Assembly (NCBI GenBank): GCA_028284235.1
Contig: JANQSC010000042.1
Span: 1 to 60,280 of the forward strand
From: Opitutaceae bacterium
GTDB lineage: Bacteria > Verrucomicrobiota > Verrucomicrobiia > Opitutales > Opitutaceae
Length of the DNA: 60,280 bases
Reading direction: 5' to 3'
Shown in pieces: positions 1 through 60,280 of the stretch. The notes beneath the pieces were generated by a model. That model saw only the letters and a list, made by a program, of their open reading frames with translations, did no database searches and was not told the origin of the DNA. Positions within the stretch are counted from its first letter, which is position 1, and the number at the start of each line of letters is the position of its first letter. Both the position numbers and the translations under genes were made by a program.

Positions 1-1494
1 GAATTCCCCATCACCGTCACCCCTTCGTCCAGCCGCAAAATCGGCGTGCGCGAACGGCAGCACAACAACCGCGACGCCGCCCGCCACACCTTCAAAGTCG
101 CCCGCGCTCAAGACCTGCCCATGGAAACGCCCGCCGTGTGGATCGACTGGCTCGAGTGGGAAGGCCCCATCCAAAACGAAAAGCTCAGCCGCTTTCACCA
201 GACACTATTCGATCGCGGGCCCGACGCCGTTCAAAGCGACGAATACGCTGGCGAAATTCTCCGCGCCTTCGCGACCCGAGCCTTCCGCACGCAAACGCCG
301 TCCGAATCGTTCCAAGAGAAGCTCATGAGCCTCTACCGGAATCGACGCGAGTCCGGCGACGACTTCAAAACCGCCCTCGTCGAACCCATGTCGGTCATCC
401 TCGCCTCGCCCGCATTCCTATACCTGAACGAACCGAAGCAAAGCGAAGACAAGCGCGAGCTCAACGACCTCGAACTCGCCGTCCGCCTTTCCTACTTCCT
501 TTGGAGCAGCCCGCCCGACGAGGAACTCTACGATGTGGCCCGAGCCGGAAAACTCAAAAACCCCATGGCCCTGGAAGCGCAGACCAACCGGATGCTGCAG
601 GACCCCAAAGCCTGGGAGTTCATCAGTTCGTTCACGAGCCAATGGCTCCACATGGACCGACTCAACTTCTTCCAGTTCAACTACGAACTGTATCCAGAAT
701 TTGATGATAGCGCCAAAGACGCTGCTCGCGACGAGATCTTCCACACCATCGAAACGCTCATCGACGAAAACCTGAGCATCGAGAACCTGCTCAAATCCGA
801 CTTCGTCGTCATCAACGACCTCCTCGCCGACTACTACGGCATCGAAGGCGTCACCGGCCGCCACTTCCGTAAAGTGCCCGTTCCTGCCGATTCACCTCGA
901 GGCGGACTCCTCGGAACCGCCGCCGTCCTGGCCATGGGCTCCGACGGCGAACGCACCTCGCCCGTGGAACGCGGCGCCTGGGTCATGCGGAAACTCCTCA
1001 ACGACCCACCGCCGCCCGCGCCGCCCAACGTGCCCCAGCTCAGTCGACTCGCCGAAGAAAAACTGCCCGCCCGCGAATTGCAAATCGCCCACATGGAAGA
1101 GCCGCAATGCGCCCAATGCCATCGCAAGATCGATCCGATCGGATACGGCCTCGAAAACTTCGACGCGGCCGGAAAATGGCGCCACAAGGAACGCATCCTT
1201 GCCACGAGCAAGAAAGACTCCGACGTCTGGGCCGCCATCGACCCTAGCGGAACCCTCCCCGACGAAACGCCCTTCGCCGACTACTACGAACTGCGCGACC
1301 GCATCGCCGAGCGGGGCGACGCCTTCGCCCGCGGCCTCACCGAAGCCCTCATCGCCTACGGTCTCGGACGCCCGTATGGATTTACCGACTACGACCTCGC
1401 CCAGTCGATCCTCGCCGACGCCGGGAGCGACGACTACCAAGCCCGCAGCTTCATCCACGCCCTCGTCCAATCCGAACAATTCAAACTTAAGTAA
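1..1494 (+). CDS. DUF1592/DUF1588/DUF1585 cytochrome-like protein, 5' truncated
   Basis: The reading frame is open from the first base of the window, so the N-terminus lies outside; the first internal ATG (46) is not a credible start. The visible 497 codons contain the C-terminal half of the large planctomycete/verrucomicrobial cytochrome family: the part with NDLELAVRLSYFLWSSPPD (DUF1592), the segment ending in SDGERTSPVERGAWV (DUF1588), and a C-terminal block with one c-type heme motif CAQCH followed by RKIDPIGYGLENFDAAGKWR (DUF1585). Such proteins are exported and thought to carry covalent heme; their substrate is unknown. A DUF1552 protein and a thioredoxin-like protein follow on the same strand, the same order as the intact homologue at 18077-20140. 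Family assignment is firm; function is not. Confidence 0.9.
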   Translation, partial: EFPITVTPSSSRKIGVRERQHNNRDAARHTFKVARAQDLPMETPAVWIDWLEWEGPIQNEKLSRFHQTLFDRGPDAVQSDEYAGEILRAFATRAFRTQTPSESFQEKLMSLYRNRRESGDDFKTALVEPMSVILASPAFLYLNEPKQSEDKRELNDLELAVRLSYFLWSSPPDEELYDVARAGKLKNPMALEAQTNRMLQDPKAWEFISSFTSQWLHMDRLNFFQFNYELYPEFDDSAKDAARDEIFHTIETLIDENLSIENLLKSDFVVINDLLADYYGIEGVTGRHFRKVPVPADSPRGGLLGTAAVLAMGSDGERTSPVERGAWVMRKLLNDPPPPAPPNVPQLSRLAEEKLPARELQIAHMEEPQCAQCHRKIDPIGYGLENFDAAGKWRHKERILATSKKDSDVWAAIDPSGTLPDETPFADYYELRDRIAERGDAFARGLTEALIAYGLGRPYGFTDYDLAQSILADAGSDDYQARSFIHALVQSEQFKLK

Positions 1495-1506
1495 CAATCA
1501 TACAAA

Positions 1507-1718
1507 ACGAATTAGCAGCGCTCGTGCCTCGCTAGACCCTTCGTCAAGACTCAGGCCAGGATCCCCGCTGAGGCGGGGCCAAGACTTTCAACGAAAATAC
1601 CTACTTATATATCTACCAACGAATTAACTTCGAAGAAATCCTGCCCCCGCCTCAGCGGGGATCCTGGCCCAGCACAGCTGGGATCTAGCGATCCCGCCTA
1701 GCGGGAGAGCGATGCTAA
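1507..1718. repeat. Modular palindromic element, paired 24-bp arms
   Basis: The gap between two CDSs is filled by a compound inverted repeat. Perfect 24-bp arms lie at 1555-1578 and 1645-1668. Outer ends are related inverted sequences (TTAGCAGCGCTC near 1512 and GAGCGATGCTAA near 1708). Inside the right half are further small hairpins such as CCCGCCTAGCGGG. The right half (1636-1715) is nearly the same as 7638-7709. No protein-coding signal is seen. Confidence 0.75.
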
Positions 1719-1743
1719 AAAACAAAACACAACATTTAGTCCT

Positions 1744-3042
1744 ATGAAGTTCCCTATAACAACCCGTCGATCTTTTCTCCGGAGCAGCACTGCCCTCGTG
1801 GCGCTCCCATTCCTCGAATCGCTCGGAGCGAAGGCCTTCGCCAAGGCGGCGCCGCTCGCGGCCGCTCCAAAGCGAATGGTCTTCCTCGGTTTCGGCTGGG
1901 GAGTGACCAAAGAATCCTGGTATCCAGATATCAATACAACGGGTACGAACTACGTCCTCCCTAAAGGACTGCAAGGATTGCAGCGACACAAGAAGGACAT
2001 CACAATCATCCAAAATCTGACCAACCAGTTTTCCAACGAAGCCCACTGGGGGAGCACGTTCTACCTGACCGGGGCCAACCGCTACGCAGAACCGGGCCAG
2101 AGTTTCTACAACAGTATCTCCGCCGACCAAGTCGCGGCAAAAACGCTCGGCAAAGAAACCCGTTTCACCTCGATCCAGCTCGGCTGCGAGAAGGCCGAGG
2201 ACTCCGGCCACGGGCCCGGGCTTTCCATGTCCTGGAACCAGCAAGGAAAACCCATCGCCGGGCTCAACACGCCCGTCGCCGCCTACCATAAACTCTTTTC
2301 CGACAGCGACACGCCTCTGGAGCAACGCCAGGCCATGCTCAAGCAAAAGCGCAGCGTGCTGGATACCGTGCTTGAAAACGCCGGCTCCATGAACGGCAAA
2401 CTCAGCAAGACCGACACGGACAAGCTCGACGAGTATTTCCAGTCGATTCGCGAAATCGAAGTCCGCCTTTCCAAAGAAGAGCAATGGCTCGACGTGCCGA
2501 AAAAGCAACCGACCGATTCCATCAACGAGCCGCAAGGCGACATCGAAGGCTACGAAGAGGTCAAACTGATGTACGACATCATGATCGCCGCCATGCAAGT
2601 CGACGCCACCCGCGTCATGACTTATCGCCAACCTGTGGATACATTTATTCGCAGCCTCGGAGCCACCATCACCGGCCACAATATGAGCCACTACACCAAC
2701 GGCTCGCGGCTCAGCGTATCCGAAATGCGCGACGAGAAACAAACCGAGCTTTTCGCCTATTTCATCGACCGCCTCAAAGCGTCGAAAGAAGCCGACGGCA
2801 CCAGCCTGTTCGACAGCGTCACGCTCAGTTACGGCAGCAACATCGAGTCGATCCACTACCTCAAGAATTGCCCGACCATCCTCACCGGTGGCGGAGCCGG
2901 AATCAACCACGGCCGACACCTCGTCATGGACGATCCCAAAACGCCCCTCTGCAACCTCTGGCTCAGCCTCTTGCAAGGGAACGGGATTTCCGTCGACGCC
3001 CACGGCGACAGCAACGGGACGATCAAAGAACTTTGGACCTAG
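1744..3042 (+). CDS. DUF1552 family protein, Tat-exported
   Basis: A 432-residue protein starting with a twin-arginine signal (RRSFLR at residues 8-13, then a hydrophobic stretch to about residue 32). The mature part matches DUF1552, with the recognisable FLGFGWG, GLNTPVAAYHKLF and SMNGKLSKTDTDKLDEYFQSIREIE segments and the late SYGSNIES and GGGAGINHGRH segments. DUF1552 proteins are almost always encoded next to DUF1592/1588/1585 cytochromes, as here, and are presumed to work with them outside the cytoplasm. No enzymatic activity is established. The Tat signal suggests folding, perhaps with a cofactor, before export. A REP-like hairpin begins just after the stop. Confidence 0.9.
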   Translation: MKFPITTRRSFLRSSTALVALPFLESLGAKAFAKAAPLAAAPKRMVFLGFGWGVTKESWYPDINTTGTNYVLPKGLQGLQRHKKDITIIQNLTNQFSNEAHWGSTFYLTGANRYAEPGQSFYNSISADQVAAKTLGKETRFTSIQLGCEKAEDSGHGPGLSMSWNQQGKPIAGLNTPVAAYHKLFSDSDTPLEQRQAMLKQKRSVLDTVLENAGSMNGKLSKTDTDKLDEYFQSIREIEVRLSKEEQWLDVPKKQPTDSINEPQGDIEGYEEVKLMYDIMIAAMQVDATRVMTYRQPVDTFIRSLGATITGHNMSHYTNGSRLSVSEMRDEKQTELFAYFIDRLKASKEADGTSLFDSVTLSYGSNIESIHYLKNCPTILTGGGAGINHGRHLVMDDPKTPLCNLWLSLLQGNGISVDAHGDSNGTIKELWT

Positions 3043-3045
3043 AAA

Positions 3046-3113
3046 AACGCGCCGGGACGGCGCGTTCCACCCCATCATCAAAAATCAGGTGGAACCCGAC
3101 GTCCCGGCGGGTT
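3046..3113. repeat. REP-like double hairpin, two inverted units
   Basis: Two inverted 26-bp units (3046-3071 and 3088-3113) lie between the DUF1552 stop and the next start. Each unit is itself a hairpin. The left unit has AACGCG...CGCGTT flanks and the right has AACCCG...CGGGTT, so both sides of the stem have changed together. Related copies are at 16054, 27801, 30041, 39166 and 54235. Confidence 0.8.
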
Positions 3114-3124
3114 CTGATCAACCT

Positions 3125-4315
3125 ATGAATACCTTCAAAGCACTCGGGCTCACGGGAGCCTTCACTCTCGCTTTTCTTTCCACCGTCCTCGCAGTAAACC
3201 CCAAGGGCCTTCCGGACGGATTCACCACGCTTGAGATTGGCGACGCCGCTCCAGACTTCACCTTGCCAGGAATCGACGGCAAGGATTACTCTCTCTCCGA
3301 TTTCGACGGGCCCGAGATTTTCGTCGTCTACTTCACCGGCACCCACTGCCCGACTTCGCACGGAGCCATGGGCCGCATGCTCCAGTTCGTCGAAGACTAC
3401 GCCGACAAAATGGCCTTCGTCGCCATCAATCCTAACCACTCTTCCGGGCTCCGGCCCGACGAGTTTGGCCACACCGACTACGACGAGACGTTCGCCGATT
3501 CCAAACGCTACGCCGAGGACTACAACTGGTCCTTCCCCTTCCTCTACGACGGCGACAAGCAAGAAGTCGCCCGCGCCTACGGCTGCCTCGCCACGCCCCA
3601 CGTCCTCATTTTCGACAAGGACCGAAAACTCCGCTACAACGGACGCTTCGACGACTCCCGCTTCCCCGACCCCGCTACGGTCAAACACCCCGACGCCCGC
3701 AACGCCGTCGACGCCCTCCTGGCCGGAAACCCCGTTCCCGTCGAAACCACTCGCCCGCACGGCTGCTCGACCAAATGGAAAGAGCGCAGCCTCCACGTCA
3801 TGGAAGAAGAACGCCAATGGCAGGCCTTCGAAGCCACCATCGAGGACATCGACGCCGCAGGAGTCGCCGCCCTTCGCACCAACGGCACTGACAAGCTGCG
3901 CCTAATCAACGTCTGGGCCACCTGGTGCGTCCCCTGTGTCGAGGAATTTCCCGACCTCACAGCCATCGCCCGCAAGTTCAGCCGACGCGAATTCGAGCTC
4001 ATCACCATCAGCCTCGACCAGCCCAGCCAAAAGGCGCGGGCCAAGGCATTTCTCGGCAAACACCGAGCTGTCATGAGCGACAAACTACGCAAAACCGTCG
4101 AAGCGGAAGGACGGACCACGAACAACTACCTTTATACCGGCGCCAGCGTGGACGCCCTCGCCGAAGCACTCGACCCCGAATGGCCCGGCCCCGTGCCCTA
4201 TTCGATCCTCGTCGACCAGGAAGGCAACGTCCTCTACCGCAAACTCGGCAAGATCGACCCCGACGTCGTGCGTAACAAGATTCTCGATACGCTTACACGC
4301 CACTACGTGCAGTAG
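3125..4315 (+). CDS. Exported protein with two thioredoxin-like domains
   Basis: A 396-residue protein; the ATG at 3125 is preferred because it begins a signal peptide (hydrophobic residues 8-24), whereas the frame upstream runs through the repeat. Domain 1 (about residues 38-195) is redoxin-like, with TGTHCPTSH: Cys75 is kept but the second position of a CxxC motif is Ser. Domain 2 (about 225-390) is TlpA-like with WATWCVPC, giving Cys268 and Cys271. It probably performs thiol-disulfide exchange in the periplasm, possibly for heme-protein maturation of the neighbouring CxxCH cytochrome. That partner role is inferred from position only. Confidence 0.82.
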   Translation: MNTFKALGLTGAFTLAFLSTVLAVNPKGLPDGFTTLEIGDAAPDFTLPGIDGKDYSLSDFDGPEIFVVYFTGTHCPTSHGAMGRMLQFVEDYADKMAFVAINPNHSSGLRPDEFGHTDYDETFADSKRYAEDYNWSFPFLYDGDKQEVARAYGCLATPHVLIFDKDRKLRYNGRFDDSRFPDPATVKHPDARNAVDALLAGNPVPVETTRPHGCSTKWKERSLHVMEEERQWQAFEATIEDIDAAGVAALRTNGTDKLRLINVWATWCVPCVEEFPDLTAIARKFSRREFELITISLDQPSQKARAKAFLGKHRAVMSDKLRKTVEAEGRTTNNYLYTGASVDALAEALDPEWPGPVPYSILVDQEGNVLYRKLGKIDPDVVRNKILDTLTRHYVQ

Positions 4316-4355
4316 GGACAGGACGATTCGGTGGCGGGGAACAGGATTTCATTTA

Positions 4356-4536
4356 TGTCACCGCTCGTTCCTCGCTAGGATCCGCTACGTCGGTGACTAC
4401 GCGGAACTAAGGATGCCTCCCTCCGTTCGGCAAATAAAGTCCTTTGACCAAAGGAAAGTAACCTTATTTCCCCGACGTGTCGGGGATCCTTATTGGCTCG
4501 CGCAAGCGAGACTCCTAGGCCGAAGGCCGGTGACAA
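4356..4536. repeat. ~185-bp palindromic element, copy 1 of 3
   Basis: First of three close copies (others 4974-5161 and 5794-5978). Ends are inverted: TGTCACCG at the left and CGGTGACA at the right. Internal hairpins include CCCCGACGTGTCGGGG, CTCGCGCAAGCGAG, GGCCGAAGGCC and a nested stem around CCTTTGACCAAAGG. The third module (CTCGCGCAAGCGAG) differs from the CCCCGCTACGCGGGG of copies 2 and 3 but keeps a stem. It lies between the thioredoxin gene and a small lipoprotein gene. Confidence 0.85.
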
Positions 4537-4552
4537 CCAATCCGACTGCACT

Positions 4553-4882
4553 TTAAACCGTCAGCTCCTTTTTCTCCCAAACGAACCAGTAGGGATAGAC
4601 ATACACCCAATAACCGGGGGACAGATTCTGAATTCCTTCGTACTCTGTACCATTCCAACGACCCCAGTCCCGAAATTCACCAAACTCCTCCCGATCTTTG
4701 GGAACGTGCAGAACATGGAGTAAAACCGAGTACCTTCCGCCCACCGACGCCTTCGCCTCAAGGTCCTTCGAGTCTTGTATACTCTCAGTGGATACCTCTT
4801 TTACCGAATTCGAGCACGCGGTAAAAAATGTGAAACACACCAGTCCGAACAAAAACGAGAGCGGAACTTTACGATAACTCAT
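4553..4882 (-). CDS. Small hypothetical lipoprotein
   Basis: A 109-residue product with a lipoprotein signal: basic start MSYRK, hydrophobic core, lipobox FTAC with Cys23. The mature part is short and rich in aromatic residues toward the C-terminus (GYWVYVYPYWFVW). No family is recognised. It is framed by two copies of the ~185-bp element, on the same strand as the next few genes. The gene is believable because of the clean signal sequence, but function is unknown. Confidence 0.65.
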   Translation of the reverse strand: MSYRKVPLSFLFGLVCFTFFTACSNSVKEVSTESIQDSKDLEAKASVGGRYSVLLHVLHVPKDREEFGEFRDWGRWNGTEYEGIQNLSPGYWVYVYPYWFVWEKKELTV

Positions 4883-4973
4883 GGTAAGATCATTTATTCA
4901 GCTTGAGGGCAGTCTCTATTGAGCCCCCTAGGTCCAAAACTACGATCAAATCTGGTCAACGTTCAATGCCGAT

Positions 4974-5161
4974 TTTTGTCACCGCTCGTTTCCTCGCTAG
5001 GATCCGCTACGTCGGTGACTTCGCGGAACTAAGGATGCCTCTCTCCGTTCGGCAAATAAGGTCCTTTGACCAAAGGAAATTAACCTTATTTCCCCGACGT
5101 GTCGGGGATCCTTATTGGCCCCGCTACGCGGGGACTCCTAGGCCGCAGGCCGATGACAAAA
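4974..5161. repeat. ~185-bp palindromic element, copy 2 of 3
   Basis: Terminal inverted repeats TTTTGTCACCG and CGATGACAAAA bound the element. Internal stems are AAATAAGGT/ACCTTATTT enclosing CCTTTGACCAAAGG, then CCCCGACGTGTCGGGG, CCCCGCTACGCGGGG and GGCCGCAGGCC. An open frame across it is a repeat artefact, because the same peptide recurs in copy 3. Confidence 0.87.
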
Positions 5162-5203
5162 TGTACAGCTCGAAGAACGACGACAGACGCCGCGACGTTT
5201 TAG

Positions 5204-5722
5204 TCACTTCAGAATGTATCCATACAAATATATCCCTTTGGCATCTTCCACGAGCGTTCGTTGGGCACCTACGTTGACACGCTTTTCCTGTCCGCCGTCA
5301 GCCGATTCTCTCTCCTCCCAATCCGTCTCGTCCCCGTAGAGCAGAAAAATTCTCCGCGTCAGATCCTTACGTAGTTCATCTCCATTGCAAAAGTAAGCCA
5401 TCCTAAGCGCTTTGTCTTTGTGAAAGTGGATCTCCAAAGTCACCGGATCAAAATTCCAATAAATCAGCTGTTCGTTTTCCCTCAAATCCCGCACATCGAA
5501 CGGCTCCCCCAAATTGTCGATGATACGCTGAGAGCTTAGGCCAAACGATTTGAATACAATGCTGTTCCCCTGATCCACGGGAAGCGGATTCTCAACAAAA
5601 TAACGCTCCTGCTGAATGCGTGCCCAAACAAAGAATACAGCAACTGTCGCCATAACGATGCCGATCATCCACTTCAAGACACCCGCAATCGCGTCCATCC
5701 TGTCAGGTTTCCGAGCTCTCAT
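5204..5722 (-). CDS. Membrane-anchored hypothetical protein
   Basis: A 172-residue product with one N-terminal membrane helix (about residues 12-33, IAGVLKWMIGIVMATVAVFF) and a soluble remainder of about 135 residues, probably outside the cytoplasm. No family is recognised. A second ATG at 5698 would also keep the helix, so the start is uncertain by eight codons. It sits alone between copies 2 and 3 of the ~185-bp element. Confidence 0.65.
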   Translation of the reverse strand: MRARKPDRMDAIAGVLKWMIGIVMATVAVFFVWARIQQERYFVENPLPVDQGNSIVFKSFGLSSQRIIDNLGEPFDVRDLRENEQLIYWNFDPVTLEIHFHKDKALRMAYFCNGDELRKDLTRRIFLLYGDETDWEERESADGGQEKRVNVGAQRTLVEDAKGIYLYGYILK

Positions 5723-5793
5723 AGTAACGTCTATCCATCTATAAAATACGATAGCTACGGACTAATCAACAAGACCAAAACAGGAATTGTATC

Positions 5794-5978
5794 TTTGTCA
5801 CCGCTCGTTCCTCGCTAGGATCCGCTACGTCCGTGCCTTCGCGGAACTAAGGATGCCTCTCTCCGTTCGGCAAATAAGGTTTATTGACCAAAGGAAATTC
5901 ACCTTACTTCCCCGACGTGTCGGGGATCCTTATTGGCCCCGCTACGCGGGGACTCCTAGGCCGAAGGCCGATGACAAA
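5794..5978. repeat. ~185-bp palindromic element, copy 3 of 3
   Basis: Ends are TTTGTCACCG and CGATGACAAA. Order and sequence of the internal stems match copy 2, with scattered changes. It is followed after about 30 bp by a shorter palindromic element, so the 375-bp gap 5723-6097 is almost all repeat and holds no gene. Confidence 0.87.
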
Positions 5979-6005
5979 CGAATAGGCCACCCACTACTCC
6001 TTCAA

Positions 6006-6084
6006 AATCCTGTTCCCCGACTATGTCGGGGATCCTGTTTCCCGCTTCAGCGGGAATCTAGCGAGGCACGAGCGACTGTTAAAA
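6006..6084. repeat. Short modular palindromic element
   Basis: Two successive stems, CCCCGACTATGTCGGGG and CCCGCTTCAGCGGG, each followed by an ATC or ATCC trailer, then CTAGCGAGGCACGAGCGAC. The CTAGCGA...GAGCGA ending is shared with the elements at 1507, 7638 and 38981. Confidence 0.7.
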
Positions 6085-6097
6085 AGAACTCCGCTGC

Positions 6098-6487
6098 CTA
6101 ACTTCCAGAACCTGTTCCATCCCCCTTCTTCGTCGATACAAACGCCGGCAGGAACATCAAGAGCAACCCCGCGCTCAGCAACTGAAACACGATCAGAATT
6201 CTGTCGTACAGGAAGACCCCGTACATCAACGACTGTTCCGCAAACGCCAATCCAACAACGTACGGTCCTAGAGCCAACCACTCGTTCTGGATCTTGGATA
6301 TCCAAAACCGCATCCCCCCGCATATAACCACCGGTATCGAGAGCACTCCAACCGCAAGCGCGTCCAGTCGAATATCGAACGAATTCGTGTCTTCCTTTCC
6401 CCCAGCCAGGAACACCGACACCATGATCCCATAGAATACGAAAAGTATCCACAGTATCCACATTACCAATTTCGGAGAAGTCATCAT
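6098..6487 (-). CDS. Small integral membrane protein
   Basis: A 129-residue, strongly hydrophobic protein with about four predicted membrane helices (roughly residues 6-28, 43-60, 70-90 and 95-118) and a short Lys/Gly/Ser-rich tail. No conserved family was recognised. It starts with two consecutive ATGs. It has palindromic elements on both sides. An alternative frame of similar length covers the same bases (6021-6491), but it lacks the hydrophobic pattern and runs into the repeat, so this frame is preferred. Confidence 0.62.
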   Translation of the reverse strand: MMTSPKLVMWILWILFVFYGIMVSVFLAGGKEDTNSFDIRLDALAVGVLSIPVVICGGMRFWISKIQNEWLALGPYVVGLAFAEQSLMYGVFLYDRILIVFQLLSAGLLLMFLPAFVSTKKGDGTGSGS

Positions 6488-6517
6488 TCAATGGGTCTAA
6501 ACAGGCATCGACGAATT

Positions 6518-6608
6518 ATTTTTTTGGACATCCGGCTTCGCTCTCCGAGCTACGCCGAGACAAGTCGCTCTCTACGTTCGCTGGATCGCCTTCGGCGGCA
6601 GGACCGAG
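6518..6608. repeat. Modular palindromic element of the TTTTTTGGACAT type
   Basis: Starts with TTTTTTGGACAT and ends with GATCGCCTTCGGCGGCAGGACC, like the elements at 7514 and 9225. The module TCGCTCTCCGAGCTACGCCG also occurs inverted at 54326-54374. Confidence 0.65.
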
Positions 6609-6641
6609 TTTAAAACCCATTATTGTTTCTATTTAGTCAAC

Positions 6642-7442
6642 TCACAAAGTCCTGCCCTCGCCTTGCAAGTCGACCTGCTCGAATAGATCGCTGATCGAGT
6701 CGAGGATACAATCCGGTGGGCGTTCTCGGTTTTCCTCACAGCCTTCCCGGTATTTTCCCGTCCTCACTAGAACGCCCTTCATCCCCGCGGCGATGCCGCC
6801 GCCAACGTCGTTTTCAACGTCGTCTCCAATCATAGCCACCTGAACAGCGGGCAATTGCAAAGAGTCCAGCGCCAGTTGGAAAAAGCTGAGGCTTGGCTTA
6901 CCGATGACTTGAGCCTCTTTTCCGCTCACGTATTCCAATCCGGCTACAAAGGCGCCGATGTCAACCATGAGGCCTTCTTCCCCCTGAAAGAACTTGTTTC
7001 GATGCATGGCGATCAACTCGGCGCCGGCATGCAACTGCGCGAAAATCGTATTCATAAGCGGGTAACTCCACGCAGCCCCGATGTCCCCGACTACCACATA
7101 GTCGGGGCGCTCATAGTCTCTCGGGAAATCGGAAAACGCCGGAACGACGCTGTCACGAACAACGGGGTTGACCGTGGGCGTACCCACGTTCTTCAAAAAC
7201 TGTATGGTCGCGGTAATCGGGCTGAAGACTTCGCTCTCGCCAACCTCAAATCCAAGACGCTGAAGCTTCTGAACAACCAGGGAAGCGGTCAGTGTCGTCG
7301 TGTTGGTCAGGTATCGCCGCGAAATTCCCTCGGATACCAGTCGATTCAACACATCCCGGGCGCCGGGCACTGGGGTTTCACCCACATACAAAACGCCATC
7401 CAAGTCGATTAACAGCCCGCGGATTTTCCCAAGTGAAGACAT
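6642..7442 (-). CDS. HAD-superfamily (class IIA) phosphatase, HDHD2/LHPP-like
   Basis: The 266-residue form from the ATG at 7442 begins just before the nucleophile motif, LLIDLDGVLYVG (Asp13, Asp15). The longer frame would start inside a repeat and is rejected. Other HAD motifs are visible: the Thr of TNTTT, Lys of VIGKPS and the acidic loop GDDVENDVGGG. The insertion between motifs fits the class IIA cap, as in NagD and HDHD2. It is expected to be a cytoplasmic Mg-dependent phosphatase; the substrate cannot be told. It is isolated between palindromic elements. Confidence 0.87.
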   Translation of the reverse strand: MSSLGKIRGLLIDLDGVLYVGETPVPGARDVLNRLVSEGISRRYLTNTTTLTASLVVQKLQRLGFEVGESEVFSPITATIQFLKNVGTPTVNPVVRDSVVPAFSDFPRDYERPDYVVVGDIGAAWSYPLMNTIFAQLHAGAELIAMHRNKFFQGEEGLMVDIGAFVAGLEYVSGKEAQVIGKPSLSFFQLALDSLQLPAVQVAMIGDDVENDVGGGIAAGMKGVLVRTGKYREGCEENRERPPDCILDSISDLFEQVDLQGEGRTL

Positions 7443-7513
7443 GGCTCGCTTCAACGACTTTATCTGAACGCGCAGCGCGCACAAGAGCCAATGCCCTAAA
7501 TCGGGAAGTATTT

Positions 7514-7584
7514 CTTTTTTGGACATCGCTGCGCTGGATCCCCGTCTACGCGGGGCCAAGATCGCCTCCGGCGGCAGGACCGAG
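7514..7584. repeat. Modular palindromic element of the TTTTTTGGACAT type
   Basis: TTTTTTGGACATCGCTGCG, then CCCCGTCTACGCGGGG and GCCTCCGGCGGC stems, ending GGCAGGACC. Close in order and sequence to 9225-9290. In 9225 the second stem is CCCTGTCTCCGACAGGG, again a different but still complementary pair. Confidence 0.7.
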
Positions 7585-7637
7585 TGTAAGACTCAATAAG
7601 AAAATACTCCTCTCGGTTCAATTTGGTAAAAACACAA

Positions 7638-7709
7638 AATCCTGCCCTCGCCTCAGCGGGGATCCTGGCCCAGTCGTAGGCTGGGATCTAGCGAACGCAG
7701 AGAGCGATG
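7638..7709. repeat. Modular palindromic element, near-copy of 1636-1715
   Basis: CCTGCCCTCGCCTCAGCGGG, then GATCCTGGCCCAG, a CAGTCGTAGGCTG hairpin, CTAGCGA and a GAGCGATG end. The same module order is found in the right half of the element at 1507-1718. It lies directly downstream of the GNAT remnant. Confidence 0.72.
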
Positions 7710-7850
7710 TTCTGTTCGCCCGGGTTTTCCTTTCGTAGTATGTGTCAAATTCGTCCTCGTTCGTCACAACGAATCCGTGACTTTTGTAGAAGTCATTTGA
7801 TCTGCTGGCTCTCAGCACGCCCAGCCAAGTCGTACGTTCATTTTTCGTCT
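7710..7850 (-). pseudogene. Remnant of a GNAT acetyltransferase 3' end
   Basis: About 140 bp matching the 3' end of the intact GNAT gene at 8461-8946. The translated piece LRASRSNDFYKSHGFVVTNE parallels LRASKSNDFYLSHGFVVTNE of the intact copy, and the match continues through DEFDxYYERKTRANxTSL. The upstream two-thirds are missing. The likeness fades at about 7838-7850, where the coding sequence of the UPF0114-like gene ends with TCAGACGAAA, opposite TCAGAAGAAA in the intact GNAT gene. This looks like a duplication or insertion junction. It is not expected to make a functional enzyme. Confidence 0.8.
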
Positions 7851-8398
7851 GAATCGAGCCCGAGTAGTTTCAAAGCAATTGCCATGAGCAAAGCGCCCGC
7901 TGGAATAACGAGAGTGGTCCATTCGAACGTGGATCCGTCGATAGCGAGTCGGAAGAAATGTACGAACAGGACGATTATAAGTAGTTCGCCTAAAATCCTC
8001 TTAAGGCCTCGAATCGAGGAAACACGCTCAAACCCGCGCAAACCGCGAAAATCCTTCTCTTTGAGCTCCATAATGAACAGGTGGAATATCCCCGTCGAGA
8101 AAACCACTAGCACCGTCGCTACGAGGAACGCGTCCATCGCATGAGCGATATAGGTAGAGACGGAATGTAGCGCAGCGTCGTCCATGAACTGCTTCGCAGA
8201 GAAGAACACCATCACCGCCTTTGCCGTCTTTATGACACCGACTGCGCTCATACACAGCGCGCCAATGAAAAGGCAGGCAACGGCAAGCAGGTTGATGAGA
8301 CGCAACCTTAGCCCAAACTTTACGAGCGAGTAGAGCGTAGAGCTTTCGGAATTTGGAATCGAGGGGCGATTCTCATCAGGCTTTTGAGTGGGGTCCAT
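7838..8398 (-). CDS. UPF0114 (YqhA-like) membrane protein
   Basis: A 186-residue protein with a charged N-terminal tail (about 30 residues) and about four membrane helices. The segment AMDAFLVATVLVVFSTGIFHLFIMEL strongly resembles the core of the UPF0114/YqhA family (IDxFLLATVLLIFxxGLYELF). Function of the family is unknown. The gene lies between an intact GNAT gene and a remnant of that gene's 3' end, so it may have been inserted there or the flank duplicated. The stop codon falls at the junction. Confidence 0.72.
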   Translation of the reverse strand: MDPTQKPDENRPSIPNSESSTLYSLVKFGLRLRLINLLAVACLFIGALCMSAVGVIKTAKAVMVFFSAKQFMDDAALHSVSTYIAHAMDAFLVATVLVVFSTGIFHLFIMELKEKDFRGLRGFERVSSIRGLKRILGELLIIVLFVHFFRLAIDGSTFEWTTLVIPAGALLMAIALKLLGLDSDEK

Positions 8399-8460
8399 TT
8401 CTTTAGTCGAACTCTCTTAGTGGGACTGATCCCACGGTTTTATGGCAGAACATTGAGCCT

Positions 8461-8946
8461 TCACGACGTAGGAGGCGCAGGCTCCGGAGCTGTGAGCGAC
8501 GTCTGGTTCGCTCTGGTTTTTCTTTCGTAGTAAATGTCAAATTCGTCCTCGTTCGTCACTACAAATCCGTGACTTAGATAGAAGTCATTCGATTTGCTTG
8601 CTCTCAGTGCGCCGAGCCGAATCGGCAAGTCGCTTTCTTCTGAACGACTTATGATTTCCTTTATCGCCATAGAGCCGAAACCAAGGGACTGGTGGTTCGG
8701 GCTGATGTAAAGATGATCCAAATACAAGTGATCCTCTTGCTCAGAGACCGCAAAAAATCCGATCGTTTCTTCTTCTTTCTTTAAGATCTTAGTCTCAATA
8801 GGTCTGAAGGAAGCTCTAAATCGCTCTACACTTCGTTCGCGATCGAACCTCCCAATGGCTTCTAAACTCTCTTTCATCGCATCGATACGCAATTCGACGA
8901 GTTCATCGAAGTCTTCCGCTGTGGCCGATACATAAGTGAGTTCCAT
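8461..8946 (-). CDS. GNAT family N-acetyltransferase
   Basis: A 161-residue protein with the acetyl-CoA fold: an N-terminal strand and helix (residues 1-45), central DHLYLDHLYISPNHQSLGFGSMAIKEII giving the pyrophosphate-binding loop (QSLGFGS) and helix, and the C-terminal strand ASKSNDFYLSHGFVVTNEDEFDIYYERK. The substrate is not predictable. Its own 3' end is duplicated at 7710-7850. A small XRE regulator gene lies just upstream on the same strand (17-bp gap), suggesting co-transcription. Confidence 0.87.
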   Translation of the reverse strand: MELTYVSATAEDFDELVELRIDAMKESLEAIGRFDRERSVERFRASFRPIETKILKKEEETIGFFAVSEQEDHLYLDHLYISPNHQSLGFGSMAIKEIISRSEESDLPIRLGALRASKSNDFYLSHGFVVTNEDEFDIYYERKTRANQTSLTAPEPAPPTS

Positions 8947-8963
8947 TTTGATTTAGCGAAGGT

Positions 8964-9173
8964 CTAGGGCACTCGATAGCGACGAGCGCGACAAATCCAA
9001 TAAAACTCAATCAAGTCCGTTCTCCGCTCCCCCAGCTCGCATTTCGAGACGAACGTGTGGGCCCGCTTCAATCGCTTCGCCAACTCGCGCTGCGTCAACC
9101 CTGACTCCTTCCTGGTGGCTGCCAGCATTTCACAGAAAATCGCGCCGCGCTTGCTGTGGATGGTCTTGTTCAT
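8964..9173 (-). CDS. Short XRE-type helix-turn-helix regulator
   Basis: A 69-residue product from the ATG at 9173, preferred over 9209 because GGGGA lies a few bases before it. Residues about 14-50 form an XRE domain (ESGLTQRELAKRLKRAHTFVSKCELGERR). The last helix begins (LIEFYWICRA) but the protein stops at RRYRVP, earlier than most relatives, which continue with another helix. It may be a natural short form or C-terminally eroded. It probably binds DNA as a dimer and may control the adjoining GNAT gene. Confidence 0.75.
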   Translation of the reverse strand: MNKTIHSKRGAIFCEMLAATRKESGLTQRELAKRLKRAHTFVSKCELGERRTDLIEFYWICRARRYRVP

Positions 9174-9224
9174 GTCCCCGTTATAGGGACAAGGTGGTTT
9201 AGTTGCCAAGTCGGGGAATTGAAT

Positions 9225-9290
9225 ATTTGGACATCGCGTCGCTGGATCCCTGTCTCCGACAGGGCCAAGATCGCCTTCGGCGGCAGGACC
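9225..9290. repeat. Modular palindromic element of the TTTTTTGGACAT type
   Basis: TTTGGACATCGCGTCGCTGG, then CCCTGTCTCCGACAGGG and GCCTTCGGCGGC stems, ending GGCAGGACC. It separates the small accessory genes from the S41 peptidase gene. Confidence 0.68.
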
Positions 9291-9350
9291 TAGAAAATAG
9301 ACCTATTTCGGTTTAAATTGATAGATACCTGAAATCCTGTCCTCGCCGTT

Positions 9351-11105
9351 TCATTCTTTCTGTTGCTGCTCGATCAATCCCAACGCAGCTTCCAAATCCA
9401 AATCCCGTCCGGCACGAATCGATTCGACCGTGGGGTCCACCCTCACGTCAGGGGCGAAGCCAACGCCGTAAAAAGGCGATCGATCATGACGTAGCACATC
9501 CATCGTGGTCCACATCACCCTGAACCCGCCATTCAGCTGTATGAACGCCGCCCCTCCATTAGTACCCGCCGTTGGCTGTCCAACCGTCTTCCCCAAATCG
9601 TAATGATCGATCATTGCCATGCATGTCTCGCCGTAGCTAACGACGTGAGGTCGATTGATCCAAACGACTGGACAATTCAACCGCGGCTCTCGTGGCTCCA
9701 CGGGCCATGTGACTTCGCTATAGGTCCATCCCTTTCGATCTGGTTGCGTTATTTGGGGCAACAACATTGGCGACGCTTGGATAGGCTCGTCGATTAGATG
9801 CGGAATAATGTCGACATGCGGTCGCAACGCTTGGAACTCGGAGTCCTTCGAACGTTTCGCTAATCGTTGATCGAATACAATACCGCGCGCGGTCTCGATC
9901 TTGGGAAGCCAACGTTGGAATTCACTCCGATCAAGGCTCGTAAGATTCATATAGACGACTCCCGGGCGAATCTCGTGAATCGGCTCCAGCTCAACCTCGG
10001 GCAAATTGTGGAAAAAGTACTTCCGCTTTCCTTGGGCGTACGAAGTCTCGATCCGAAGCATTTCACCATCGCGCTCGATGTCCACGACGGCGGCTGCATC
10101 CTGCGCTCCCTGCGCGAATTGGTTGAGAGCCCGATAGCGACTGAGCTGGGGCGAGCCCGGCGCGATCGCCTCAAGTCCGTCGAGGATTTCGCGGCCCTCC
10201 TGCCCGTTGATGCGGACGACCACATCGCCAGGATTAAACAGCGAGTCCTCCTCGGTAGCGAAAACGACTACTTTCCCCTCCACGACGGTCGCTTTAAATC
10301 CAAGATCCCCACAGTCGGGCGACCTGCCAAAAACGTAGCCGTGGCCATCGTTCGTGAGAGCGATCATAGACATCAAAGTCGCGTAATGATCCTCTTTGGT
10401 TTCGTCCCTCATCGATCGACGGATCGATTCACTCAGAGCCGAATCCCAGTCTATTCCAATTTGAGTAAGATACGGATGAAAGTGCTGGAATCGTGTCCAA
10501 GTGTTTATCACGTTGGCCACGTATTCAGCAGGTTCATACGTCGAAACTGCCGTATCACTTCTCGATACCGTTGCCGCCGGCACCGTCGCGTCCTCATCGG
10601 AGACGGCTAACACCGTAGGCATGAAGATATACAAATCCGACAAAAGCGCTTCGCCAACCGGCGGTGGCGCATCCGAGGAAAACAACTCGGAACGATCGTC
10701 GCTCGATCCAGGAATCACCCGTCGATGCCGATCCGGAAACCGAGGATCCAGACTCAGGTACTGCCAATAAGTAATGCGCTCGTCGTCCGCGAAGGCCTGT
10801 GTATTCTCAATCCTCTTGCCGCTAAACTGTAACGTCGGCGCTACAGGAGCGAAGATTTGCGTGAGAACGTCTCGCAGCTCACCGCTGTCCTTGGCGACCA
10901 CCACTCGACTCACTCCCTCGACAGCGATGCCGTCCCAATCAGCCGAAGCGGCTTCGTCGCTCGGGTGAAAGTAGCGGACGTAGCCGTATGCTTTGGCAAA
11001 TGCCTCGAGATGCTCGATGCGCGTCTCTTCAGACACGGACGCCACGCTGCTAAACGACATCAGGCTTATCGAGATCCAACCCAGAGCAGATTTTAAATGT
11101 TTCAT
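9351..11105 (-). CDS. Secreted S41-family (C-terminal processing) peptidase
   Basis: A 584-residue protein with a signal peptide (residues 1-23). An N-terminal region of about 240 residues precedes a PDZ-like segment (GDVVVRINGQEGREILDGL) and the S41 catalytic domain. The likely nucleophile is the Ser of HVVSYGETCMAMIDHYDLG, followed by the family segment GKTVGQPTAGTNGGAAF. NDGHGYVF earlier is also typical. It should be a periplasmic serine peptidase. The substrate is unknown, and it stands alone, divergent from nothing obvious. Confidence 0.88.
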   Translation of the reverse strand: MKHLKSALGWISISLMSFSSVASVSEETRIEHLEAFAKAYGYVRYFHPSDEAASADWDGIAVEGVSRVVVAKDSGELRDVLTQIFAPVAPTLQFSGKRIENTQAFADDERITYWQYLSLDPRFPDRHRRVIPGSSDDRSELFSSDAPPPVGEALLSDLYIFMPTVLAVSDEDATVPAATVSRSDTAVSTYEPAEYVANVINTWTRFQHFHPYLTQIGIDWDSALSESIRRSMRDETKEDHYATLMSMIALTNDGHGYVFGRSPDCGDLGFKATVVEGKVVVFATEEDSLFNPGDVVVRINGQEGREILDGLEAIAPGSPQLSRYRALNQFAQGAQDAAAVVDIERDGEMLRIETSYAQGKRKYFFHNLPEVELEPIHEIRPGVVYMNLTSLDRSEFQRWLPKIETARGIVFDQRLAKRSKDSEFQALRPHVDIIPHLIDEPIQASPMLLPQITQPDRKGWTYSEVTWPVEPREPRLNCPVVWINRPHVVSYGETCMAMIDHYDLGKTVGQPTAGTNGGAAFIQLNGGFRVMWTTMDVLRHDRSPFYGVGFAPDVRVDPTVESIRAGRDLDLEAALGLIEQQQKE

Positions 11106-11160
11106 ATATAGTTTAGACCGCTGAGAGATGGAGCGGTTTAAAGCCGTTCCTAAACACGAT

Positions 11161-11670
11161 TCATCTTAGCCCCATTTCTCTCTTCCAACGCCTTACTTTT
11201 GTTCGCGCGGAGCCATACGGAGCAATCGTATTGACTTGTATCCATTTGACCATCGCCCATTTATCGCCCGTCCACTGTCGCTGATGAGGCTGAAATATCT
11301 CTTGTTCAGTCAGAGACTCTATCCAACGAGCTAATGCTTGAAACGTCTCATGGAATTCTCGTCTCAATTGACCGAGTTTCTTTTCGGAATTCCTTTCATA
11401 AAAAGACTGAGCAAGCTCACCAAGCTGATTCCACCTGAATCCCTCAGCAGGCATACTCGGCGATTCCCCGCGTTCCTCTTGTCTGTCCCAACCCATTAGC
11501 AAGTTAGTCCATCCAATTTGGTAGGCGACCACGTCGCAACAGGAAACATTGCCTTCAATCATCTTCAATCGCTCATGCTCAGAGCTGACCGTATTAAATT
11601 CTGCATCAAGCTTAACGTAAGCCTGCTTCAAATTCTTAAGCAACTCAGCTTTGCAAGTGGGTAATGGCAT
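11161..11670 (-). CDS. ClbS/DfsB family four-helix bundle protein
   Basis: The 169-residue form starts at the ATG at 11670; a TTG at 11688 overlapping the tetR stop is possible. The helical sequence with VVAYQIGWTNLLMGWDRQEE and the ending VNTIAPYGSARTKVRRWKR matches the ClbS/DfsB (DUF1706) family. ClbS protects colibactin producers by hydrolysing the cyclopropane warhead, but most family members are uncharacterised. It follows tetR with a gap of 14 bp, so the two are probably one transcript. Self-protection or stress defence is an inference. Confidence 0.82.
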   Translation of the reverse strand: MPLPTCKAELLKNLKQAYVKLDAEFNTVSSEHERLKMIEGNVSCCDVVAYQIGWTNLLMGWDRQEERGESPSMPAEGFRWNQLGELAQSFYERNSEKKLGQLRREFHETFQALARWIESLTEQEIFQPHQRQWTGDKWAMVKWIQVNTIAPYGSARTKVRRWKREMGLR

Positions 11671-11684
11671 GAGAACTTCTCTTC

Positions 11685-12305
11685 TCAACTTATCAGAATC
11701 TTCATCACCGCATCGTCGATGAAAGAGCTTCGTTTTCCTCTAATCAGTCCGGCTCTTGCGCGCAGGGCTAGACTATGAAGGAGAGCTGCGGCTATTCGAG
11801 CCAGACTCTTAGTTCGATGCAATTCCAGTTGGCCGTCTTTCACAGCCTGTTCGAATCGTTCTTCGAGCATTTGCTCGACTCGTTCGATAGCTGCCGCCAG
11901 ATCCGAACGAATTTCATCGTCTGTCGGTGCCTCAATGACCGCAGTGCACAGAGTGGGGCAGCCGAGCGCGTTGCCGGAGTCGCCTTGATATTCGGATAAA
12001 GCTACTGCATAGAATTTTTTGAGGTCCTTTTCAAGTGACTCGCCTGCGAAAAGCGCATTCTGAAGACGAATAAAGAAAGTCTTGTTGAATGCGGAAATAG
12101 CCTTCCTGTACATCGACTTCTTGTTTCCGAACGCTGAATACAGACTCGGCCGGTTCATATGAGTTGCGAGACTGATTTCGTCCAAGCTCGTTGCTGAGAA
12201 ACCTCGGCGCAAAAAGACTCTGAGGGCGGCATTGAGGGCCTGCGCTTCGTTGTAAGCTCGAGGACGCCCGCGTTTCTTTTTCGGTAAATTTGTATCGGTT
12301 CGCAT
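11685..12305 (-). CDS. TetR/AcrR family transcriptional regulator
   Basis: A 206-residue protein from the ATG at 12305, chosen because MRTDTNLPKKKRGRPRAYNE is a usual start for this family; the frame extends to 12386 but would include the promoter region. The N-terminal DNA-binding domain runs from about residue 12 to 65 (RRGFSATSLDEISLATHMNR, then PSLYSAFGNKKSMYRKAI). The C-terminal ligand domain resembles the AefR-like group. It is divergent from the lipoyl-KASIII fusion gene and upstream of the ClbS/DfsB-like gene, and probably represses one or both. Confidence 0.87.
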   Translation of the reverse strand: MRTDTNLPKKKRGRPRAYNEAQALNAALRVFLRRGFSATSLDEISLATHMNRPSLYSAFGNKKSMYRKAISAFNKTFFIRLQNALFAGESLEKDLKKFYAVALSEYQGDSGNALGCPTLCTAVIEAPTDDEIRSDLAAAIERVEQMLEERFEQAVKDGQLELHRTKSLARIAAALLHSLALRARAGLIRGKRSSFIDDAVMKILIS

Positions 12306-12352
12306 AAAAATATTGACTGAGTTAGAGAAGTCTTCGTTGTTTTTGTTCGAAA

Positions 12353-12368
12353 CAGTACAAAATACTTG
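12353..12368. promoter_or_regulatory. Candidate TetR operator in divergent promoter region
   Basis: CAGTACAAAATACTTG is a near-palindrome (CAGTA/TACTtG) in the 98-bp space between tetR (start 12305) and the divergent fusion gene (start 12404). Location fits autorepression plus control of the divergent gene. It is a visual call only. Confidence 0.35.
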
Positions 12369-12403
12369 CGAATAAAAGTAGGTCAATTGCCATCTTCACT
12401 TCC

Positions 12404-13981
12404 GTGTTGTTTTGGCTAACCCATTCTAGCTACTTGAAAACAGCATTCTTCGAGATAGACGTCCCAGTCCCCTCCATGGGAGCTACCGTTAGTGAAATGA
12501 CAGTCATCGATTTGCGAATCGAGGTCGCCCAGCGAGTAGCGAAGGGGGAGGTGCTTGCCGAGCTTGAGAGCGACAAATCAGTATTCGAGCTCGAAGCGCC
12601 CTGCGACGGCAAGATAAGTCATATATTCGGGGGAGCGGGCGAAATTCTATCGGTGGGATCGCCTTTCGTGCGTATAGAGACACTTGATACGTCTATGCTG
12701 CATTTGAAGGCCTTAGCGAGTGAATCCGTAACGTCCTCTGAGGAAATTGTTGAAGAGTCTCCGCTATCTCTTCGACCTCCTGCAAGCCCGGTATCTAAAC
12801 TGACGCCGAAGGCCCGAAAACTAGCTGAAGTTAGTGGGGTCAGTATGGAGGCGATTCACGAGATCGAAGGCACTGGTCCGGGTGGTCGCGTCACAGGAGA
12901 CGATCTTGCATTGCTTCTTGAGAGGACTGATGCAGGCCAAAAAGTGGCTTCGCGCGAGGGCAACGGAGCCTTGAGAAGGAACTCATCCGCTTTGGAAACG
13001 GAAACGGTTTGCGTTTCGGGAATTGGCTATTCGGTTCCTCAACGTATTCTCTCTAACGATGAGATTCGAAAAAATGTCCGGGGCGAGAATTCGGAAGACC
13101 CTGTCAGACTGACTGGTATTCGGCAGCGTTACGTCATCGGCGCGGGCGAGTCTGTAACCAGTTTAGGACTTCACGCTTCCAACAAGGCTTTGGCGGCAGC
13201 GAGCTTAAGAGCTCGTGATATCGACGCTATTATCGTGGCGACCGTTCTAGCGGACGAACCGATCCCGGGAGCTGCGAGCGATCTAGCGAATGCCCTGGGA
13301 TTAGGCGAAGCCTTGGCATTCGACTTGAACGCGGCGTGTTCGGGTTGGCTCTACGCCCTCGAAGTGGGGCGTTCTTTTATTCTCGCAGGCACGGCTCGCA
13401 ATGTTCTGGTTGTGACTGCGGAGGCCCCATCCCGGATCACGAACAAGGAAGATCCGGATACGGCCTTTCTTTTTGGGGATGGGGCAGGCGCGGCCGTACT
13501 GACACGAGATACTGGAGGTCACCGTCTTCATCGCCATCAACTCAGCGGCGACTCTCGATTCGCCCACGCTATCCGTCGCCAGGGAGGTGGAGCGTTGCAA
13601 CCGGTTCCGCTCTCTGAGGAAAATCTGGACGACTTCTACATGAAGATGGATGGAGGACTCATTTTCAAGAAAGCGACCATCGCTTTTTCGAACATTATCG
13701 ATGAAACCTTAGAACGCCATGGGCTGACTTCAGGTGATGTGTCGTGGGTCGTTCCGCATCAAGCGAATGCTCGGATCCTGAAGGCGGTGAGCAAACGCGT
13801 TGGCATCGCTTACGATCGATTTGTCGTCACGGTCGATCGATTTGGTAATACGTCTGCAGCGTCTGTGGCGATGGCTCTCGCTTGGGCAGCAGAGGAGGGG
13901 CTCTTTGAGAAAGGGGATAAGATAGTACTGTGTTCGGTGGGTGGCGGCTTGACCTATGCCGCTGGCCTAATGGTCTGGTAA
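12404..13981 (+). CDS. Lipoyl domain - E3-binding domain - ketoacyl synthase III fusion
   Basis: A 525-residue protein from a GTG start (the ATG at 12476 would cut into the lipoyl domain). Residues about 17-92 are a lipoyl domain with the modified lysine in LESDKS (Lys58). Residues about 132-171 form a peripheral subunit-binding domain (LTPKARKLAEVSGV...GPGGRVTGDDL) as in E2 of 2-oxoacid dehydrogenases. Instead of the E2 acyltransferase core, residues about 201-525 are a full KASIII/FabH domain with the triad Cys312 (NAACSG), His452 (VPHQAN) and Asn482 (FGNTSA). Lipoyl and FabH families are well known; the idea that an acyl-lipoyl arm loads KASIII directly is inference. No E1 or E3 gene is nearby. 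TetR is divergent. Confidence 0.9.
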   Translation: MLFWLTHSSYLKTAFFEIDVPVPSMGATVSEMTVIDLRIEVAQRVAKGEVLAELESDKSVFELEAPCDGKISHIFGGAGEILSVGSPFVRIETLDTSMLHLKALASESVTSSEEIVEESPLSLRPPASPVSKLTPKARKLAEVSGVSMEAIHEIEGTGPGGRVTGDDLALLLERTDAGQKVASREGNGALRRNSSALETETVCVSGIGYSVPQRILSNDEIRKNVRGENSEDPVRLTGIRQRYVIGAGESVTSLGLHASNKALAAASLRARDIDAIIVATVLADEPIPGAASDLANALGLGEALAFDLNAACSGWLYALEVGRSFILAGTARNVLVVTAEAPSRITNKEDPDTAFLFGDGAGAAVLTRDTGGHRLHRHQLSGDSRFAHAIRRQGGGALQPVPLSEENLDDFYMKMDGGLIFKKATIAFSNIIDETLERHGLTSGDVSWVVPHQANARILKAVSKRVGIAYDRFVVTVDRFGNTSAASVAMALAWAAEEGLFEKGDKIVLCSVGGGLTYAAGLMVW

Positions 13982-14040
13982 CCGACTTGGCGGGATGCAA
14001 AAAGCAAGCTTCCACTAGAACGGATGACCGCTTGTGACAT

Positions 14041-14074
14041 CCCAAAAACCTCACCGTCGTAGAGGTTTTTCGGG
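14041..14074. terminator. Strong bidirectional hairpin terminator
   Basis: CCCAAAAACCTC, a 9-base loop, then GAGGTTTTTCGGG. The A-tract on one side and T-tract on the other suit termination from both directions. It lies between the fusion gene ending at 13981 and the convergent gene ending at 14169. Confidence 0.7.
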
Positions 14075-14168
14075 CTAATTCGCTTTTCTCTCATAACGTT
14101 TTCAAATGCCGAGGTGTCACGCGGAGAGGACAGCAACCCTCGAGGTTGTGACTCCCGACTGGTTCGAA

Positions 14169-14621
14169 CTATTTGGATTCATCTTTGCTTATGAATGAAG
14201 CTAAGGTCGATGCCAGGATTTCGCTGTAGTGAAAACATGGAATCAGTCCATCAACCGGAGAGTATTCGGGAACGCGGTCTCCTTCTTCGTTGATATGATA
14301 ATCGGTATTGATAAAGAAGATGTACACATTTCCGACTTCTATTGGGCTCAGCGCTTTCCTCGTTTTGAAATCGGTAAAGAAATCTTGATAATGAAGCCAC
14401 ACTTTATCTCCTGGTTTCAATCTCCCCTTCAGGCTCCTAATAACCGCTAACTCGGAGTTGTGAATATTGGTAGCCACTTTGGGGCTTTGCGTGGACTTTG
14501 CAACCGAAGCAACCACGATATCGTCAGCCTCGGAGATCAATTTCCTGACAGCGGGAAAGTCGTTACTTGCTTCTAGACCTGCCAAGGTAAAGAGGGAGAG
14601 CAGCAACGATAGTGGTTTCAT
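14169..14621 (-). CDS. Exported hypothetical protein
   Basis: A 150-residue product from the ATG at 14621, which begins a signal peptide (MKPLSLLLSLFTLAGLEA); the upstream extension to 14672 lacks one. The mature part has alternating strand-like segments (ADDIVVASVA, GDKVWLHYQDFF, VGNVYIFFIN) suggesting a small beta-rich domain. No family is recognised. It is the last of three minus-strand genes for small exported or anchored proteins. Confidence 0.65.
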   Translation of the reverse strand: MKPLSLLLSLFTLAGLEASNDFPAVRKLISEADDIVVASVAKSTQSPKVATNIHNSELAVIRSLKGRLKPGDKVWLHYQDFFTDFKTRKALSPIEVGNVYIFFINTDYHINEEGDRVPEYSPVDGLIPCFHYSEILASTLASFISKDESK

Positions 14622-14699
14622 GATTTCTTCGAACGTCAAAGTGTCTCCAGAGTACCCGTGGAGTGGGTACAAATTGAGACCAATGCCTTGTTAACCAGT

Positions 14700-15206
14700 T
14701 TAATTTGACGGAAAACCTTCAAAAACGGTATTTCCTTTATCACGCAATTCAAGTGCAGGCCGTCCCGGCCAGATTCCGATCCGGGCATAGTTCTTTTCAT
14801 CGTCGAAAAATGTCAGGTGACCCCCTCCACCTGGATTAACGATAAAACGAGCCTCTTGGCCATTTTCACTGTCGAGGCCCATGAATACCTCACCAGGTAT
14901 GGCATCTGAGGTGGCGAATCCCGCACGCTCGTTTCCTTTTGCATCTAACAATACTATGCCTGAGATTGGACCAGACCGCGGTTTGGTTTCGCCATGGATG
15001 ATGGGATCGGGTACAGGAGCTCCAATCCATACGCGTTCTGTTCCGTTATCATCCACGATTGTTATACCTTTTACGCGCAAACTGTCTTGTCTGCTAGGTC
15101 CTTGTCTTAAACTGACTACCAAGAGACCCACGAGGGCTAAGATGAGAACTGCCGACAACAATTTTTGTCGACGTTCAAGACGTTCAATTCGCTTTTGTGT
15201 TTCCAT
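14700..15206 (-). CDS. Membrane-anchored beta-repeat hypothetical protein
   Basis: A 168-residue product with a charged N-terminus (METQKRIERLERRQK), one membrane helix (about residues 16-33) and an external domain built from similar units: ITIVDDNGTERVWIGAP, IVLLDAKGNERAGFAT, and LTFFDDEKNYARIGIWP. The repeated hydrophobic-DxxGxER-x-GxA pattern suggests a short beta-solenoid or repeat fold. I know the pattern from other uncharacterised bacterial proteins but have no named family for it. Confidence 0.68.
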   Translation of the reverse strand: METQKRIERLERRQKLLSAVLILALVGLLVVSLRQGPSRQDSLRVKGITIVDDNGTERVWIGAPVPDPIIHGETKPRSGPISGIVLLDAKGNERAGFATSDAIPGEVFMGLDSENGQEARFIVNPGGGGHLTFFDDEKNYARIGIWPGRPALELRDKGNTVFEGFPSN

Positions 15207-15256
15207 AATTATTTTCGGCTAACGTTGAAGTGATACGCGTAAGTTGGCGCGGAGCG

Positions 15257-15643
15257 CTAACCGGAGTTGTATCGACCGACTTGTTCGCTGATTTTGTTTT
15301 CTATTATTTGCTTTAGAACTGATTCGTTTCGTTCATCTATTTCTTCAGACCCGCGAACGAACTCGATGGCAACTTCTTTGCCTTCGTGATCCTCAACTAT
15401 CACGTAGAACCTGTCCAAGTGACTGAAGTTTCTCCAATCCCATCGACGTGACAACCCGTGGTTCTTTATTTTAAAATTTTCATTCTCTCGGACGAGTCTG
15501 ACAACGCGATTGTACTGTCCGTATGTGCCAAATTCTTGTCCATAATTCTCTAATCCGAACTGCATTTGAAACCAACGGAATGCTGGAATCGAAAGCAGAA
15601 ACGCTAAGAACCAGAGAAATAGCTTCTTATTGTTTATCTTCAT
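15257..15643 (-). CDS. Small membrane-anchored hypothetical protein
   Basis: A 128-residue product with one N-terminal hydrophobic segment (KLFLWFLAFLLSIPAF) after a basic start (MKINNKK). The remainder is charged and soluble. No family is recognised. Base composition is clearly richer in A+T than the sulfatase genes, as in its neighbours. Confidence 0.6.
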   Translation of the reverse strand: MKINNKKLFLWFLAFLLSIPAFRWFQMQFGLENYGQEFGTYGQYNRVVRLVRENENFKIKNHGLSRRWDWRNFSHLDRFYVIVEDHEGKEVAIEFVRGSEEIDERNESVLKQIIENKISEQVGRYNSG

Positions 15644-16156
15644 TTTTAGCGAACAGTATTAATACGTGTCCGTTTTTGTTCGCATAACACGCGTCGAAAT
15701 CGCGGTTTTTACACGGTTTAAAATGTAAAAAATGGTCTTCTTACATTTTTCAATACTGACCGAAACTTGTGGATTATAGAACCGCAATGGAAATGGAAAA
15801 CACTCCGAATTCGCGTGTTTCTCAATAAAATACTAGCGTTTTCGACCAACTTTCACTGATTTTCGCTCAGTTCGAGTCAAAATCGGGAATTCTCGAAATC
15901 AGCTAAAACCACCCTCATCGCACTACCATTCGTGTGCGATACACATCCCAATTTGTAAAAAACGAACGTGCGAGGAGTGTCTCTTTAATCAAATCACGAA
16001 CCCAACCCAGAGACTGAACAATTGTCGGGAAAAGTAGACCCCGATCATCGGATAACGCGCCGAGACGTCGCGTTCCACCTAGTCTCTTCGTAGTCCGCCA
16101 GGACGTAGACAAATCCCTCCGTCTCCCCCTTTCTCATTCCCTCCTTCTCCACGAAG
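15644..16156. other. A+T-rich intergenic region, no gene seen
   Basis: 513 bp without a supported gene. It contains an AATGTAA/TTACATT hairpin (about 15722-15748), an ATCGCAC/GTGCGAT hairpin (about 15918-15940) and a single REP-like unit at 16054-16079. It lies at the edge between the A+T-richer accessory block and the G+C-rich sulfatase region, so it may be a boundary. Confidence 0.5.
16054..16079. repeat. REP-like single unit
   Basis: One unit, AACGCGCCGAGACGTCGCGT followed by TCCACC. The loop has GAGAC instead of GGGAC. Stem bases are kept. No inverted partner is visible nearby. Confidence 0.65.
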
Positions 16157-17755
16157 TCACTCCCGCAGTAACGTCTCGTGCAGATGAATAATATTTCCGT
16201 CCGCGTCACGTGGGGCGGGCGGACCCGCGGCGGCGCTAGCGCCAGGACCTCCACCGCCTGGACGTCCCCCAGCAGGCCGTCCAGCTGGACCACCCGGACC
16301 TCTGGGGCCGCGACCGCCCGCTTCGCTCACTTCCGCTCCCGGGCGTCCGCCGGGACCTCTCGGCCCGGCTCCGCCTCCTCGGGGTCCGCGTCCGCGGCGC
16401 GATTCTCTCGCGGGCGCGTTGCGTATCAGCGCCGCCACTTCAGCGTTGTCGTCGATCATGGCCTTTACCACATCCGGGTATTGATCCGCGACATTGGTCG
16501 TCTCATTCGGATCCTCGTAGATCTTAAAGAGCTCAATCAATTCCGGCGGGGCGTTCGGCGTATTCTCGTTCACGCTGGAATGGACCAACTTGTATTCACC
16601 CCGGTGTACCGAGTAGTCGTTGCTGTTGCCAATAAATATATCCGTTTTTCGGGGACGCGTTTTCCCGGACTGCAGCGCGTCCCACACACTCTCCCCGTCG
16701 AACGGCGTATTCATTTCGGGCCGCAAGCCGAACGCTTCCACAAAAGTTGGATACAAATCGTACACCACCATCGGCTGGTCGCTCACCGTTCCTGACGGTA
16801 TCACTCCCGGCCAGCGCGCTACCGCCGGCATGCGCGTGCCGCCTTCGTAAACGCGGCCTTTCTGACCGCGGAAGTCAGCATTGTCTCCTACGGTTGACGC
16901 GCCATTGTCTGAAAAGAAAAGCACGAGCGTATTGTCGCGAATGCCTTCGTCGTCGATCGCTCTTAAAATGTTGCCGATAGCGACGTCCAGGACTTCGACC
17001 ATCGCGCAGTAGACGCGGCGGTTCTCATCCTCGATGTGAGCGTACTTGTCCACGTACTCTTGCGGCGCCTGAATCGGCGTATGCGGGGCTGTAAACGCGA
17101 CGTAGGCGAAAAAGGGCTTTGCGGGATCGCGCTCCCGAATCAGTCGGGAGATCTCGTTGCCAAATAAATCGGTAATGTATCCATTTTCAAATACAGTTTT
17201 GCCATCGCGCGCCCAATCCTTTTGCTCGCCGCGACTGTGCGTCCAGTAATCCGGCCCCGCCCGCAGAGAGCCGTAGGTATGATCAAATCCGCGGTTGATC
17301 GGCAAGTCCCGGACATGGGTCATACCCAAATGCCACTTCCCCGCCGTCATGGTCATATAACCCGCATCCTTGAATGCTTGGTTCATCAACGGCTCGTCAT
17401 GCGTCAACGTATGGTTGGCTGAAATCGGGGAGAAAATCCCGTGACGCATAGAAATATGCCCGGTCAGCAACGAGGCCCGAGTCGGCGAACAAATCGGGTA
17501 AGTATAAAACCGATTCAACTCCATTCCATCCTTCGCCAGCTGGTCTAAATGCGGCGTATTCATCTCACCGCCATGAAAACCGACATCGCCCCAGCCCTGG
17601 TCGTCGGACACGAGAAGCACCACATTCGGCGGCGTTTGAGCGGCGAAAGCGACGACGCTCGCCAGGCACGTGAACATCCATAAAATACTGATAACTAATT
17701 TTTTAGGTGGATTCGAACGTAGAGGGCTGAGAGAGAAAACGAGTGATTTGGGCAT
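16157..17755 (-). CDS. Secreted sulfatase with Gly/Arg/Pro-rich tail
   Basis: A 532-residue protein; the ATG at 17755 is used because GGAG precedes it and the signal segment follows (about residues 18-40). Type I sulfatase: metal-binding SDDQGWGD, active-site C89-S-P-T-R followed by ASLLTG, GKWHLG, APHTPIQAP and SDNG motifs, arylsulfatase B-like. Cys89 must be converted to formylglycine by a maturase not in this window. Residues about 450-515 are an odd low-complexity tract (RRGRGPRGGG, RPAGGRPGGGGPG) before a short ordered end, NIIHLHETLLRE. The tract may bind polyanions or simply be a flexible tail. Confidence 0.93.
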   Translation of the reverse strand: MPKSLVFSLSPLRSNPPKKLVISILWMFTCLASVVAFAAQTPPNVVLLVSDDQGWGDVGFHGGEMNTPHLDQLAKDGMELNRFYTYPICSPTRASLLTGHISMRHGIFSPISANHTLTHDEPLMNQAFKDAGYMTMTAGKWHLGMTHVRDLPINRGFDHTYGSLRAGPDYWTHSRGEQKDWARDGKTVFENGYITDLFGNEISRLIRERDPAKPFFAYVAFTAPHTPIQAPQEYVDKYAHIEDENRRVYCAMVEVLDVAIGNILRAIDDEGIRDNTLVLFFSDNGASTVGDNADFRGQKGRVYEGGTRMPAVARWPGVIPSGTVSDQPMVVYDLYPTFVEAFGLRPEMNTPFDGESVWDALQSGKTRPRKTDIFIGNSNDYSVHRGEYKLVHSSVNENTPNAPPELIELFKIYEDPNETTNVADQYPDVVKAMIDDNAEVAALIRNAPARESRRGRGPRGGGAGPRGPGGRPGAEVSEAGGRGPRGPGGPAGRPAGGRPGGGGPGASAAAGPPAPRDADGNIIHLHETLLRE

Positions 17756-17850
17756 AGTTCTCCAAGGGTATAGATTGCGGGTTTGGGGAAAGAAACTGGA
17801 TCCTAGAAAAAAACGACCCAAAGCTCAAGGGGAGACGACGTCCAATGAAT

Positions 17851-17970
17851 TCCTAATCCTACTCATAATCCTAATCTTAATCAAAAATTGTGAGGAGGTT
17901 TGGGGTTGGGAGTGTGATTATGATTAGGAGTAAGATTAGGATTAAGAGTATGAGTTATTAAGAGTATGAG
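17851..17970. repeat. Inverted CCTAATC-type repeat
   Basis: Left part has TCCTAATCCTACTCATAATC and CTAATCTTAATC; right part has the reverse form GATTATGATTAGGAG, AAGATTAGGATTAAGAG. Imperfect inverted repeat made of 6-7-bp units. A related copy is at 35090-35176. It sits in the divergent promoter space of 17756-18076 (321 bp, no gene). Confidence 0.6.
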
Positions 17971-18076
17971 TTGATGGCGGTCCAATCCCGCTGACACAGC
18001 CGTAAATCCCGATTGCGTAACCCCGATATCTTTGTTGCCCTAAAACTACCCTCCCTCGGTTTCGCCCCAAAGCGTC

Positions 18077-20140
18077 ATGCTTGCTCTACCCCGTAACCAA
18101 TTTTCCCCAAATTTCCGAATCGCCTTCGTCCCGATCGCCTTCGCTCTGTTTAGTGTCGCGACAGCAACTGCCGGGCAAGAAACCCTCCGCCACGCCTTCG
18201 AAGCCAATTGCGTGCAATGCCACGGCCAGGACGGAAAGGTGAAAGGCGACCTCGACTTGCTGCAAATCGGCGATCCACAAAACCTCCTCGCCACGCCGCA
18301 AACCATCCAAGACCTCATCGACGTTCTCGAATTCCAGGATATGCCCCCGGAGGAGGAAGGCCCGCTCCCCGACGACACGCGAACTGCGATGATCGGCGCT
18401 CTTCAATCGCTCATGGAAACCGCCATATCGGCCCGAACGTCCTTCCCGCAGACCCCCATGCGGCGCATGAACCGCTTCCAGTATAGCAACGCCGTCCAAG
18501 ACCTCTTCCAACTTAATGTCGAAGTATTCACTTTGCCCGAACGCATGGCCCGCGAACACGGCAACTACTTCCGTCCCGCCACCGGAGCCATGCCCCAAAC
18601 GCTCAAAGTCGGAAGCCGGCCGCTGGGAAAATCGCAGCTCATCGAGAAACGCCTCGCCGGGATCGGCCCCTTCCCGCAAGACCTTCGAGCCGAACACGGC
18701 TACGACAATCGAGGCGACCACCTATCCCTTTCGCCGCTGCTCATGGAGTCCTTCCTCACCCTCAGTCGCTCCATCGTCGACAGCCCCGACTTCAACAAAA
18801 AAACCTGCGGCATCTGGGACGACTTCTTCGCCCCTCCCGCCAAGACTGCGAATCTTGAATCCGTAATCAAAAGTCGACTACAAACATTCCTAACAAACGC
18901 CTTTCGTAGCCCCATCGACACCGAAACGCTCAACCGCTACACGTCCAACACCCTCGCCCGCATCCAGTCCGGGGAGAGCTTCACCCAGTCGATGAAACTC
19001 ACCGCGTCCGCCGCTTTGGCCTCGCCGCGATTCCTCTACGTCTACGACCTCGGCGGGCCCGACTCCGACATGGCCCTCGCGTCCCGTCTCTCCCAACTCC
19101 TCTGGGGAAGCGTCCCCGACACGATTCTCCTGGAACGCGCCGCCAACGGCGAACTCGGCGACCCCGACACCCTCGCCAGCGAGGTCGACCGCATGCTCAA
19201 AGACGAACGACTCAAACGCTTCTGCGACAGCTTTCCCGCCCAGTGGCTCCAGCTCGACCGCATCATCACCTCCACCCCGGACCCGAAAGCCTGGCCCAGT
19301 TTCTATTTCTCCAAGTACCGCGGCAGCATGCACATGATGCTCGAACCCCTCCTGCTTTTCGAAACCATCGTCGTCGAAAACCGCTCCATTCTCGAACTGA
19401 TCGACTCTGACTACTCCTACCGTAGTGAATATTTGGATGCGTTCTACCAAGAAGGCGTCGATCCCCAACGAATGCCGCCCACCGCCATTCCCTTCAGTCG
19501 CGTCGCTCTCGACGATCGCAAGTACGGCGGCGTCATCACCACCGCAGCCGTCATGACCATGACCTCCAACGCGACCCGCTCTAAACCGATCACTCGCGGC
19601 GCCTGGGTCGCCTCGGTCATCTTCAACGACCCGCCCGAACCGCCCCCGGCCGACGTCCCGCCCTTGCCGGAAGACCACGACGACATCGACATCGAATCCC
19701 TCACCCTCCGCGAGCGACTCGAAATGCACCGCAGCAATCCCGAATGCACCGGGTGCCACAGCCGTATCGACCCGCTCGGCTTCGCCCTCGAAAACTACGG
19801 CCCCACCGGACTCTGGCGCGACCAATACGAGAACGGCCGAACCGTCGACTCCCAAGGCTCCCTCTTTCGCAAATACCCCTTCGAGTCGATCACCGAGTTC
19901 AAAGACGCCATCCTCGCCGAAAAAGATCGCTTCACACGCGCCTTCGCCAGCCACCTGCTCTCCTTCGCTCTCGGCCGCGCCATCGGCATCGAAGACTACC
20001 CCTCCCTCGACCACATCACCGGAGCCACCCGCCAAGACGGCTACCGCATGCAGACCCTCATAAAAGAGATCGTCCTCTCCGACTCCTTCCGCCACCGCAC
20101 AACCAAACCCAACCCAACTCTCGCCGACGCCACTCCCTAG
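18077..20140 (+). CDS. DUF1592/DUF1588/DUF1585 c-type cytochrome
   Basis: A complete 687-residue relative of the truncated first gene. A signal peptide covers residues 1-33. A heme site CVQCH (Cys45, Cys48, His49) lies in a cytochrome c-like domain; DUF1587/1592/1588 segments follow (MRRMNRFQYSNAVQDLF, ASRLSQLLWGSVPD, TRSKPITRGAWVASV). A second heme site, CTGCH, is in the DUF1585 part near residue 557. It is likely a periplasmic or outer-surface di-heme redox protein of unknown partner. A DUF1552 gene follows on the same strand, repeating the arrangement seen at 1-3042. Confidence 0.92.
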   Translation: MLALPRNQFSPNFRIAFVPIAFALFSVATATAGQETLRHAFEANCVQCHGQDGKVKGDLDLLQIGDPQNLLATPQTIQDLIDVLEFQDMPPEEEGPLPDDTRTAMIGALQSLMETAISARTSFPQTPMRRMNRFQYSNAVQDLFQLNVEVFTLPERMAREHGNYFRPATGAMPQTLKVGSRPLGKSQLIEKRLAGIGPFPQDLRAEHGYDNRGDHLSLSPLLMESFLTLSRSIVDSPDFNKKTCGIWDDFFAPPAKTANLESVIKSRLQTFLTNAFRSPIDTETLNRYTSNTLARIQSGESFTQSMKLTASAALASPRFLYVYDLGGPDSDMALASRLSQLLWGSVPDTILLERAANGELGDPDTLASEVDRMLKDERLKRFCDSFPAQWLQLDRIITSTPDPKAWPSFYFSKYRGSMHMMLEPLLLFETIVVENRSILELIDSDYSYRSEYLDAFYQEGVDPQRMPPTAIPFSRVALDDRKYGGVITTAAVMTMTSNATRSKPITRGAWVASVIFNDPPEPPPADVPPLPEDHDDIDIESLTLRERLEMHRSNPECTGCHSRIDPLGFALENYGPTGLWRDQYENGRTVDSQGSLFRKYPFESITEFKDAILAEKDRFTRAFASHLLSFALGRAIGIEDYPSLDHITGATRQDGYRMQTLIKEIVLSDSFRHRTTKPNPTLADATP

Positions 20141-20223
20141 TCCCCCCATCTCCCCCTCCCTCCGTCCCTCAATCCCAAATACCCTCGCCAATTCACTCCT
20201 CACCCTTCACACTTCGCTCTTCA

Positions 20224-21570
20224 ATGACCCCCCTGAGCAGACGATCCTTCCTCCGCGGCACTGGCGGCGCCCTGCTTTCCTTGCCCTGGTTGGAAAGCCT
20301 GGCCGAGTTCGCCCCGAAGTCGCTCCCCGCTCAGCGGCTCGCCTACTTCTACGTGCCCATCGGTGTCGTGCGCCGCAGCTTCTTCCCGGGCGAAGCCGAA
20401 GCCATCGTCCCCAAAGGCAACAACGGCGACAAGATGCGCTCGGACTTCGTGCCGAAGATCGAAACCGGCTTCCATCCCCTCGAGCTCACGCCGACCATGG
20501 AGCCGCTCGCCCCCATCAAGGACAAGATCACTCTCATCACCGGGCTCGACCGCCAGTTCCAAAACGGCACCGACGTCCACGCCCAATGCGCGTCTTGCTT
20601 CCTCAGCAGCGCTGCCCCCTTTACCATCAAATCCTCCGCCTGGCCACTCGACCGCTCCCTCGACCAAATCGTGGGCGACCACGTCGGCGGCCAAACACCC
20701 TTCCGCACGCTCGAATTCGGCTGCAACAGCCACGTCGACAACAAGGAGTCCATCTACTTCGACAACATCTCCTGGTACGGCACCGGACACGTCGCCCCGT
20801 CCATCCGTGACCCGCGCAAGATGTACAACCGCCTCTTCGGCACGAAGGACATCCAGGATTTCCGAAACATCACCGACCTCGCCCTCGAAGACGCCCGCGC
20901 GCTGAATCGAACGCTTGGATACAGCGACCAACAGAAGTTCGCCGAATACTTCGACTCCATCCGGACCATCGAAGAGCAAATGGACAAGCTCGACCGCATG
21001 AAAGGCGAGATCGGCAAGGCCTCCCTCCCCGAACCCACCGCCGCCTACCTTCCGCGCGGCGAATACATCCGCCTCATGGGAGACATCATGGTCGCTGCCT
21101 TGCAATCCGGGCTAACACGCGTCGCCACCTTCATGGTCGGCCCTGAACGCTGGGACACGCCCTTCACCTACGACAGCCTCTTCGACAAGCCCATGAGCCA
21201 TCACCATATGTCTCACAACCAGACCATCTACGTCGAAGATCTGGAACGACTCGACCGCTTCCACATGGAGCAGTATTCGTACCTCGTCCAGAAAATGGAT
21301 ACGATTATCGAGGCCGACGGATCGACTCTGCTCGACAACACCATTTTCACCTACGGTTCCGGCCTCGGCGACGGCTCTACCCACCAATACCACGACCTTC
21401 CCATCATCGTGGCCGGAGCCGGGCAAGGGAAACTGAAAACCGGAGCCCACTACCACTGCCCCGACAAGACGCCCCTGGCCAACCTATGGCTCACCCAAGC
21501 CAAGGCCATGGGACTGCCGCTCGACCGTTTCGCCGACAGCGCCGGACCGCTCAGCGCGATCCAGAGCTGA
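20224..21570 (+). CDS. DUF1552 family protein, Tat-exported
   Basis: A 448-residue protein from the ATG at 20224 with twin-arginine signal SRRSFLRG (Arg6, Arg7) and hydrophobic region to about residue 27. Long open sequence upstream in the same frame is an artefact antisense-like to the cytochrome gene. Conserved DUF1552 features are IGVVRRSFFPGE, GTDVHAQCASCF, SVRDPRKMYNRLF-like sequence and NTIFTYGSGLGDGSTHQYHDLPI. It pairs with the cytochrome ending 83 bp upstream. Role unknown; co-export with the cytochrome is presumed. Confidence 0.9.
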   Translation: MTPLSRRSFLRGTGGALLSLPWLESLAEFAPKSLPAQRLAYFYVPIGVVRRSFFPGEAEAIVPKGNNGDKMRSDFVPKIETGFHPLELTPTMEPLAPIKDKITLITGLDRQFQNGTDVHAQCASCFLSSAAPFTIKSSAWPLDRSLDQIVGDHVGGQTPFRTLEFGCNSHVDNKESIYFDNISWYGTGHVAPSIRDPRKMYNRLFGTKDIQDFRNITDLALEDARALNRTLGYSDQQKFAEYFDSIRTIEEQMDKLDRMKGEIGKASLPEPTAAYLPRGEYIRLMGDIMVAALQSGLTRVATFMVGPERWDTPFTYDSLFDKPMSHHHMSHNQTIYVEDLERLDRFHMEQYSYLVQKMDTIIEADGSTLLDNTIFTYGSGLGDGSTHQYHDLPIIVAGAGQGKLKTGAHYHCPDKTPLANLWLTQAKAMGLPLDRFADSAGPLSAIQS

Positions 21571-21578
21571 GGAAGAAG

Positions 21579-21660
21579 GGTAGGGACGGACCGCCGGGCC
21601 GTCCGCGTAGGTTGAGTCATCATCAAGGCACTGCGGACGGCCCGGCGGTCCGTCCCTACC
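21579..21660. repeat. Perfect 28-bp inverted repeat
   Basis: Arms at 21579-21606 and 21633-21660 are exact reverse complements with a 26-bp loop. It occupies almost the whole gap between two convergent genes (ends at 21570 and 21670), so it could terminate both. The start GGTAGGG is shared with 25322. Confidence 0.85.
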
Positions 21661-21669
21661 TTTCCCAGC

Positions 21670-22542
21670 TCACTCCAACACGATCGTCTTATTCCCGTGA
21701 ACCAAAACCCGGTCGTCGAGATGGAGCCGCAACCCTCGCGCCAAGACCGTGTTTTCAACGTCCTTGCCGTTGCGGATCATGTCTTCGATGGAGTGATTGT
21801 GGCGAATGCGCACAACGCCCTGCTCGATGATCGGCCCGGCATCCAAATCCTCGGTTACGTAGTGGCAGGTCGCGCCGACTAACTTGACCCCACGCTCGTC
21901 CGCCTGGTGGTACGGCTTCGCTCCCGCGAAGGCGGGAAGGAAACTGTGATGGATGTTGATCACGCGGTGACGGTACTTCTCGCACAGCCAGGGTGGGAAA
22001 ATCTGCATGTAGCGAGCCAGAACAATCGTATCCGGATTTGCCGTATCAATCAGCGAGGCGATCGTCTCGAACGCTTCGCGCTTTTTGTCAGGATCCTTGG
22101 ATACAGGCACATGTTCGAAAGGAATACCGTACCATTCGACCAGGGAACGCAAATCCTCGTGATTTGAAATCACCAGCGGAATCTCGCAGTCCAAATCGCC
22201 CACTTTCCAGCGATGCAGCAGGTAGGCGAGACAGTGATCGAACTTGCTCACCAGCAGCACGACCCGCTTTTTGACGGTCGCATCGACGACGCGCCACTCC
22301 ATCTCGAGCTCCTCCGCCAAGGGCTGAAAGGCGCTCGCAAAAGCGCCCGCAGATCCATCGAACCTACTCGCGTCGATCGAGTACCGCATAAAAAACGTCC
22401 TCGACCGTGGATCGTCGTACTGGGCCGCCTGACGGATCGAGCAAGCCCGATCGGCGATGAATCGCGTCACTCGGGCGACCAGGCCCACTTGGTCCGGACA
22501 GGTGCCCAGCAGGCGGATTTCCTTCGCTTCAGTCGTCGGCAT
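21670..22542 (-). CDS. purU: Formyltetrahydrofolate deformylase
   Basis: A 290-residue cytoplasmic enzyme that hydrolyses 10-formyl-tetrahydrofolate to formate and tetrahydrofolate. An N-terminal ACT domain (about residues 8-85, LLGTCPDQVGLVARVTRFIA) is followed by a formyltransferase-fold domain with ILxxYMQIFPP-like sequence, NIHHSFLPAFAGAKPYHQA and GATCHYVTEDLDAGPIIEQ, carrying the expected Asn, His and Asp. Length is normal. Its start overlaps the preceding demethylase gene by 14 bp, so it is the third gene of a translationally coupled operon. In this setting it would release demethylated carbon as formate and regenerate free tetrahydrofolate. Confidence 0.95.
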   Translation of the reverse strand: MPTTEAKEIRLLGTCPDQVGLVARVTRFIADRACSIRQAAQYDDPRSRTFFMRYSIDASRFDGSAGAFASAFQPLAEELEMEWRVVDATVKKRVVLLVSKFDHCLAYLLHRWKVGDLDCEIPLVISNHEDLRSLVEWYGIPFEHVPVSKDPDKKREAFETIASLIDTANPDTIVLARYMQIFPPWLCEKYRHRVINIHHSFLPAFAGAKPYHQADERGVKLVGATCHYVTEDLDAGPIIEQGVVRIRHNHSIEDMIRNGKDVENTVLARGLRLHLDDRVLVHGNKTIVLE

Positions 22543-23875
22543 TGAGACGCGCGACGCTCAGGGTCGCCTTGATTTCCGTCTGGCGGTGTCGTTCGACGAT
22601 TGGCTTGGCGGAGCCCCCGTCTTCTTCTCCCCAAACAACGGATACTTCCGCGCCGTCCACCGCGTCCGCCTCGTCGACCATCGCCAGGGAGAACCAACTT
22701 CCGACATTGACCGTGTAGACCGTGTAGGTCGACAGGCCAATCATCCGGTCGCCGCTCATGACGCGGTCGAAGGGCAGAATCGAATAATAAGCATTGGGCG
22801 TCTCCATGTACTTGTACGGCGTGCCTGGCTCGAGCTGGCTGGCCATCACCCGCAAGACGTCTTCGTTGTTCCAGCGTAGCCAGACTTTCTTGCGGTGCGG
22901 CTTGTTCGCAAGTTCCATCAGGGCGTCCCTCCCGATAAACTCGTGATCGAAATTAACATGCCGCCCGTATCCAAGATCCCATGGCGTCTGGTAGTAGTCC
23001 TCGATTCGATCCGCGTAGTAACTACCGCCCAGCGACGCGTTGGCTTCGAATCCATCGGCGCTCAGCCACTCGCGGTAGGGCTTCATCGCCTCGCCCGCGT
23101 AAACCGCCGGCATGGGCGAGGGAATCCAGCCGCTCTCGGGCGACACCGTCGCATAGGCGCGACTGCCTCCCAGCTTTAAGCCGAAGGCGTCGCCCGCCTT
23201 TACCAGCGCTTCCATGATCGCGTCTCGTTCCTCCACCGGTCCGTGCAGCTCGAGCCCGCCCATTCGCGACATGTTGTGATTCAGAGCGCGAACGCGACGA
23301 CCGGCGATCTGCAGGTAGCCGAGATTGAAGAACTTGATGTTCGGAAACTCGCCCTCGTGCACGCTCTTGATGAATTCGAGCGCGTTCGGGCCTTGGATCT
23401 GATACCGGTAGATCATGCGTGATCCATCATTGGATACAGTTCGCTCGTCGCGCTTGATCTCGAGATCGTAGTCGCCATTGCGGGCTTGGAACTCCGCCCA
23501 GTTCCCCACCGACGGGCGACCCACGATGCTGATTCTCTCGTCGCCGAGACCGAAGAGTATCGCGTCGCCAATGACATGTCCGTCGGGATTACAGGCGACG
23601 ATTTGCTTGGCTTTGTTGACGCCGAAGTTCTTGAGGCTATTGACGCCGATGTCGGAAACGAGTCGATGAACGTCGGGGCCTTGGAAATACACGTCGGTCA
23701 TGTGAAAGGACTGGTCGAACAAGACCACGCTTTCCTGCCAGGCGACCTGCTCGTCGCGCCAATTGGTGTATTCGCCGGGAAAGGGGAAGGCGTAGCCGCC
23801 CACGTCCGCGTTGCGGAGCATATCAACGGCGTCGCCGCCGTGAGATTGGAGTTTCTGTTCGAGACTTTGCTTCAT
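22529..23875 (-). CDS. LigM/DesA-like tetrahydrofolate-dependent O-demethylase
   Basis: A 448-residue member of the GcvT-like methyltransferases. It resembles LigM (vanillate/3-O-methylgallate demethylase of Sphingobium) over its length: YTNWRDEQVAWQESVVLFDQ near the start, NPDGHVIGDAILF, YQIQGPNALEFI, SRAYATVSPESGWIPSPMPA, and FDHEFIGRDAL. DmdA (DMSP demethylase) is a shorter relative and is a less good fit. The enzyme would move a methyl group from a methoxy or similar substrate to tetrahydrofolate. Its ATG overlaps the MetV-MetF stop (ATGA) and its end overlaps purU. The true methyl donor in this organism is unknown; family confidence is high, substrate confidence low. Confidence 0.82.
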   Translation of the reverse strand: MKQSLEQKLQSHGGDAVDMLRNADVGGYAFPFPGEYTNWRDEQVAWQESVVLFDQSFHMTDVYFQGPDVHRLVSDIGVNSLKNFGVNKAKQIVACNPDGHVIGDAILFGLGDERISIVGRPSVGNWAEFQARNGDYDLEIKRDERTVSNDGSRMIYRYQIQGPNALEFIKSVHEGEFPNIKFFNLGYLQIAGRRVRALNHNMSRMGGLELHGPVEERDAIMEALVKAGDAFGLKLGGSRAYATVSPESGWIPSPMPAVYAGEAMKPYREWLSADGFEANASLGGSYYADRIEDYYQTPWDLGYGRHVNFDHEFIGRDALMELANKPHRKKVWLRWNNEDVLRVMASQLEPGTPYKYMETPNAYYSILPFDRVMSGDRMIGLSTYTVYTVNVGSWFSLAMVDEADAVDGAEVSVVWGEEDGGSAKPIVERHRQTEIKATLSVARLNADD

Positions 23876-25146
23876 AATTTTTCAATAGGTTGGGGTTGTG
23901 CCCGCGAACGGGCTTGAGCCGCGCGATCGCGGATTTGATGGAGAAATTCGTCGATTAACGCCGGCGGCATGCCAAAGTTCATCGCGTGGATGCCCGCTGC
24001 CCCGACTTCGATCACGTCCTCGGCAATTCGAAACGCCCATTCGAGGGCCGATCGCTGGAAATCGTTCTGATCCAGAATCGCATGGAGCGACGGGTCGACA
24101 TAAACGCCGGGGAGACGGCAGAGCACCTCGAAGGCCCGGCGACTCCCGACCAAGGGAAGCGACGGAATCGTGAGTTTCGGCTCGTCTTCGCGCCCCGCCC
24201 GCACTTGGCGGTACCATTCCGCAAAGGTGGGCGCGTGGGTAATGGCTTGGGTCTGACAGAAACGCGCCCCGGCGCTCCGCTTGAAGGCCAACCGCTCTAC
24301 ATTGACCGGCATCGGGACCGAAAACGGATTCGCCGCGCAGCCGAGATAGGGGGCCACGCCGAGCCCCTCGTTCCAGTACGCGAGCTGGCTATTGGCGAAG
24401 TGGATCATCTGCGAACTGTCCATCGGAAACCAGGTTTCCTGGTCGACCGCTCGTTTCGTCTGCGGCAACCAGTCCCCGGTGAGCAGCAGAAAATTCCGGT
24501 AGCCCATACCCATAGCCCGCTCCATTTCCTTGAGGAAATCCGCCTGATCGTGGTCGCGCCCGCAAAATTGAATAATCGGCTCCACCCCGTAGGCCTGCAC
24601 CACGCGGGCCGTCTCCGTCGAGTGGAGCGAGGGGACGCCTCCTGCGTTGGTCGTCGTATTCACCGCGTCGACGCTCGCTGTGACGCGCTCCATGATCCGC
24701 TCCACCTTCGATAAGCCCTTTTCCGTGAGCGGGGACGCGATCTCGAGCGTCACCACGAACTCGCCGCGGGCCATCTTCTCCGAGAGCCGGGAGCTCGCTT
24801 CCAAATGGGACGTATCAACAAAGGCCTGCTTGCGACGGGTCGCCCGGTCCTTGCCGTTCAAGAGATTGACATAACTGGCGGTGTTCAACAGCTCCGGAGC
24901 CGGTGGCAGGTGAATGCCGGTCGCGCTCGATTTCTTCGCCGTCTCGATATTCGTCCAAACGCAGTCCAGCTCCGGGATCACTTCACACTTTCCCTCCAAC
25001 GTTCCCCCGCAGGGTCCGTTCCGCAACCCCTTCGGGCAATTCATCGGACAGATCATGGCCGTGTGCGACAGGATGCACTGGCCGCAATGTTGACAGTCGA
25101 ACAGCGGGTCCTTGATGAGTTTTTCGGCTTCGAACAAGAGGTTCAT
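23872..25146 (-). CDS. MetV-MetF fusion: methylenetetrahydrofolate reductase
   Basis: A 424-residue protein. Residues about 10-70 form the Cys-rich MTHFR C-terminal-type (MetV) domain with eight cysteines (18, 21, 24, 33, 37, 46, 54, 62), likely metal or Fe-S binding. Residues about 100-410 are the MetF barrel (GEFVVTLEIASPLTEKG, PIIQFCGRDHDQADF, FLLLTGD). In acetogens MetV and MetF are separate partners in methyl-branch chemistry; here they are joined in the order V-F. As the first gene before a tetrahydrofolate demethylase and purU, it most likely runs toward oxidation of 5-methyl- to 5,10-methylene-tetrahydrofolate. Direction is inferred from context. Confidence 0.87.
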   Translation of the reverse strand: MNLLFEAEKLIKDPLFDCQHCGQCILSHTAMICPMNCPKGLRNGPCGGTLEGKCEVIPELDCVWTNIETAKKSSATGIHLPPAPELLNTASYVNLLNGKDRATRRKQAFVDTSHLEASSRLSEKMARGEFVVTLEIASPLTEKGLSKVERIMERVTASVDAVNTTTNAGGVPSLHSTETARVVQAYGVEPIIQFCGRDHDQADFLKEMERAMGMGYRNFLLLTGDWLPQTKRAVDQETWFPMDSSQMIHFANSQLAYWNEGLGVAPYLGCAANPFSVPMPVNVERLAFKRSAGARFCQTQAITHAPTFAEWYRQVRAGREDEPKLTIPSLPLVGSRRAFEVLCRLPGVYVDPSLHAILDQNDFQRSALEWAFRIAEDVIEVGAAGIHAMNFGMPPALIDEFLHQIRDRAAQARSRAQPQPIEKL

Positions 25147-25410
25147 TGCGGGCAGTTTCCGAGCCTCCCAGACTCCTCTCTTTCAACCTCGCCATCCATC
25201 AAAAAGAAGTCGCAAAACGGGCAATATTAGTCCTAAATTGGACAAATTCCGCTATTTTATAACTGACTAAACGACCTAAAAAATCTTGCGATTCAGGCAA
25301 TTTCACCAAAAAGACGAATAAGGTAGGGCCCGATCGCCGAGCGGGCCGCGTCAGTTGATCCATTCTCAAACGAAATACGGCCCGCTCGGCTCTACCATTG
25401 AACTACACCC
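25147..25410. promoter_or_regulatory. Divergent promoter region of the one-carbon operon and araC-type gene
   Basis: 264 bp between divergent genes. The middle (about 25225-25320) is A+T-rich, with TATAAAATAG readable on the minus strand as a possible -10 region for the operon. The part next to the regulator gene holds an inverted repeat (25322-25397). No individual operator could be assigned. Confidence 0.45.
25322..25397. repeat. GGTAGGG-type inverted repeat
   Basis: GGTAG at the left and CTACC at the right, with an inner perfect 13-bp stem GCCGAGCGGGCCG/CGGCCCGCTCGGC. An 8-bp insertion unbalances the left arm. It resembles the repeat at 21579 in design but not in exact sequence. It lies 13 bp before the AraC-type start, so it could also affect that mRNA's leader. 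Confidence 0.7.
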
Positions 25411-26217
25411 ATGGAAACCCAAGCTCCCGTCGAAGTTCAAATCCCTCCCCACGGAGTCGCCGTTCTGGAGAGCCGCCACCGAGCGGACTTCTTCATGCCC
25501 TGGAGAAGCGATTCCTACGCGAAGGTACTCTACGTCCTGAGCGGCTCCGGCCGCCTCTGTTTGGAGAACCGCGAACAGGCGCTCGGCCCAGAGCAAATCA
25601 TCCTCATACCCTCGGAAATTCAGCACCGTCTCGTAGACGAGCACGGCAAGCCCGTCTGGCTTCTCGGCCTCTGCATCGACATTGAAAACCCCGCCTGGTC
25701 CGAAGTCGCAAACGCCCTCTTTTCCGGCGCCGAAGTCGTAGCCAACCCGTCCTTGATTCAGGAAAGCGTAACCGGTCTCAAACGCTTGCTCTACGAGCAG
25801 TCCGCCCGTAAACCCGGCTGGCAGGAAATGCAAATCGCCCTCTGCGGAACGCTGCTGGTAAAACTGCTGCGCGGACGCGGGGAACCCGGCGAAATGAAGG
25901 CGATCGACCGCGTCGCTTGGTACGCGGACGAACTGACGTCCAGCTTCTACCTGAACGAACGAATCGACGAGGTCGCCCAGCGCTTAAGCCTCAGCCGACG
26001 ACGCTTCACCCAGCTCTTTCGCGAAGCGACCGGTGAACCCTGGCTGCAACGCCTCAGGTCTCTGCGAGTCGAACACGCCTGCCGACTCCTTAAAGAGACG
26101 GACCGATCCACCAAAGCCATCGCCTTCGAATGCGGATTCGAAAGCCTCTCCCAGTTCTTCCGGACCTTCAAACAGATCAAAGGAATGACGCCCGGTAAAT
26201 GGCGGGAGAGACTGTGA
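25411..26217 (+). CDS. AraC family transcriptional regulator
   Basis: A 268-residue regulator with an N-terminal cupin-type sensing domain (about residues 10-130, VLYVLSGSGRLCLENREQAL, PSEIQHRLVDEHG) and a C-terminal double helix-turn-helix (about 170-268: LNERIDEVAQRLSLSRRRFT and IAFECGFESLSQFFRTFKQI). It is divergent from the MetV-MetF/LigM-like/PurU operon and is the obvious candidate for its inducer-responsive activator. The inducer would be the methoxylated substrate or a derivative, which is inference. Confidence 0.92.
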   Translation: METQAPVEVQIPPHGVAVLESRHRADFFMPWRSDSYAKVLYVLSGSGRLCLENREQALGPEQIILIPSEIQHRLVDEHGKPVWLLGLCIDIENPAWSEVANALFSGAEVVANPSLIQESVTGLKRLLYEQSARKPGWQEMQIALCGTLLVKLLRGRGEPGEMKAIDRVAWYADELTSSFYLNERIDEVAQRLSLSRRRFTQLFREATGEPWLQRLRSLRVEHACRLLKETDRSTKAIAFECGFESLSQFFRTFKQIKGMTPGKWRERL

Positions 26218-26222
26218 AAATT

Positions 26223-26302
26223 CGCCCACAGATAGCGCAGATGAACGCAGATAGTCCTCCTCTAGAAAATTCATCTGCGTTCATCTGCGCTATCTGTGGG
26301 CG
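26223..26302. repeat. Perfect 30-bp inverted repeat, CGCAGATGAACGCAGAT type
   Basis: Arms at 26223-26252 and 26273-26302 are exact reverse complements with a 20-bp loop, starting 6 bp after the regulator stop. It could act as a terminator or protect the 3' end. The inner words (CAGATAGCGCAGATGAACGC) are of a kind I have seen in many environmental bacterial genomes. Confidence 0.85.
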
Positions 26303-26391
26303 ACAACAACCCCGGCCAAATCCTAGGGCAAAAACGTAAATTTCCCGTTAAGAATTGATTTGCCCCATCGTTGTCACCTAGATTGTGGCTC

Positions 26392-27801
26392 ATGCGTACC
26401 CTAACTCGAGTCACGCTGCTGGCTGTTTTCGCTACCCTGACCGCCTCGGCATCCGACCGCCCCAATATCGTATTTCTCCTCGCCGACGATCTCGGCTGGA
26501 CCGGCACCGCCTCGTTCGGGAGCGATTTCTACGAAACCCCCAATCTCGACCGTCTCGCCTCAAAGGGAATGTCCTTCACCCAGGCCTACTCCGCCTGCAC
26601 TGTCTGCTCCCCCACGCGAGCGAGCATCATGACCGGCATGTACCCCGCCCGGCTCCGGCTGACCGATTTCATCTCCGGGCAAAACCGGCCCTACGCGCGC
26701 ATGACCATTCCCGACTGGAACAAAGGTCTGGAGAAACGCCACGTCACTATCCCCGAAGCGCTGAAAGAGGGAGGCTACCGCGCCATCCACATTGGGAAAT
26801 GGCACCTCGACTACCCCGACCAGGACAACCAAGGCCCGACCGCCCACGGCTTCGACGTCTCCCACGAGAAACCCGCCGGAACACGCGGCTACTACATTTC
26901 CGAGAAAACCGTCAAGGAGCTCGGTCTCGAATCCAACTACGCGACCGACTACCTCACCGACAAAGCGATCGAGGAAATCGAGAAATCCCGCGGCCAGCCC
27001 TTCTTCCTCTACTTTGCCTACCACACGCCGCATACGCCCATTCAAGGGAGAGAGGATCTCGTCGCCTACTTTGAGGAAAAAGTGGATACAAACAAAATTC
27101 ACAAAAACCCAGTCTACGCCGCGATGGTCAAGAGCCTCGATATGAGCGTCGGTCGCCTCGTGGACAGCCTCAAGAAAAACGGCCAACTCGACAACACGCT
27201 CATCGTATTCACCTCCGACAACGGCGGCTTGACCCAGCGATACGGCAAGCACGACAACTTCACCGAAAACCTGCCGCTCCGACGCGGCAAAGGGTCCGCC
27301 TACGAGGGCGGCGTGCGCGTGCCCGCCATCGCTAGCTGGCCCGGGACGATTCCCGAAGGCGCAACCAGCGGCACTCCGATTATCAGCAACGACTACTACC
27401 CGACATTTCTCGCCGCCGCCGGCATCGAAGGCGATTCCGGGCACAACGCCAATCTCGACGGCGTCAACCTGATGCCCGTCTTTCGAAACCCCAACAAGGC
27501 GATCAAACGCCATCTCTACTGGCACTACCCGCACTACCACGCGGGAGGCGACGGCCCCTACAGCGCAGTTCGAAACGACTTGTGGCGGCTGGTCGAATTT
27601 CACGAAACCGGCAACGTCGAATTGTATCGAATCGATCGGGACATCGGCGAAACCGAGAACCGTGCCGAGATCAACCTAAAGACGCGGGACCAGCTCAAAA
27701 TCAAGCTGCAGAAGTGGCGCAAATCGATCGCCGCCCAAATGCCGACGCCTAACCCGAACCACGATCCCGAACGCGAAACCGAGGTCGCTAGAAACCGCTA
27801 A
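26392..27801 (+). CDS. Secreted sulfatase
   Basis: A 469-residue type I sulfatase. The ATG at 26392 is chosen over the TTG at 26371 because it starts a normal signal peptide (residues 1-21). Motifs are LADDLGWTG, active-site C72-S-P-T-R ASIMTG, GKWHLDYP, YHTPHTPIQG and SDNGG. It is similar to arylsulfatase A/choline-sulfatase-like enzymes of marine degraders. The stop codon runs into a REP-like element. Formylglycine generation must be provided by a gene elsewhere. Confidence 0.93.
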   Translation: MRTLTRVTLLAVFATLTASASDRPNIVFLLADDLGWTGTASFGSDFYETPNLDRLASKGMSFTQAYSACTVCSPTRASIMTGMYPARLRLTDFISGQNRPYARMTIPDWNKGLEKRHVTIPEALKEGGYRAIHIGKWHLDYPDQDNQGPTAHGFDVSHEKPAGTRGYYISEKTVKELGLESNYATDYLTDKAIEEIEKSRGQPFFLYFAYHTPHTPIQGREDLVAYFEEKVDTNKIHKNPVYAAMVKSLDMSVGRLVDSLKKNGQLDNTLIVFTSDNGGLTQRYGKHDNFTENLPLRRGKGSAYEGGVRVPAIASWPGTIPEGATSGTPIISNDYYPTFLAAAGIEGDSGHNANLDGVNLMPVFRNPNKAIKRHLYWHYPHYHAGGDGPYSAVRNDLWRLVEFHETGNVELYRIDRDIGETENRAEINLKTRDQLKIKLQKWRKSIAAQMPTPNPNHDPERETEVARNR

Positions 27802-27871
27802 ACGCGCCGGGACGGTGCGTTCCACCGTAGGTCTTGACGGAAGAGGGTGGAACGCGTCGTCCCGACGCGTT
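27801..27871. repeat. REP-like double hairpin
   Basis: Units at 27801-27826 and 27846-27871. The left stem has a G-T wobble (AACGCGCC/GGTGCGTT); the right has AACGCGTC/GACGCGTT. Both keep pairing. It overlaps the last base of the sulfatase stop. The downstream flank TTTTCTCAAGC also follows the copy at 30071. Confidence 0.8.
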
Positions 27872-27910
27872 TTCTCAAGCAAGAAAATCGAGAATCTGAC
27901 GCGTGTGCAC

Positions 27911-29143
27911 TTAGTCAGACCCTCCCCGCAGCGATTCGAAAACCGTATTCAATACACGGATATGCGCTTCGCGGGTCATTTCCGTACGGCGTTCAAACGG
28001 AGTACCGTCGTCCTGCAAATACGTCCGTTTCATCCGACCTTCCGGAAATCGGCTGTCGTTGCCATGGCTGCCGATTAACTGGCACTTGAACACGCCCACG
28101 ATGTACGGAGCGTCGAACGCGTCATAAAGAAACTGATTCGTGTCCTCGGTCGCTTCCCGCTCGTTTTTGATCGTTCCCTCCGAGTTGACAAAGGTTGTAT
28201 CCAAACTGAATGGCGCCGCCCAGTCGATGATCAGTATCGGCCTTCCGGTTACCGCTTGCTCGCGATCCCAACGCTCGCGCTGGAAAAGCTGCCACTCGGG
28301 CGGGCGTTGCGGAGAGCGAATGAGAGCCTGGGTGCAAAAAACGTCCACATGCTTGCCCACGGACCGAATCACCGGATCGGATAAATCGCTGTCCAACTGG
28401 AATCGCTCGCCGAAGAGAAGGTGATTGGGCGCCGCCTCGCGAACCACCGACGCCACCAGCCCGTATAGCGTGTCCGCGACCATTCCCAAGAAATCGTCGT
28501 CGGACGCGTCCGGATTCGCCTCGAAAAACTCATCGTATGCAAGCCGACCCGGAGATCCCTCCGGCAGCGCCTTGTGGTAGCCCGCCCGACGCTGATTCCA
28601 GATCGGCAAATCCGGACACGCGATACCTAGAACGAACGGATCGTCTCGAATCGGGCTCACCTGCTCGAACACGCTCTCCCGAAACGCCGCCTGCACCTCC
28701 GGATCGAATATATCGAACTGGAACTTGCCCTGAACCGGGAAGCGAACGTTCAAAACGTATGGCATCTCCCTAGCCAATCGCGGATCGATCGGCGCGTACG
28801 CCTCCCCCGCATTCAGGGCCAAGTTCCGAACTTCCTCGAACAAAAACTCCGCCGCCTTCGGCTCAATTCCGCCGAACCGCGCGAGCAGTGGCCCATTCTG
28901 CGACGGATCCGCCAAGAACTTCCCAATGTGATTGGCCCCCAAGGCGACAAACGGATGCCCGCTCGGCGTAATGAAACAATCCCGACCGTTAATTCGGTCC
29001 AACCGGAAAAACCCAGTCGCCTCCCGCTCGATTCCAACGAAACCACCAAACTTATCCAACCGCGGCATCTCGGCCGACTGAGGGGAACAGCCCCCAAACA
29101 AGAACGAAACGACTAAGATAAGTAGGGGTACAATTGCTTTCAT
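27911..29143 (-). CDS. Lipoprotein, agarase-like TIM-barrel glycoside hydrolase candidate
   Basis: A 410-residue protein with lipobox LFGGC (Cys19). DKFGGFVGIEREATGFFRLD, followed by GRDCFITPSGHPFVALGANHI, is the standard opening of agarase-like GH-A barrels in PVC and Bacteroidota genomes. Later WNQRRAGYHKALPEGSPGRL and LIIDWAAPF fit barrel strands. Catalytic acids cannot be placed with certainty; GERFQLDSD (Glu) and IDWAAPF are candidates. It may cleave a galactan-type algal polymer at the cell surface next to sulfatases. The family call is moderate. Confidence 0.62.
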   Translation of the reverse strand: MKAIVPLLILVVSFLFGGCSPQSAEMPRLDKFGGFVGIEREATGFFRLDRINGRDCFITPSGHPFVALGANHIGKFLADPSQNGPLLARFGGIEPKAAEFLFEEVRNLALNAGEAYAPIDPRLAREMPYVLNVRFPVQGKFQFDIFDPEVQAAFRESVFEQVSPIRDDPFVLGIACPDLPIWNQRRAGYHKALPEGSPGRLAYDEFFEANPDASDDDFLGMVADTLYGLVASVVREAAPNHLLFGERFQLDSDLSDPVIRSVGKHVDVFCTQALIRSPQRPPEWQLFQRERWDREQAVTGRPILIIDWAAPFSLDTTFVNSEGTIKNEREATEDTNQFLYDAFDAPYIVGVFKCQLIGSHGNDSRFPEGRMKRTYLQDDGTPFERRTEMTREAHIRVLNTVFESLRGGSD

Positions 29144-29254
29144 CTACGCAGTTCAAAACTGCAAGGGAATCCCCGCCGCAACAATCAAAATCCAAGCCCG
29201 AACGTCCAATTCGCGCGTCTCAACGAGAATCCCTGCACCTCCACAACACGCCCC

Positions 29255-29992
29255 ATGCATCGATTCCCCGTCTTAGCCGTATTCTTCGCACTCTCCGCCG
29301 CGCCCGCGATCGCCGGCGACGAACTCAAACCGCTACTCGCGGTCCCCGACACGCTCGCTCTCGCCAAGGACTTTTCGACTCCCGAACGCCTGGAGCGGGA
29401 TACCTGGCAGCAACGCCAGCACACGCGCTGGGCCGTCGAGGACGGCGTGCTTCGAGGTCGTCCCTCCACGCTCGAATACCAGAAATCGACGACGCATCAT
29501 CAAGGTTTCGAGCCACGCGTCAGCTGCCCGGCGACTCCCGAGGAGTTTGTCGCCAAGTTTTCCATACGATTCATCGGAGGATCGGAAACCAATATCGCCC
29601 CCTTCATCGAGTTCGGCCACCACGTGGCCCGCGTCCGGTTCAGCGAGGAGGGTGTATTCTTGCTCGCGGACGGCGAGTCCGTACAACTAGACGCTTCCAA
29701 CGCGCTCGCACTCGAATCTGGAAAGTGGCTCCACGCCCTCGCCGAGTTGAAAGGGGAGGAATTCGTCATCCAGTTCGCCGGCGGACCCACTCTCTTCGCA
29801 AAACACCCCAGCTACGCCCAACCGGTCAAAAGCGGCGGCGCGGGATTCGGAGTCGCCGGAACCAAAGGGGGGATCGTCGAAATCGACGACGTGGAGCTTT
29901 GGACCATAAAGCCCAAGCCCCAACCCGATTGGGAACAAACGAAAAAGCGCTTCGATCGCTACGAACCCGTGATCTTGAAAGAGCGGAAATAG
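29255..29992 (+). CDS. Exported DUF1080/LamG-like protein
   Basis: A 245-residue protein with a signal peptide (residues 1-20). The beta-sandwich pattern (WAVEDGVLRGRPSTLEYQKS, FVAKFSIRFIGGSETNI, GGAGFGVAGTKGGIVEIDDVELW) resembles DUF1080/laminin-G-like domains found with sulfatases in PVC genomes. Similarity to typical DUF1080 is looser than at 31464 or 40991. It may bind or hydrolyse a sugar derivative; no catalytic residues are assigned. Confidence 0.6.
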   Translation: MHRFPVLAVFFALSAAPAIAGDELKPLLAVPDTLALAKDFSTPERLERDTWQQRQHTRWAVEDGVLRGRPSTLEYQKSTTHHQGFEPRVSCPATPEEFVAKFSIRFIGGSETNIAPFIEFGHHVARVRFSEEGVFLLADGESVQLDASNALALESGKWLHALAELKGEEFVIQFAGGPTLFAKHPSYAQPVKSGGAGFGVAGTKGGIVEIDDVELWTIKPKPQPDWEQTKKRFDRYEPVILKERK

Positions 29993-30531
29993 GCCATCAG
30001 CCCGCCAAATACCCCGACTTGTCGTTGGCTCTGGCAAGATCGCGTTCCACCTTCCTTCGTCCGAACCTGTGGTGGAACGCGACGTCCCGGCGCGTTTTCT
30101 CAAGCCAGAGATTCGAAACACTTACCAGAAGAGAGACGATCCAGAGAGAATCGACCTGTAATCGTCGAATCACTACAGATCGACTCCCGAACACCTCCAT
30201 TGCTCAACCCGAACGCACTCGCCCAACCAGAACGGCGGCCTGGAAAACCAAGCCGCCGCCATTGTACTAGTACTTTGATCAGCCTAGAAGTGTGTTTACC
30301 ATCGCCACGCTCGAGCGTTTGAAAGCGTGACCGCGAGCCCTGCCCCGCCGAAATGCATGGGTGGGCCGGAAACGAAGTTGAAAAGGAGAGGATGCATGGG
30401 CTGCATCTGAAATTGAGGGTAAAAAGGGGATAATCGAGTGGGGAGACCGATCGCAATTGAGGATGCCTCGCAAGATCGCAATCAATAGGAGCAGTGTCAA
30501 AACCATTCTCCGCGGTCCACGCCGCTAAACC
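29993..30531. other. Intergenic region with hairpins, no gene seen
   Basis: 539 bp. It holds a REP-like element (30041-30096) and a strong hairpin GGCGGCCTGG/CCAAGCCGCC (30234-30257). Short open frames (for example 30279-30506 on minus) have no convincing start or composition. A further 9-bp hairpin, CGACTGGCT/AGCCAGTCG at 30538-30559, overlaps the end of the next minus-strand gene and may serve as its terminator. Confidence 0.5.
30041..30096. repeat. REP-like element, left unit truncated
   Basis: The right unit 30071-30096 is complete (GGTGGAACGCGACGTCCCGG then CGCGTT). Of the left unit only CGCGTTCCACC (30041-30051) remains. The flank after it, TTTTCTCAAGC, is the same as at 27871. Confidence 0.72.
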
Positions 30532-31314
30532 CTATTTCGACTGGCTGAATAGCCAGTCGAGAATCGCCCGATTCGAATAGGTAGGCGCCCAGGCATTGTG
30601 CCCCGTGTCCTCGAATTCCGTGTAAATCGGACGCCCGCCCGCTTCCCGGAGGGCCGCGACCATGTCCCGTGACCGCTGCGTTTGCACGACCGTGTCCCGA
30701 TCACCGTGCGTGACCCAAATCGGCAGCCCGCTCAATTTCCTGGCTTCGGCCGTGTCCCCGCCACCGCACACGGGAATGGCGGCAGCGAAAAAAAGCGGCC
30801 GCCTCTGGACAATGTCCCAAGTCGCGAACCCGCCCATGGACAAGCCCGTGACGTAGATCCGCTTCGGGTCCACCGGACGAGTCGCCACGATCGAATCGAT
30901 CAACTCGATCGCCAATCGCATCGACTCCGAGGGATCGAGCGGCATCGTGTGCGACCAGTCGCCCCAGGGCGTGTCCACCCACTGTTTCCCCTCCGGGCAT
31001 TGCGGGGCGACGACGATCCCCGCCTGCCCGCTCGACTCCAAATAAGCGGCGATATCGCCCACGCTGTGCTTCAGCTGGGCCGTGTTGTCCGATCCCCGCT
31101 CGCCGGCGCCATGAAAGAAAATCACCAAGGGAACACCCGTCTCCGAATCCTCGCCCGGAGAGGCAAACTCCCGGTAAAGCAACTTGCCCCCATCCTTAGA
31201 TTCGAACGTCTTCGCCTCGAAATCCTCCTGCGCTTCAACAGCCGACGCGCCCGACAAAAACGCGGCCAACGCCGCAGCCCACATTACTAGTAAACGAAAA
31301 AAGTTACGATTCAT
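30532..31314 (-). CDS. Secreted alpha/beta hydrolase (PHB depolymerase/esterase-like)
   Basis: A 260-residue protein from the ATG at 31314 (ATGs at 31326 and 31335 are also possible), with a signal peptide over about residues 1-29. The esterase core shows FFHGAGERGS (oxyanion loop), nucleophile motif GLSMGG, acid in HGDRDTVV and base in DTGHNAW. This is the layout of the planctomycete-type phospholipase/PHB-depolymerase-like esterases often found beside sulfatases. It may remove acetyl or other ester groups from polysaccharides. It resembles the second half of the double hydrolase at 51093. Confidence 0.87.
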   Translation of the reverse strand: MNRNFFRLLVMWAAALAAFLSGASAVEAQEDFEAKTFESKDGGKLLYREFASPGEDSETGVPLVIFFHGAGERGSDNTAQLKHSVGDIAAYLESSGQAGIVVAPQCPEGKQWVDTPWGDWSHTMPLDPSESMRLAIELIDSIVATRPVDPKRIYVTGLSMGGFATWDIVQRRPLFFAAAIPVCGGGDTAEARKLSGLPIWVTHGDRDTVVQTQRSRDMVAALREAGGRPIYTEFEDTGHNAWAPTYSNRAILDWLFSQSK

Positions 31315-31463
31315 ACCCTCCAGCATCGCGTCCAACCGACGCGATGCAATCGGAGAAATCGCAAATCGCCCCTTCCAATCGAGCCGCCCAAACCGTAACT
31401 CCTGTATAACGCTGGACTGCCTTCGCGCCGCATGGCAATCTACTCGAAACTAACCCTGATACT

Positions 31464-32120
31464 ATGACACGATTTCTCGCCTTTCTCGCCTCCCTCAGCC
31501 TCTCCGCCTCCCTCTTCGCCGGGCCACCTAAAGGCTACATCACCCTTTTCGACGGCAAGAGCCTCGACGGCTGGAGCTTCATACCCTCCGAGGTCCGCCC
31601 CGTCTGGCAAGCCGATGCCGAAAAAGGCACCCTCGGCCGCGTCGGCCGCAACGGCGCCATTTGGACCGACGATTCCTATAGCGACTTCGTCCTCGACCTC
31701 GAGTTCAAGCTCAGCCGCAATTGCAACAGCGGGATCTTCATCCGCTCCGATCCCCAGAACCCCGTCCAAGGCGGATTTGAAATCCAACTCTACGACTCCC
31801 ACAAAAAAGACGTCATCGGATCCCACGACTGCGGCGCCCTCTACGACGCCGTCGTCCCCAGCGCCAACGCCGTTAAACCCGCCGGCGAATGGAACCGCAT
31901 CCAGATTCACTGTAAAGGCCCCCTTATCAAAGTCACCCTCAACGGCCAGTCCATCGTCACCGCCAACCTCGACAAGTGGACCACTCCGAAAATGAACCCC
32001 GACGGCACCAAGAACAAATTCAAAACCGCCCTCAAAGACCTGCCGCGCTCCGGCCATATCGGCTTCCAGGATCACGGCCACAACGTCTGGTTCCGGAACG
32101 TCTACCTGAAGAAACTGTAA
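31464..32120 (+). CDS. DUF1080 (3-keto-disaccharide hydrolase-type) protein
   Basis: A 218-residue exported protein with a signal peptide (residues 1-19). Classic DUF1080 features: ITLFDGKSLDGWSF, SDFVLDLEFKLSRNCNSGIFIRSD, EWNRIQIHCKG, and the end SGHIGFQDHGHNVWFRNVYLKKL. The family has a concanavalin-like fold, and some members cleave 3-keto-glycosides. It is the first gene of a + strand run with three sulfatases; the next starts 13 bp later. Confidence 0.92.
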   Translation: MTRFLAFLASLSLSASLFAGPPKGYITLFDGKSLDGWSFIPSEVRPVWQADAEKGTLGRVGRNGAIWTDDSYSDFVLDLEFKLSRNCNSGIFIRSDPQNPVQGGFEIQLYDSHKKDVIGSHDCGALYDAVVPSANAVKPAGEWNRIQIHCKGPLIKVTLNGQSIVTANLDKWTTPKMNPDGTKNKFKTALKDLPRSGHIGFQDHGHNVWFRNVYLKKL

Positions 32121-32133
32121 CGCCTCTCCCGCT

Positions 32134-33558
32134 TTGAAACGTCTCCTTCCGCTTCTCCTCCTAGGCGTATCCACATTTTCCCTCGCCCAGGACAAGCCTA
32201 ACATCGTCCTACTCGTCGCCGACGACCTCGGCTACGGCGAACTCGGCTGCCAGGGCAACGAGGAGATCCCGACGCCGCATATCGACTCCATCGCTGAAAA
32301 CGGCGTCCGCTTCACCCAAGGCTACGTTACCGCTCCCTTCTGCAGCGCTTCCCGAGCCGGCCTTATGACCGGTCGCTACCAGACGCGCTTCGGCTACGAA
32401 TTCAATCCCATCGGCGCCAAAAACGAAGAACCAAACGCCGGCCTCCCGCTCGGCGAGCAGACCATCGCCGACATCCTCGTCGACTCCGGATACGTGACCG
32501 GCCTCTTCGGCAAATGGCACCTCGGCGGAACCGCCAAATTCAACCCGATCCGACGCGGTTTCGACGAGTTCTTCGGCTTCCTCCACGAAGGCCACTACTT
32601 CGTCCCGCCCCCGTACGAGGGCGTCACCACGTGGCTGCGGAGAAAAGTCCTCCCCGGCGGAGGCGAAGGCCTTTGGATATCCCAGGACAAGAAACTCCTC
32701 TACTCGACCCACATGGGCCGCACCGAACCCGACTACGACGCCGACAATCCCATCTACCGCGACGGACAGCCCGTCGTTGAACCCAGTTATTTCACCGACG
32801 CTATCACGCGCGAGTCCGTATCCTTTATCCAACGACACTCCGACAAGCCCTTCTTCCTCTACGTTCCCTACAACGCCGTGCACAGCCCCTTGCAGGCAGC
32901 CGACGCCTACATGGAACGGTTTACGCACATCGAAGACATCCAGCGGCGCATCTTCGCCGCCATGCTCGCCAACATGGACGACAGCGTCGGGGCTATTCTC
33001 GACACCCTCCGACAAGAGCGCCTCGAAGAAAACACGCTCGTCTTCTTTCTCAGCGACAACGGCGGCCCAACCCGCGAGCTCACCTCCAGCAATCTCCCTC
33101 TACGCGACGGCAAAGGCAGCGTCTATGAAGGCGGCAATCGCGTTCCCTTCCTCGCCCAATGGAAAGGCGAACTCCCCGCCGGCCAAGTGTACGAGCAGCC
33201 GGTCCTCTCCCTCGACATCTTCGCTACCGCCGCCGCCCTTTCCGGAGCTGTCCTCGACGACCGAAAACGATACGACGGAGTCAACCTCATCCCGTATTTG
33301 AAAAACGAAGACGCGTCCGCGCCACACGAATCGATCTTCTGGCGAATCGGACCCCGGTCCGCCATCCGCGTCGGCGACTGGAAGCTCCTGCAAAACGCCC
33401 GACGCGCCCGCGACGCGACCTGGGAGCTCTACAACCTCGCAGAAGACATCGGCGAAACCAACGACCTCGCCGCCACTCACCCCGAAAAACGCTCCGAACT
33501 ACTCGCCGCCTGGGAAGCCCTCAACGCCCAGATGATCGACCCCGTCTGGACACCCTAA
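32134..33558 (+). CDS. Secreted sulfatase, active site C-S-A-S-R
   Basis: A 474-residue type I sulfatase starting at a TTG, since the signal peptide begins there (MKRLLPLLLLGVSTFSLAQ) and no ATG fits. Motifs are VADDLGYGELGCQG, C70-S-A-S-R AGLMTGRYQTRFG, GKWHLGG, YNAVHSPLQA and SDNGG. The third active-site position is Ala rather than Pro, a known alternative. Closest to arylsulfatase A/N-acetylgalactosamine-6-sulfatase-like groups. It is 13 bp after the DUF1080 gene, so probably co-transcribed. Confidence 0.92.
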   Translation: MKRLLPLLLLGVSTFSLAQDKPNIVLLVADDLGYGELGCQGNEEIPTPHIDSIAENGVRFTQGYVTAPFCSASRAGLMTGRYQTRFGYEFNPIGAKNEEPNAGLPLGEQTIADILVDSGYVTGLFGKWHLGGTAKFNPIRRGFDEFFGFLHEGHYFVPPPYEGVTTWLRRKVLPGGGEGLWISQDKKLLYSTHMGRTEPDYDADNPIYRDGQPVVEPSYFTDAITRESVSFIQRHSDKPFFLYVPYNAVHSPLQAADAYMERFTHIEDIQRRIFAAMLANMDDSVGAILDTLRQERLEENTLVFFLSDNGGPTRELTSSNLPLRDGKGSVYEGGNRVPFLAQWKGELPAGQVYEQPVLSLDIFATAAALSGAVLDDRKRYDGVNLIPYLKNEDASAPHESIFWRIGPRSAIRVGDWKLLQNARRARDATWELYNLAEDIGETNDLAATHPEKRSELLAAWEALNAQMIDPVWTP

Positions 33559-33606
33559 CCACGACTAGAACGCAAATTTCCCCAGAAGCTACCCCTTACC
33601 CAAAGT

Positions 33607-35091
33607 ATGAAACCCATCCTCGTTTTTCTAATTTCACTCCTCACTCTTCACTCCTCCCTCCGCGCCGCGGACGGCCCCAACGTCCTCTTCATCGCCATCG
33701 ACGACCAGAACGACTGGATCGGCTGCATGGACTCGCACCCGATGGTGAAGACCCCCAACATCGACCGTCTCGCCGCGCGAGGAACCTTGATGGCCAACGC
33801 CCATTGCCAAGCCCCGCTTTGCAATCCGTCCCGCACGAGCCTCATGGTCGGTCTCCGCCCAAGCACTACAGGAATACACGGACTCCGCCCCTGGTTCCGC
33901 GACGTGCCCCAATGGGCCGACCTCGTCTCCCTTCCCCAGCACTTCGCCGACAACGGCTACCAGACCTACAGCAACGGCAAGATCTACCACAGCGTCCGGA
34001 CGCAGCCCGCGAGCGAGCCCAATCCAGAATTCCAAAACTGGGGATCCCGTGGAGGTGTCGGCTCCCGCCCTCCCGCCAAACTCATCCCCGCCACGCCCTT
34101 CGGCAACCACCCGCTCATGGACTGGGGCGTCTGGCCCGACAACAACGACGACTCCACCAAAGGCGACTACGACGTCGCCAGCCAAGCCATCCGCATGATC
34201 GAGGAAATGCCAAAAGGAAAACCGTTCTTCCTCGCCGCCGGCTTCTTCCTGCCCCACGTACCCTGCTACGCCACCCAAAAATGGTTCGACTTGTATCCAG
34301 ATGATGAATCCATTCTGCCAGAAATGCCGGAAGGCGACCGCCTCGACACGCCGCGCTCCTCCTGGTGGATACACTGGAGTCTCCCCGAGCCGCGCAAACG
34401 CTGGCTCGACGAGAACGACCAGCAAGTCAACCTCGTCCGCTCCTACCTGGCCTCCACCAGTTTCGTCGACGATCAAATCGGACGCATCCTCGACGCCCTC
34501 GAAGCCGCCGGCTACGCGGATAACACCATCGTCGTCCTTTGGAGCGACCACGGCTACCATCTCGGCGAAAAGTCGATCACCGGGAAAAACACCCTGTGGC
34601 GCAACTCCACCCGCGTCCCTCTCATCTTCGCCGGCCCCGGCGTCACCGCCGGGCAAACCAGCTCCAAACCCGCCGAGCTGCTCGACATCTACCCCACGCT
34701 CGTCGAACTGTGCGGACTTCCCAAACTCGACCACCTCGAGGGCCTCAGTCTCGCGCCTCAACTCAGAAACGCTCGCGCGCCGCGGGACCGACCCGCCATC
34801 ACCTCCCACAACCAAGGCAACTACTCTATCGTCACCGAAGAGTGGCGCTACATTCACTACGTCGACGGCGAAGAGGAACTTTACGACATCGTCAACGATC
34901 CCCGCGAATGGAACAATGTCGCGGCCGAAAACCCCGAACGGCTCGCCGAACTGCGCAAGTGGATCCCGAAAGTCGACAACGGCCCCGTCGCCGGCAGCGG
35001 AGCCCGCGTCCTCACCTACTACGACCGACAACCCGTCTGGGAAGGGAAACCAATCGGCAAAGACGACCCCATCCCTCACGACAATAAATAA
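33607..35091 (+). CDS. Secreted iduronate-2-sulfatase-like sulfatase
   Basis: A 494-residue sulfatase with a signal peptide (MKPILVFLISLLTLHSSLRAA). Active site C72-N-P-S-R TSLMVG; FIAIDDQNDW at the first metal site, HVPCYA, SDHGYHLGEKS, and EELYDIVNDPREWNN near the end are typical of the iduronate-2-sulfatase-like branch. It shares signal peptide and much of the N-terminal 80 residues with the next sulfatase, so the two are tandem paralogues. 48 bp separate it from the previous gene. Confidence 0.93.
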   Translation: MKPILVFLISLLTLHSSLRAADGPNVLFIAIDDQNDWIGCMDSHPMVKTPNIDRLAARGTLMANAHCQAPLCNPSRTSLMVGLRPSTTGIHGLRPWFRDVPQWADLVSLPQHFADNGYQTYSNGKIYHSVRTQPASEPNPEFQNWGSRGGVGSRPPAKLIPATPFGNHPLMDWGVWPDNNDDSTKGDYDVASQAIRMIEEMPKGKPFFLAAGFFLPHVPCYATQKWFDLYPDDESILPEMPEGDRLDTPRSSWWIHWSLPEPRKRWLDENDQQVNLVRSYLASTSFVDDQIGRILDALEAAGYADNTIVVLWSDHGYHLGEKSITGKNTLWRNSTRVPLIFAGPGVTAGQTSSKPAELLDIYPTLVELCGLPKLDHLEGLSLAPQLRNARAPRDRPAITSHNQGNYSIVTEEWRYIHYVDGEEELYDIVNDPREWNNVAAENPERLAELRKWIPKVDNGPVAGSGARVLTYYDRQPVWEGKPIGKDDPIPHDNK

Positions 35092-35176
35092 TCCTAATCA
35101 TACTCCTAATCTTAATCACTCCGCTACCCCACTCGATTCTAGATTAGGATTAGGAGTATGATTAAGATTAGGATTT
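35090..35176. repeat. Inverted CCTAATC-type repeat
   Basis: AATCCTAATCATACTCCTAATC and CTTAATC on the left are reversed on the right as GATTAGGATTAGGAGTATG and ATTAAGATTAGGATT. The arms align with one 6-bp offset. Same family as 17851-17970. It lies between two tandem sulfatase genes. Confidence 0.65.
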
Positions 35177-35228
35177 TGGATACGAACCATCAGCATCTCG
35201 CCAAGAATCCCAACTTTCCAAAATACAA

Positions 35229-36716
35229 ATGAAACCCATCCTCAAAACTCTTCTCCTCTTTCACCTTTCACTCTTCACCCTTCACTCTTCCGTCCGCGCC
35301 GCGGACGGCCCCAACGTCCTTTTCATCGCCATTGACGATCTTAACGACTGGGTCGGCTGTATGGACGGCCACCCGCAGTCCAAGACGCCCCACATCGACT
35401 CGCTCGCCGCCCGCGGCACGCTTTTCACCAACGCCCACTGCCAAGCCCCCATCTGCGGTCCCTCCCGGGCCTCCCTGCTTTCCGGTCGCTATCCCCACGA
35501 AACCGGAATCTACAACCAGCCTAGAGGCAACCGACTCGCCGACGACACCGAGATCTTCCACGGCCACCTTCTACCCCAATACTTCGCCGCCCACGGCTAC
35601 GCGACTTTCGGGGTCGGGAAAATCTCCCACGGATACCCGCAGGAAGATCTCTTCCAGATCGCCGGCTCACGCGGGAATTCCGGCCCCAAACCCGAAGGAC
35701 CCAAAGCGCCAAACGACACGCGCTTCCGCTATCGCCCCGACTACTCCCAGCCCTACACCGGCACCCAAACCGACTGGGGCGTGTTTCCCGAGTTCAACAA
35801 GGACATGCCCGACTTCCAAACCGCCGACTGGGCCATCCCCTACCTCGAAACGGAACACGACAAACCGTTCTTTCTCGCCGTCGGCTTTCACCGCCCCCAC
35901 GTCCCTTTCTACGCGCCACAAGAATGGTTCGACCTCCACCCACTCGACCAAGTCGTCATACCCGAGGTTCCAAACGACGACCTGGACGACGTCCCAGAAA
36001 CCGGGCGGCGTATCCACGAATTGCCGCGCTATCCGAATATCGACTGGCTCAAAGCCAACGACAACGAAGAGCTCCGCCGCTGCACCCAAGCCTACCTCGC
36101 CTGCACCAGTTTCGTCGACGCCCAAGTCGGCCGCGTGCTCGACGCCCTGGAAAACTCGCCCCACGCCGATAACACCGTTGTCGTTCTCTTCAGCGACCAC
36201 GGCTATCACCTCGGCGAAAAGTCGCGCGTCTCCAAGCAAGGCCTCTGGGAAGAGTCCACCCGCGTGCCGCTAATCGTCGTCACGCCCGGAAACGAGCGGC
36301 CACAAAAACGAGCCCATCCCGTCGGCTTGATCGACCTCTATCCGACTTTGCTCGACCTGTGCGGTCTCCCCGCGCGCGAAGAGAATACCGGCAGCAGCCT
36401 CGTTCCTTTGATCAAGAATCCCAATACGCCGTGGCGCCGCTCCATAATCACCACCTACGCCCGAAACAACCACAGCCTTCGCTCTAGCCAGTACCGATAT
36501 ATTCGATACGACGATGGATCAGAAGAACTGTACAACCACGACTCCGACCCCAACGAGTGGACGAATCTCGCCACCAATCCCGAGTACGCGGTGATCCTCG
36601 ACTCCTTCCGCGACCAACTCCCCTCCGTCAACAACCCCTACCACCCCGCGATCGGCGACGGCCCCATCAACGCCTGGTTCAAGGAGCACTACATCAAAGA
36701 AGGCGTCACCAAGTAG
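35229..36716 (+). CDS. Secreted iduronate-2-sulfatase-like sulfatase
   Basis: A 495-residue sulfatase with signal peptide MKPILKTLLLFHLSLFTLHS and onward. Active site C76-G-P-S-R ASLLSG; FIAIDDLNDWVGCMDGHP, VGFHRPHVPF, SDHGYHLGEKSRVSKQGLW and EELYNHDSDPNEWTNLA are all present. It is a tandem paralogue of the gene at 33607, with a different third of the protein between the motifs (SHGYPQEDLFQIAGSRG), so probably a different sulfate position. No downstream partner gene; a palindrome-rich gap follows. Confidence 0.93.
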   Translation: MKPILKTLLLFHLSLFTLHSSVRAADGPNVLFIAIDDLNDWVGCMDGHPQSKTPHIDSLAARGTLFTNAHCQAPICGPSRASLLSGRYPHETGIYNQPRGNRLADDTEIFHGHLLPQYFAAHGYATFGVGKISHGYPQEDLFQIAGSRGNSGPKPEGPKAPNDTRFRYRPDYSQPYTGTQTDWGVFPEFNKDMPDFQTADWAIPYLETEHDKPFFLAVGFHRPHVPFYAPQEWFDLHPLDQVVIPEVPNDDLDDVPETGRRIHELPRYPNIDWLKANDNEELRRCTQAYLACTSFVDAQVGRVLDALENSPHADNTVVVLFSDHGYHLGEKSRVSKQGLWEESTRVPLIVVTPGNERPQKRAHPVGLIDLYPTLLDLCGLPAREENTGSSLVPLIKNPNTPWRRSIITTYARNNHSLRSSQYRYIRYDDGSEELYNHDSDPNEWTNLATNPEYAVILDSFRDQLPSVNNPYHPAIGDGPINAWFKEHYIKEGVTK

Positions 36717-36756
36717 ACCAGACCCGAGAATCGTCGCATAAGCACCGCAAATCCGG

Positions 36757-37030
36757 CGGCGACGGGATCATCCAAGTGAACCCGCTCCGCGGGCGAACGC
36801 ACATCCCGCTTCGCAAAAAAAGAACCCCTTTAAAAAAACAGTCGCCTAGCGGCGAAATGTCGCTTCGCGCCACCAGGATCCCGCCTTTGACGGGACAAGG
36901 ATCTGTTGATGAGGTCCCATTTCGCCGTTCGCCACTAAAAACCTCTCAAAAAATCCTGTTCGCGAAGCGATCCTGCTTCCGTCCTGTCAAGACAGGACGG
37001 AATTTGATCTCGGAGAGATCACTGTTTAAA
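36757..37030. repeat. Palindrome-rich modular region
   Basis: The 378-bp gap 36717-37094 has no gene. It holds a chain of stems: CCCGCTCCGCGGG, TCGCCTAGCGGCGA, TCCCGCCTTTGACGGGA, a perfect 12-bp pair TTCCGTCCTGTC/GACAGGACGGAA (36977-37002) and GATCTCGGAGAGATC. Style matches the elements at 4.3-9.3 kb and 38981. Confidence 0.65.
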
Positions 37031-37094
37031 TCTCAATGTAGAAGGAGAACGGCCGCAGCCTCACCTAGAGCTCCACATTTTCACTCGTCACTAT

Positions 37095-38903
37095 TCAACC
37101 CTTCACCGCTTCGATATACTCGTCCACCATCTGTTCCAACACCGTCAGCGGCAGCGGACCGCCTTTCAGGATCACGTCGTGAAAGACGCGAATGTCGAAC
37201 TGGTCCCCCAGCGCCGTTTTCGCCTTCTCGCGCAGTTCCAGAATCTTAAGCATCCCCACCTTGTAAGCGGTCGCCTGCGACGCCATGACGATGTGGCGCT
37301 CCACCATTCGGATACAATCGCGTTCCGTGTCCGGTGTATTGTCGCGATAATAGGCGATTCCCTGTTCCCGTGTCCATCGTTTCGAGTGAATTCCCGTATC
37401 CACTACTAAGCGACACGCTCGCCACAGTTCCATGCTCAGGCGCCCGAAATCCGAATACGGGTCCTCGTACAATCCCATTTCCTTAGGGATGAGCTCGCAA
37501 TAGAGACCCCAACCTTCGATGTAAGCCGTGTAGCCGCCGAGCTTGCGAAACTTCGGGATTCCCTCCAGCTGCTGAGCCAGAGCCAGTTGCATGTGATGCC
37601 CCGGAATCCCTTCGTGATAGGCCAGCGCTTCCAATTTGTACTTCGGCATGTTCGCCGTGTCGTAAAGGTTGGCATAGTAAATTCCCGGGCGACTTCCATC
37701 CGGGGCCGGGCGCTGGTAGAACGCGGTCCCCGCCGATTTCTCACGGAACGCCTCGACCCGCTTCACAATCAACTCGGCCTTCGGCTTCGTCAAAAACAGC
37801 GTATCCAACCGATCCCTCATGTCGTCGATAACGGCCACCGCCCTGTCCAAGTACGCCTGCTTTCCTTCGTCTGTATTCGGATAGTAAAACTGCGGATTCG
37901 TGCGCATGAATTCGAAGAAGGCCTTCAGATCGCCTTCAAAACCCACCTTCTTCATGATCCCGCGCATTTCTTCATGGATACGCGCCACCTCGCTCAGCCC
38001 AACCTGATGAATTTCTTCGGGGGAAAGCTCGGTCGTGGTCGTTAACCGCAGCGCTTCGTCGTAAAACGCGTCGCCATCCTGGAATTTCCAAACGCCATCG
38101 TCCGTCGTCGCCCGCTTCTCCTGAGCTTCCAGAAAGTCGATGAGACGTTCGTACGCGGGCTTGACCACCTCCAGCAGCGCCGTGCGGGCTTGATTCTGCA
38201 ATTGCACCTTTCGCGGCTCCGCAAGATCGAGCGCCTGTAGTTTCTCCCGGAAATCGCCCCACAAGGCCGAGTCCTCTCCGGAATCGTCGAACGGAGCGCC
38301 CGTAATAATATTGCGGCTCGATTCAATCGCTCGCGGATAGACGAACTTCGGCGGGATCACCCCGATCTGCTCGCGCAAATCCAGATTCTCGATCAATTGC
38401 TCGAATACCCGGTCCACGCCCTCCAGCCGCGACACGTAGGCCTCCGCGTCATCGCCGTCGGCCATCAAATGCATATTGATTAAAAACGAGGGCACGCCCG
38501 TGTGCCTTCCGAACATTTGGTTCACCGGGTAGTTGTAGCGTCGATACTTGAAATTGGCGATAGCGTCCTTGGCGTTCTGAATGGCAAGCCGATAGCTGAT
38601 TTTCGTCTGCTCGTCGAGCAAGTCGTAATCGATCGACGACTGCAGCCACTCCATATTCTCCTTGGTAATCGCCAGCTCCCGCAACTCCATCTCCTCGGAG
38701 CCATCGTCCCACTCGCCGTAGTCCTTCTTGATCCCCAAGTAAGTCTGCCATTCCGGATAGCGATCCACCTTCTCATTGTAGACCCGCTCGAAAAAGTCGT
38801 TCGCCTTCTTCGACTCCGCCACCACCCGGGGATCCAGCTCCCCAAACAACAAGAGAGGCGCCCCGAAAAACAACCAGCCAAACAAGAAATTACGCTTTAC
38901 CAT
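37095..38903 (-). CDS. Exported DUF885 family peptidase
   Basis: A 602-residue protein from the ATG at 38903 with signal segment KRNFLFGWLFFGAPLLLFG. DUF885 proteins are zinc peptidase-like; the zinc signature here is YHEGIPGHHMQ, and YIEGWGLYCE about 50 residues later supplies a further metal ligand. Most of the rest is helical. The family includes bacterial periplasmic proteins of poorly known substrate, likely oligopeptidases or carboxypeptidases. The gene is monocistronic, with repeats on both sides. Confidence 0.9.
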   Translation of the reverse strand: MVKRNFLFGWLFFGAPLLLFGELDPRVVAESKKANDFFERVYNEKVDRYPEWQTYLGIKKDYGEWDDGSEEMELRELAITKENMEWLQSSIDYDLLDEQTKISYRLAIQNAKDAIANFKYRRYNYPVNQMFGRHTGVPSFLINMHLMADGDDAEAYVSRLEGVDRVFEQLIENLDLREQIGVIPPKFVYPRAIESSRNIITGAPFDDSGEDSALWGDFREKLQALDLAEPRKVQLQNQARTALLEVVKPAYERLIDFLEAQEKRATTDDGVWKFQDGDAFYDEALRLTTTTELSPEEIHQVGLSEVARIHEEMRGIMKKVGFEGDLKAFFEFMRTNPQFYYPNTDEGKQAYLDRAVAVIDDMRDRLDTLFLTKPKAELIVKRVEAFREKSAGTAFYQRPAPDGSRPGIYYANLYDTANMPKYKLEALAYHEGIPGHHMQLALAQQLEGIPKFRKLGGYTAYIEGWGLYCELIPKEMGLYEDPYSDFGRLSMELWRACRLVVDTGIHSKRWTREQGIAYYRDNTPDTERDCIRMVERHIVMASQATAYKVGMLKILELREKAKTALGDQFDIRVFHDVILKGGPLPLTVLEQMVDEYIEAVKG

Positions 38904-38980
38904 AACCTCACTTTCAGCCACTCGGTCCAAAACCTAAAGCCAAAACGAAGCGACTATATTCACAACTACCCAGTTAGATT

Positions 38981-39127
38981 TAACAGGATACGCCCCGACA
39001 AAGTCGGGGCTACAGGATGGCTATGCCAACAGAATAAAGAAACTTTATTTTCCGCAGCGCGGAATCCTACTGTCCCTGCTCGCAGGGACTCCTAGCGAAC
39101 CCGTTGCACGGGTGAGCGATGACAAAA
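38981..39127. repeat. Modular palindromic element
   Basis: CCCCGACAAAGTCGGGG, AATAAAGAAACTTTATT, CCGCAGCGCGG, CCCTGCTCGCAGGG, CCCGTTGCACGGG in order, ending GAGCGATGACAAAAT like the ~185-bp elements. It fills most of the 313-bp gap 38904-39216, which also holds the REP unit at 39166-39191 and no gene. Confidence 0.7.
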
Positions 39128-39165
39128 TCCCGACTTCAAGATCCACCCGATCTCGTGTTGGACAA

Positions 39166-39191
39166 AACGCGCCGGGACGTCGCGTTCCACC
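39166..39191. repeat. REP-like single unit
   Basis: AACGCGCCGGGACGTCGCGT then TCCACC. It lies 26 bp past the stop of the next minus-strand sulfatase. Confidence 0.7.
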
Positions 39192-39216
39192 TAATACAAA
39201 TCCTGTCTGTAAAAAC

Positions 39217-40614
39217 TCAGTCCTCAGCGAATCCCGCCTTGCGACCGTCCCGGCTCATCTCTTCCTGAAACGTCACCGCCATTCCCCGAAGCTTACGCGA
39301 AACCTCCCGGTTCCTCACCAATTTCGACTCCCCCGGATCCGCCACCAAATCGTACAACTCCAAAGTCGGATTCAACACCAGTTTCCACCGACCCGAACGC
39401 ACCGCCGCCAGCGCCCCATGGCTGCCATGATAGAAAAACGCGCTCACGTATTCCTCACGCGTGAACAACGGCGCCCACTCGCCCGCAAAGTCCAAGTTGC
39501 GCCGCAAAGGAACGTCCCCATTCAACGACCGATCGCGCACCGACGACGGAATCGCATCGACGCCACCGGAGAAATACGCGCTCAAATCGCGCCCATCGAT
39601 CACCCGTTCCTCCGGAATCCGAATTCCAGCGAAACTCGCCAAGGTCGGAAACCAGTCCATCGCCGTCACCACCGACGACGATTCATAGCCCGACCGGATC
39701 CCCAAACCCGGCCCCCAAACGATGCCCGGAACGCGCAACCCGCCTTCATACGTAGAGATCTTTCTCCCCTTAATCGGCTGGCTCGGACTCCGCCCCGGAC
39801 CGCGCCCGTTGTCCGACGCGTAGGCGACAATCGTCTCGTCCTCGATCCCCAACTCTTCAAGCGCGTCGAAAATACGCCCCACGTTGAAATCCAACTCCTG
39901 GATCGCATCCCCGTATTCACCAAAATTGGACGAACCTTTGAACGCTTCGCTCACGCCCAACGGATTGTGAAGCATGGTATGGGGTAGGTAGATAAAAAAC
40001 GGCTCGTCTCGGTTTTCCTTCATGAACGCGATCGCCTCGTCCGTGTAGATCCGCGTGAGCTCAGCCGGATCGGCCGGGCGTTTAACCACTTCGTTTCCAC
40101 GTATCAAAGGAACGCCCCCTTCCTCTTCGAAATAAATAACTTCCACCCCATCCAAATTGTGGTGTAATCCGAAGTAGTGATCGAAGCCCTGCTGCAACGG
40201 AAGGAACTCTTCCTTGAATCCGAGATGCCATTTGCCAATACACGCCGTCGCGTATCCATTTGATTGAAACAACTCGCCCATTGTCAGCTCTTCAGAGTGG
40301 ATTCCGCGACGCGAATCCGCTCGTTGCACCCAAGTTTCCATGCCAATGCGCCGCGGATAACAGCCGGTCAGAAGCCCCGCCCGCGACGGGCTGCAGATCG
40401 GCGCGGCCGCGTAGTAATCCGTGAACCGAATTCCTTCGCGAGCCATCGCGTCGATCCGCGGCGTCTCCAGCTCCGTCGCTCCATAGCAACTCAAATCGTA
40501 GTAGCCCTGGTCGTCGATAAAGATGAAGACGACGTTGGGTCGGGCCTGCGCCCAAGCGCATGAAACGAGAGCAGTAAAACCGACTAAAAACGGGGTAAGT
40601 TTCGAGGAGAACAT
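39217..40614 (-). CDS. Secreted sulfatase
   Basis: A 465-residue sulfatase; the ATG at 40614 has GGGG upstream and opens a signal peptide (residues 1-23), while the longer frame is Arg-rich and implausible. Motifs: FIDDQGYYDLSCYG, C74-S-P-S-R AGLLTGCYPRRIG, GKWHLGF, LPHTMLHNP and ASDNGRGPG. It is of the arylsulfatase A/GalNAc-sulfatase-like type. A small membrane protein gene lies 64 bp upstream on the same strand. Confidence 0.92.
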   Translation of the reverse strand: MFSSKLTPFLVGFTALVSCAWAQARPNVVFIFIDDQGYYDLSCYGATELETPRIDAMAREGIRFTDYYAAAPICSPSRAGLLTGCYPRRIGMETWVQRADSRRGIHSEELTMGELFQSNGYATACIGKWHLGFKEEFLPLQQGFDHYFGLHHNLDGVEVIYFEEEGGVPLIRGNEVVKRPADPAELTRIYTDEAIAFMKENRDEPFFIYLPHTMLHNPLGVSEAFKGSSNFGEYGDAIQELDFNVGRIFDALEELGIEDETIVAYASDNGRGPGRSPSQPIKGRKISTYEGGLRVPGIVWGPGLGIRSGYESSSVVTAMDWFPTLASFAGIRIPEERVIDGRDLSAYFSGGVDAIPSSVRDRSLNGDVPLRRNLDFAGEWAPLFTREEYVSAFFYHGSHGALAAVRSGRWKLVLNPTLELYDLVADPGESKLVRNREVSRKLRGMAVTFQEEMSRDGRKAGFAED

Positions 40615-40678
40615 CCCCACACTAAACCACCCGATCCGAGTTCTAGCAACGCGAATCGAAACGCTCGCGCGAATTGCC

Positions 40679-40843
40679 CTAACGCTGCATCTCAGGATTG
40701 TCCGGCTTGTCCGAATCCGTATCCGCTTTCTCCCTCTCTTCCGCGTCCTTGGACATGCCCTTTTGCACGGCGATACCCAGCCCAAACAGGATAAACGCGC
40801 CCGCCACCAAGGCGAAGAGAATATAGAGTATCATAGAGAGCAT
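40679..40843 (-). CDS. Small single-helix membrane protein, 54 residues
   Basis: Short frame with ATG at 40843 and TAG at 40679. Translation begins MLSMILYILFALVAGAFILF (one membrane helix, residues about 3-25) and continues with a charged tail (QKGMSKDAEEREKADTDSDK) to PDNPEMQR. The sharp split into hydrophobic and charged halves, on the same strand as the downstream sulfatase, makes it a credible small gene. No family is known to me. Confidence 0.6.
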   Translation of the reverse strand: MLSMILYILFALVAGAFILFGLGIAVQKGMSKDAEEREKADTDSDKPDNPEMQR

Positions 40844-40911
40844 TGTCCTAAGTAACCGCGATCGACAAAAACCGCAAGCCCGCAGATTTAAACTAGAACA
40901 GAGGGTTTTGA

Positions 40912-40989
40912 AACCGCGAATAGACGCGAATGATCGCGAATCCGATTAGAATTAGAGAAATTCGCGATCATTCGCCTCTATTCGCGGTT
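40912..40989. repeat. 30-bp inverted repeat, CGCGAATGATCGCGAAT type
   Basis: Arms 40912-40941 and 40960-40989 pair with one mismatch and an 18-bp loop. It ends 1 bp from the stop of the DUF1080 gene at 40991, so it would form the 3' end of that transcript. Confidence 0.82.
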
Positions 40990-40990
40990 C

Positions 40991-41707
40991 CTAAAGCTCC
41001 TTGATCTTCAAATTCCGGAACCACACACGGTGCCCGTGATCCTGGAGTCCGATATGCCCCTCGCCCAGCGTCGCGAAATCCTTCCACTTTCGGAACTTCG
41101 AGTTGGCGACCTGCTCCTTCCACTTCTCGCTGTGCATCTCGTACTCTGCCGTCTTGACTCCATTTAACCAATACTGGACATGGTTACCCTCGACCACGAT
41201 CTGGCTGGAATTCCACTCGCCAATCGGCTTGGTCACGTCGCTGACCGCCGCCTCTATCGCATAGTGCGACGCTGTGTGCTCGGTCACGCCAACCGGCTGC
41301 CCCTTCCCGTTTCGAAACCCGAAATTGTCGAGCACCTGGTACTCGGGACCGGTCAAGTAAGGCTGCTTCGGCCCCTCGCCCACGTGAAACATCACTCCCG
41401 AATTGGTTCCTTCCTCCACCTTCCAATCAAAGCGAAAATCGAAGTCGTCGTAACGGCCTTCCGTGATAATATTCACATGCGGACTGCCCTTCTCGCGACC
41501 CACCAAATGCAAGGCGCCATCCTCTACAACCCAAATGCCCTCGGTCTCGACATCGTTGTAGCCACGCCAGCCGGCGAGCGACTTTCCATCGAACAACGCG
41601 GTCCAGCCATCAGCGGAAGCATCGCTTGACGAAGGGGTTTCTGAACAGCCGATCGAGAAAAAAAGCGCGGCGGCGAGAATGACGAGTGTTAGTTTATTCA
41701 TGGGCAT
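40991..41707 (-). CDS. DUF1080 lipoprotein
   Basis: A 238-residue protein (ATG at 41707, or two codons later at 41701) with a lipoprotein signal ending FFSIGC. DUF1080 features: WTALFDGKSLAGWRGYN, YDDFDFRFDWKVEEGTNSGV, GPEYQVLDN, EWNSSQIVVEGNHVQYWLNG and GHIGLQDHGHRVWFRNLKIKEL. It is likely a surface-anchored sugar-processing protein. It is last in a minus-strand run after the sulfatase-GH71/99-sulfatase operon, from which an inverted repeat separates it. Confidence 0.92.
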   Translation of the reverse strand: MPMNKLTLVILAAALFFSIGCSETPSSSDASADGWTALFDGKSLAGWRGYNDVETEGIWVVEDGALHLVGREKGSPHVNIITEGRYDDFDFRFDWKVEEGTNSGVMFHVGEGPKQPYLTGPEYQVLDNFGFRNGKGQPVGVTEHTASHYAIEAAVSDVTKPIGEWNSSQIVVEGNHVQYWLNGVKTAEYEMHSEKWKEQVANSKFRKWKDFATLGEGHIGLQDHGHRVWFRNLKIKEL

Positions 41708-41767
41708 AATAGACTGGATTTCGTTAGTACTAAGAACATGGGACTTCTGAAAGCAATGCGAATTGTC

Positions 41768-41821
41768 TAACCGCAGAGGACGCAAAGACCATCAACCAAG
41801 ACTCCGCGTCCTCTGCGGTTA
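41768..41821. repeat. 16-bp inverted repeat, CCGCAGAGGACGC type
   Basis: TAACCGCAGAGGACGC at 41768-41783 and its exact reverse complement at 41806-41821. It begins the intergenic space just after the sulfatase stop at 41838 and may end that operon's transcript. Confidence 0.8.
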
Positions 41822-41837
41822 ACACGCATCTCCAAAA

Positions 41838-43304
41838 TCATCGCGCATCGCCCGCCTTGCGACTCACCCGCTCCAGAGCCGCGCTCATCATTTTCAACTG
41901 CGACGCGTATTCAGGATTCTGAGCCAAATTGGTGTACTCCCGCGGATCGTTCTCCAAATCATACAGCTCCGCGTTGTCTGCGTCGAACCACTCCGCGTAG
42001 CGCCAGCGATCCGAACGGATCGAACGCCCCAGATCCTTGCCTCGACTCACCACCGTATACGCGAACTCCTTGCCGGCGCCCGACGGATCTTCCAGCAAGC
42101 TCGTAAGACTGCGCCCTTGCAAGGGCCCGGCTGCCTCCAATCCACACAACTCCAGCAGTGTCGGATAAAAATCGACGTGCTCCACCAACGCGTCGGATTG
42201 CGTCCCCGCAGGCGTCACCCCCGGCACGCGCATCATCATCGGCACCCGAGCGCATTCTTCGAACAGAGTCACTTTCCCCCACATCGAATGCTCACCCAAG
42301 TGATAACCGTGGTCCGATGTAAAGACGACAATGGTGTCCTCCCAGAGCCCGCTCTCCTTCAAGGCGTCGAAAACAATCCCCAACTGCGCATCGATAAAGG
42401 CAATACACGCATGATAGGCCTGGATGTACTCGCGCCGCAAAGCGTCGTCCTCCTTTTCAAACTCGAACCCGAACGCCACGTAGCGATGCGACGCCGCTTT
42501 CTTGGGAATGTCCGCCCAGTCGTTTCTCCGCATCGGCTCGTACTCGATATCCTCTATCGGGAACTGGTCGAAGTACTTCTGCGGGGCCAAAAACGGGACG
42601 TGCGGCTTGTGAATCCCGCAAGCGATGAAAAACGGCTTGTCCCCGTTGGCTCCGCTCTCGAGCCACGCCGCGACCTTGCGGGCGTTCTTTCCATCCCGAT
42701 GCCCGGCGTCCTCCAAGTCAGTCGGCCCGTATCCGGGAGGCGTCTGTCCACGCGTCTGCTTGGAGTAAGCGCTTAAAAACGCCCGCCACTCCTTACGGTT
42801 TTCGCGCTTCTCGATCGATCCACGCGCCGCTTCAAACTCCCTGCGCGCATCGACTTCCAAACCATGTGTATCGTTCTGAAACATGTGATACTCGTGCCAG
42901 GCCAAGTCCTTGGGCTGCATCTTCTCGTTGTGAAAAATCTTGCCCACCGCCGCCGTCCAATAGCCGCTGTCCCTGAACCTCTGTGGCAGCGAAACCGTCC
43001 CCGGACGCGTATCGCGAATATCCGCCGTGTTGCTGACCACGCCCGTGGATTCTGGATACAATCCGCTCAGCATAGACGCCCGCGAAGGCCCGCATACCGG
43101 ATACTGGCAGTACGCCCGATTGAAGGTGATACTCTCGTTCCCAAAGGCTTCCAATCGCGGAGTCGGAACCCGATGGTAACCCGCCGCGCTCAATTGGACG
43201 TTGAGGTCGTCACACACAATGAACAGCACATTCGGCGACTGAGCGACCGACGCCGACGCGAGAGCCAGGGCTGCAATAAACGAGTGAATACACTTTAGCT
43301 TCAT
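41838..43304 (-). CDS. Secreted iduronate-2-sulfatase-like sulfatase
   Basis: A 488-residue sulfatase with a signal peptide (residues 1-22). Active site C71-G-P-S-R ASMLSG; FIVCDDLNVQL, KIFHNEKMQP, CGIHKPHVPFLAP, SDHGYHLGEHSMWGKVTLFE and DNAELYDLENDPREYTNLA are typical of this branch. It starts 2 bp after the stop of the GH71/99-like gene, so it is the third gene of a tight operon. Confidence 0.94.
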   Translation of the reverse strand: MKLKCIHSFIAALALASASVAQSPNVLFIVCDDLNVQLSAAGYHRVPTPRLEAFGNESITFNRAYCQYPVCGPSRASMLSGLYPESTGVVSNTADIRDTRPGTVSLPQRFRDSGYWTAAVGKIFHNEKMQPKDLAWHEYHMFQNDTHGLEVDARREFEAARGSIEKRENRKEWRAFLSAYSKQTRGQTPPGYGPTDLEDAGHRDGKNARKVAAWLESGANGDKPFFIACGIHKPHVPFLAPQKYFDQFPIEDIEYEPMRRNDWADIPKKAASHRYVAFGFEFEKEDDALRREYIQAYHACIAFIDAQLGIVFDALKESGLWEDTIVVFTSDHGYHLGEHSMWGKVTLFEECARVPMMMRVPGVTPAGTQSDALVEHVDFYPTLLELCGLEAAGPLQGRSLTSLLEDPSGAGKEFAYTVVSRGKDLGRSIRSDRWRYAEWFDADNAELYDLENDPREYTNLAQNPEYASQLKMMSAALERVSRKAGDAR

Positions 43305-43306
43305 AG

Positions 43307-44620
43307 TCAGTAGTCCGCGTAGCGAATCTCAGTTGAGTGTTCGTTCCGAATGAAGCGGCCCGCCTCGCCTGCCAAACGTAGATAGTAGTCGCTCGGCAAA
43401 CCTTCGTAGCCTAGGAATTGGGAGCCGTCCAAGAACGGCGGCGTGTTGGTACACTTGAAAATCGCCGTCCCCTCGTCCATTTCGTCGAACATGGCGACAT
43501 AGATCATTTCCGCCCCGATTCGCTTGGCCGCCTCGATTTGCGACCAGAAAAACGTGCCCTTCAACCGGGGAATCTGGTCCAGTTTTCCACCGTTCTGATT
43601 GTGCCAGCTGAACCCTGGGAAAACGACGGGAAGGTAGTCCACACTGCGCTCCACGCACCACTCCTGATCAGGCTGCCAGTATCGGATCGCATGTCGCTCA
43701 ACCGTATCCAGATCTCGGTAACGCCCGACCGTCCAAGGGCTGACCACATCCACTCGGGCTAGCAGTTCCTGCAATCGGGGATCCTCCATCGCGTCACGGC
43801 CGCCCTCCCGCCACTGCGTCGGCACGCCAAGCATGACCGAACAGCCATCTGCTTTGAGAAAATCAACCAGCGCCATGCACTCGTCCAAAGTGTACGCGCG
43901 CAGTTTGCCGCGAGCGCTGAACCCCACTCCCCAAACACTCACCAGCGGCTTTCCTTCGTGACGCAAATAGGCCGGGTCGTCCATAATCCGCATTTGTTCG
44001 CGCAATTGTATCCAATCATTTCGGACAGATTCTACTCCACCCGTTGGGAGACCGCTCAAATCGTACATCACCGCATAAGCCCGCCCATAACGATTGGCCC
44101 CTTCCCGAGCGCTGGCCAGGACGACGTCTTTGTGGTGTTTCAATTCCGGCCGACCCAAGCCATTGGCGAATCGCTGCACGAACGCCCCGTCGATCCCGTA
44201 GTCCCGCATCCACTGAAAGTGCAGCAAAACGGTTTCCCGATCGTAGGAGCTAAACACTTCGATCGCCTCGCCATCGATTCCCCTAAATTCCGTCGCGTAA
44301 CGCTGCGACTGGCCATACTCCCGCATGTCAGGCCACAAGTCGACCGCCACGTTCTCCGGCCCAAACGAATCGCCTTTCGGGCGGGTCCAATGAGTCCAGT
44401 CCAACCCGGCGCCATCGCCCCCCGCATTGAACCAACCTTGATAGCCGACCATGACCTTGCCGGTCAGCGAGTTCGTGTAGACCCCCTCAACGACCGAGTC
44501 TGCGTAAGCCGCGAGCGGATTGCCGACGTCGGAATCGGGCGAGACCGCGCAACCGGAAAACAGGAAGAGAACTCCCAAAGCGGCATTCCAGGCGCGCCGA
44601 CCCAATTCCAATCGACCCAT
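43307..44620 (-). CDS. GH71/GH99-like glycoside hydrolase, lipoprotein
   Basis: A 437-residue protein from the ATG at 44620, with lipobox FLFSGC (Cys24). The opening KVMVGYQGWFNAGGDGAGLD, followed by WTHW, and later FQWMRDYGIDGAFVQRF and FPGFSWHN are typical of GH71/99-like proteins. GH99 acts on alpha-mannans and GH71 on alpha-1,3-glucans; the exact activity of this subgroup is not certain. It sits 5 bp after one sulfatase and 2 bp before another, so the target is probably a sulfated alpha-linked polysaccharide. Upstream frame extension to 44869 is antisense to the sulfatase region and rejected. Confidence 0.85.
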   Translation of the reverse strand: MGRLELGRRAWNAALGVLFLFSGCAVSPDSDVGNPLAAYADSVVEGVYTNSLTGKVMVGYQGWFNAGGDGAGLDWTHWTRPKGDSFGPENVAVDLWPDMREYGQSQRYATEFRGIDGEAIEVFSSYDRETVLLHFQWMRDYGIDGAFVQRFANGLGRPELKHHKDVVLASAREGANRYGRAYAVMYDLSGLPTGGVESVRNDWIQLREQMRIMDDPAYLRHEGKPLVSVWGVGFSARGKLRAYTLDECMALVDFLKADGCSVMLGVPTQWREGGRDAMEDPRLQELLARVDVVSPWTVGRYRDLDTVERHAIRYWQPDQEWCVERSVDYLPVVFPGFSWHNQNGGKLDQIPRLKGTFFWSQIEAAKRIGAEMIYVAMFDEMDEGTAIFKCTNTPPFLDGSQFLGYEGLPSDYYLRLAGEAGRFIRNEHSTEIRYADY

Positions 44621-44625
44621 AACAA

Positions 44626-46098
44626 CTACCGACTTCGTCCCGAATCGACGATCGTCGCCAACTCCTCCCGCAACCGGGAGACGATCTCCGGCTTCTTTTC
44701 GTACAAGTTCTTGGTCTCCCCAATGTCCTTGCTCATCAAATACAGCTGGGCTTCCGGTCCCGCGTCCTTTGCTGCCCGAGCATTGTTTCCGCCACTGGCC
44801 AAAGGATCGCCGCCACGCGGGCCGCGATCGGAGAATCCGCCAGACCCACGTCCTTCGATGAGCTTCCAATTCCCAGAGCGGATCATCATGAGCCCGCCAC
44901 TGCCCGACTTCATCACGATCGATTGGCGGATCGAATCGCCTTTGCCCTTCTTACCTTTAAGGGCGGGAAGAAAACTAAAACTGTCCGGACCGGCTTCCGA
45001 AGGCAGAGTCGCGCCGTGAATATCCGCGAACGTCGCTAGCAAGTCGGTAAAGCACACCAACTGGTCGCTAGTCGACCCCGCCTTCACCGTTCCCGGCCAG
45101 CGAACGATGAACGGCATGCGATGGCCGCCTTCCCACGCGTCGGACTTCATCCCTCTCAGCGGGCCCACCGAGTCGTGACCGAATCGCTCCACATCTTGGT
45201 CGTACCAAACCGGACCATTGTCCGAGGTAAATATAACCAGCGTGTCTTCAGCCATGCCAGCGTTCTCCAGCGACTCGAGCACGCGGCCAATCTCGTGATC
45301 GACCATCATCATGAAGTCGCCGTACATCGATGCGCCGCTCTTTCCCACGAATTCAGGCGAAGGCAGCCAAGGCGTATGTGGCGCAGGGTAGGCCAAATAA
45401 AGCAGGAGGGGATCCTTCTGCGAATGCCCGTCGATCACTTCGATCGCTTCATCCGTGAAGCGCGGCAGCACGTCTTTCAGTTCCAGCCCGGGAGCAATCC
45501 CGCCTTCGCGTGAAAACTCGCCCTGAATCGACGTCCAGCCTTCGCTGTGCACGCGCTCGATGTAATCCGTTGGCGGACTCACCGCCCGGTCCCCGCGTAT
45601 GTAAAAATAAGGCGGGATATCCGTCGACGCCCGGATACCGAAATAAGAGTCGAAGCCGCGATCCACCGGGCCGCCCGGCAACGGATTTTCGTATCCATTT
45701 TCCTTAAACCCCAAGTGCCACTTGCCCACCATCGCCGTTTGGTAGCCCTGTGACTTCAAGAACGACGCAATCGTCATTTGCCCCTCGTCGATCAGCGGCT
45801 CCTTGGGCCAAACCGTCACGTCCGTCCGAAACGGATACCGACCCGTCATCAGACCGTAGCGCGACATGTGACACAGCGGACCCGGAGCGTGAGCGTCGCG
45901 AAACAGCATCCCTTCATCCGCCAGACGATTAATATGCGGCGTTTCGATCTGAGACTCCGAATTGTAGCACTTCGCGTCGCCGTAGCCCATGTCGTCGACC
46001 AGGATTACAAGCACGTTCGGCGAATCGGCAAATGCGGCGGGCAACCAGAGGGCGGCCAGCAAGGATAGAACAGAGAGAGTTCGTTTTCGGATCTTCAT
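44626..46098 (-). CDS. Secreted sulfatase with atypical C-H-M-S-R site
   Basis: A 490-residue sulfatase from the ATG at 46098 with signal peptide to about residue 24. Fold and metal motifs are intact: LVDDMGYGDAKCYN, GKWHLGF, YPAPHTPWLP and TSDNGPVW. The active site reads PLC76HMSRYGLMTGRYPFR: Cys and Arg are kept, but Met stands where Pro or Ala is expected in C-x-P/A-x-R. Codons were checked (TGT CAC ATG TCG CGC). A Gly-rich loop (GRGSGGFSDRGPRGGD) lies near residue 420. First gene of the sulfatase-GH71/99-sulfatase operon. Whether it is matured to formylglycine is open. Confidence 0.9.
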   Translation of the reverse strand: MKIRKRTLSVLSLLAALWLPAAFADSPNVLVILVDDMGYGDAKCYNSESQIETPHINRLADEGMLFRDAHAPGPLCHMSRYGLMTGRYPFRTDVTVWPKEPLIDEGQMTIASFLKSQGYQTAMVGKWHLGFKENGYENPLPGGPVDRGFDSYFGIRASTDIPPYFYIRGDRAVSPPTDYIERVHSEGWTSIQGEFSREGGIAPGLELKDVLPRFTDEAIEVIDGHSQKDPLLLYLAYPAPHTPWLPSPEFVGKSGASMYGDFMMMVDHEIGRVLESLENAGMAEDTLVIFTSDNGPVWYDQDVERFGHDSVGPLRGMKSDAWEGGHRMPFIVRWPGTVKAGSTSDQLVCFTDLLATFADIHGATLPSEAGPDSFSFLPALKGKKGKGDSIRQSIVMKSGSGGLMMIRSGNWKLIEGRGSGGFSDRGPRGGDPLASGGNNARAAKDAGPEAQLYLMSKDIGETKNLYEKKPEIVSRLREELATIVDSGRSR

Positions 46099-46279
46099 AT
46101 CAATAGTTATCAGGATTGTCGATTTGGACTCAGTCTCCGACCCTCTGGCCAAACGCGGTCAACCCGCTTGGGAAACGTGTCGAGGCTCGAATGGGTAACG
46201 GAGAAATTCCCTCAAGACTCCCGAATCCGGGAGAAACTTCAATCTTTGATTCGCCGGGCGAGACGAGGACCGGTCGCGA

Positions 46280-46317
46280 ATAGGACCTATACGACCTATC
46301 AGACCTATAGGTCCTAT
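46280..46317. repeat. ATAGGACCTATA inverted repeat
   Basis: ATAGGACCTATA at 46280-46291 and TATAGGTCCTAT at 46306-46317, with extra ACCTAT words in the loop. The same arms occur at 56994-57031. Confidence 0.75.
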
Positions 46318-46354
46318 GCGTCCTAACACCACACCCAGACCTCGCGCCCCTACA

Positions 46355-47827
46355 CTACACCAAAATCGGCTTCACCACTTTCCCGTGCACGTCGGTCAAG
46401 CGGTAGTGGCGACCCTGGAATTTGAAGGTCAGGCGCTTGTGGTCCACGCCCAGCAAATGCAGGATCGTCGCGTGCAGGTCGTGCACGCTCACGGGGTTCT
46501 CGGCGATATTGTAGCTGAAATCGTCGGTCTTGCCAAAGCTCATGCCGCCTTTGACGCCGCCGCCCGCCATCCACATGCTGAAACAGCGGGGATGATGATC
46601 GCGCCCGTAGTTGTTCGCAGTCATCTCGCCCTGATTGTAGACTGTCCGGCCGAACTCGCCGCCCCACACCACCAGCGTGTCCTCCAGCATGCCTCGCTGT
46701 TTGAGGTCCGCAATCAGCGCCGCCGAAGGCTGGTCCGTCGCCGCGCACTGCCGCTTCAACTGGTTCGGCAAATTGTTATGCGTGTCCCAGCCGCGATGAA
46801 ACAACTGGATGAATCGCACGCCCCGCTCCGCCAACCTCCGGGCCAACAGGCAATTGTTCGCATAACTCCCCGGCGTACGGGCGTCCTTGCCGTAAAGGTC
46901 GAACACGCTTTCGGGCTCGTCCGACACGTCCGTCAGCTCCGGAACCGAGGTCTGCATGCGGAAAGCCATCTCGTACTGGGAAATGCGCGTCTCGATCTCC
47001 GGGTCGCCATGGTCGTCGAACTTCATCTCGTTCATGGCCGCGATGTGGTCGAGCGTCTTGCGGCGCAACTTCGAGCTCATCCCGTCGGGATTATTCAAAT
47101 ACAACACTGGATCCTTGCCGCCGCCAAACTTCACCCCCTGGTGCTTCGAAGGCAAAAAGCCCGCCCCCCAAAGGCGATCGTACAAGGGCTGGCCGCCATT
47201 GAACGAGGTCATGGCAACGAACGCCGGCAAATTCTCATTGAGACTTCCCAAGCCGTAGGAAAGCCAGGCTCCGATGCTCGGGCGCCCTGCAATCTGGAAA
47301 CCGGACTGGAAAAATGTAATGGCCGGATCGTGGTTGATCGCTTCCGTGTGCATCGACTTGATCACGCACACCTCGTCCATCACCTTGGCCAAATGGGGCA
47401 TTACTTCCGTGTTCAGCCAAACCCCGCCGCGTCCCGCGCGTTCGAATTTGAATAAGGAACGCGCTACCGGAAACGAACTCTGCCCCGCCGTCATTCCAGT
47501 CAGTCGTTGTCCATTGAATACAGAGTCCGGGACCTCCTGGTTGTGCACCTTGTCCAAATAAGGCTTGTAGTCGAACAGGTCCATCTGCGGCGGTCCGCCC
47601 GACTGGAACAGATAGATCACACGCTTCGCCTTTGGAGCGAAATTCGGGAACCCCGGCAGGCCGCCGTTCGCGCTCTGCGTCGCGAACAACCGCTCGTTCA
47701 GGAGCGACCCCAAGGCTACAGTTCCCAAGCCCTTGGCCGCTTTGCCAAGGAAATACCGTCGGGTCATCGTCAACGGGTTATCCGACAATTTATTGTATCC
47801 ACTACAGCCTTCCATGGGGGTGTTCAT
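46355..47827 (-). CDS. DUF1501 family protein
   Basis: A 490-residue protein from the ATG at 47827, 4 bp after the preceding gene's stop; the frame beyond it is a shadow of that gene. [20 protein letters not shown] near residue 22-40 is a Tat-type signal. DUF1501 features: [48 protein letters not shown], and [15 protein letters not shown]. The fold is alkaline phosphatase/sulfatase-like. These proteins regularly pair with DUF1549/DUF1553 cytochromes, as here; their reaction is unknown. Confidence 0.93.
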
Positions 47828-47831
47828 ACGT

Positions 47832-50800
47832 CTATTCCTTCGTGATCGTCTCGTCAAGATTGAGCAGCACATTGGCCAGCGTGGTCGCCGCCGCCAACTC
47901 CCGCGGATCGAGCGAATCGTCCGCATCCGACTCGCCAATACCGATGAGCCGCTCCGCTCCGACCAAGTCCTCCGCGAACTCCGCGCGGTAGGCCGCGTAG
48001 GCGCTCGTGAGCGTTTCTAGCTCGCGCTCGTTGGGACGACGCGCCAAGGCGAGTCGAAAACCAAGCACAACCCGATCCTCGGCCGCGTCTCCCGCTTCCA
48101 GCAGAATACGCTGCCCCAGATTCCGGGCCGCTTCGACATAGGTTTTCTCGTTCAACAAGGTCAGCGCTTGCAAGGGCGTATTGGTCCGATTGGAGCTGAT
48201 CATACACACTTCCCGGTCCGCCGCGTCCATCAAGGCCATCGAAGGCGGAGGCACCGTCCGCTTCCAGATCGTGTACAAGCTCCTTCGATACAAGTCGTCG
48301 CCAGAAGACTGGGAGTACTTCATGTTGCTCATCAAATCCCAGAGTTTGTCCGGCTGATACGGACTCACGGACGGGCCTCCCAAACGCTCCGCCAACAAGC
48401 CGCTCACCGCCAAGGCCTGATCGCGAGCCGCCTGAGCCGTGAGCCGCTGACGCGGGCCGCGGGCGAGAAGGACGTTCTCCGGGTCGCGCTCCAGCAATTC
48501 CGGCGTTACCCGCGACGACTGCCGATAGGTCGCGCTCGTGACGATGAGCTTTTGCATCGCCTTGACGTCCCAATCGAGTCGAACGAACTCGTCCGCCAGC
48601 CAGTCGAGCAACTCCGGATGACTCGGCCAGTCTCCTTGCAACCCGAAGTTTTCCGCCGACTTTACCAATCCGCGGCCGAAATACTTGATCCAGTAACGAT
48701 TCGCCGACACTCGCCCGGTCAAAGGATGCTCTCCACTTACCAGCCACTGGGCTAGCCCCAGCCGGTCGCGCGAAGCGCCGTCCGGGAAGTCAGGCAAAAC
48801 TTCAGGCAGCCCCGCGGTCACTTCTTCCCCATATTGATGGTACACGCCGCGCGCCCGTACATGCGTCTTCCGCGGCGTATCCAATTCTTCCATCACCATG
48901 GTAGTTGGGAGCGAATCGTGGAACGCTTGACGCTCCATTCGAAGCGAGTGGTAGCGGGCGTCGATCGCTTTTAACGGTTCCGGTCCCAGACTCTCCAGCA
49001 GATAGGCGGCGCGCTTGGCGATGGCGGTCGCGCTCAAATCGGAGGTCCGCTTGAATACGATGTCGTAGACGGACTCCGGCGTCGCCAGGAGGGCCACTTC
49101 GTCAGGGAAAAGCGTCCGGTCGTAAACCCGAATTTCGTCCAGGCCGCCCGCGAACGGCTCACCGATGACTCCTTTCCCCAACCGGAGCGGGGCGTTCTTG
49201 GCTGTGTTTACGACGTTGCTATTGGTGTTGTGAAGCGTGCGCGTCTCCACCCGTTCGCCATTCAAGTAGATGTGCATTCCGCGGGCCCGCTGCGTGCCGT
49301 CGTTGGTCAAAGCGACGTGCGTCCACTCGCCCGGTTTCAGTCGGTCCAGAGTTTCGATCGAACCGACGCCGGCAATCCAGCGCGTGATGATATTGAACTG
49401 CAGTTTTCCGTTCACCAGCTCAACCGCCAATCCCGGACGCCGCGTGTTGACGTCTTGTTTTGACAGTATCACCGAGTCGGATACATCATCCGGTCGCACC
49501 CAAAACGACAAACTAAACCGATCATGGCAAAAGTAGCCGAATGCGCTTTCAAACGCGACTGAAGTCGTTCCGTCGAAGGTCGCTCCTCGGCCCATCGACC
49601 CGTTTCCGTAGATCGGTCGTTCATCCGTTGCGAAGTCCAGCGCCTCGCCCGCTTCGAACGAATAGCGTTCCACCAAGCCGCGTGAAACAAACTGCCCTTC
49701 GTCGAGCAGCGCGTCTCCCAACTTTCCGGATACGATCCACTCCGATATGCGGGACGCCGCCTGCGTTCGCTCCGCACGCGCTTCCGCCACGCGTTGATCG
49801 AGAACCGCTAGCTCGGCTGCCTGCTCGTTCGTGGGAGCAGTGATCCACGGTTCGGAGTTGCCGAACTTAATCGCCCGCCCGGACTCCGTCACATTGTCGA
49901 ACAACGAGATCAACTGGTAGTACTCCTTGATGGATATCGGATCGTACTTGTGGTCGTGGCAACGAGCGCAGCCCATGGTCAAGCCCATCCAGACCGTCGA
50001 GGTCGTGTCGACCCGGTCGACCGCGTTCTCCAGCAAAAATTCTTCGAGCACCAGACCCGACTCGGAATTGTAGCGGTGGTTGCGATTGAAGCCGGTGGCG
50101 ATGAGCTGGTCCAGGGTCGGATTCTCGAGCAGGTCGCCAGCGAGTTGCTCGATCGTAAATTGGTCGAACGGCAAATTTCGGTTGTACGCCTCGATCACCC
50201 AGTCCCGCCAGCGCCACATGTCGCGCGGCCCATCGTTCTGGTAGCCATCCGTGTCCGCATAACGAGCCGCCTCTAGCCAAGGCAGAGCCATCGCTTCGCC
50301 ATAGCGAGGCGACGCGAGCAGTCGGTCGACCAGCCGCCCATAGGCGCCGGGAGCGTCGTCCGCCAAAAACGCGTCCACTTCCTCCGGCGTGGGCGGCAGA
50401 CCGGTCAGGTCCAAGGTAACCCGTCGTATCAAGGTTGTCTTGTCGGCCTCGTCCGACGGGGAAATCCCCTCGGCCTCTAGGCGAGAGAGAATGAACGCGT
50501 CGATCCCATTCCGCACCCAGGCCTCGTTTGCGACTTCCGGCAACTCCGGACGCTTCACCGGCTCGAAGGACCAGTGACCGCTCCATTCCGCCCCGTCCGC
50601 GATCCACTTTTCCAAAATCGCTTTTTCCTCGGCGCTGAGCGACAGTCCCGAATCCGGCGGCGGCATCAGGTCTTCTTCGTCCTCCGCGCCAACCCGCCAC
50701 ATAACCTCGCTCGCCTCCGGGTCGCCCGGGACAATGGCGAAAATCCCCTCGCCGAGGTCGCTCAACGCGCCCGCCTGCGTGTCCAGGCGCAAGTCCGCCT

Positions 50801-50987
50801 CCCGATACTCCTCGTCGGGCCCGTGGCACTTGTAGCAGTTGTCAGAAAGAATCGGGCGAACATCCCGGTTGAAATCGATCGAGCCCCAAGCCGTTCCCGC
50901 TACAAACGCGCACCCAGCCAGCGCGCCGCTCCGCAAAGCGAAGCGCGGTATTCGAAAAACAACGGGGCGTTGGGGCGTTTTCGTCAT
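47832..50987 (-). CDS. DUF1549/DUF1553 cytochrome with LamG domain
   Basis: A 1051-residue exported protein. Order: signal (about 1-36), planctomycete cytochrome c domain with heme site C51-Y-K-C-H, DUF1549 (about 150-350, [19 protein letters not shown], with a second CxxCH at Cys340: [11 protein letters not shown]), a laminin-G/concanavalin-like domain (about 450-640, [13 protein letters not shown]), and DUF1553 (about 760-1030, [20 protein letters not shown]). The laminin-G insert suggests sugar binding. Followed by DUF1501 after 4 bp: the two are one operon and probably one extracellular system. Confidence 0.94.
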
Positions 50988-51092
50988 CAGATCAATCAGG
51001 GGCAGACTGGTGAATTTCCCGGTTTAAGTCGCCGAGTGGACAGGGCGAGAGGAAAGATACTTCGTTGCAGCGATGAGGCGACTCGTTCCCGC

Positions 51093-52673
51093 TCAGCGCC
51101 GCTGTGCGAACATCCAGTCCCACAGCTTCGGATCCCAATACGCATTGAGCCAGGAATCGTGCCCCACTCCCGGGTATTCCGTGTACTGGACGTCGCCGCC
51201 GGCCGCCGCGATGGCCCGATTCATGTCGCGCGAACGATCCACGGCAACCGCCCGATCTTGATCGCCATGAAACAGCCAAAACGGCGTTTTCGTAAAACGC
51301 TCCGCCTCCTCCGGCCGCCATCCCCCGCAAACCGGCGCCGCGGCCGCCCAAAAGTCAGGCCGAGCCGACACGGCGCTAAACGTGCCAAAGCCGCCCATCG
51401 ACAGACCGGTTACATACAAGCGCGACCGGTCGATCCGCTCGCTCGCCACCACATGATCCACCAAGTCCAGCAACACCGGCTGCTTGCTCGGACGAGTGCC
51501 GCCCACCGTCCAAGTATTCGGTCCGGGGCACTGCGGCACCAAGTAGTAGGCGTCGTGGGAACCGCTCACCGAGTCCGTCGCCAAGCGAGCCGGCACGTCG
51601 GCATCGGTCAGGTTTCGAATATTGGCCGGCCCTCGACCTCCACTGCCATGCAAAAAGAGCACGAGCGGATAACGCTTGGCCGGATCGAAATTGGCCGGCT
51701 TCAAAAGCTGGTAGGCAATCGAGTCGCCGCTGCTCTCAAATACTCCCGGCTCGTAGCCCTCGTACAACGAGCGCTCCCCCTTCCAGGCCAGTTTGTCCAC
51801 CAGAAATTCGACTACCGAATCATAGCAGAGGTCCGCCGCCCCCGGGTATTTGAGCGTCGATTCCACGCCGGCCGCGTCCAGCTTCTCCTGTAAATGGAGA
51901 CCAAAATTAACATGGTGGACCTTCCAGCCGCGGGCGCGCTTGGGGTCCTCGGGAATCGCCGCGTCCGGACTCATGTTGTAGTTCATGAACACCGGAGGAT
52001 CGTCCGGAGAGATCAAATTGACGATCGACACGTCGCGGACCTGCTTCTCGAGCGCCGCTCCTTCGGTTTCGAAATAACCGCTCGGATCCACGTGATACGC
52101 GTCGTATCCGGGAATGTTCTCGACCCACCAATTCAAGTCCATCGTCGACTGGCCGCCCGTCGGGGCCACGCAGAACAAACGCGTCGACTGGCGGTCGATC
52201 GGATCCGGGCTGTCCGGATCGGCCAAATCGTCGTGGAACGCCAAATAAGCGCTCAACTGGGCCCCGGCCGAGCCGCCAAACGCCCCGACCAGCTTCGTGT
52301 CCACCGCCCACTCGCCTGCTTTCGAACGAATGAACTGCACCGCCCGAGCCACGTCACGATGGGCCGCCGGCAGCTTCGCGTGCTTGAGACGCCGGTACTC
52401 CACCGCCGCCACGTGGATTCCCGACTCGACCAAGCGGACCACTGTCGCCGGGTTTATGCTCCCCTTGTTTCCGCCCGTAAAGCCGCCGCCATGAATGTAA
52501 ATCGCCACCGGCCCGCGATAGCCGATATCGGCCTTCCAAAAGTCGAGGACCTGCTCTGGGTGATCGCCATAAGCCACATTCGCGTGCGTTGGCGGCGGAA
52601 GTTCCGGTCGCTTCGGCTGGGCGATAAGCGCGCAAGCGAACAACACGGAGAATAAGACAAGGGGTAGTTTCAT
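51093..52673 (-). CDS. Double-headed secreted alpha/beta hydrolase
   Basis: A 526-residue protein (ATG at 52673, signal residues 1-18) with two esterase domains. Domain 1 (about 25-270) is BD-FAE/HSL-like: oxyanion motif IHGGGFTGG, nucleophile GGSAGAQ and late FMNYN. Domain 2 (about 295-526) is PHB-depolymerase-like: FLHGSGGRGP, GLSMGGFG, HGDQDRAV and GVGHDSW, similar to the single esterase at 30532. It could remove two kinds of ester substituents from one polysaccharide. The join is in one continuous frame with no sign of a sequencing error. Confidence 0.9.
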   Translation of the reverse strand: MKLPLVLFSVLFACALIAQPKRPELPPPTHANVAYGDHPEQVLDFWKADIGYRGPVAIYIHGGGFTGGNKGSINPATVVRLVESGIHVAAVEYRRLKHAKLPAAHRDVARAVQFIRSKAGEWAVDTKLVGAFGGSAGAQLSAYLAFHDDLADPDSPDPIDRQSTRLFCVAPTGGQSTMDLNWWVENIPGYDAYHVDPSGYFETEGAALEKQVRDVSIVNLISPDDPPVFMNYNMSPDAAIPEDPKRARGWKVHHVNFGLHLQEKLDAAGVESTLKYPGAADLCYDSVVEFLVDKLAWKGERSLYEGYEPGVFESSGDSIAYQLLKPANFDPAKRYPLVLFLHGSGGRGPANIRNLTDADVPARLATDSVSGSHDAYYLVPQCPGPNTWTVGGTRPSKQPVLLDLVDHVVASERIDRSRLYVTGLSMGGFGTFSAVSARPDFWAAAAPVCGGWRPEEAERFTKTPFWLFHGDQDRAVAVDRSRDMNRAIAAAGGDVQYTEYPGVGHDSWLNAYWDPKLWDWMFAQRR

Positions 52674-52827
52674 CGTCTCCGAATACACCCGCGACACTCT
52701 CGCAGGTCAATCACCGTCGAAAGCGCGGAAATTTTCCGGTTCTCGCATGAATTAAATTCCAACCCGCGATCGAAACCGGTAACCCTCTCCAGCAGAAACG
52801 GAGTTTCCCTTTGCCAGCCGCCCAATC

Positions 52828-54210
52828 ATGAGAGCCCCCTTACTCGCATTTCTTGTCCTCGCCACCGCTGCCTCGATCGCCACGGCCGCCGGCGACCGAC
52901 CGAATTTCGTCTTCGTTCTCGCCGACGACCTCAGCCACTTCGACGTCGGCTGCTACGGCGGCCAAGCCCACACGCCCCACATGGACGGCCTCGCCCAGGA
53001 AGGCGTGCGCTTCACCAATTGCTTCCAATCCTCGCCCACTTGCTCCCCGACGCGCCACAATATCTACACCGGCCAATCCCCATTCAAAACCGGAGCCTAC
53101 CCCAACCATACCTTCGCCAACCCGGGCACCGAGTCTATCGTCCACTACCTCCAGCCGCTCGGCTACCGAGTCGCCATTAGCGGCAAAACCCACATCAAGC
53201 CGCAAAGCGTCTTCCCCTTCGAATACCTGAACAAAGGCAACAGCCCCGATTTCGACGCCATCGAAGCATTCATAAAGTCCTGCCAAACCGACGACACCCC
53301 ATTCTGCCTCTTTATCACCTCCAACGAGCCGCACGCCCCGTGGGACAAGGGCGACCCCAGCCGGTACTCCGTGGACACCGTCGCACTGCCCTACACCTTC
53401 GTCGACACACCGGAAACCCGCGACGCCCAGGTTCGCTACCTAGCCGAAGCCACCTACTTCGACGCCCAAGTCGGACAAGCCCTCGACCTCGTCGACCAGT
53501 ATGGTCTGAAACAAAACACTCTCTTCATCGCCACCACCGAACAAGGCTCCAGCCTCCCCTTCGCCAAGTGGACGCTCTACGACGCAGGCCTCCACACCGG
53601 GCTAATCGCCCGCTGGCCCGGCAAAATCGAACCCGGATCAGTCTGCGACGCCCTCGTCGAGTACTCTGACATCGTCCCCACTTTCGTGGAAGCCGCGGGC
53701 GGGCAACCCGCCGCAATCCTCGACGGGAAGAGCCTCCTGCCGCTCCTTTCCGGAGAGACCAACAAGCTAAAGGACTACGTCTTCTCCCAGATGACCACCA
53801 AAGGCATCATCAACGCCCCCGAACACTTCGGGCTGCGATCCGTGCGGTCCTTGGAATACAAATACATCTGGAACTTTACGCCCGAAGTACGCTTCGAAAA
53901 CGTCGTCACCATTCCCGAGGACACCAAATGGGGTGAATCGCAAGTATTCAATTCCTGGAAACGCAAAGCAAAGCACGATCCCGACGCGGCCGAGAAAGTT
54001 CGACGCTATCACCACCGGCCGAGCGAAGAGCTTTACGCCATCGGCGAAGACTACCACGAATGGAACAACCTGGCCGACAACCCGGAATACGCTGACATCA
54101 AACGAACCCTCCGAGCCGCCCTCCTCGACTGGATGGAGCAAACCGGCGACAAGGGCCAGCAAGCCGAACTCGAAGCCGACCTCCGCCACAGCCGCAACGC
54201 GCCGAAGTAA
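52828..54210 (+). CDS. Secreted sulfatase
   Basis: A 460-residue sulfatase with signal peptide (residues 1-21). Motifs: LADDLSHFDVGCYGGQ, C72-S-P-T-R HNIYTGQSPFKTG, SGKTHIKPQ, EPHAPWDKGD and ATTEQGSSLPFAKWTLYDAG. The last replaces the more usual SDNG motif and points to the heparan N-sulfatase/S1_8-like branch. It is monocistronic; a REP-like element follows 24 bp after the stop. Confidence 0.92.
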   Translation: MRAPLLAFLVLATAASIATAAGDRPNFVFVLADDLSHFDVGCYGGQAHTPHMDGLAQEGVRFTNCFQSSPTCSPTRHNIYTGQSPFKTGAYPNHTFANPGTESIVHYLQPLGYRVAISGKTHIKPQSVFPFEYLNKGNSPDFDAIEAFIKSCQTDDTPFCLFITSNEPHAPWDKGDPSRYSVDTVALPYTFVDTPETRDAQVRYLAEATYFDAQVGQALDLVDQYGLKQNTLFIATTEQGSSLPFAKWTLYDAGLHTGLIARWPGKIEPGSVCDALVEYSDIVPTFVEAAGGQPAAILDGKSLLPLLSGETNKLKDYVFSQMTTKGIINAPEHFGLRSVRSLEYKYIWNFTPEVRFENVVTIPEDTKWGESQVFNSWKRKAKHDPDAAEKVRRYHHRPSEELYAIGEDYHEWNNLADNPEYADIKRTLRAALLDWMEQTGDKGQQAELEADLRHSRNAPK

Positions 54211-54234
54211 GTGAAACGGATTTCTATATTGAAA

Positions 54235-54306
54235 AACCCGCCGGGACGTCGGGTTCCACCCTTGATCCATGAAAACAAAAGGTGGAACGCGACGTCCCGG
54301 CGCGTT
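54235..54306. repeat. REP-like double hairpin
   Basis: Units at 54235-54260 and 54281-54306. The left has AACCCG/CGGGTT and the right AACGCG/CGCGTT, the mirror image of the 3046 element. Confidence 0.8.
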
Positions 54307-54325
54307 TTTGCACCGCTGAAACAAA

Positions 54326-54374
54326 CGACTTGTCGCGGCGTAGCTCGGAGAGCGAAGACGGATGTCCAAAAAAA
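54326..54374. repeat. Inverted copy of the TTTTTTGGACAT module
   Basis: On the minus strand it reads ATTTTTTTGGACATCCGTCT, TCGCTCTCCGAGCTACGCCG, CGACAAGTCG, matching 6518-6570. It is directly next to a REP-like element, so two repeat families meet here. Confidence 0.65.
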
Positions 54375-54422
54375 TACCACTCAACTAATTTCCAACCACA
54401 ACCCACACCTAACACTACAATC

Positions 54423-56972
54423 GTGAATACACGCTCCCTATCTCTCATTCTCCTTGTCTCTCTTTCCCTTTCCCCGCTCACCGCGGCGGACTACTCGCTC
54501 GAAGTCCCGAGCGACGTCACCCGCCCGTGGATCGCCCCCGAGATTTGGTCCACTCCGATGATGGACTGGCAAGTCGCCAACGGGCGCGTCGAGATCGCCC
54601 AAGGGGGACGCGGGCACGACATCCAGCTCCTCACCCATCAAATGCGCCCCGGAAACGGATCCTTCAAAATGACCCTCCGGACCGGCTCCCTCAACGACCA
54701 TTCCCAAGAAGAAGGAACCGGCGCCACCGGCTTTCGCTTCGCCGTGACCGGGGCCATGCCCGAAGAATACCGCTCCAACCTCTTCGGCAGCTCCGGGGTC
54801 AACGCCGGAATCACCACCGAGGGAAAGCTCTTCATCGGAAGTAATTTCTCCACGGATACGCTCGATGCGAGCCTCCTCAAAGACGTCCGCCTCGAAATCG
54901 AGATCGACTGCGACGGACCCCACGCCAGCGCCACCCTCAAGGCCCGCAAAGGCCGCGGCTCCAACCGAGTCCTCGGCGAATTCTCCGCCAAGGTGAAAAG
55001 CGATCCACTCGTCGGCAACATCGGCCTCTTCGCCGGCCCCATCGACAACGCCGGCCAGTCCAACGCCTCCCGCCGCGCCGGCTCCAATGGCGACTTTCGA
55101 TTCTGGTTCCAGGACTGGGACGTTTCCGGCGATAAAATCGTCGCCAACGAAGACCAGCGATTCGGCCCCCTCCACTGGTCCCAGTACACCCTGCACGAGG
55201 ACATCATGAAACTGACCGCCCACGTCGCTCCCGTCGGCCGAGATGAAAATCAAGTGGTCGTCCTCTCCACCAAAAAGAACGGTAAGTGGACGCCCCTCCG
55301 CAGAGCCGCCATCGATCCCCTGTCCCGTACCGCCCACTTCCGCATCGACGCCTGGGACAGCTCCCGCGACGTCGACTATCGCCTCAGCTTCGACTACGCC
55401 AGCGGCGACGGCGACACGACCGACCACTGGGATGGACGTATCCGTCGCGACCCTACGAACAAAAGCGAAATTACTCTCGCCGCTATGTCCTGCATGCACG
55501 ACTACGCGTTCCCTAACCAATACATCGCCGAATCCGTGCGGGCCCAGGACCCCGACGTCGTCTTCTTCGCCGGCGACCAAATCTACGAAAGCGTCGCCGG
55601 ATACGGCGTCGTCCGCACGAACTCCGAAGCCGACATCCCTCGAGCGGCCCTCAACTACCTTCAGAAATACTGGCTCTTCGGCTGGAGCTTTCGCGACGTA
55701 CTCAAGGACCGTCCCTCAGTCATCATTCCAGACGATCACGACGTCTACCACGGCAACATCTGGGGACAAGGCGGAGCCGCCATGCCCAAGAACGCCCAGT
55801 CGACCAGCAGCTACGGCGGATACAACATGCACCCGAAGTGGGTCAACATGGTCCAGCGCACCCAAGTGTCCTCGCTCCCTGACGCCTTCAACCCCACTCC
55901 CGTCAAGCAAGGCATCACCGTCTACTACACCGAGCTCAACGTCGGCGGCGTCAGCTTCGCCATCCTCGAAGACCGAAAGTTCAAGTCCGCCCCCGGCGAC
56001 GCCCTCGACGAACCGGTAGCCGGCAGCCAACGCCTCGACCACGTGCCCGACCCGGATTTCGACACCCGCAAGCTCGACAAGCCTGGACTCAAGCTCCTCG
56101 GCGACCGCCAAATCGAGTTCTTAGAACACTGGGCCTCCGATTGGACGGGCGACAAAATGAAAGTCGTCCTCTCCCAAACCCCATTTGGAGCCGTCGCCAC
56201 GACGCACGGCGCACCCGACGGACGCCTCGCCGCCGACCTCGACTCCAATGGCTGGCCGCAAAGCGGACGCGCCCGGGCCCTCGAGTCCATCCGCCGCGCT
56301 CACGCTGTCATGATCCACGGCGACCAGCATCTTGGCACCCTCACCCATCATGGCGTCGACGACTGGAACGACTCCGGATGGTCCTTCGCTCCCCCCGGCA
56401 TCGCCAACGGCTACAAGCGCCTCTGGGATCCGCTCGTCCCCGGCAAGAATCGCCAGCCAGGATTTCCTGAATACACCGGCGAGTTCCTCGACGGATTCCG
56501 CAACAAGGTCACCGTCTGGGCCGTCAACAACCGCCCCGACACCATCAACCCCGACTTCGAGCGTTCCAGCAATTCCATGCTCGAACGCCTGCAAGACTCC
56601 GGTAGCGGCTACGGTATCATACGATTCAATACCAAGACCTTCGAAACTACGGTAGAGAATTGGGGGCCGGACCAAAATTGGACCCCTCGCAAAAACCGAG
56701 GCCAATACGTCGGCTGGCCCAAAACTATCCCGGCCAAATCTCAGTACGGGCGCGAAGCAGACGCCCATCTGGAGACCTTCAAAGTCCCCGCTAAAGTCAC
56801 CAACGCCCAAGTGGTCAACCGATCGACCGGGGAAATCGAATACACCTACCCCGTCAAAGCCGGACAATCCGTCTCGCTTAAAGTCTTCGACAAGTCCGCC
56901 CGCTACGACGTTCTCCTGCGGGACATCGAAAACAAGGAAATCGAAAAACGCGAAAACCAAAAGGCAAACTAG
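54423..56972 (+). CDS. Exported PhoD-like phosphatase/phosphodiesterase
   Basis: An 849-residue protein from a GTG at 54423, the only start that gives a clean signal peptide (NTRSLSLILLVSLSLSPLTA); earlier starts lie in repeats. An N-terminal region (about 22-370) is beta-rich. The PhoD-like metallophosphatase part (about 380-750) has AAMSCMHD, FFAGDQIYE, IIPDDHDVYHGNIWG and VMIHGDQHLGTLTHHG as metal ligands. It is a probable periplasmic or secreted Ca/Fe-type phosphoesterase; substrate unknown. The PQQ-type protein follows after an inverted repeat. Confidence 0.88.
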   Translation: MNTRSLSLILLVSLSLSPLTAADYSLEVPSDVTRPWIAPEIWSTPMMDWQVANGRVEIAQGGRGHDIQLLTHQMRPGNGSFKMTLRTGSLNDHSQEEGTGATGFRFAVTGAMPEEYRSNLFGSSGVNAGITTEGKLFIGSNFSTDTLDASLLKDVRLEIEIDCDGPHASATLKARKGRGSNRVLGEFSAKVKSDPLVGNIGLFAGPIDNAGQSNASRRAGSNGDFRFWFQDWDVSGDKIVANEDQRFGPLHWSQYTLHEDIMKLTAHVAPVGRDENQVVVLSTKKNGKWTPLRRAAIDPLSRTAHFRIDAWDSSRDVDYRLSFDYASGDGDTTDHWDGRIRRDPTNKSEITLAAMSCMHDYAFPNQYIAESVRAQDPDVVFFAGDQIYESVAGYGVVRTNSEADIPRAALNYLQKYWLFGWSFRDVLKDRPSVIIPDDHDVYHGNIWGQGGAAMPKNAQSTSSYGGYNMHPKWVNMVQRTQVSSLPDAFNPTPVKQGITVYYTELNVGGVSFAILEDRKFKSAPGDALDEPVAGSQRLDHVPDPDFDTRKLDKPGLKLLGDRQIEFLEHWASDWTGDKMKVVLSQTPFGAVATTHGAPDGRLAADLDSNGWPQSGRARALESIRRAHAVMIHGDQHLGTLTHHGVDDWNDSGWSFAPPGIANGYKRLWDPLVPGKNRQPGFPEYTGEFLDGFRNKVTVWAVNNRPDTINPDFERSSNSMLERLQDSGSGYGIIRFNTKTFETTVENWGPDQNWTPRKNRGQYVGWPKTIPAKSQYGREADAHLETFKVPAKVTNAQVVNRSTGEIEYTYPVKAGQSVSLKVFDKSARYDVLLRDIENKEIEKRENQKAN

Positions 56973-56993
56973 CTGTCTACCGACCCCAAGGTC

Positions 56994-57031
56994 ATAGGAC
57001 CTATACGTCTTATAAGTCCTATAGGTCCTAT
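56994..57031. repeat. ATAGGACCTATA inverted repeat
   Basis: ATAGGACCTATA at 56994-57005 and TATAGGTCCTAT at 57020-57031, same arms and same 14-bp loop length as at 46280. It lies 22 bp before the next start. Confidence 0.75.
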
Positions 57032-57052
57032 CAGCCCAACCCAATCACAACC

Positions 57053-58315
57053 ATGACGAAATACCTCTCACGCACCCTCGCCAGCGCCGGCGCCCTCGCT
57101 TTCGCCCTAACCGCCACCGCCCAAGCCGACGACGGCGACTGGCTGAACTGGCGCGGGCCGAACGGCAACGGCGTCGCGCAGGACGGCCAGAAACTGCCCA
57201 CCGAGTTTTCCGAAACGAAAAACGTGCATTGGAAAGCCGCCGTCCCCGGACGCGGGCACTCCACGCCAATCGTCATGGGCGACCGCATCTTCATCACCAC
57301 CGCTCGCGAAAAGGAAGGAACCCAGTCCGCTCTCTGCTACTCGTTTTCCAGCGGAAAGCTGCTTTGGGAAACCACTTTGACCAAAGGGAAACTCCCCGAT
57401 CGTATCCACCGCAAAAATACGCATGCCTCGCCAAGCGTCGCTACCAACGGGAAACACGTTTTCGCCTTGTTCCTCGTCAAAGGCGATCGACTCAACCTTT
57501 CCGCCCTCGACCTCGACGGCAACATCGTCTGGCAGAAAGACGCCGGCCGTTTCTATTCCGAACGCTCTTTCGGCTACGGCTCGTCTCCACTGCTCGTCGA
57601 TAACACCGTCGTGATCAGCGCCGAAAGCGAAGGCAAGGGCTTCATCGCCGCCTTCGACGCGAGTTCGGGCGAGAAAGTCTGGGAAACGACGCGCAACGCC
57701 GTACGTTCGTCCTACGGTACGCCCGTCCTCGCCGACATCAACGGCTCCAGACAAATCGTCCTCAACGGAGCCGACCGCGTCGCCGCCTACGATCCGAAAA
57801 ACGGTCGCGAATTGTGGTCCGTCGAGGGCGGCGATCCGCTCATCGCCAATACGGTCGTCTGGAAGGACGGCCTCGTCTTCGCCTCCGGAGGCTATCCGGG
57901 AATCGAAACGTGGGCCATCGACGTGGCCAAACAAAAGGCGGTCTGGAGCCACCCCGCCAAATGCTACGAGCAATCGCTGCTGATTGTCGGCGACCAGCTT
58001 TACGGAGTCGCCGAAGGCGGCGTACTCCACTGTTGGGATATCGCCGACGGCAACCTCCGATGGCGCGAGCGCCTTGCCAAAGGCCCCGAAAGCGCATCGC
58101 CTATTCTCGCCGGCGGACACATCTACCACGCCAACGAAGAAGGCAAGATATCCGTCATCAAACCGAATCCCGACAAGCTCGAGCTCGCCGCGGAAAACCA
58201 GCTCGGCGACGAGATATTCGCCACGCCGGTGATCACCCGAGACCGCATTCTCGTTCGCGCCGCCCACTACGAAGGCGAAGAGCGCAGCGAGACGCTATAC
58301 TCCATCGGGCTTTAA
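57053..58315 (+). CDS. Exported PQQ-like beta-propeller protein
   Basis: A 420-residue protein with a signal peptide (residues 1-25, ending TAQADD). It opens with WLNWRGPNGNGVAQDGQKLP, typical of verrucomicrobial/planctomycete PQQ-binding-like repeat proteins, then carries about seven blades with motifs such as LDLDGNIVWQKD, FDASSGEKVWETT, YDPKNGRELWSVEGGD and WDIADGNLRWRE. It lacks a dehydrogenase catalytic part, so it is more likely a binding or scaffold propeller than an alcohol dehydrogenase. Function is unknown. Confidence 0.9.
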   Translation: MTKYLSRTLASAGALAFALTATAQADDGDWLNWRGPNGNGVAQDGQKLPTEFSETKNVHWKAAVPGRGHSTPIVMGDRIFITTAREKEGTQSALCYSFSSGKLLWETTLTKGKLPDRIHRKNTHASPSVATNGKHVFALFLVKGDRLNLSALDLDGNIVWQKDAGRFYSERSFGYGSSPLLVDNTVVISAESEGKGFIAAFDASSGEKVWETTRNAVRSSYGTPVLADINGSRQIVLNGADRVAAYDPKNGRELWSVEGGDPLIANTVVWKDGLVFASGGYPGIETWAIDVAKQKAVWSHPAKCYEQSLLIVGDQLYGVAEGGVLHCWDIADGNLRWRERLAKGPESASPILAGGHIYHANEEGKISVIKPNPDKLELAAENQLGDEIFATPVITRDRILVRAAHYEGEERSETLYSIGL

Positions 58316-58338
58316 GAGAGCTTCAACAGCTATAGTCT

Positions 58339-59637
58339 CTAGTCCACCGGGATGTCCGGTCGACGCTCTTTCCAGGCTCGGTGCTTCATGTTGCCCAGCC
58401 AGTCCTGAAAGTACTGGGCGTCCAAATCGATTTCGGCCACCGCGATGGGATCATCGTCCTTGGCCTCCGAAAGCACCTCGCCCAGCGGGTCGACAACAAA
58501 TGAACGCATGCTATAGCTCGAAGAAACTAAATACACGTGGTTCTCGATCGCCCGGGCCCGCGTCAACAAGTCGTTACCGCCCCAAATCGGCAAGAGCAGC
58601 AAATCCGCCCCCTGTGCCGCCATCGATCGCGCTGGCTCCGGAAAATGAATGTCCCAGCAAATCAACATTCCGATTTTTCCGAAATCGGTATTGAAAACTG
58701 GATACGTGTCGCCAGGCGAAAGGCCCGCCTCCCATTCCTCGCGCGGCAAATGCGTCTTGCGGTAGATCCCGTCCAATTCTCCCTGGCGGTTCAGCAAGAC
58801 CGCCGTATTGTAGACAATGTCGCCCGCTCGCTCGTATATACCCGCCACTATATAGACGCCGTGCCGCCGCGCCGCTTCTCCCAACTGGCGTGTCGTCGGA
58901 CCCGGGACCGACTCCGCCACGTCGACAAAACTCAATGGATTGCCAATCGTCGTAATCCCTTCCGGAAGGCAGATAATATCGGGACGCTTGGAGGCCGCTC
59001 GATCAAGCAACTCAAGGTAAACGTCCAAACTCTCTTGAGCGGACTTCTTGTTTCGAGCCTTGTGGTGAACCGTGGCAACGCGGACCACCCGCTTGTCTAA
59101 GGAGTCCGCCCGTTTCAACGAAACATCGTCCCACCAAACCGCGCCGCTCGCGGTAAAGCCCAACCCAAGTTGAATCTCCAACTCCGACGCGTCGGACGGC
59201 GCGTCCGTCACGTACTCCACGCGCGTCCACTCGCCTTGCCGCTCGGAACCGGCAACGAAATCCGGTGGGCGAACCTGACGCCCCTGCGCGCTCTTCCAAT
59301 GCAATCGGGCAATGACGGAGCGGTCCGCATTCTCGACGCCTTCCACTCGAAACCAAGCCTCGAACCGGTACAGTTTCCCCGGCTCGATGGACTCCACAAC
59401 CGTTTTCCAGCTCCCGAAATCCGAACCGCCTCCACGCCCCGCAATTCTCAACGATCCCTCCCCCGTACGCCCCACCTCCGAATCGAAGGCAAACTCCGGC
59501 GCGATCTCCGAACGCGGAGACCACGACGACCAGGATTCCGGCTCTTCGCTAAAAGTGGCCTCGAGATCTGCAGCCCAAGACAAACTCGAACCAAAAACCA
59601 GAAAGCAAACAGCGGGGTAAAAACGTAGCTTCCTCAT
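58339..59637 (-). CDS. Secreted carbon-nitrogen hydrolase with N-terminal CBM-like domain
   Basis: A 432-residue protein from the ATG at 59637 with signal peptide (residues 1-22). Residues about 25-175 form a jelly-roll like CBM4/9/16 domains (LYRFEAWFRVEG, SGAVWWDDVSLK). Residues about 185-430 are a nitrilase-superfamily amidase with the Glu-Lys-Cys triad in LPEGITTIG, YRKTHLPREEW and MLICWDIHFPE. Most enzymes of this superfamily are cytoplasmic; export and a carbohydrate-type domain suggest action on an N-acylated or amidated polysaccharide. That substrate idea is inference. Confidence 0.88.
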   Translation of the reverse strand: MRKLRFYPAVCFLVFGSSLSWAADLEATFSEEPESWSSWSPRSEIAPEFAFDSEVGRTGEGSLRIAGRGGGSDFGSWKTVVESIEPGKLYRFEAWFRVEGVENADRSVIARLHWKSAQGRQVRPPDFVAGSERQGEWTRVEYVTDAPSDASELEIQLGLGFTASGAVWWDDVSLKRADSLDKRVVRVATVHHKARNKKSAQESLDVYLELLDRAASKRPDIICLPEGITTIGNPLSFVDVAESVPGPTTRQLGEAARRHGVYIVAGIYERAGDIVYNTAVLLNRQGELDGIYRKTHLPREEWEAGLSPGDTYPVFNTDFGKIGMLICWDIHFPEPARSMAAQGADLLLLPIWGGNDLLTRARAIENHVYLVSSSYSMRSFVVDPLGEVLSEAKDDDPIAVAEIDLDAQYFQDWLGNMKHRAWKERRPDIPVD

Positions 59638-59829
59638 GACAAAAACCTGTACGAATCTCAGGCTTATTCCAAGCCAATTGCGGAAACCAAGCTGGAATAC
59701 ACCGACCGGGGATGACATTCTGAAATCGAACGTATGTATTCAAAATCAGAATATCCGCGCTCGGATCAGGCGCGTTCCGTGAACGTGTTCGGCTCGATTG
59801 AGGAATCTGAGAAAACGGCCCTCGACCGC

Positions 59830-60003
59830 TTACTCGGATTCTTCTGTCGTTTCCGATTCGGTGTCCGCCTGTCTCGCGGCGGCTTCCGCTTCTTCTTTGA
59901 GGCGCTTTTTCTCCGCTTTCGCCTCCGCGACCCGAAGCCGCTTATCGCGTTTTCTCTGTTCGCGCTCCAGACGCTTGTAGTCTTTGCTGGGTGTATAAGC
60001 CAT
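59830..60003 (-). CDS. Small highly charged helical protein
   Basis: A 57-residue product from the ATG at 60003: MAYTPSKDYKRLEREQRKRD then a long Lys/Arg/Glu/Ala helix and an acidic tail (TESETTEESE). Single helix or coiled coil is likely. Similar small proteins exist in many bacteria without known role. The frame extends upstream to 60081 but that part looks non-coding. Confidence 0.6.
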   Translation of the reverse strand: MAYTPSKDYKRLEREQRKRDKRLRVAEAKAEKKRLKEEAEAAARQADTESETTEESE

Positions 60004-60280
60004 AGTTTGTTCTATTCGGTTTTGAAACGAGTGACTGAATACTTGCCGCCGAGACAGGCTCGGCCCCGATGCAAAATCCAATCGTAATTACAAGGTTGAT
60101 CTACGGGGATTTGAAGGGGGATACGGAAAATCGAGAGCCAGACAACAACAAATTCGCGACGCCCGCAAATTGACGCCCCACCCAGACCGAACGCGTCCCC
60201 CGCCCCTGAAAACACCCGAATCCCCGACTCAAACCCGCAAGCACCCCCCCCGAAACTCCCACTTAACTTTCCAACCTTGG
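60004..60280. other. Intergenic end of window, no gene seen
   Basis: 277 bp with no supported gene. The sequence is C-rich near the end. A short minus-strand frame (60012-60215) has no convincing features. Confidence 0.4.

Follow-up and report, generated by a model that had tools for sequence, protein, structure and literature searches.

A lipoyl and E3-binding domain fusion to ketoacyl synthase III in Opitutaceae and its probable role in a third 2-oxoacid dehydrogenase complex

What could a lipoyl arm do in front of a ketoacyl synthase? The question is raised by a single gene in the window, that is, the whole 60,280-nucleotide stretch of an Opitutaceae contig that was analyzed here. The answer that we consider probable is that the gene product belongs to a third 2-oxoacid dehydrogenase complex, which has β-ketoacyl-ACP synthase III (KAS III) in place of the E2 acyltransferase core and primes branched fatty acids from acyl-lipoamide. 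In a more specific form, which we favor with somewhat less confidence, E1, the lipoyl arm, E3 and KAS III would make up a CoA-free condensing complex that turns a branched 2-oxoacid and malonyl-ACP into branched 3-oxoacyl-ACP. It would represent a core lipid-priming route in the Opitutaceae group, occurring in two domain arrangements in the order.

Domain architecture of the fusion

The gene occupies positions 12404..13981 of the forward strand, on which all the features of the fusion given below also lie, and consists of a single frame of 525 codons plus a stop. The initial annotation had read this frame as lipoyl and E3-binding domains followed by KAS III. Domain mapping bears this out, with four Pfam matches, all above the curated cut-offs. 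The lipoyl domain (Biotin_lipoyl, PF00364; 48.6 bits, 7.5e-13) covers residues 19-91 (12458..12676), and the peripheral subunit (E3) binding domain (E3_binding, PF02817; 32.4 bits for a cut-off of 23.7, 1.1e-7) covers residues 132-168 (12797..12907). The two remaining matches, ACP_syn_III (residues 306-379, 1e-24) and ACP_syn_III_C (residues 436-525, 1.3e-30), fall within the KAS III part (residues 201-525, 13004..13978), which scores 307.9 bits with the NCBIfam model of beta-ketoacyl-ACP synthase 3 (PRK09352, NF006829; cut-off 249). The solved chains that match the fusion (60 shown of 86) are all KAS III or KAS III-like and align from about residue 180 onward. The real start is perhaps TTG at 12434 and not GTG at 12404, because in an 11-row alignment the relatives start some 14 residues ahead of the end of PSMG.

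The residues proposed as functional from the sequence of the window protein hold up as well. Lys58 in ESDKS (12575..12577), the expected lipoylation site, and three KAS III residues identified by alignments and a residue table, namely the nucleophile Cys312 (E. coli Cys112; 13337..13339), His452 (E. coli His244; 13757..13759) and Asn482 (E. coli Asn274; 13847..13849), are invariant in both the 11-row and a 44-row alignment, as is TGP of the E3-binding domain. The window protein is counted among the rows of both alignments.

The fusion resembles an E2 dihydrolipoyl acyltransferase in having N-terminal lipoyl and E3-binding domains in the same order and in a co-occurring E1 (see below). In contrast to E2, it carries KAS III instead of the C-terminal acyltransferase domain (PF00198, 2-oxoacid_dh), for which Pfam gave no match in the window fusion at E-values up to 0.001. 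Because the acyltransferase is missing, we rate the protein as E2-like in its predicted working and not as a member of E2.

Genomic distribution and the accompanying E1

A search for the same architecture in other genomes was successful. This KAS III is present in 85 of 120 genomes of family f1, which we take, from the named loci, to be the Opitutaceae/Pelagicoccus group of Verrucomicrobiota. According to tallies read from the result tables for the 120 genomes, it shares one frame with the arm (the lipoyl/E3-binding part) in 52 of the 85, is encoded separately from it in 30 and is truncated in 3. The genes of the split pairs are adjacent in 28 cases and lie on different contigs in two (G349, G378). 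The 35 genomes that lack it divide into 23 with a stand-alone arm and 12 with no arm; the latter include G021, in which a KAS III fragment at a contig end was counted as absence. When 57 relatives were searched, matches far stronger than ordinary FabH occurred in f1 and in one genome of family f8 (G043), and across 288 genomes of the phylum matches at E 1e-110 or better were confined to f1, the next best being 1.6e-72. The best 80 of 567 named loci include Pelagicoccus, strain DG1235, Ereboglobus and many Opitutales assemblies, as well as Geminisphaera, represented by the KAS III part only, at a contig end. Four assemblies that carry the locus (L178, L188, L231, L182) are titled Akkermansia muciniphila (three) or Candidatus Sumerlaeota (one), and these titles look misassigned.

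This recurrence clears the doubt whether the frame arose by an assembly join or a frameshift between two unrelated genes. The two parts are indeed separate genes in 30 of the 120 genomes, but one open frame is found in 52 of the 85, single-contig assemblies included, and the fusion is also present in named isolates, among them Pelagicoccus sp. and Ereboglobus sp. We therefore rejected an artefact, to which we assign a negligible probability.

Gene neighborhoods of the arm are partly conserved. In all nine stand-alone arm loci, pyrG, kdsA and the arm occur together, sometimes with other frames between them, and rsmE lies near the arm in seven (the names of neighbors at arm loci were confirmed on relatives). 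Genes for KDO/LPS are found nearby, which we count in favor of the proposed complex: kdsA adjoins the arm in some members of the family, and kdsC is next to the E1 of the source genome (G000), with lptB further on.

No E1 or E2 gene apart from the fusion itself was detected when the window was searched by tblastn with a single query of each. An E1, for which the initial annotation had proposed to look, is encoded elsewhere in the genome: a third E1 of about 690 residues with fused alpha and beta parts, present in 110 of the 120 genomes. It tracks the arm. In the 96 of 120 genomes with a completeness of at least 90% and no more than 5% contamination (hereafter good genomes), both are present in 89, neither in 6, E1 alone in one (G354) and the arm alone in none. 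These data amount to far fewer than 96 independent observations, because the joint absence comes down to three genera plus a single member of another (g50). The 24 genomes below the quality limits include three with the arm and no E1 (G335, G388, G399) and five with E1 and no arm (G021, G024, G337, G377, G382). The E1 gene is not adjacent to the arm: its distance from the main fusion copy is 10-18 kb in G000, G001, G002 and G006, and in G014 and G023 the arm is hundreds of kb away.

Among solved chains, this E1 is best matched by the 2-oxoacid and branched-chain (2-oxoisovalerate) E1 beta chains of Thermus, followed closely by beta chains of pyruvate E1. The best NCBIfam matches are pyruvate E1 models, all below their cut-offs, which counts against a branched-chain substrate. 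Branched-chain specificity is likely and no firmer, because the solved matches include 2-oxoisovalerate E1 but NCBIfam puts pyruvate E1 first.

Of the 85 genomes that have this KAS III, 79 contain at most two PF00198 genes, with none to spare for the third E1; the two in the source genome are those of PDH and OGDH. Neither G043 nor G364 has any PF00198 gene, and both keep E1, arm, KAS III and lipA; an E3 above the cut-off is present in G043, and none was found in G364, a fragmented assembly. A third PF00198 gene occurs in four more of the 85 (G356, G360, G361, G379).

The genomes without the arm and E1 pair show what may stand in for it. All six good genomes of this kind have an open frame of 1048-1131 residues with an acyltransferase domain, and Pfam, applied to three of them (G072, G019, G318), revealed E1, lipoyl and acyltransferase domains in one chain. 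Single-chain proteins of this type (1042-1076 residues) were located at L250:2740-5868, L251:2806-6036, L252:2985-6170 and L253:2775-5927, and no match to the E3-binding domain was found in them. The chain of Opitutales (L250, L252) is like the new system in its alpha-beta-fused E1 and lipoyl domain, and in pair-less genomes it perhaps has the same role; in contrast, it ends in an acyltransferase that would make acyl-CoA. One of the carriers, G318, is presumed to be Lacunisphaera limnophila, which lacks the lipoyl-KAS III system and is nevertheless described as containing 48.6% iso-C15:0 (PMC5303756). The system is thus not the only route to branched fatty acids, and we rejected it as their sole source. 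Since the three pair-less genomes read with Pfam carry the classic chain and one of them, the presumed L. limnophila, has iso-C15:0, this chain may be equivalent in its role to the new system.

The two systems overlap to some extent. Both occur in G016 and G031 (split KAS III together with a long acyltransferase frame). Long frames with an acyltransferase domain (at least 1034 residues) were found in 10 of 16 checked genomes with a stand-alone arm and in none of 8 checked genomes with this KAS III. Evidence against our preferred explanation comes from the 23 of 120 genomes in which E1 and a stand-alone arm are present but this KAS III is not. Six of the 16 checked also lack the long frame, so another acceptor must exist in them; one, G341, has a third separate acyltransferase gene. 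Ordinary FabH may serve the genomes with a stand-alone arm, and the FabH proteins of three of them (G128, G214, G025) keep the CoA site.

A different arrangement was found in family f20. Five genomes from two genera have a chain that matches E1-lipoyl-KAS III along its length (L097:8285-11671; also G499, G272, G208, G439). Its domains, read in one genome (G055), are E1alpha, E1beta, lipoyl and KAS III. The chain is perhaps an acyltransferase chain with its last domain exchanged.

The CoA site and the acyl donor

A comparison of Yersinia FabH with CoA-bound E. coli FabH (PMC4606726) describes Trp32 and Arg151 as sandwiching the CoA adenine and Arg36 as touching pantetheine. In the window copy, Trp32, Arg36 and Arg151 are replaced by Asp, Leu and Pro, respectively. 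All three are replaced in 33 of 33 rows from fusion or split KAS III; these represent 32 distinct loci (L033 repeats L011) and were picked by motif from L001-L036, L156 and L157, only loci with a frame showing the motif being counted. The three residues are likewise kept in none of the best 80 of 567 named loci (79 distinct rows, one gap at position 32) and in none of the five f20 chains. Ordinary FabH proteins, in contrast, keep Trp32 in 30 of 30, Arg36 in 29 of 30 and Arg151 in 30 of 30 cases; ten of these controls come from the order, five of them from genomes that also encode a fused or split KAS III, and 20 from the rest of the phylum. The catalytic Cys, His and Asn as well as Arg249 are kept in every one of these rows. 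In the best 80 of 567 loci, Arg249 is kept in 80 and Lys214 in 77; we take these two residues to face ACP. At position 87, where E. coli FabH has a Phe that limits the use of branched primers, the fusions have Val or Ile.

Overall, the protein is a full-length KAS III by its Cys-His-Asn triad, the retention of Arg249 and nearly always Lys214, and its score above the PRK09352 cut-off. It differs from FabH in the three lost residues, in position 87 and in the lipoyl and E3-binding domains in front or next door. The CoA site may have been lost once or twice in the fusion and f20 synthases, an unrooted three-clade tree fitting either. An earlier tree had given the f20 row a branch of about 7-8, and this row was not taken from that tree.

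In the complex that we propose, the alpha-beta-fused E1, encoded elsewhere, would decarboxylate a 2-oxoacid, probably one derived from leucine, isoleucine or valine, and acylate the lipoyl group on Lys58. From the arm, the acyl group would then pass to Cys312 in the attached KAS III, which would condense it with malonyl-ACP and release branched 3-oxoacyl-ACP into fatty-acid elongation. E3, held by the binding domain, would reoxidize the arm, and free acyl-CoA would be bypassed. The initial annotation had already suggested loading of the arm by an E1 and passage of the acyl group to KAS III without free acyl-CoA. This suggestion has gained genomic support of four kinds: the arm co-occurs with a third E1 for which no acyltransferase gene is spare, all six good pair-less genomes have a long frame with an acyltransferase domain, another family has an E1-lipoyl-KAS III chain of its own, and the CoA-binding residues are lost. 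The domains, catalytic residues, CoA-site loss, co-occurrence and replacement pattern are all read from sequences; what they suggest is lipoylation, E3 docking, direct transfer, the substrate, the product and the mode of regulation. Nothing was seen in favor of a polyketide-like product, which had also been considered.

According to the standard account (PMC6461809), branched-chain acyl-CoA derived from 2-oxoacids is the primer that FabH condenses with malonyl-ACP. Here, with both enzymes linked and the CoA-site residues missing from the synthase, the lipoyl group would be the direct acyl donor for a Claisen-condensing enzyme. It might be argued that the arm is only a scaffold or channel, the acyltransferase core of another complex (PDH or OGDH) moving the acyl group to CoA and KAS III using acyl-CoA as ordinary FabH does. 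Consistent with this, at least one PF00198 gene is present in 116 of the 120 family genomes, and the arm occurs without this KAS III in 23. We consider such a detour through CoA unlikely, as the CoA-binding residues are lost in all copies examined but kept by the ordinary FabH of both the order and the phylum, and G043 and G364 have no PF00198 gene that could provide the core.

The loss of the CoA site also fits ACP donors, as does the retention of Arg249 and Lys214. KAS III might then be loaded from acyl-ACP, or might be a KS III-like acyltransferase, as ChlB3 is reportedly called, with the lipoyl arm as a sensor or remnant. The invariance of Lys58 and the conservation of the E3-binding domain speak against an idle arm, as do its tracking of E1 across the family genomes and the joining of E1, lipoyl and KAS III in one chain by a second family; this explanation seems to us quite improbable.

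The nearest published function to the direct transfer that we favor is that of Photorhabdus BkdABC, a branched-chain 2-oxoacid dehydrogenase, compared here by description only. The complex is reported to provide a branched 3-oxoacyl thioester, 5-methyl-3-oxohexanoyl, and iso-fatty acids (PMC4578411, PMC4901931, PMC3838401). BkdB is described with an ACP domain, whereas none is found among the Pfam matches of the fusion or the third E1. Among the matches listed in the open-access literature, we found no paper on a lipoyl-KAS III fusion, which leaves its absence from print unproven. If true, the proposed mechanism would change the view of how branched membrane lipids are started in a widespread bacterial family, explain E1 genes without E2, and provide engineered cells with a compact component for the production of branched fatty acids. 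The occurrence of fused, split, single-chain and classic versions among related genomes makes direct transfer accessible to a direct test.

The window copy and its neighborhood

The window copy is one of two in the source genome, the only one among the 120 with two copies. The other copy (C34, L021) shares 60% identity with it and is located between pyrG and rsmE. The trees place the window copy on a long branch beside that of G018, a member of another genus, inside the group that holds its own genus. Its E3-binding domain scores 32.4 bits versus 46.3 in the second copy, which counts against our preferred explanation. Its GC3 is 0.536 versus 0.740. It looks like a divergent extra paralogue and has perhaps moved between close relatives.

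As noted from the outset, the fusion is flanked by genes for a TetR-type regulator and a ClbS/DfsB-type protein. The regulator (11685..12386, reverse strand; PF00440, TetR_N, 1.4e-10) is divergent from the fusion and starts at ATG 12305 or TTG 12386; the second neighbor matches DUF1706 (6.6e-50), which we take to be the ClbS/DfsB family. Their GC contents are 0.48 and 0.46, respectively. Neither was seen beside the other copies examined, and a special role of the two was rejected on this ground. For the window copy itself, control by the neighboring TetR is probable, and an imperfect palindrome between the two genes (12337..12360; 73% complementary) is a candidate operator.

These features bear on a further alternative, in which the product is not membrane branched-chain fatty acids but a special lipid or a signal, at any rate in the case of the window paralogue, which has a TetR of its own. 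The adjoining regulator, the long branch, the lower GC3 and the status of the source genome as the sole one with two copies would all fit. However, the main copy resides in a conserved neighborhood with pyrG and rsmE, and no biosynthetic cluster was noticed in the frame lists of the window (one of which comprises frames of at least 350 residues; most of positions 1-5000 lies outside the lists). We regard a special product as possible but doubtful and retain the priming of branched fatty acids as the preferred reading.

Two other features of the window were recorded. Three direct copies of a 171-nt repeat are located at 4368-4538, 4990-5160 and 5808-5978, with 81% and 95% identity to the reference copy. 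Many sulfatase-like frames are spread over 16157-54210; the three checked with Pfam match PF00884, and the others were recognized by eye.
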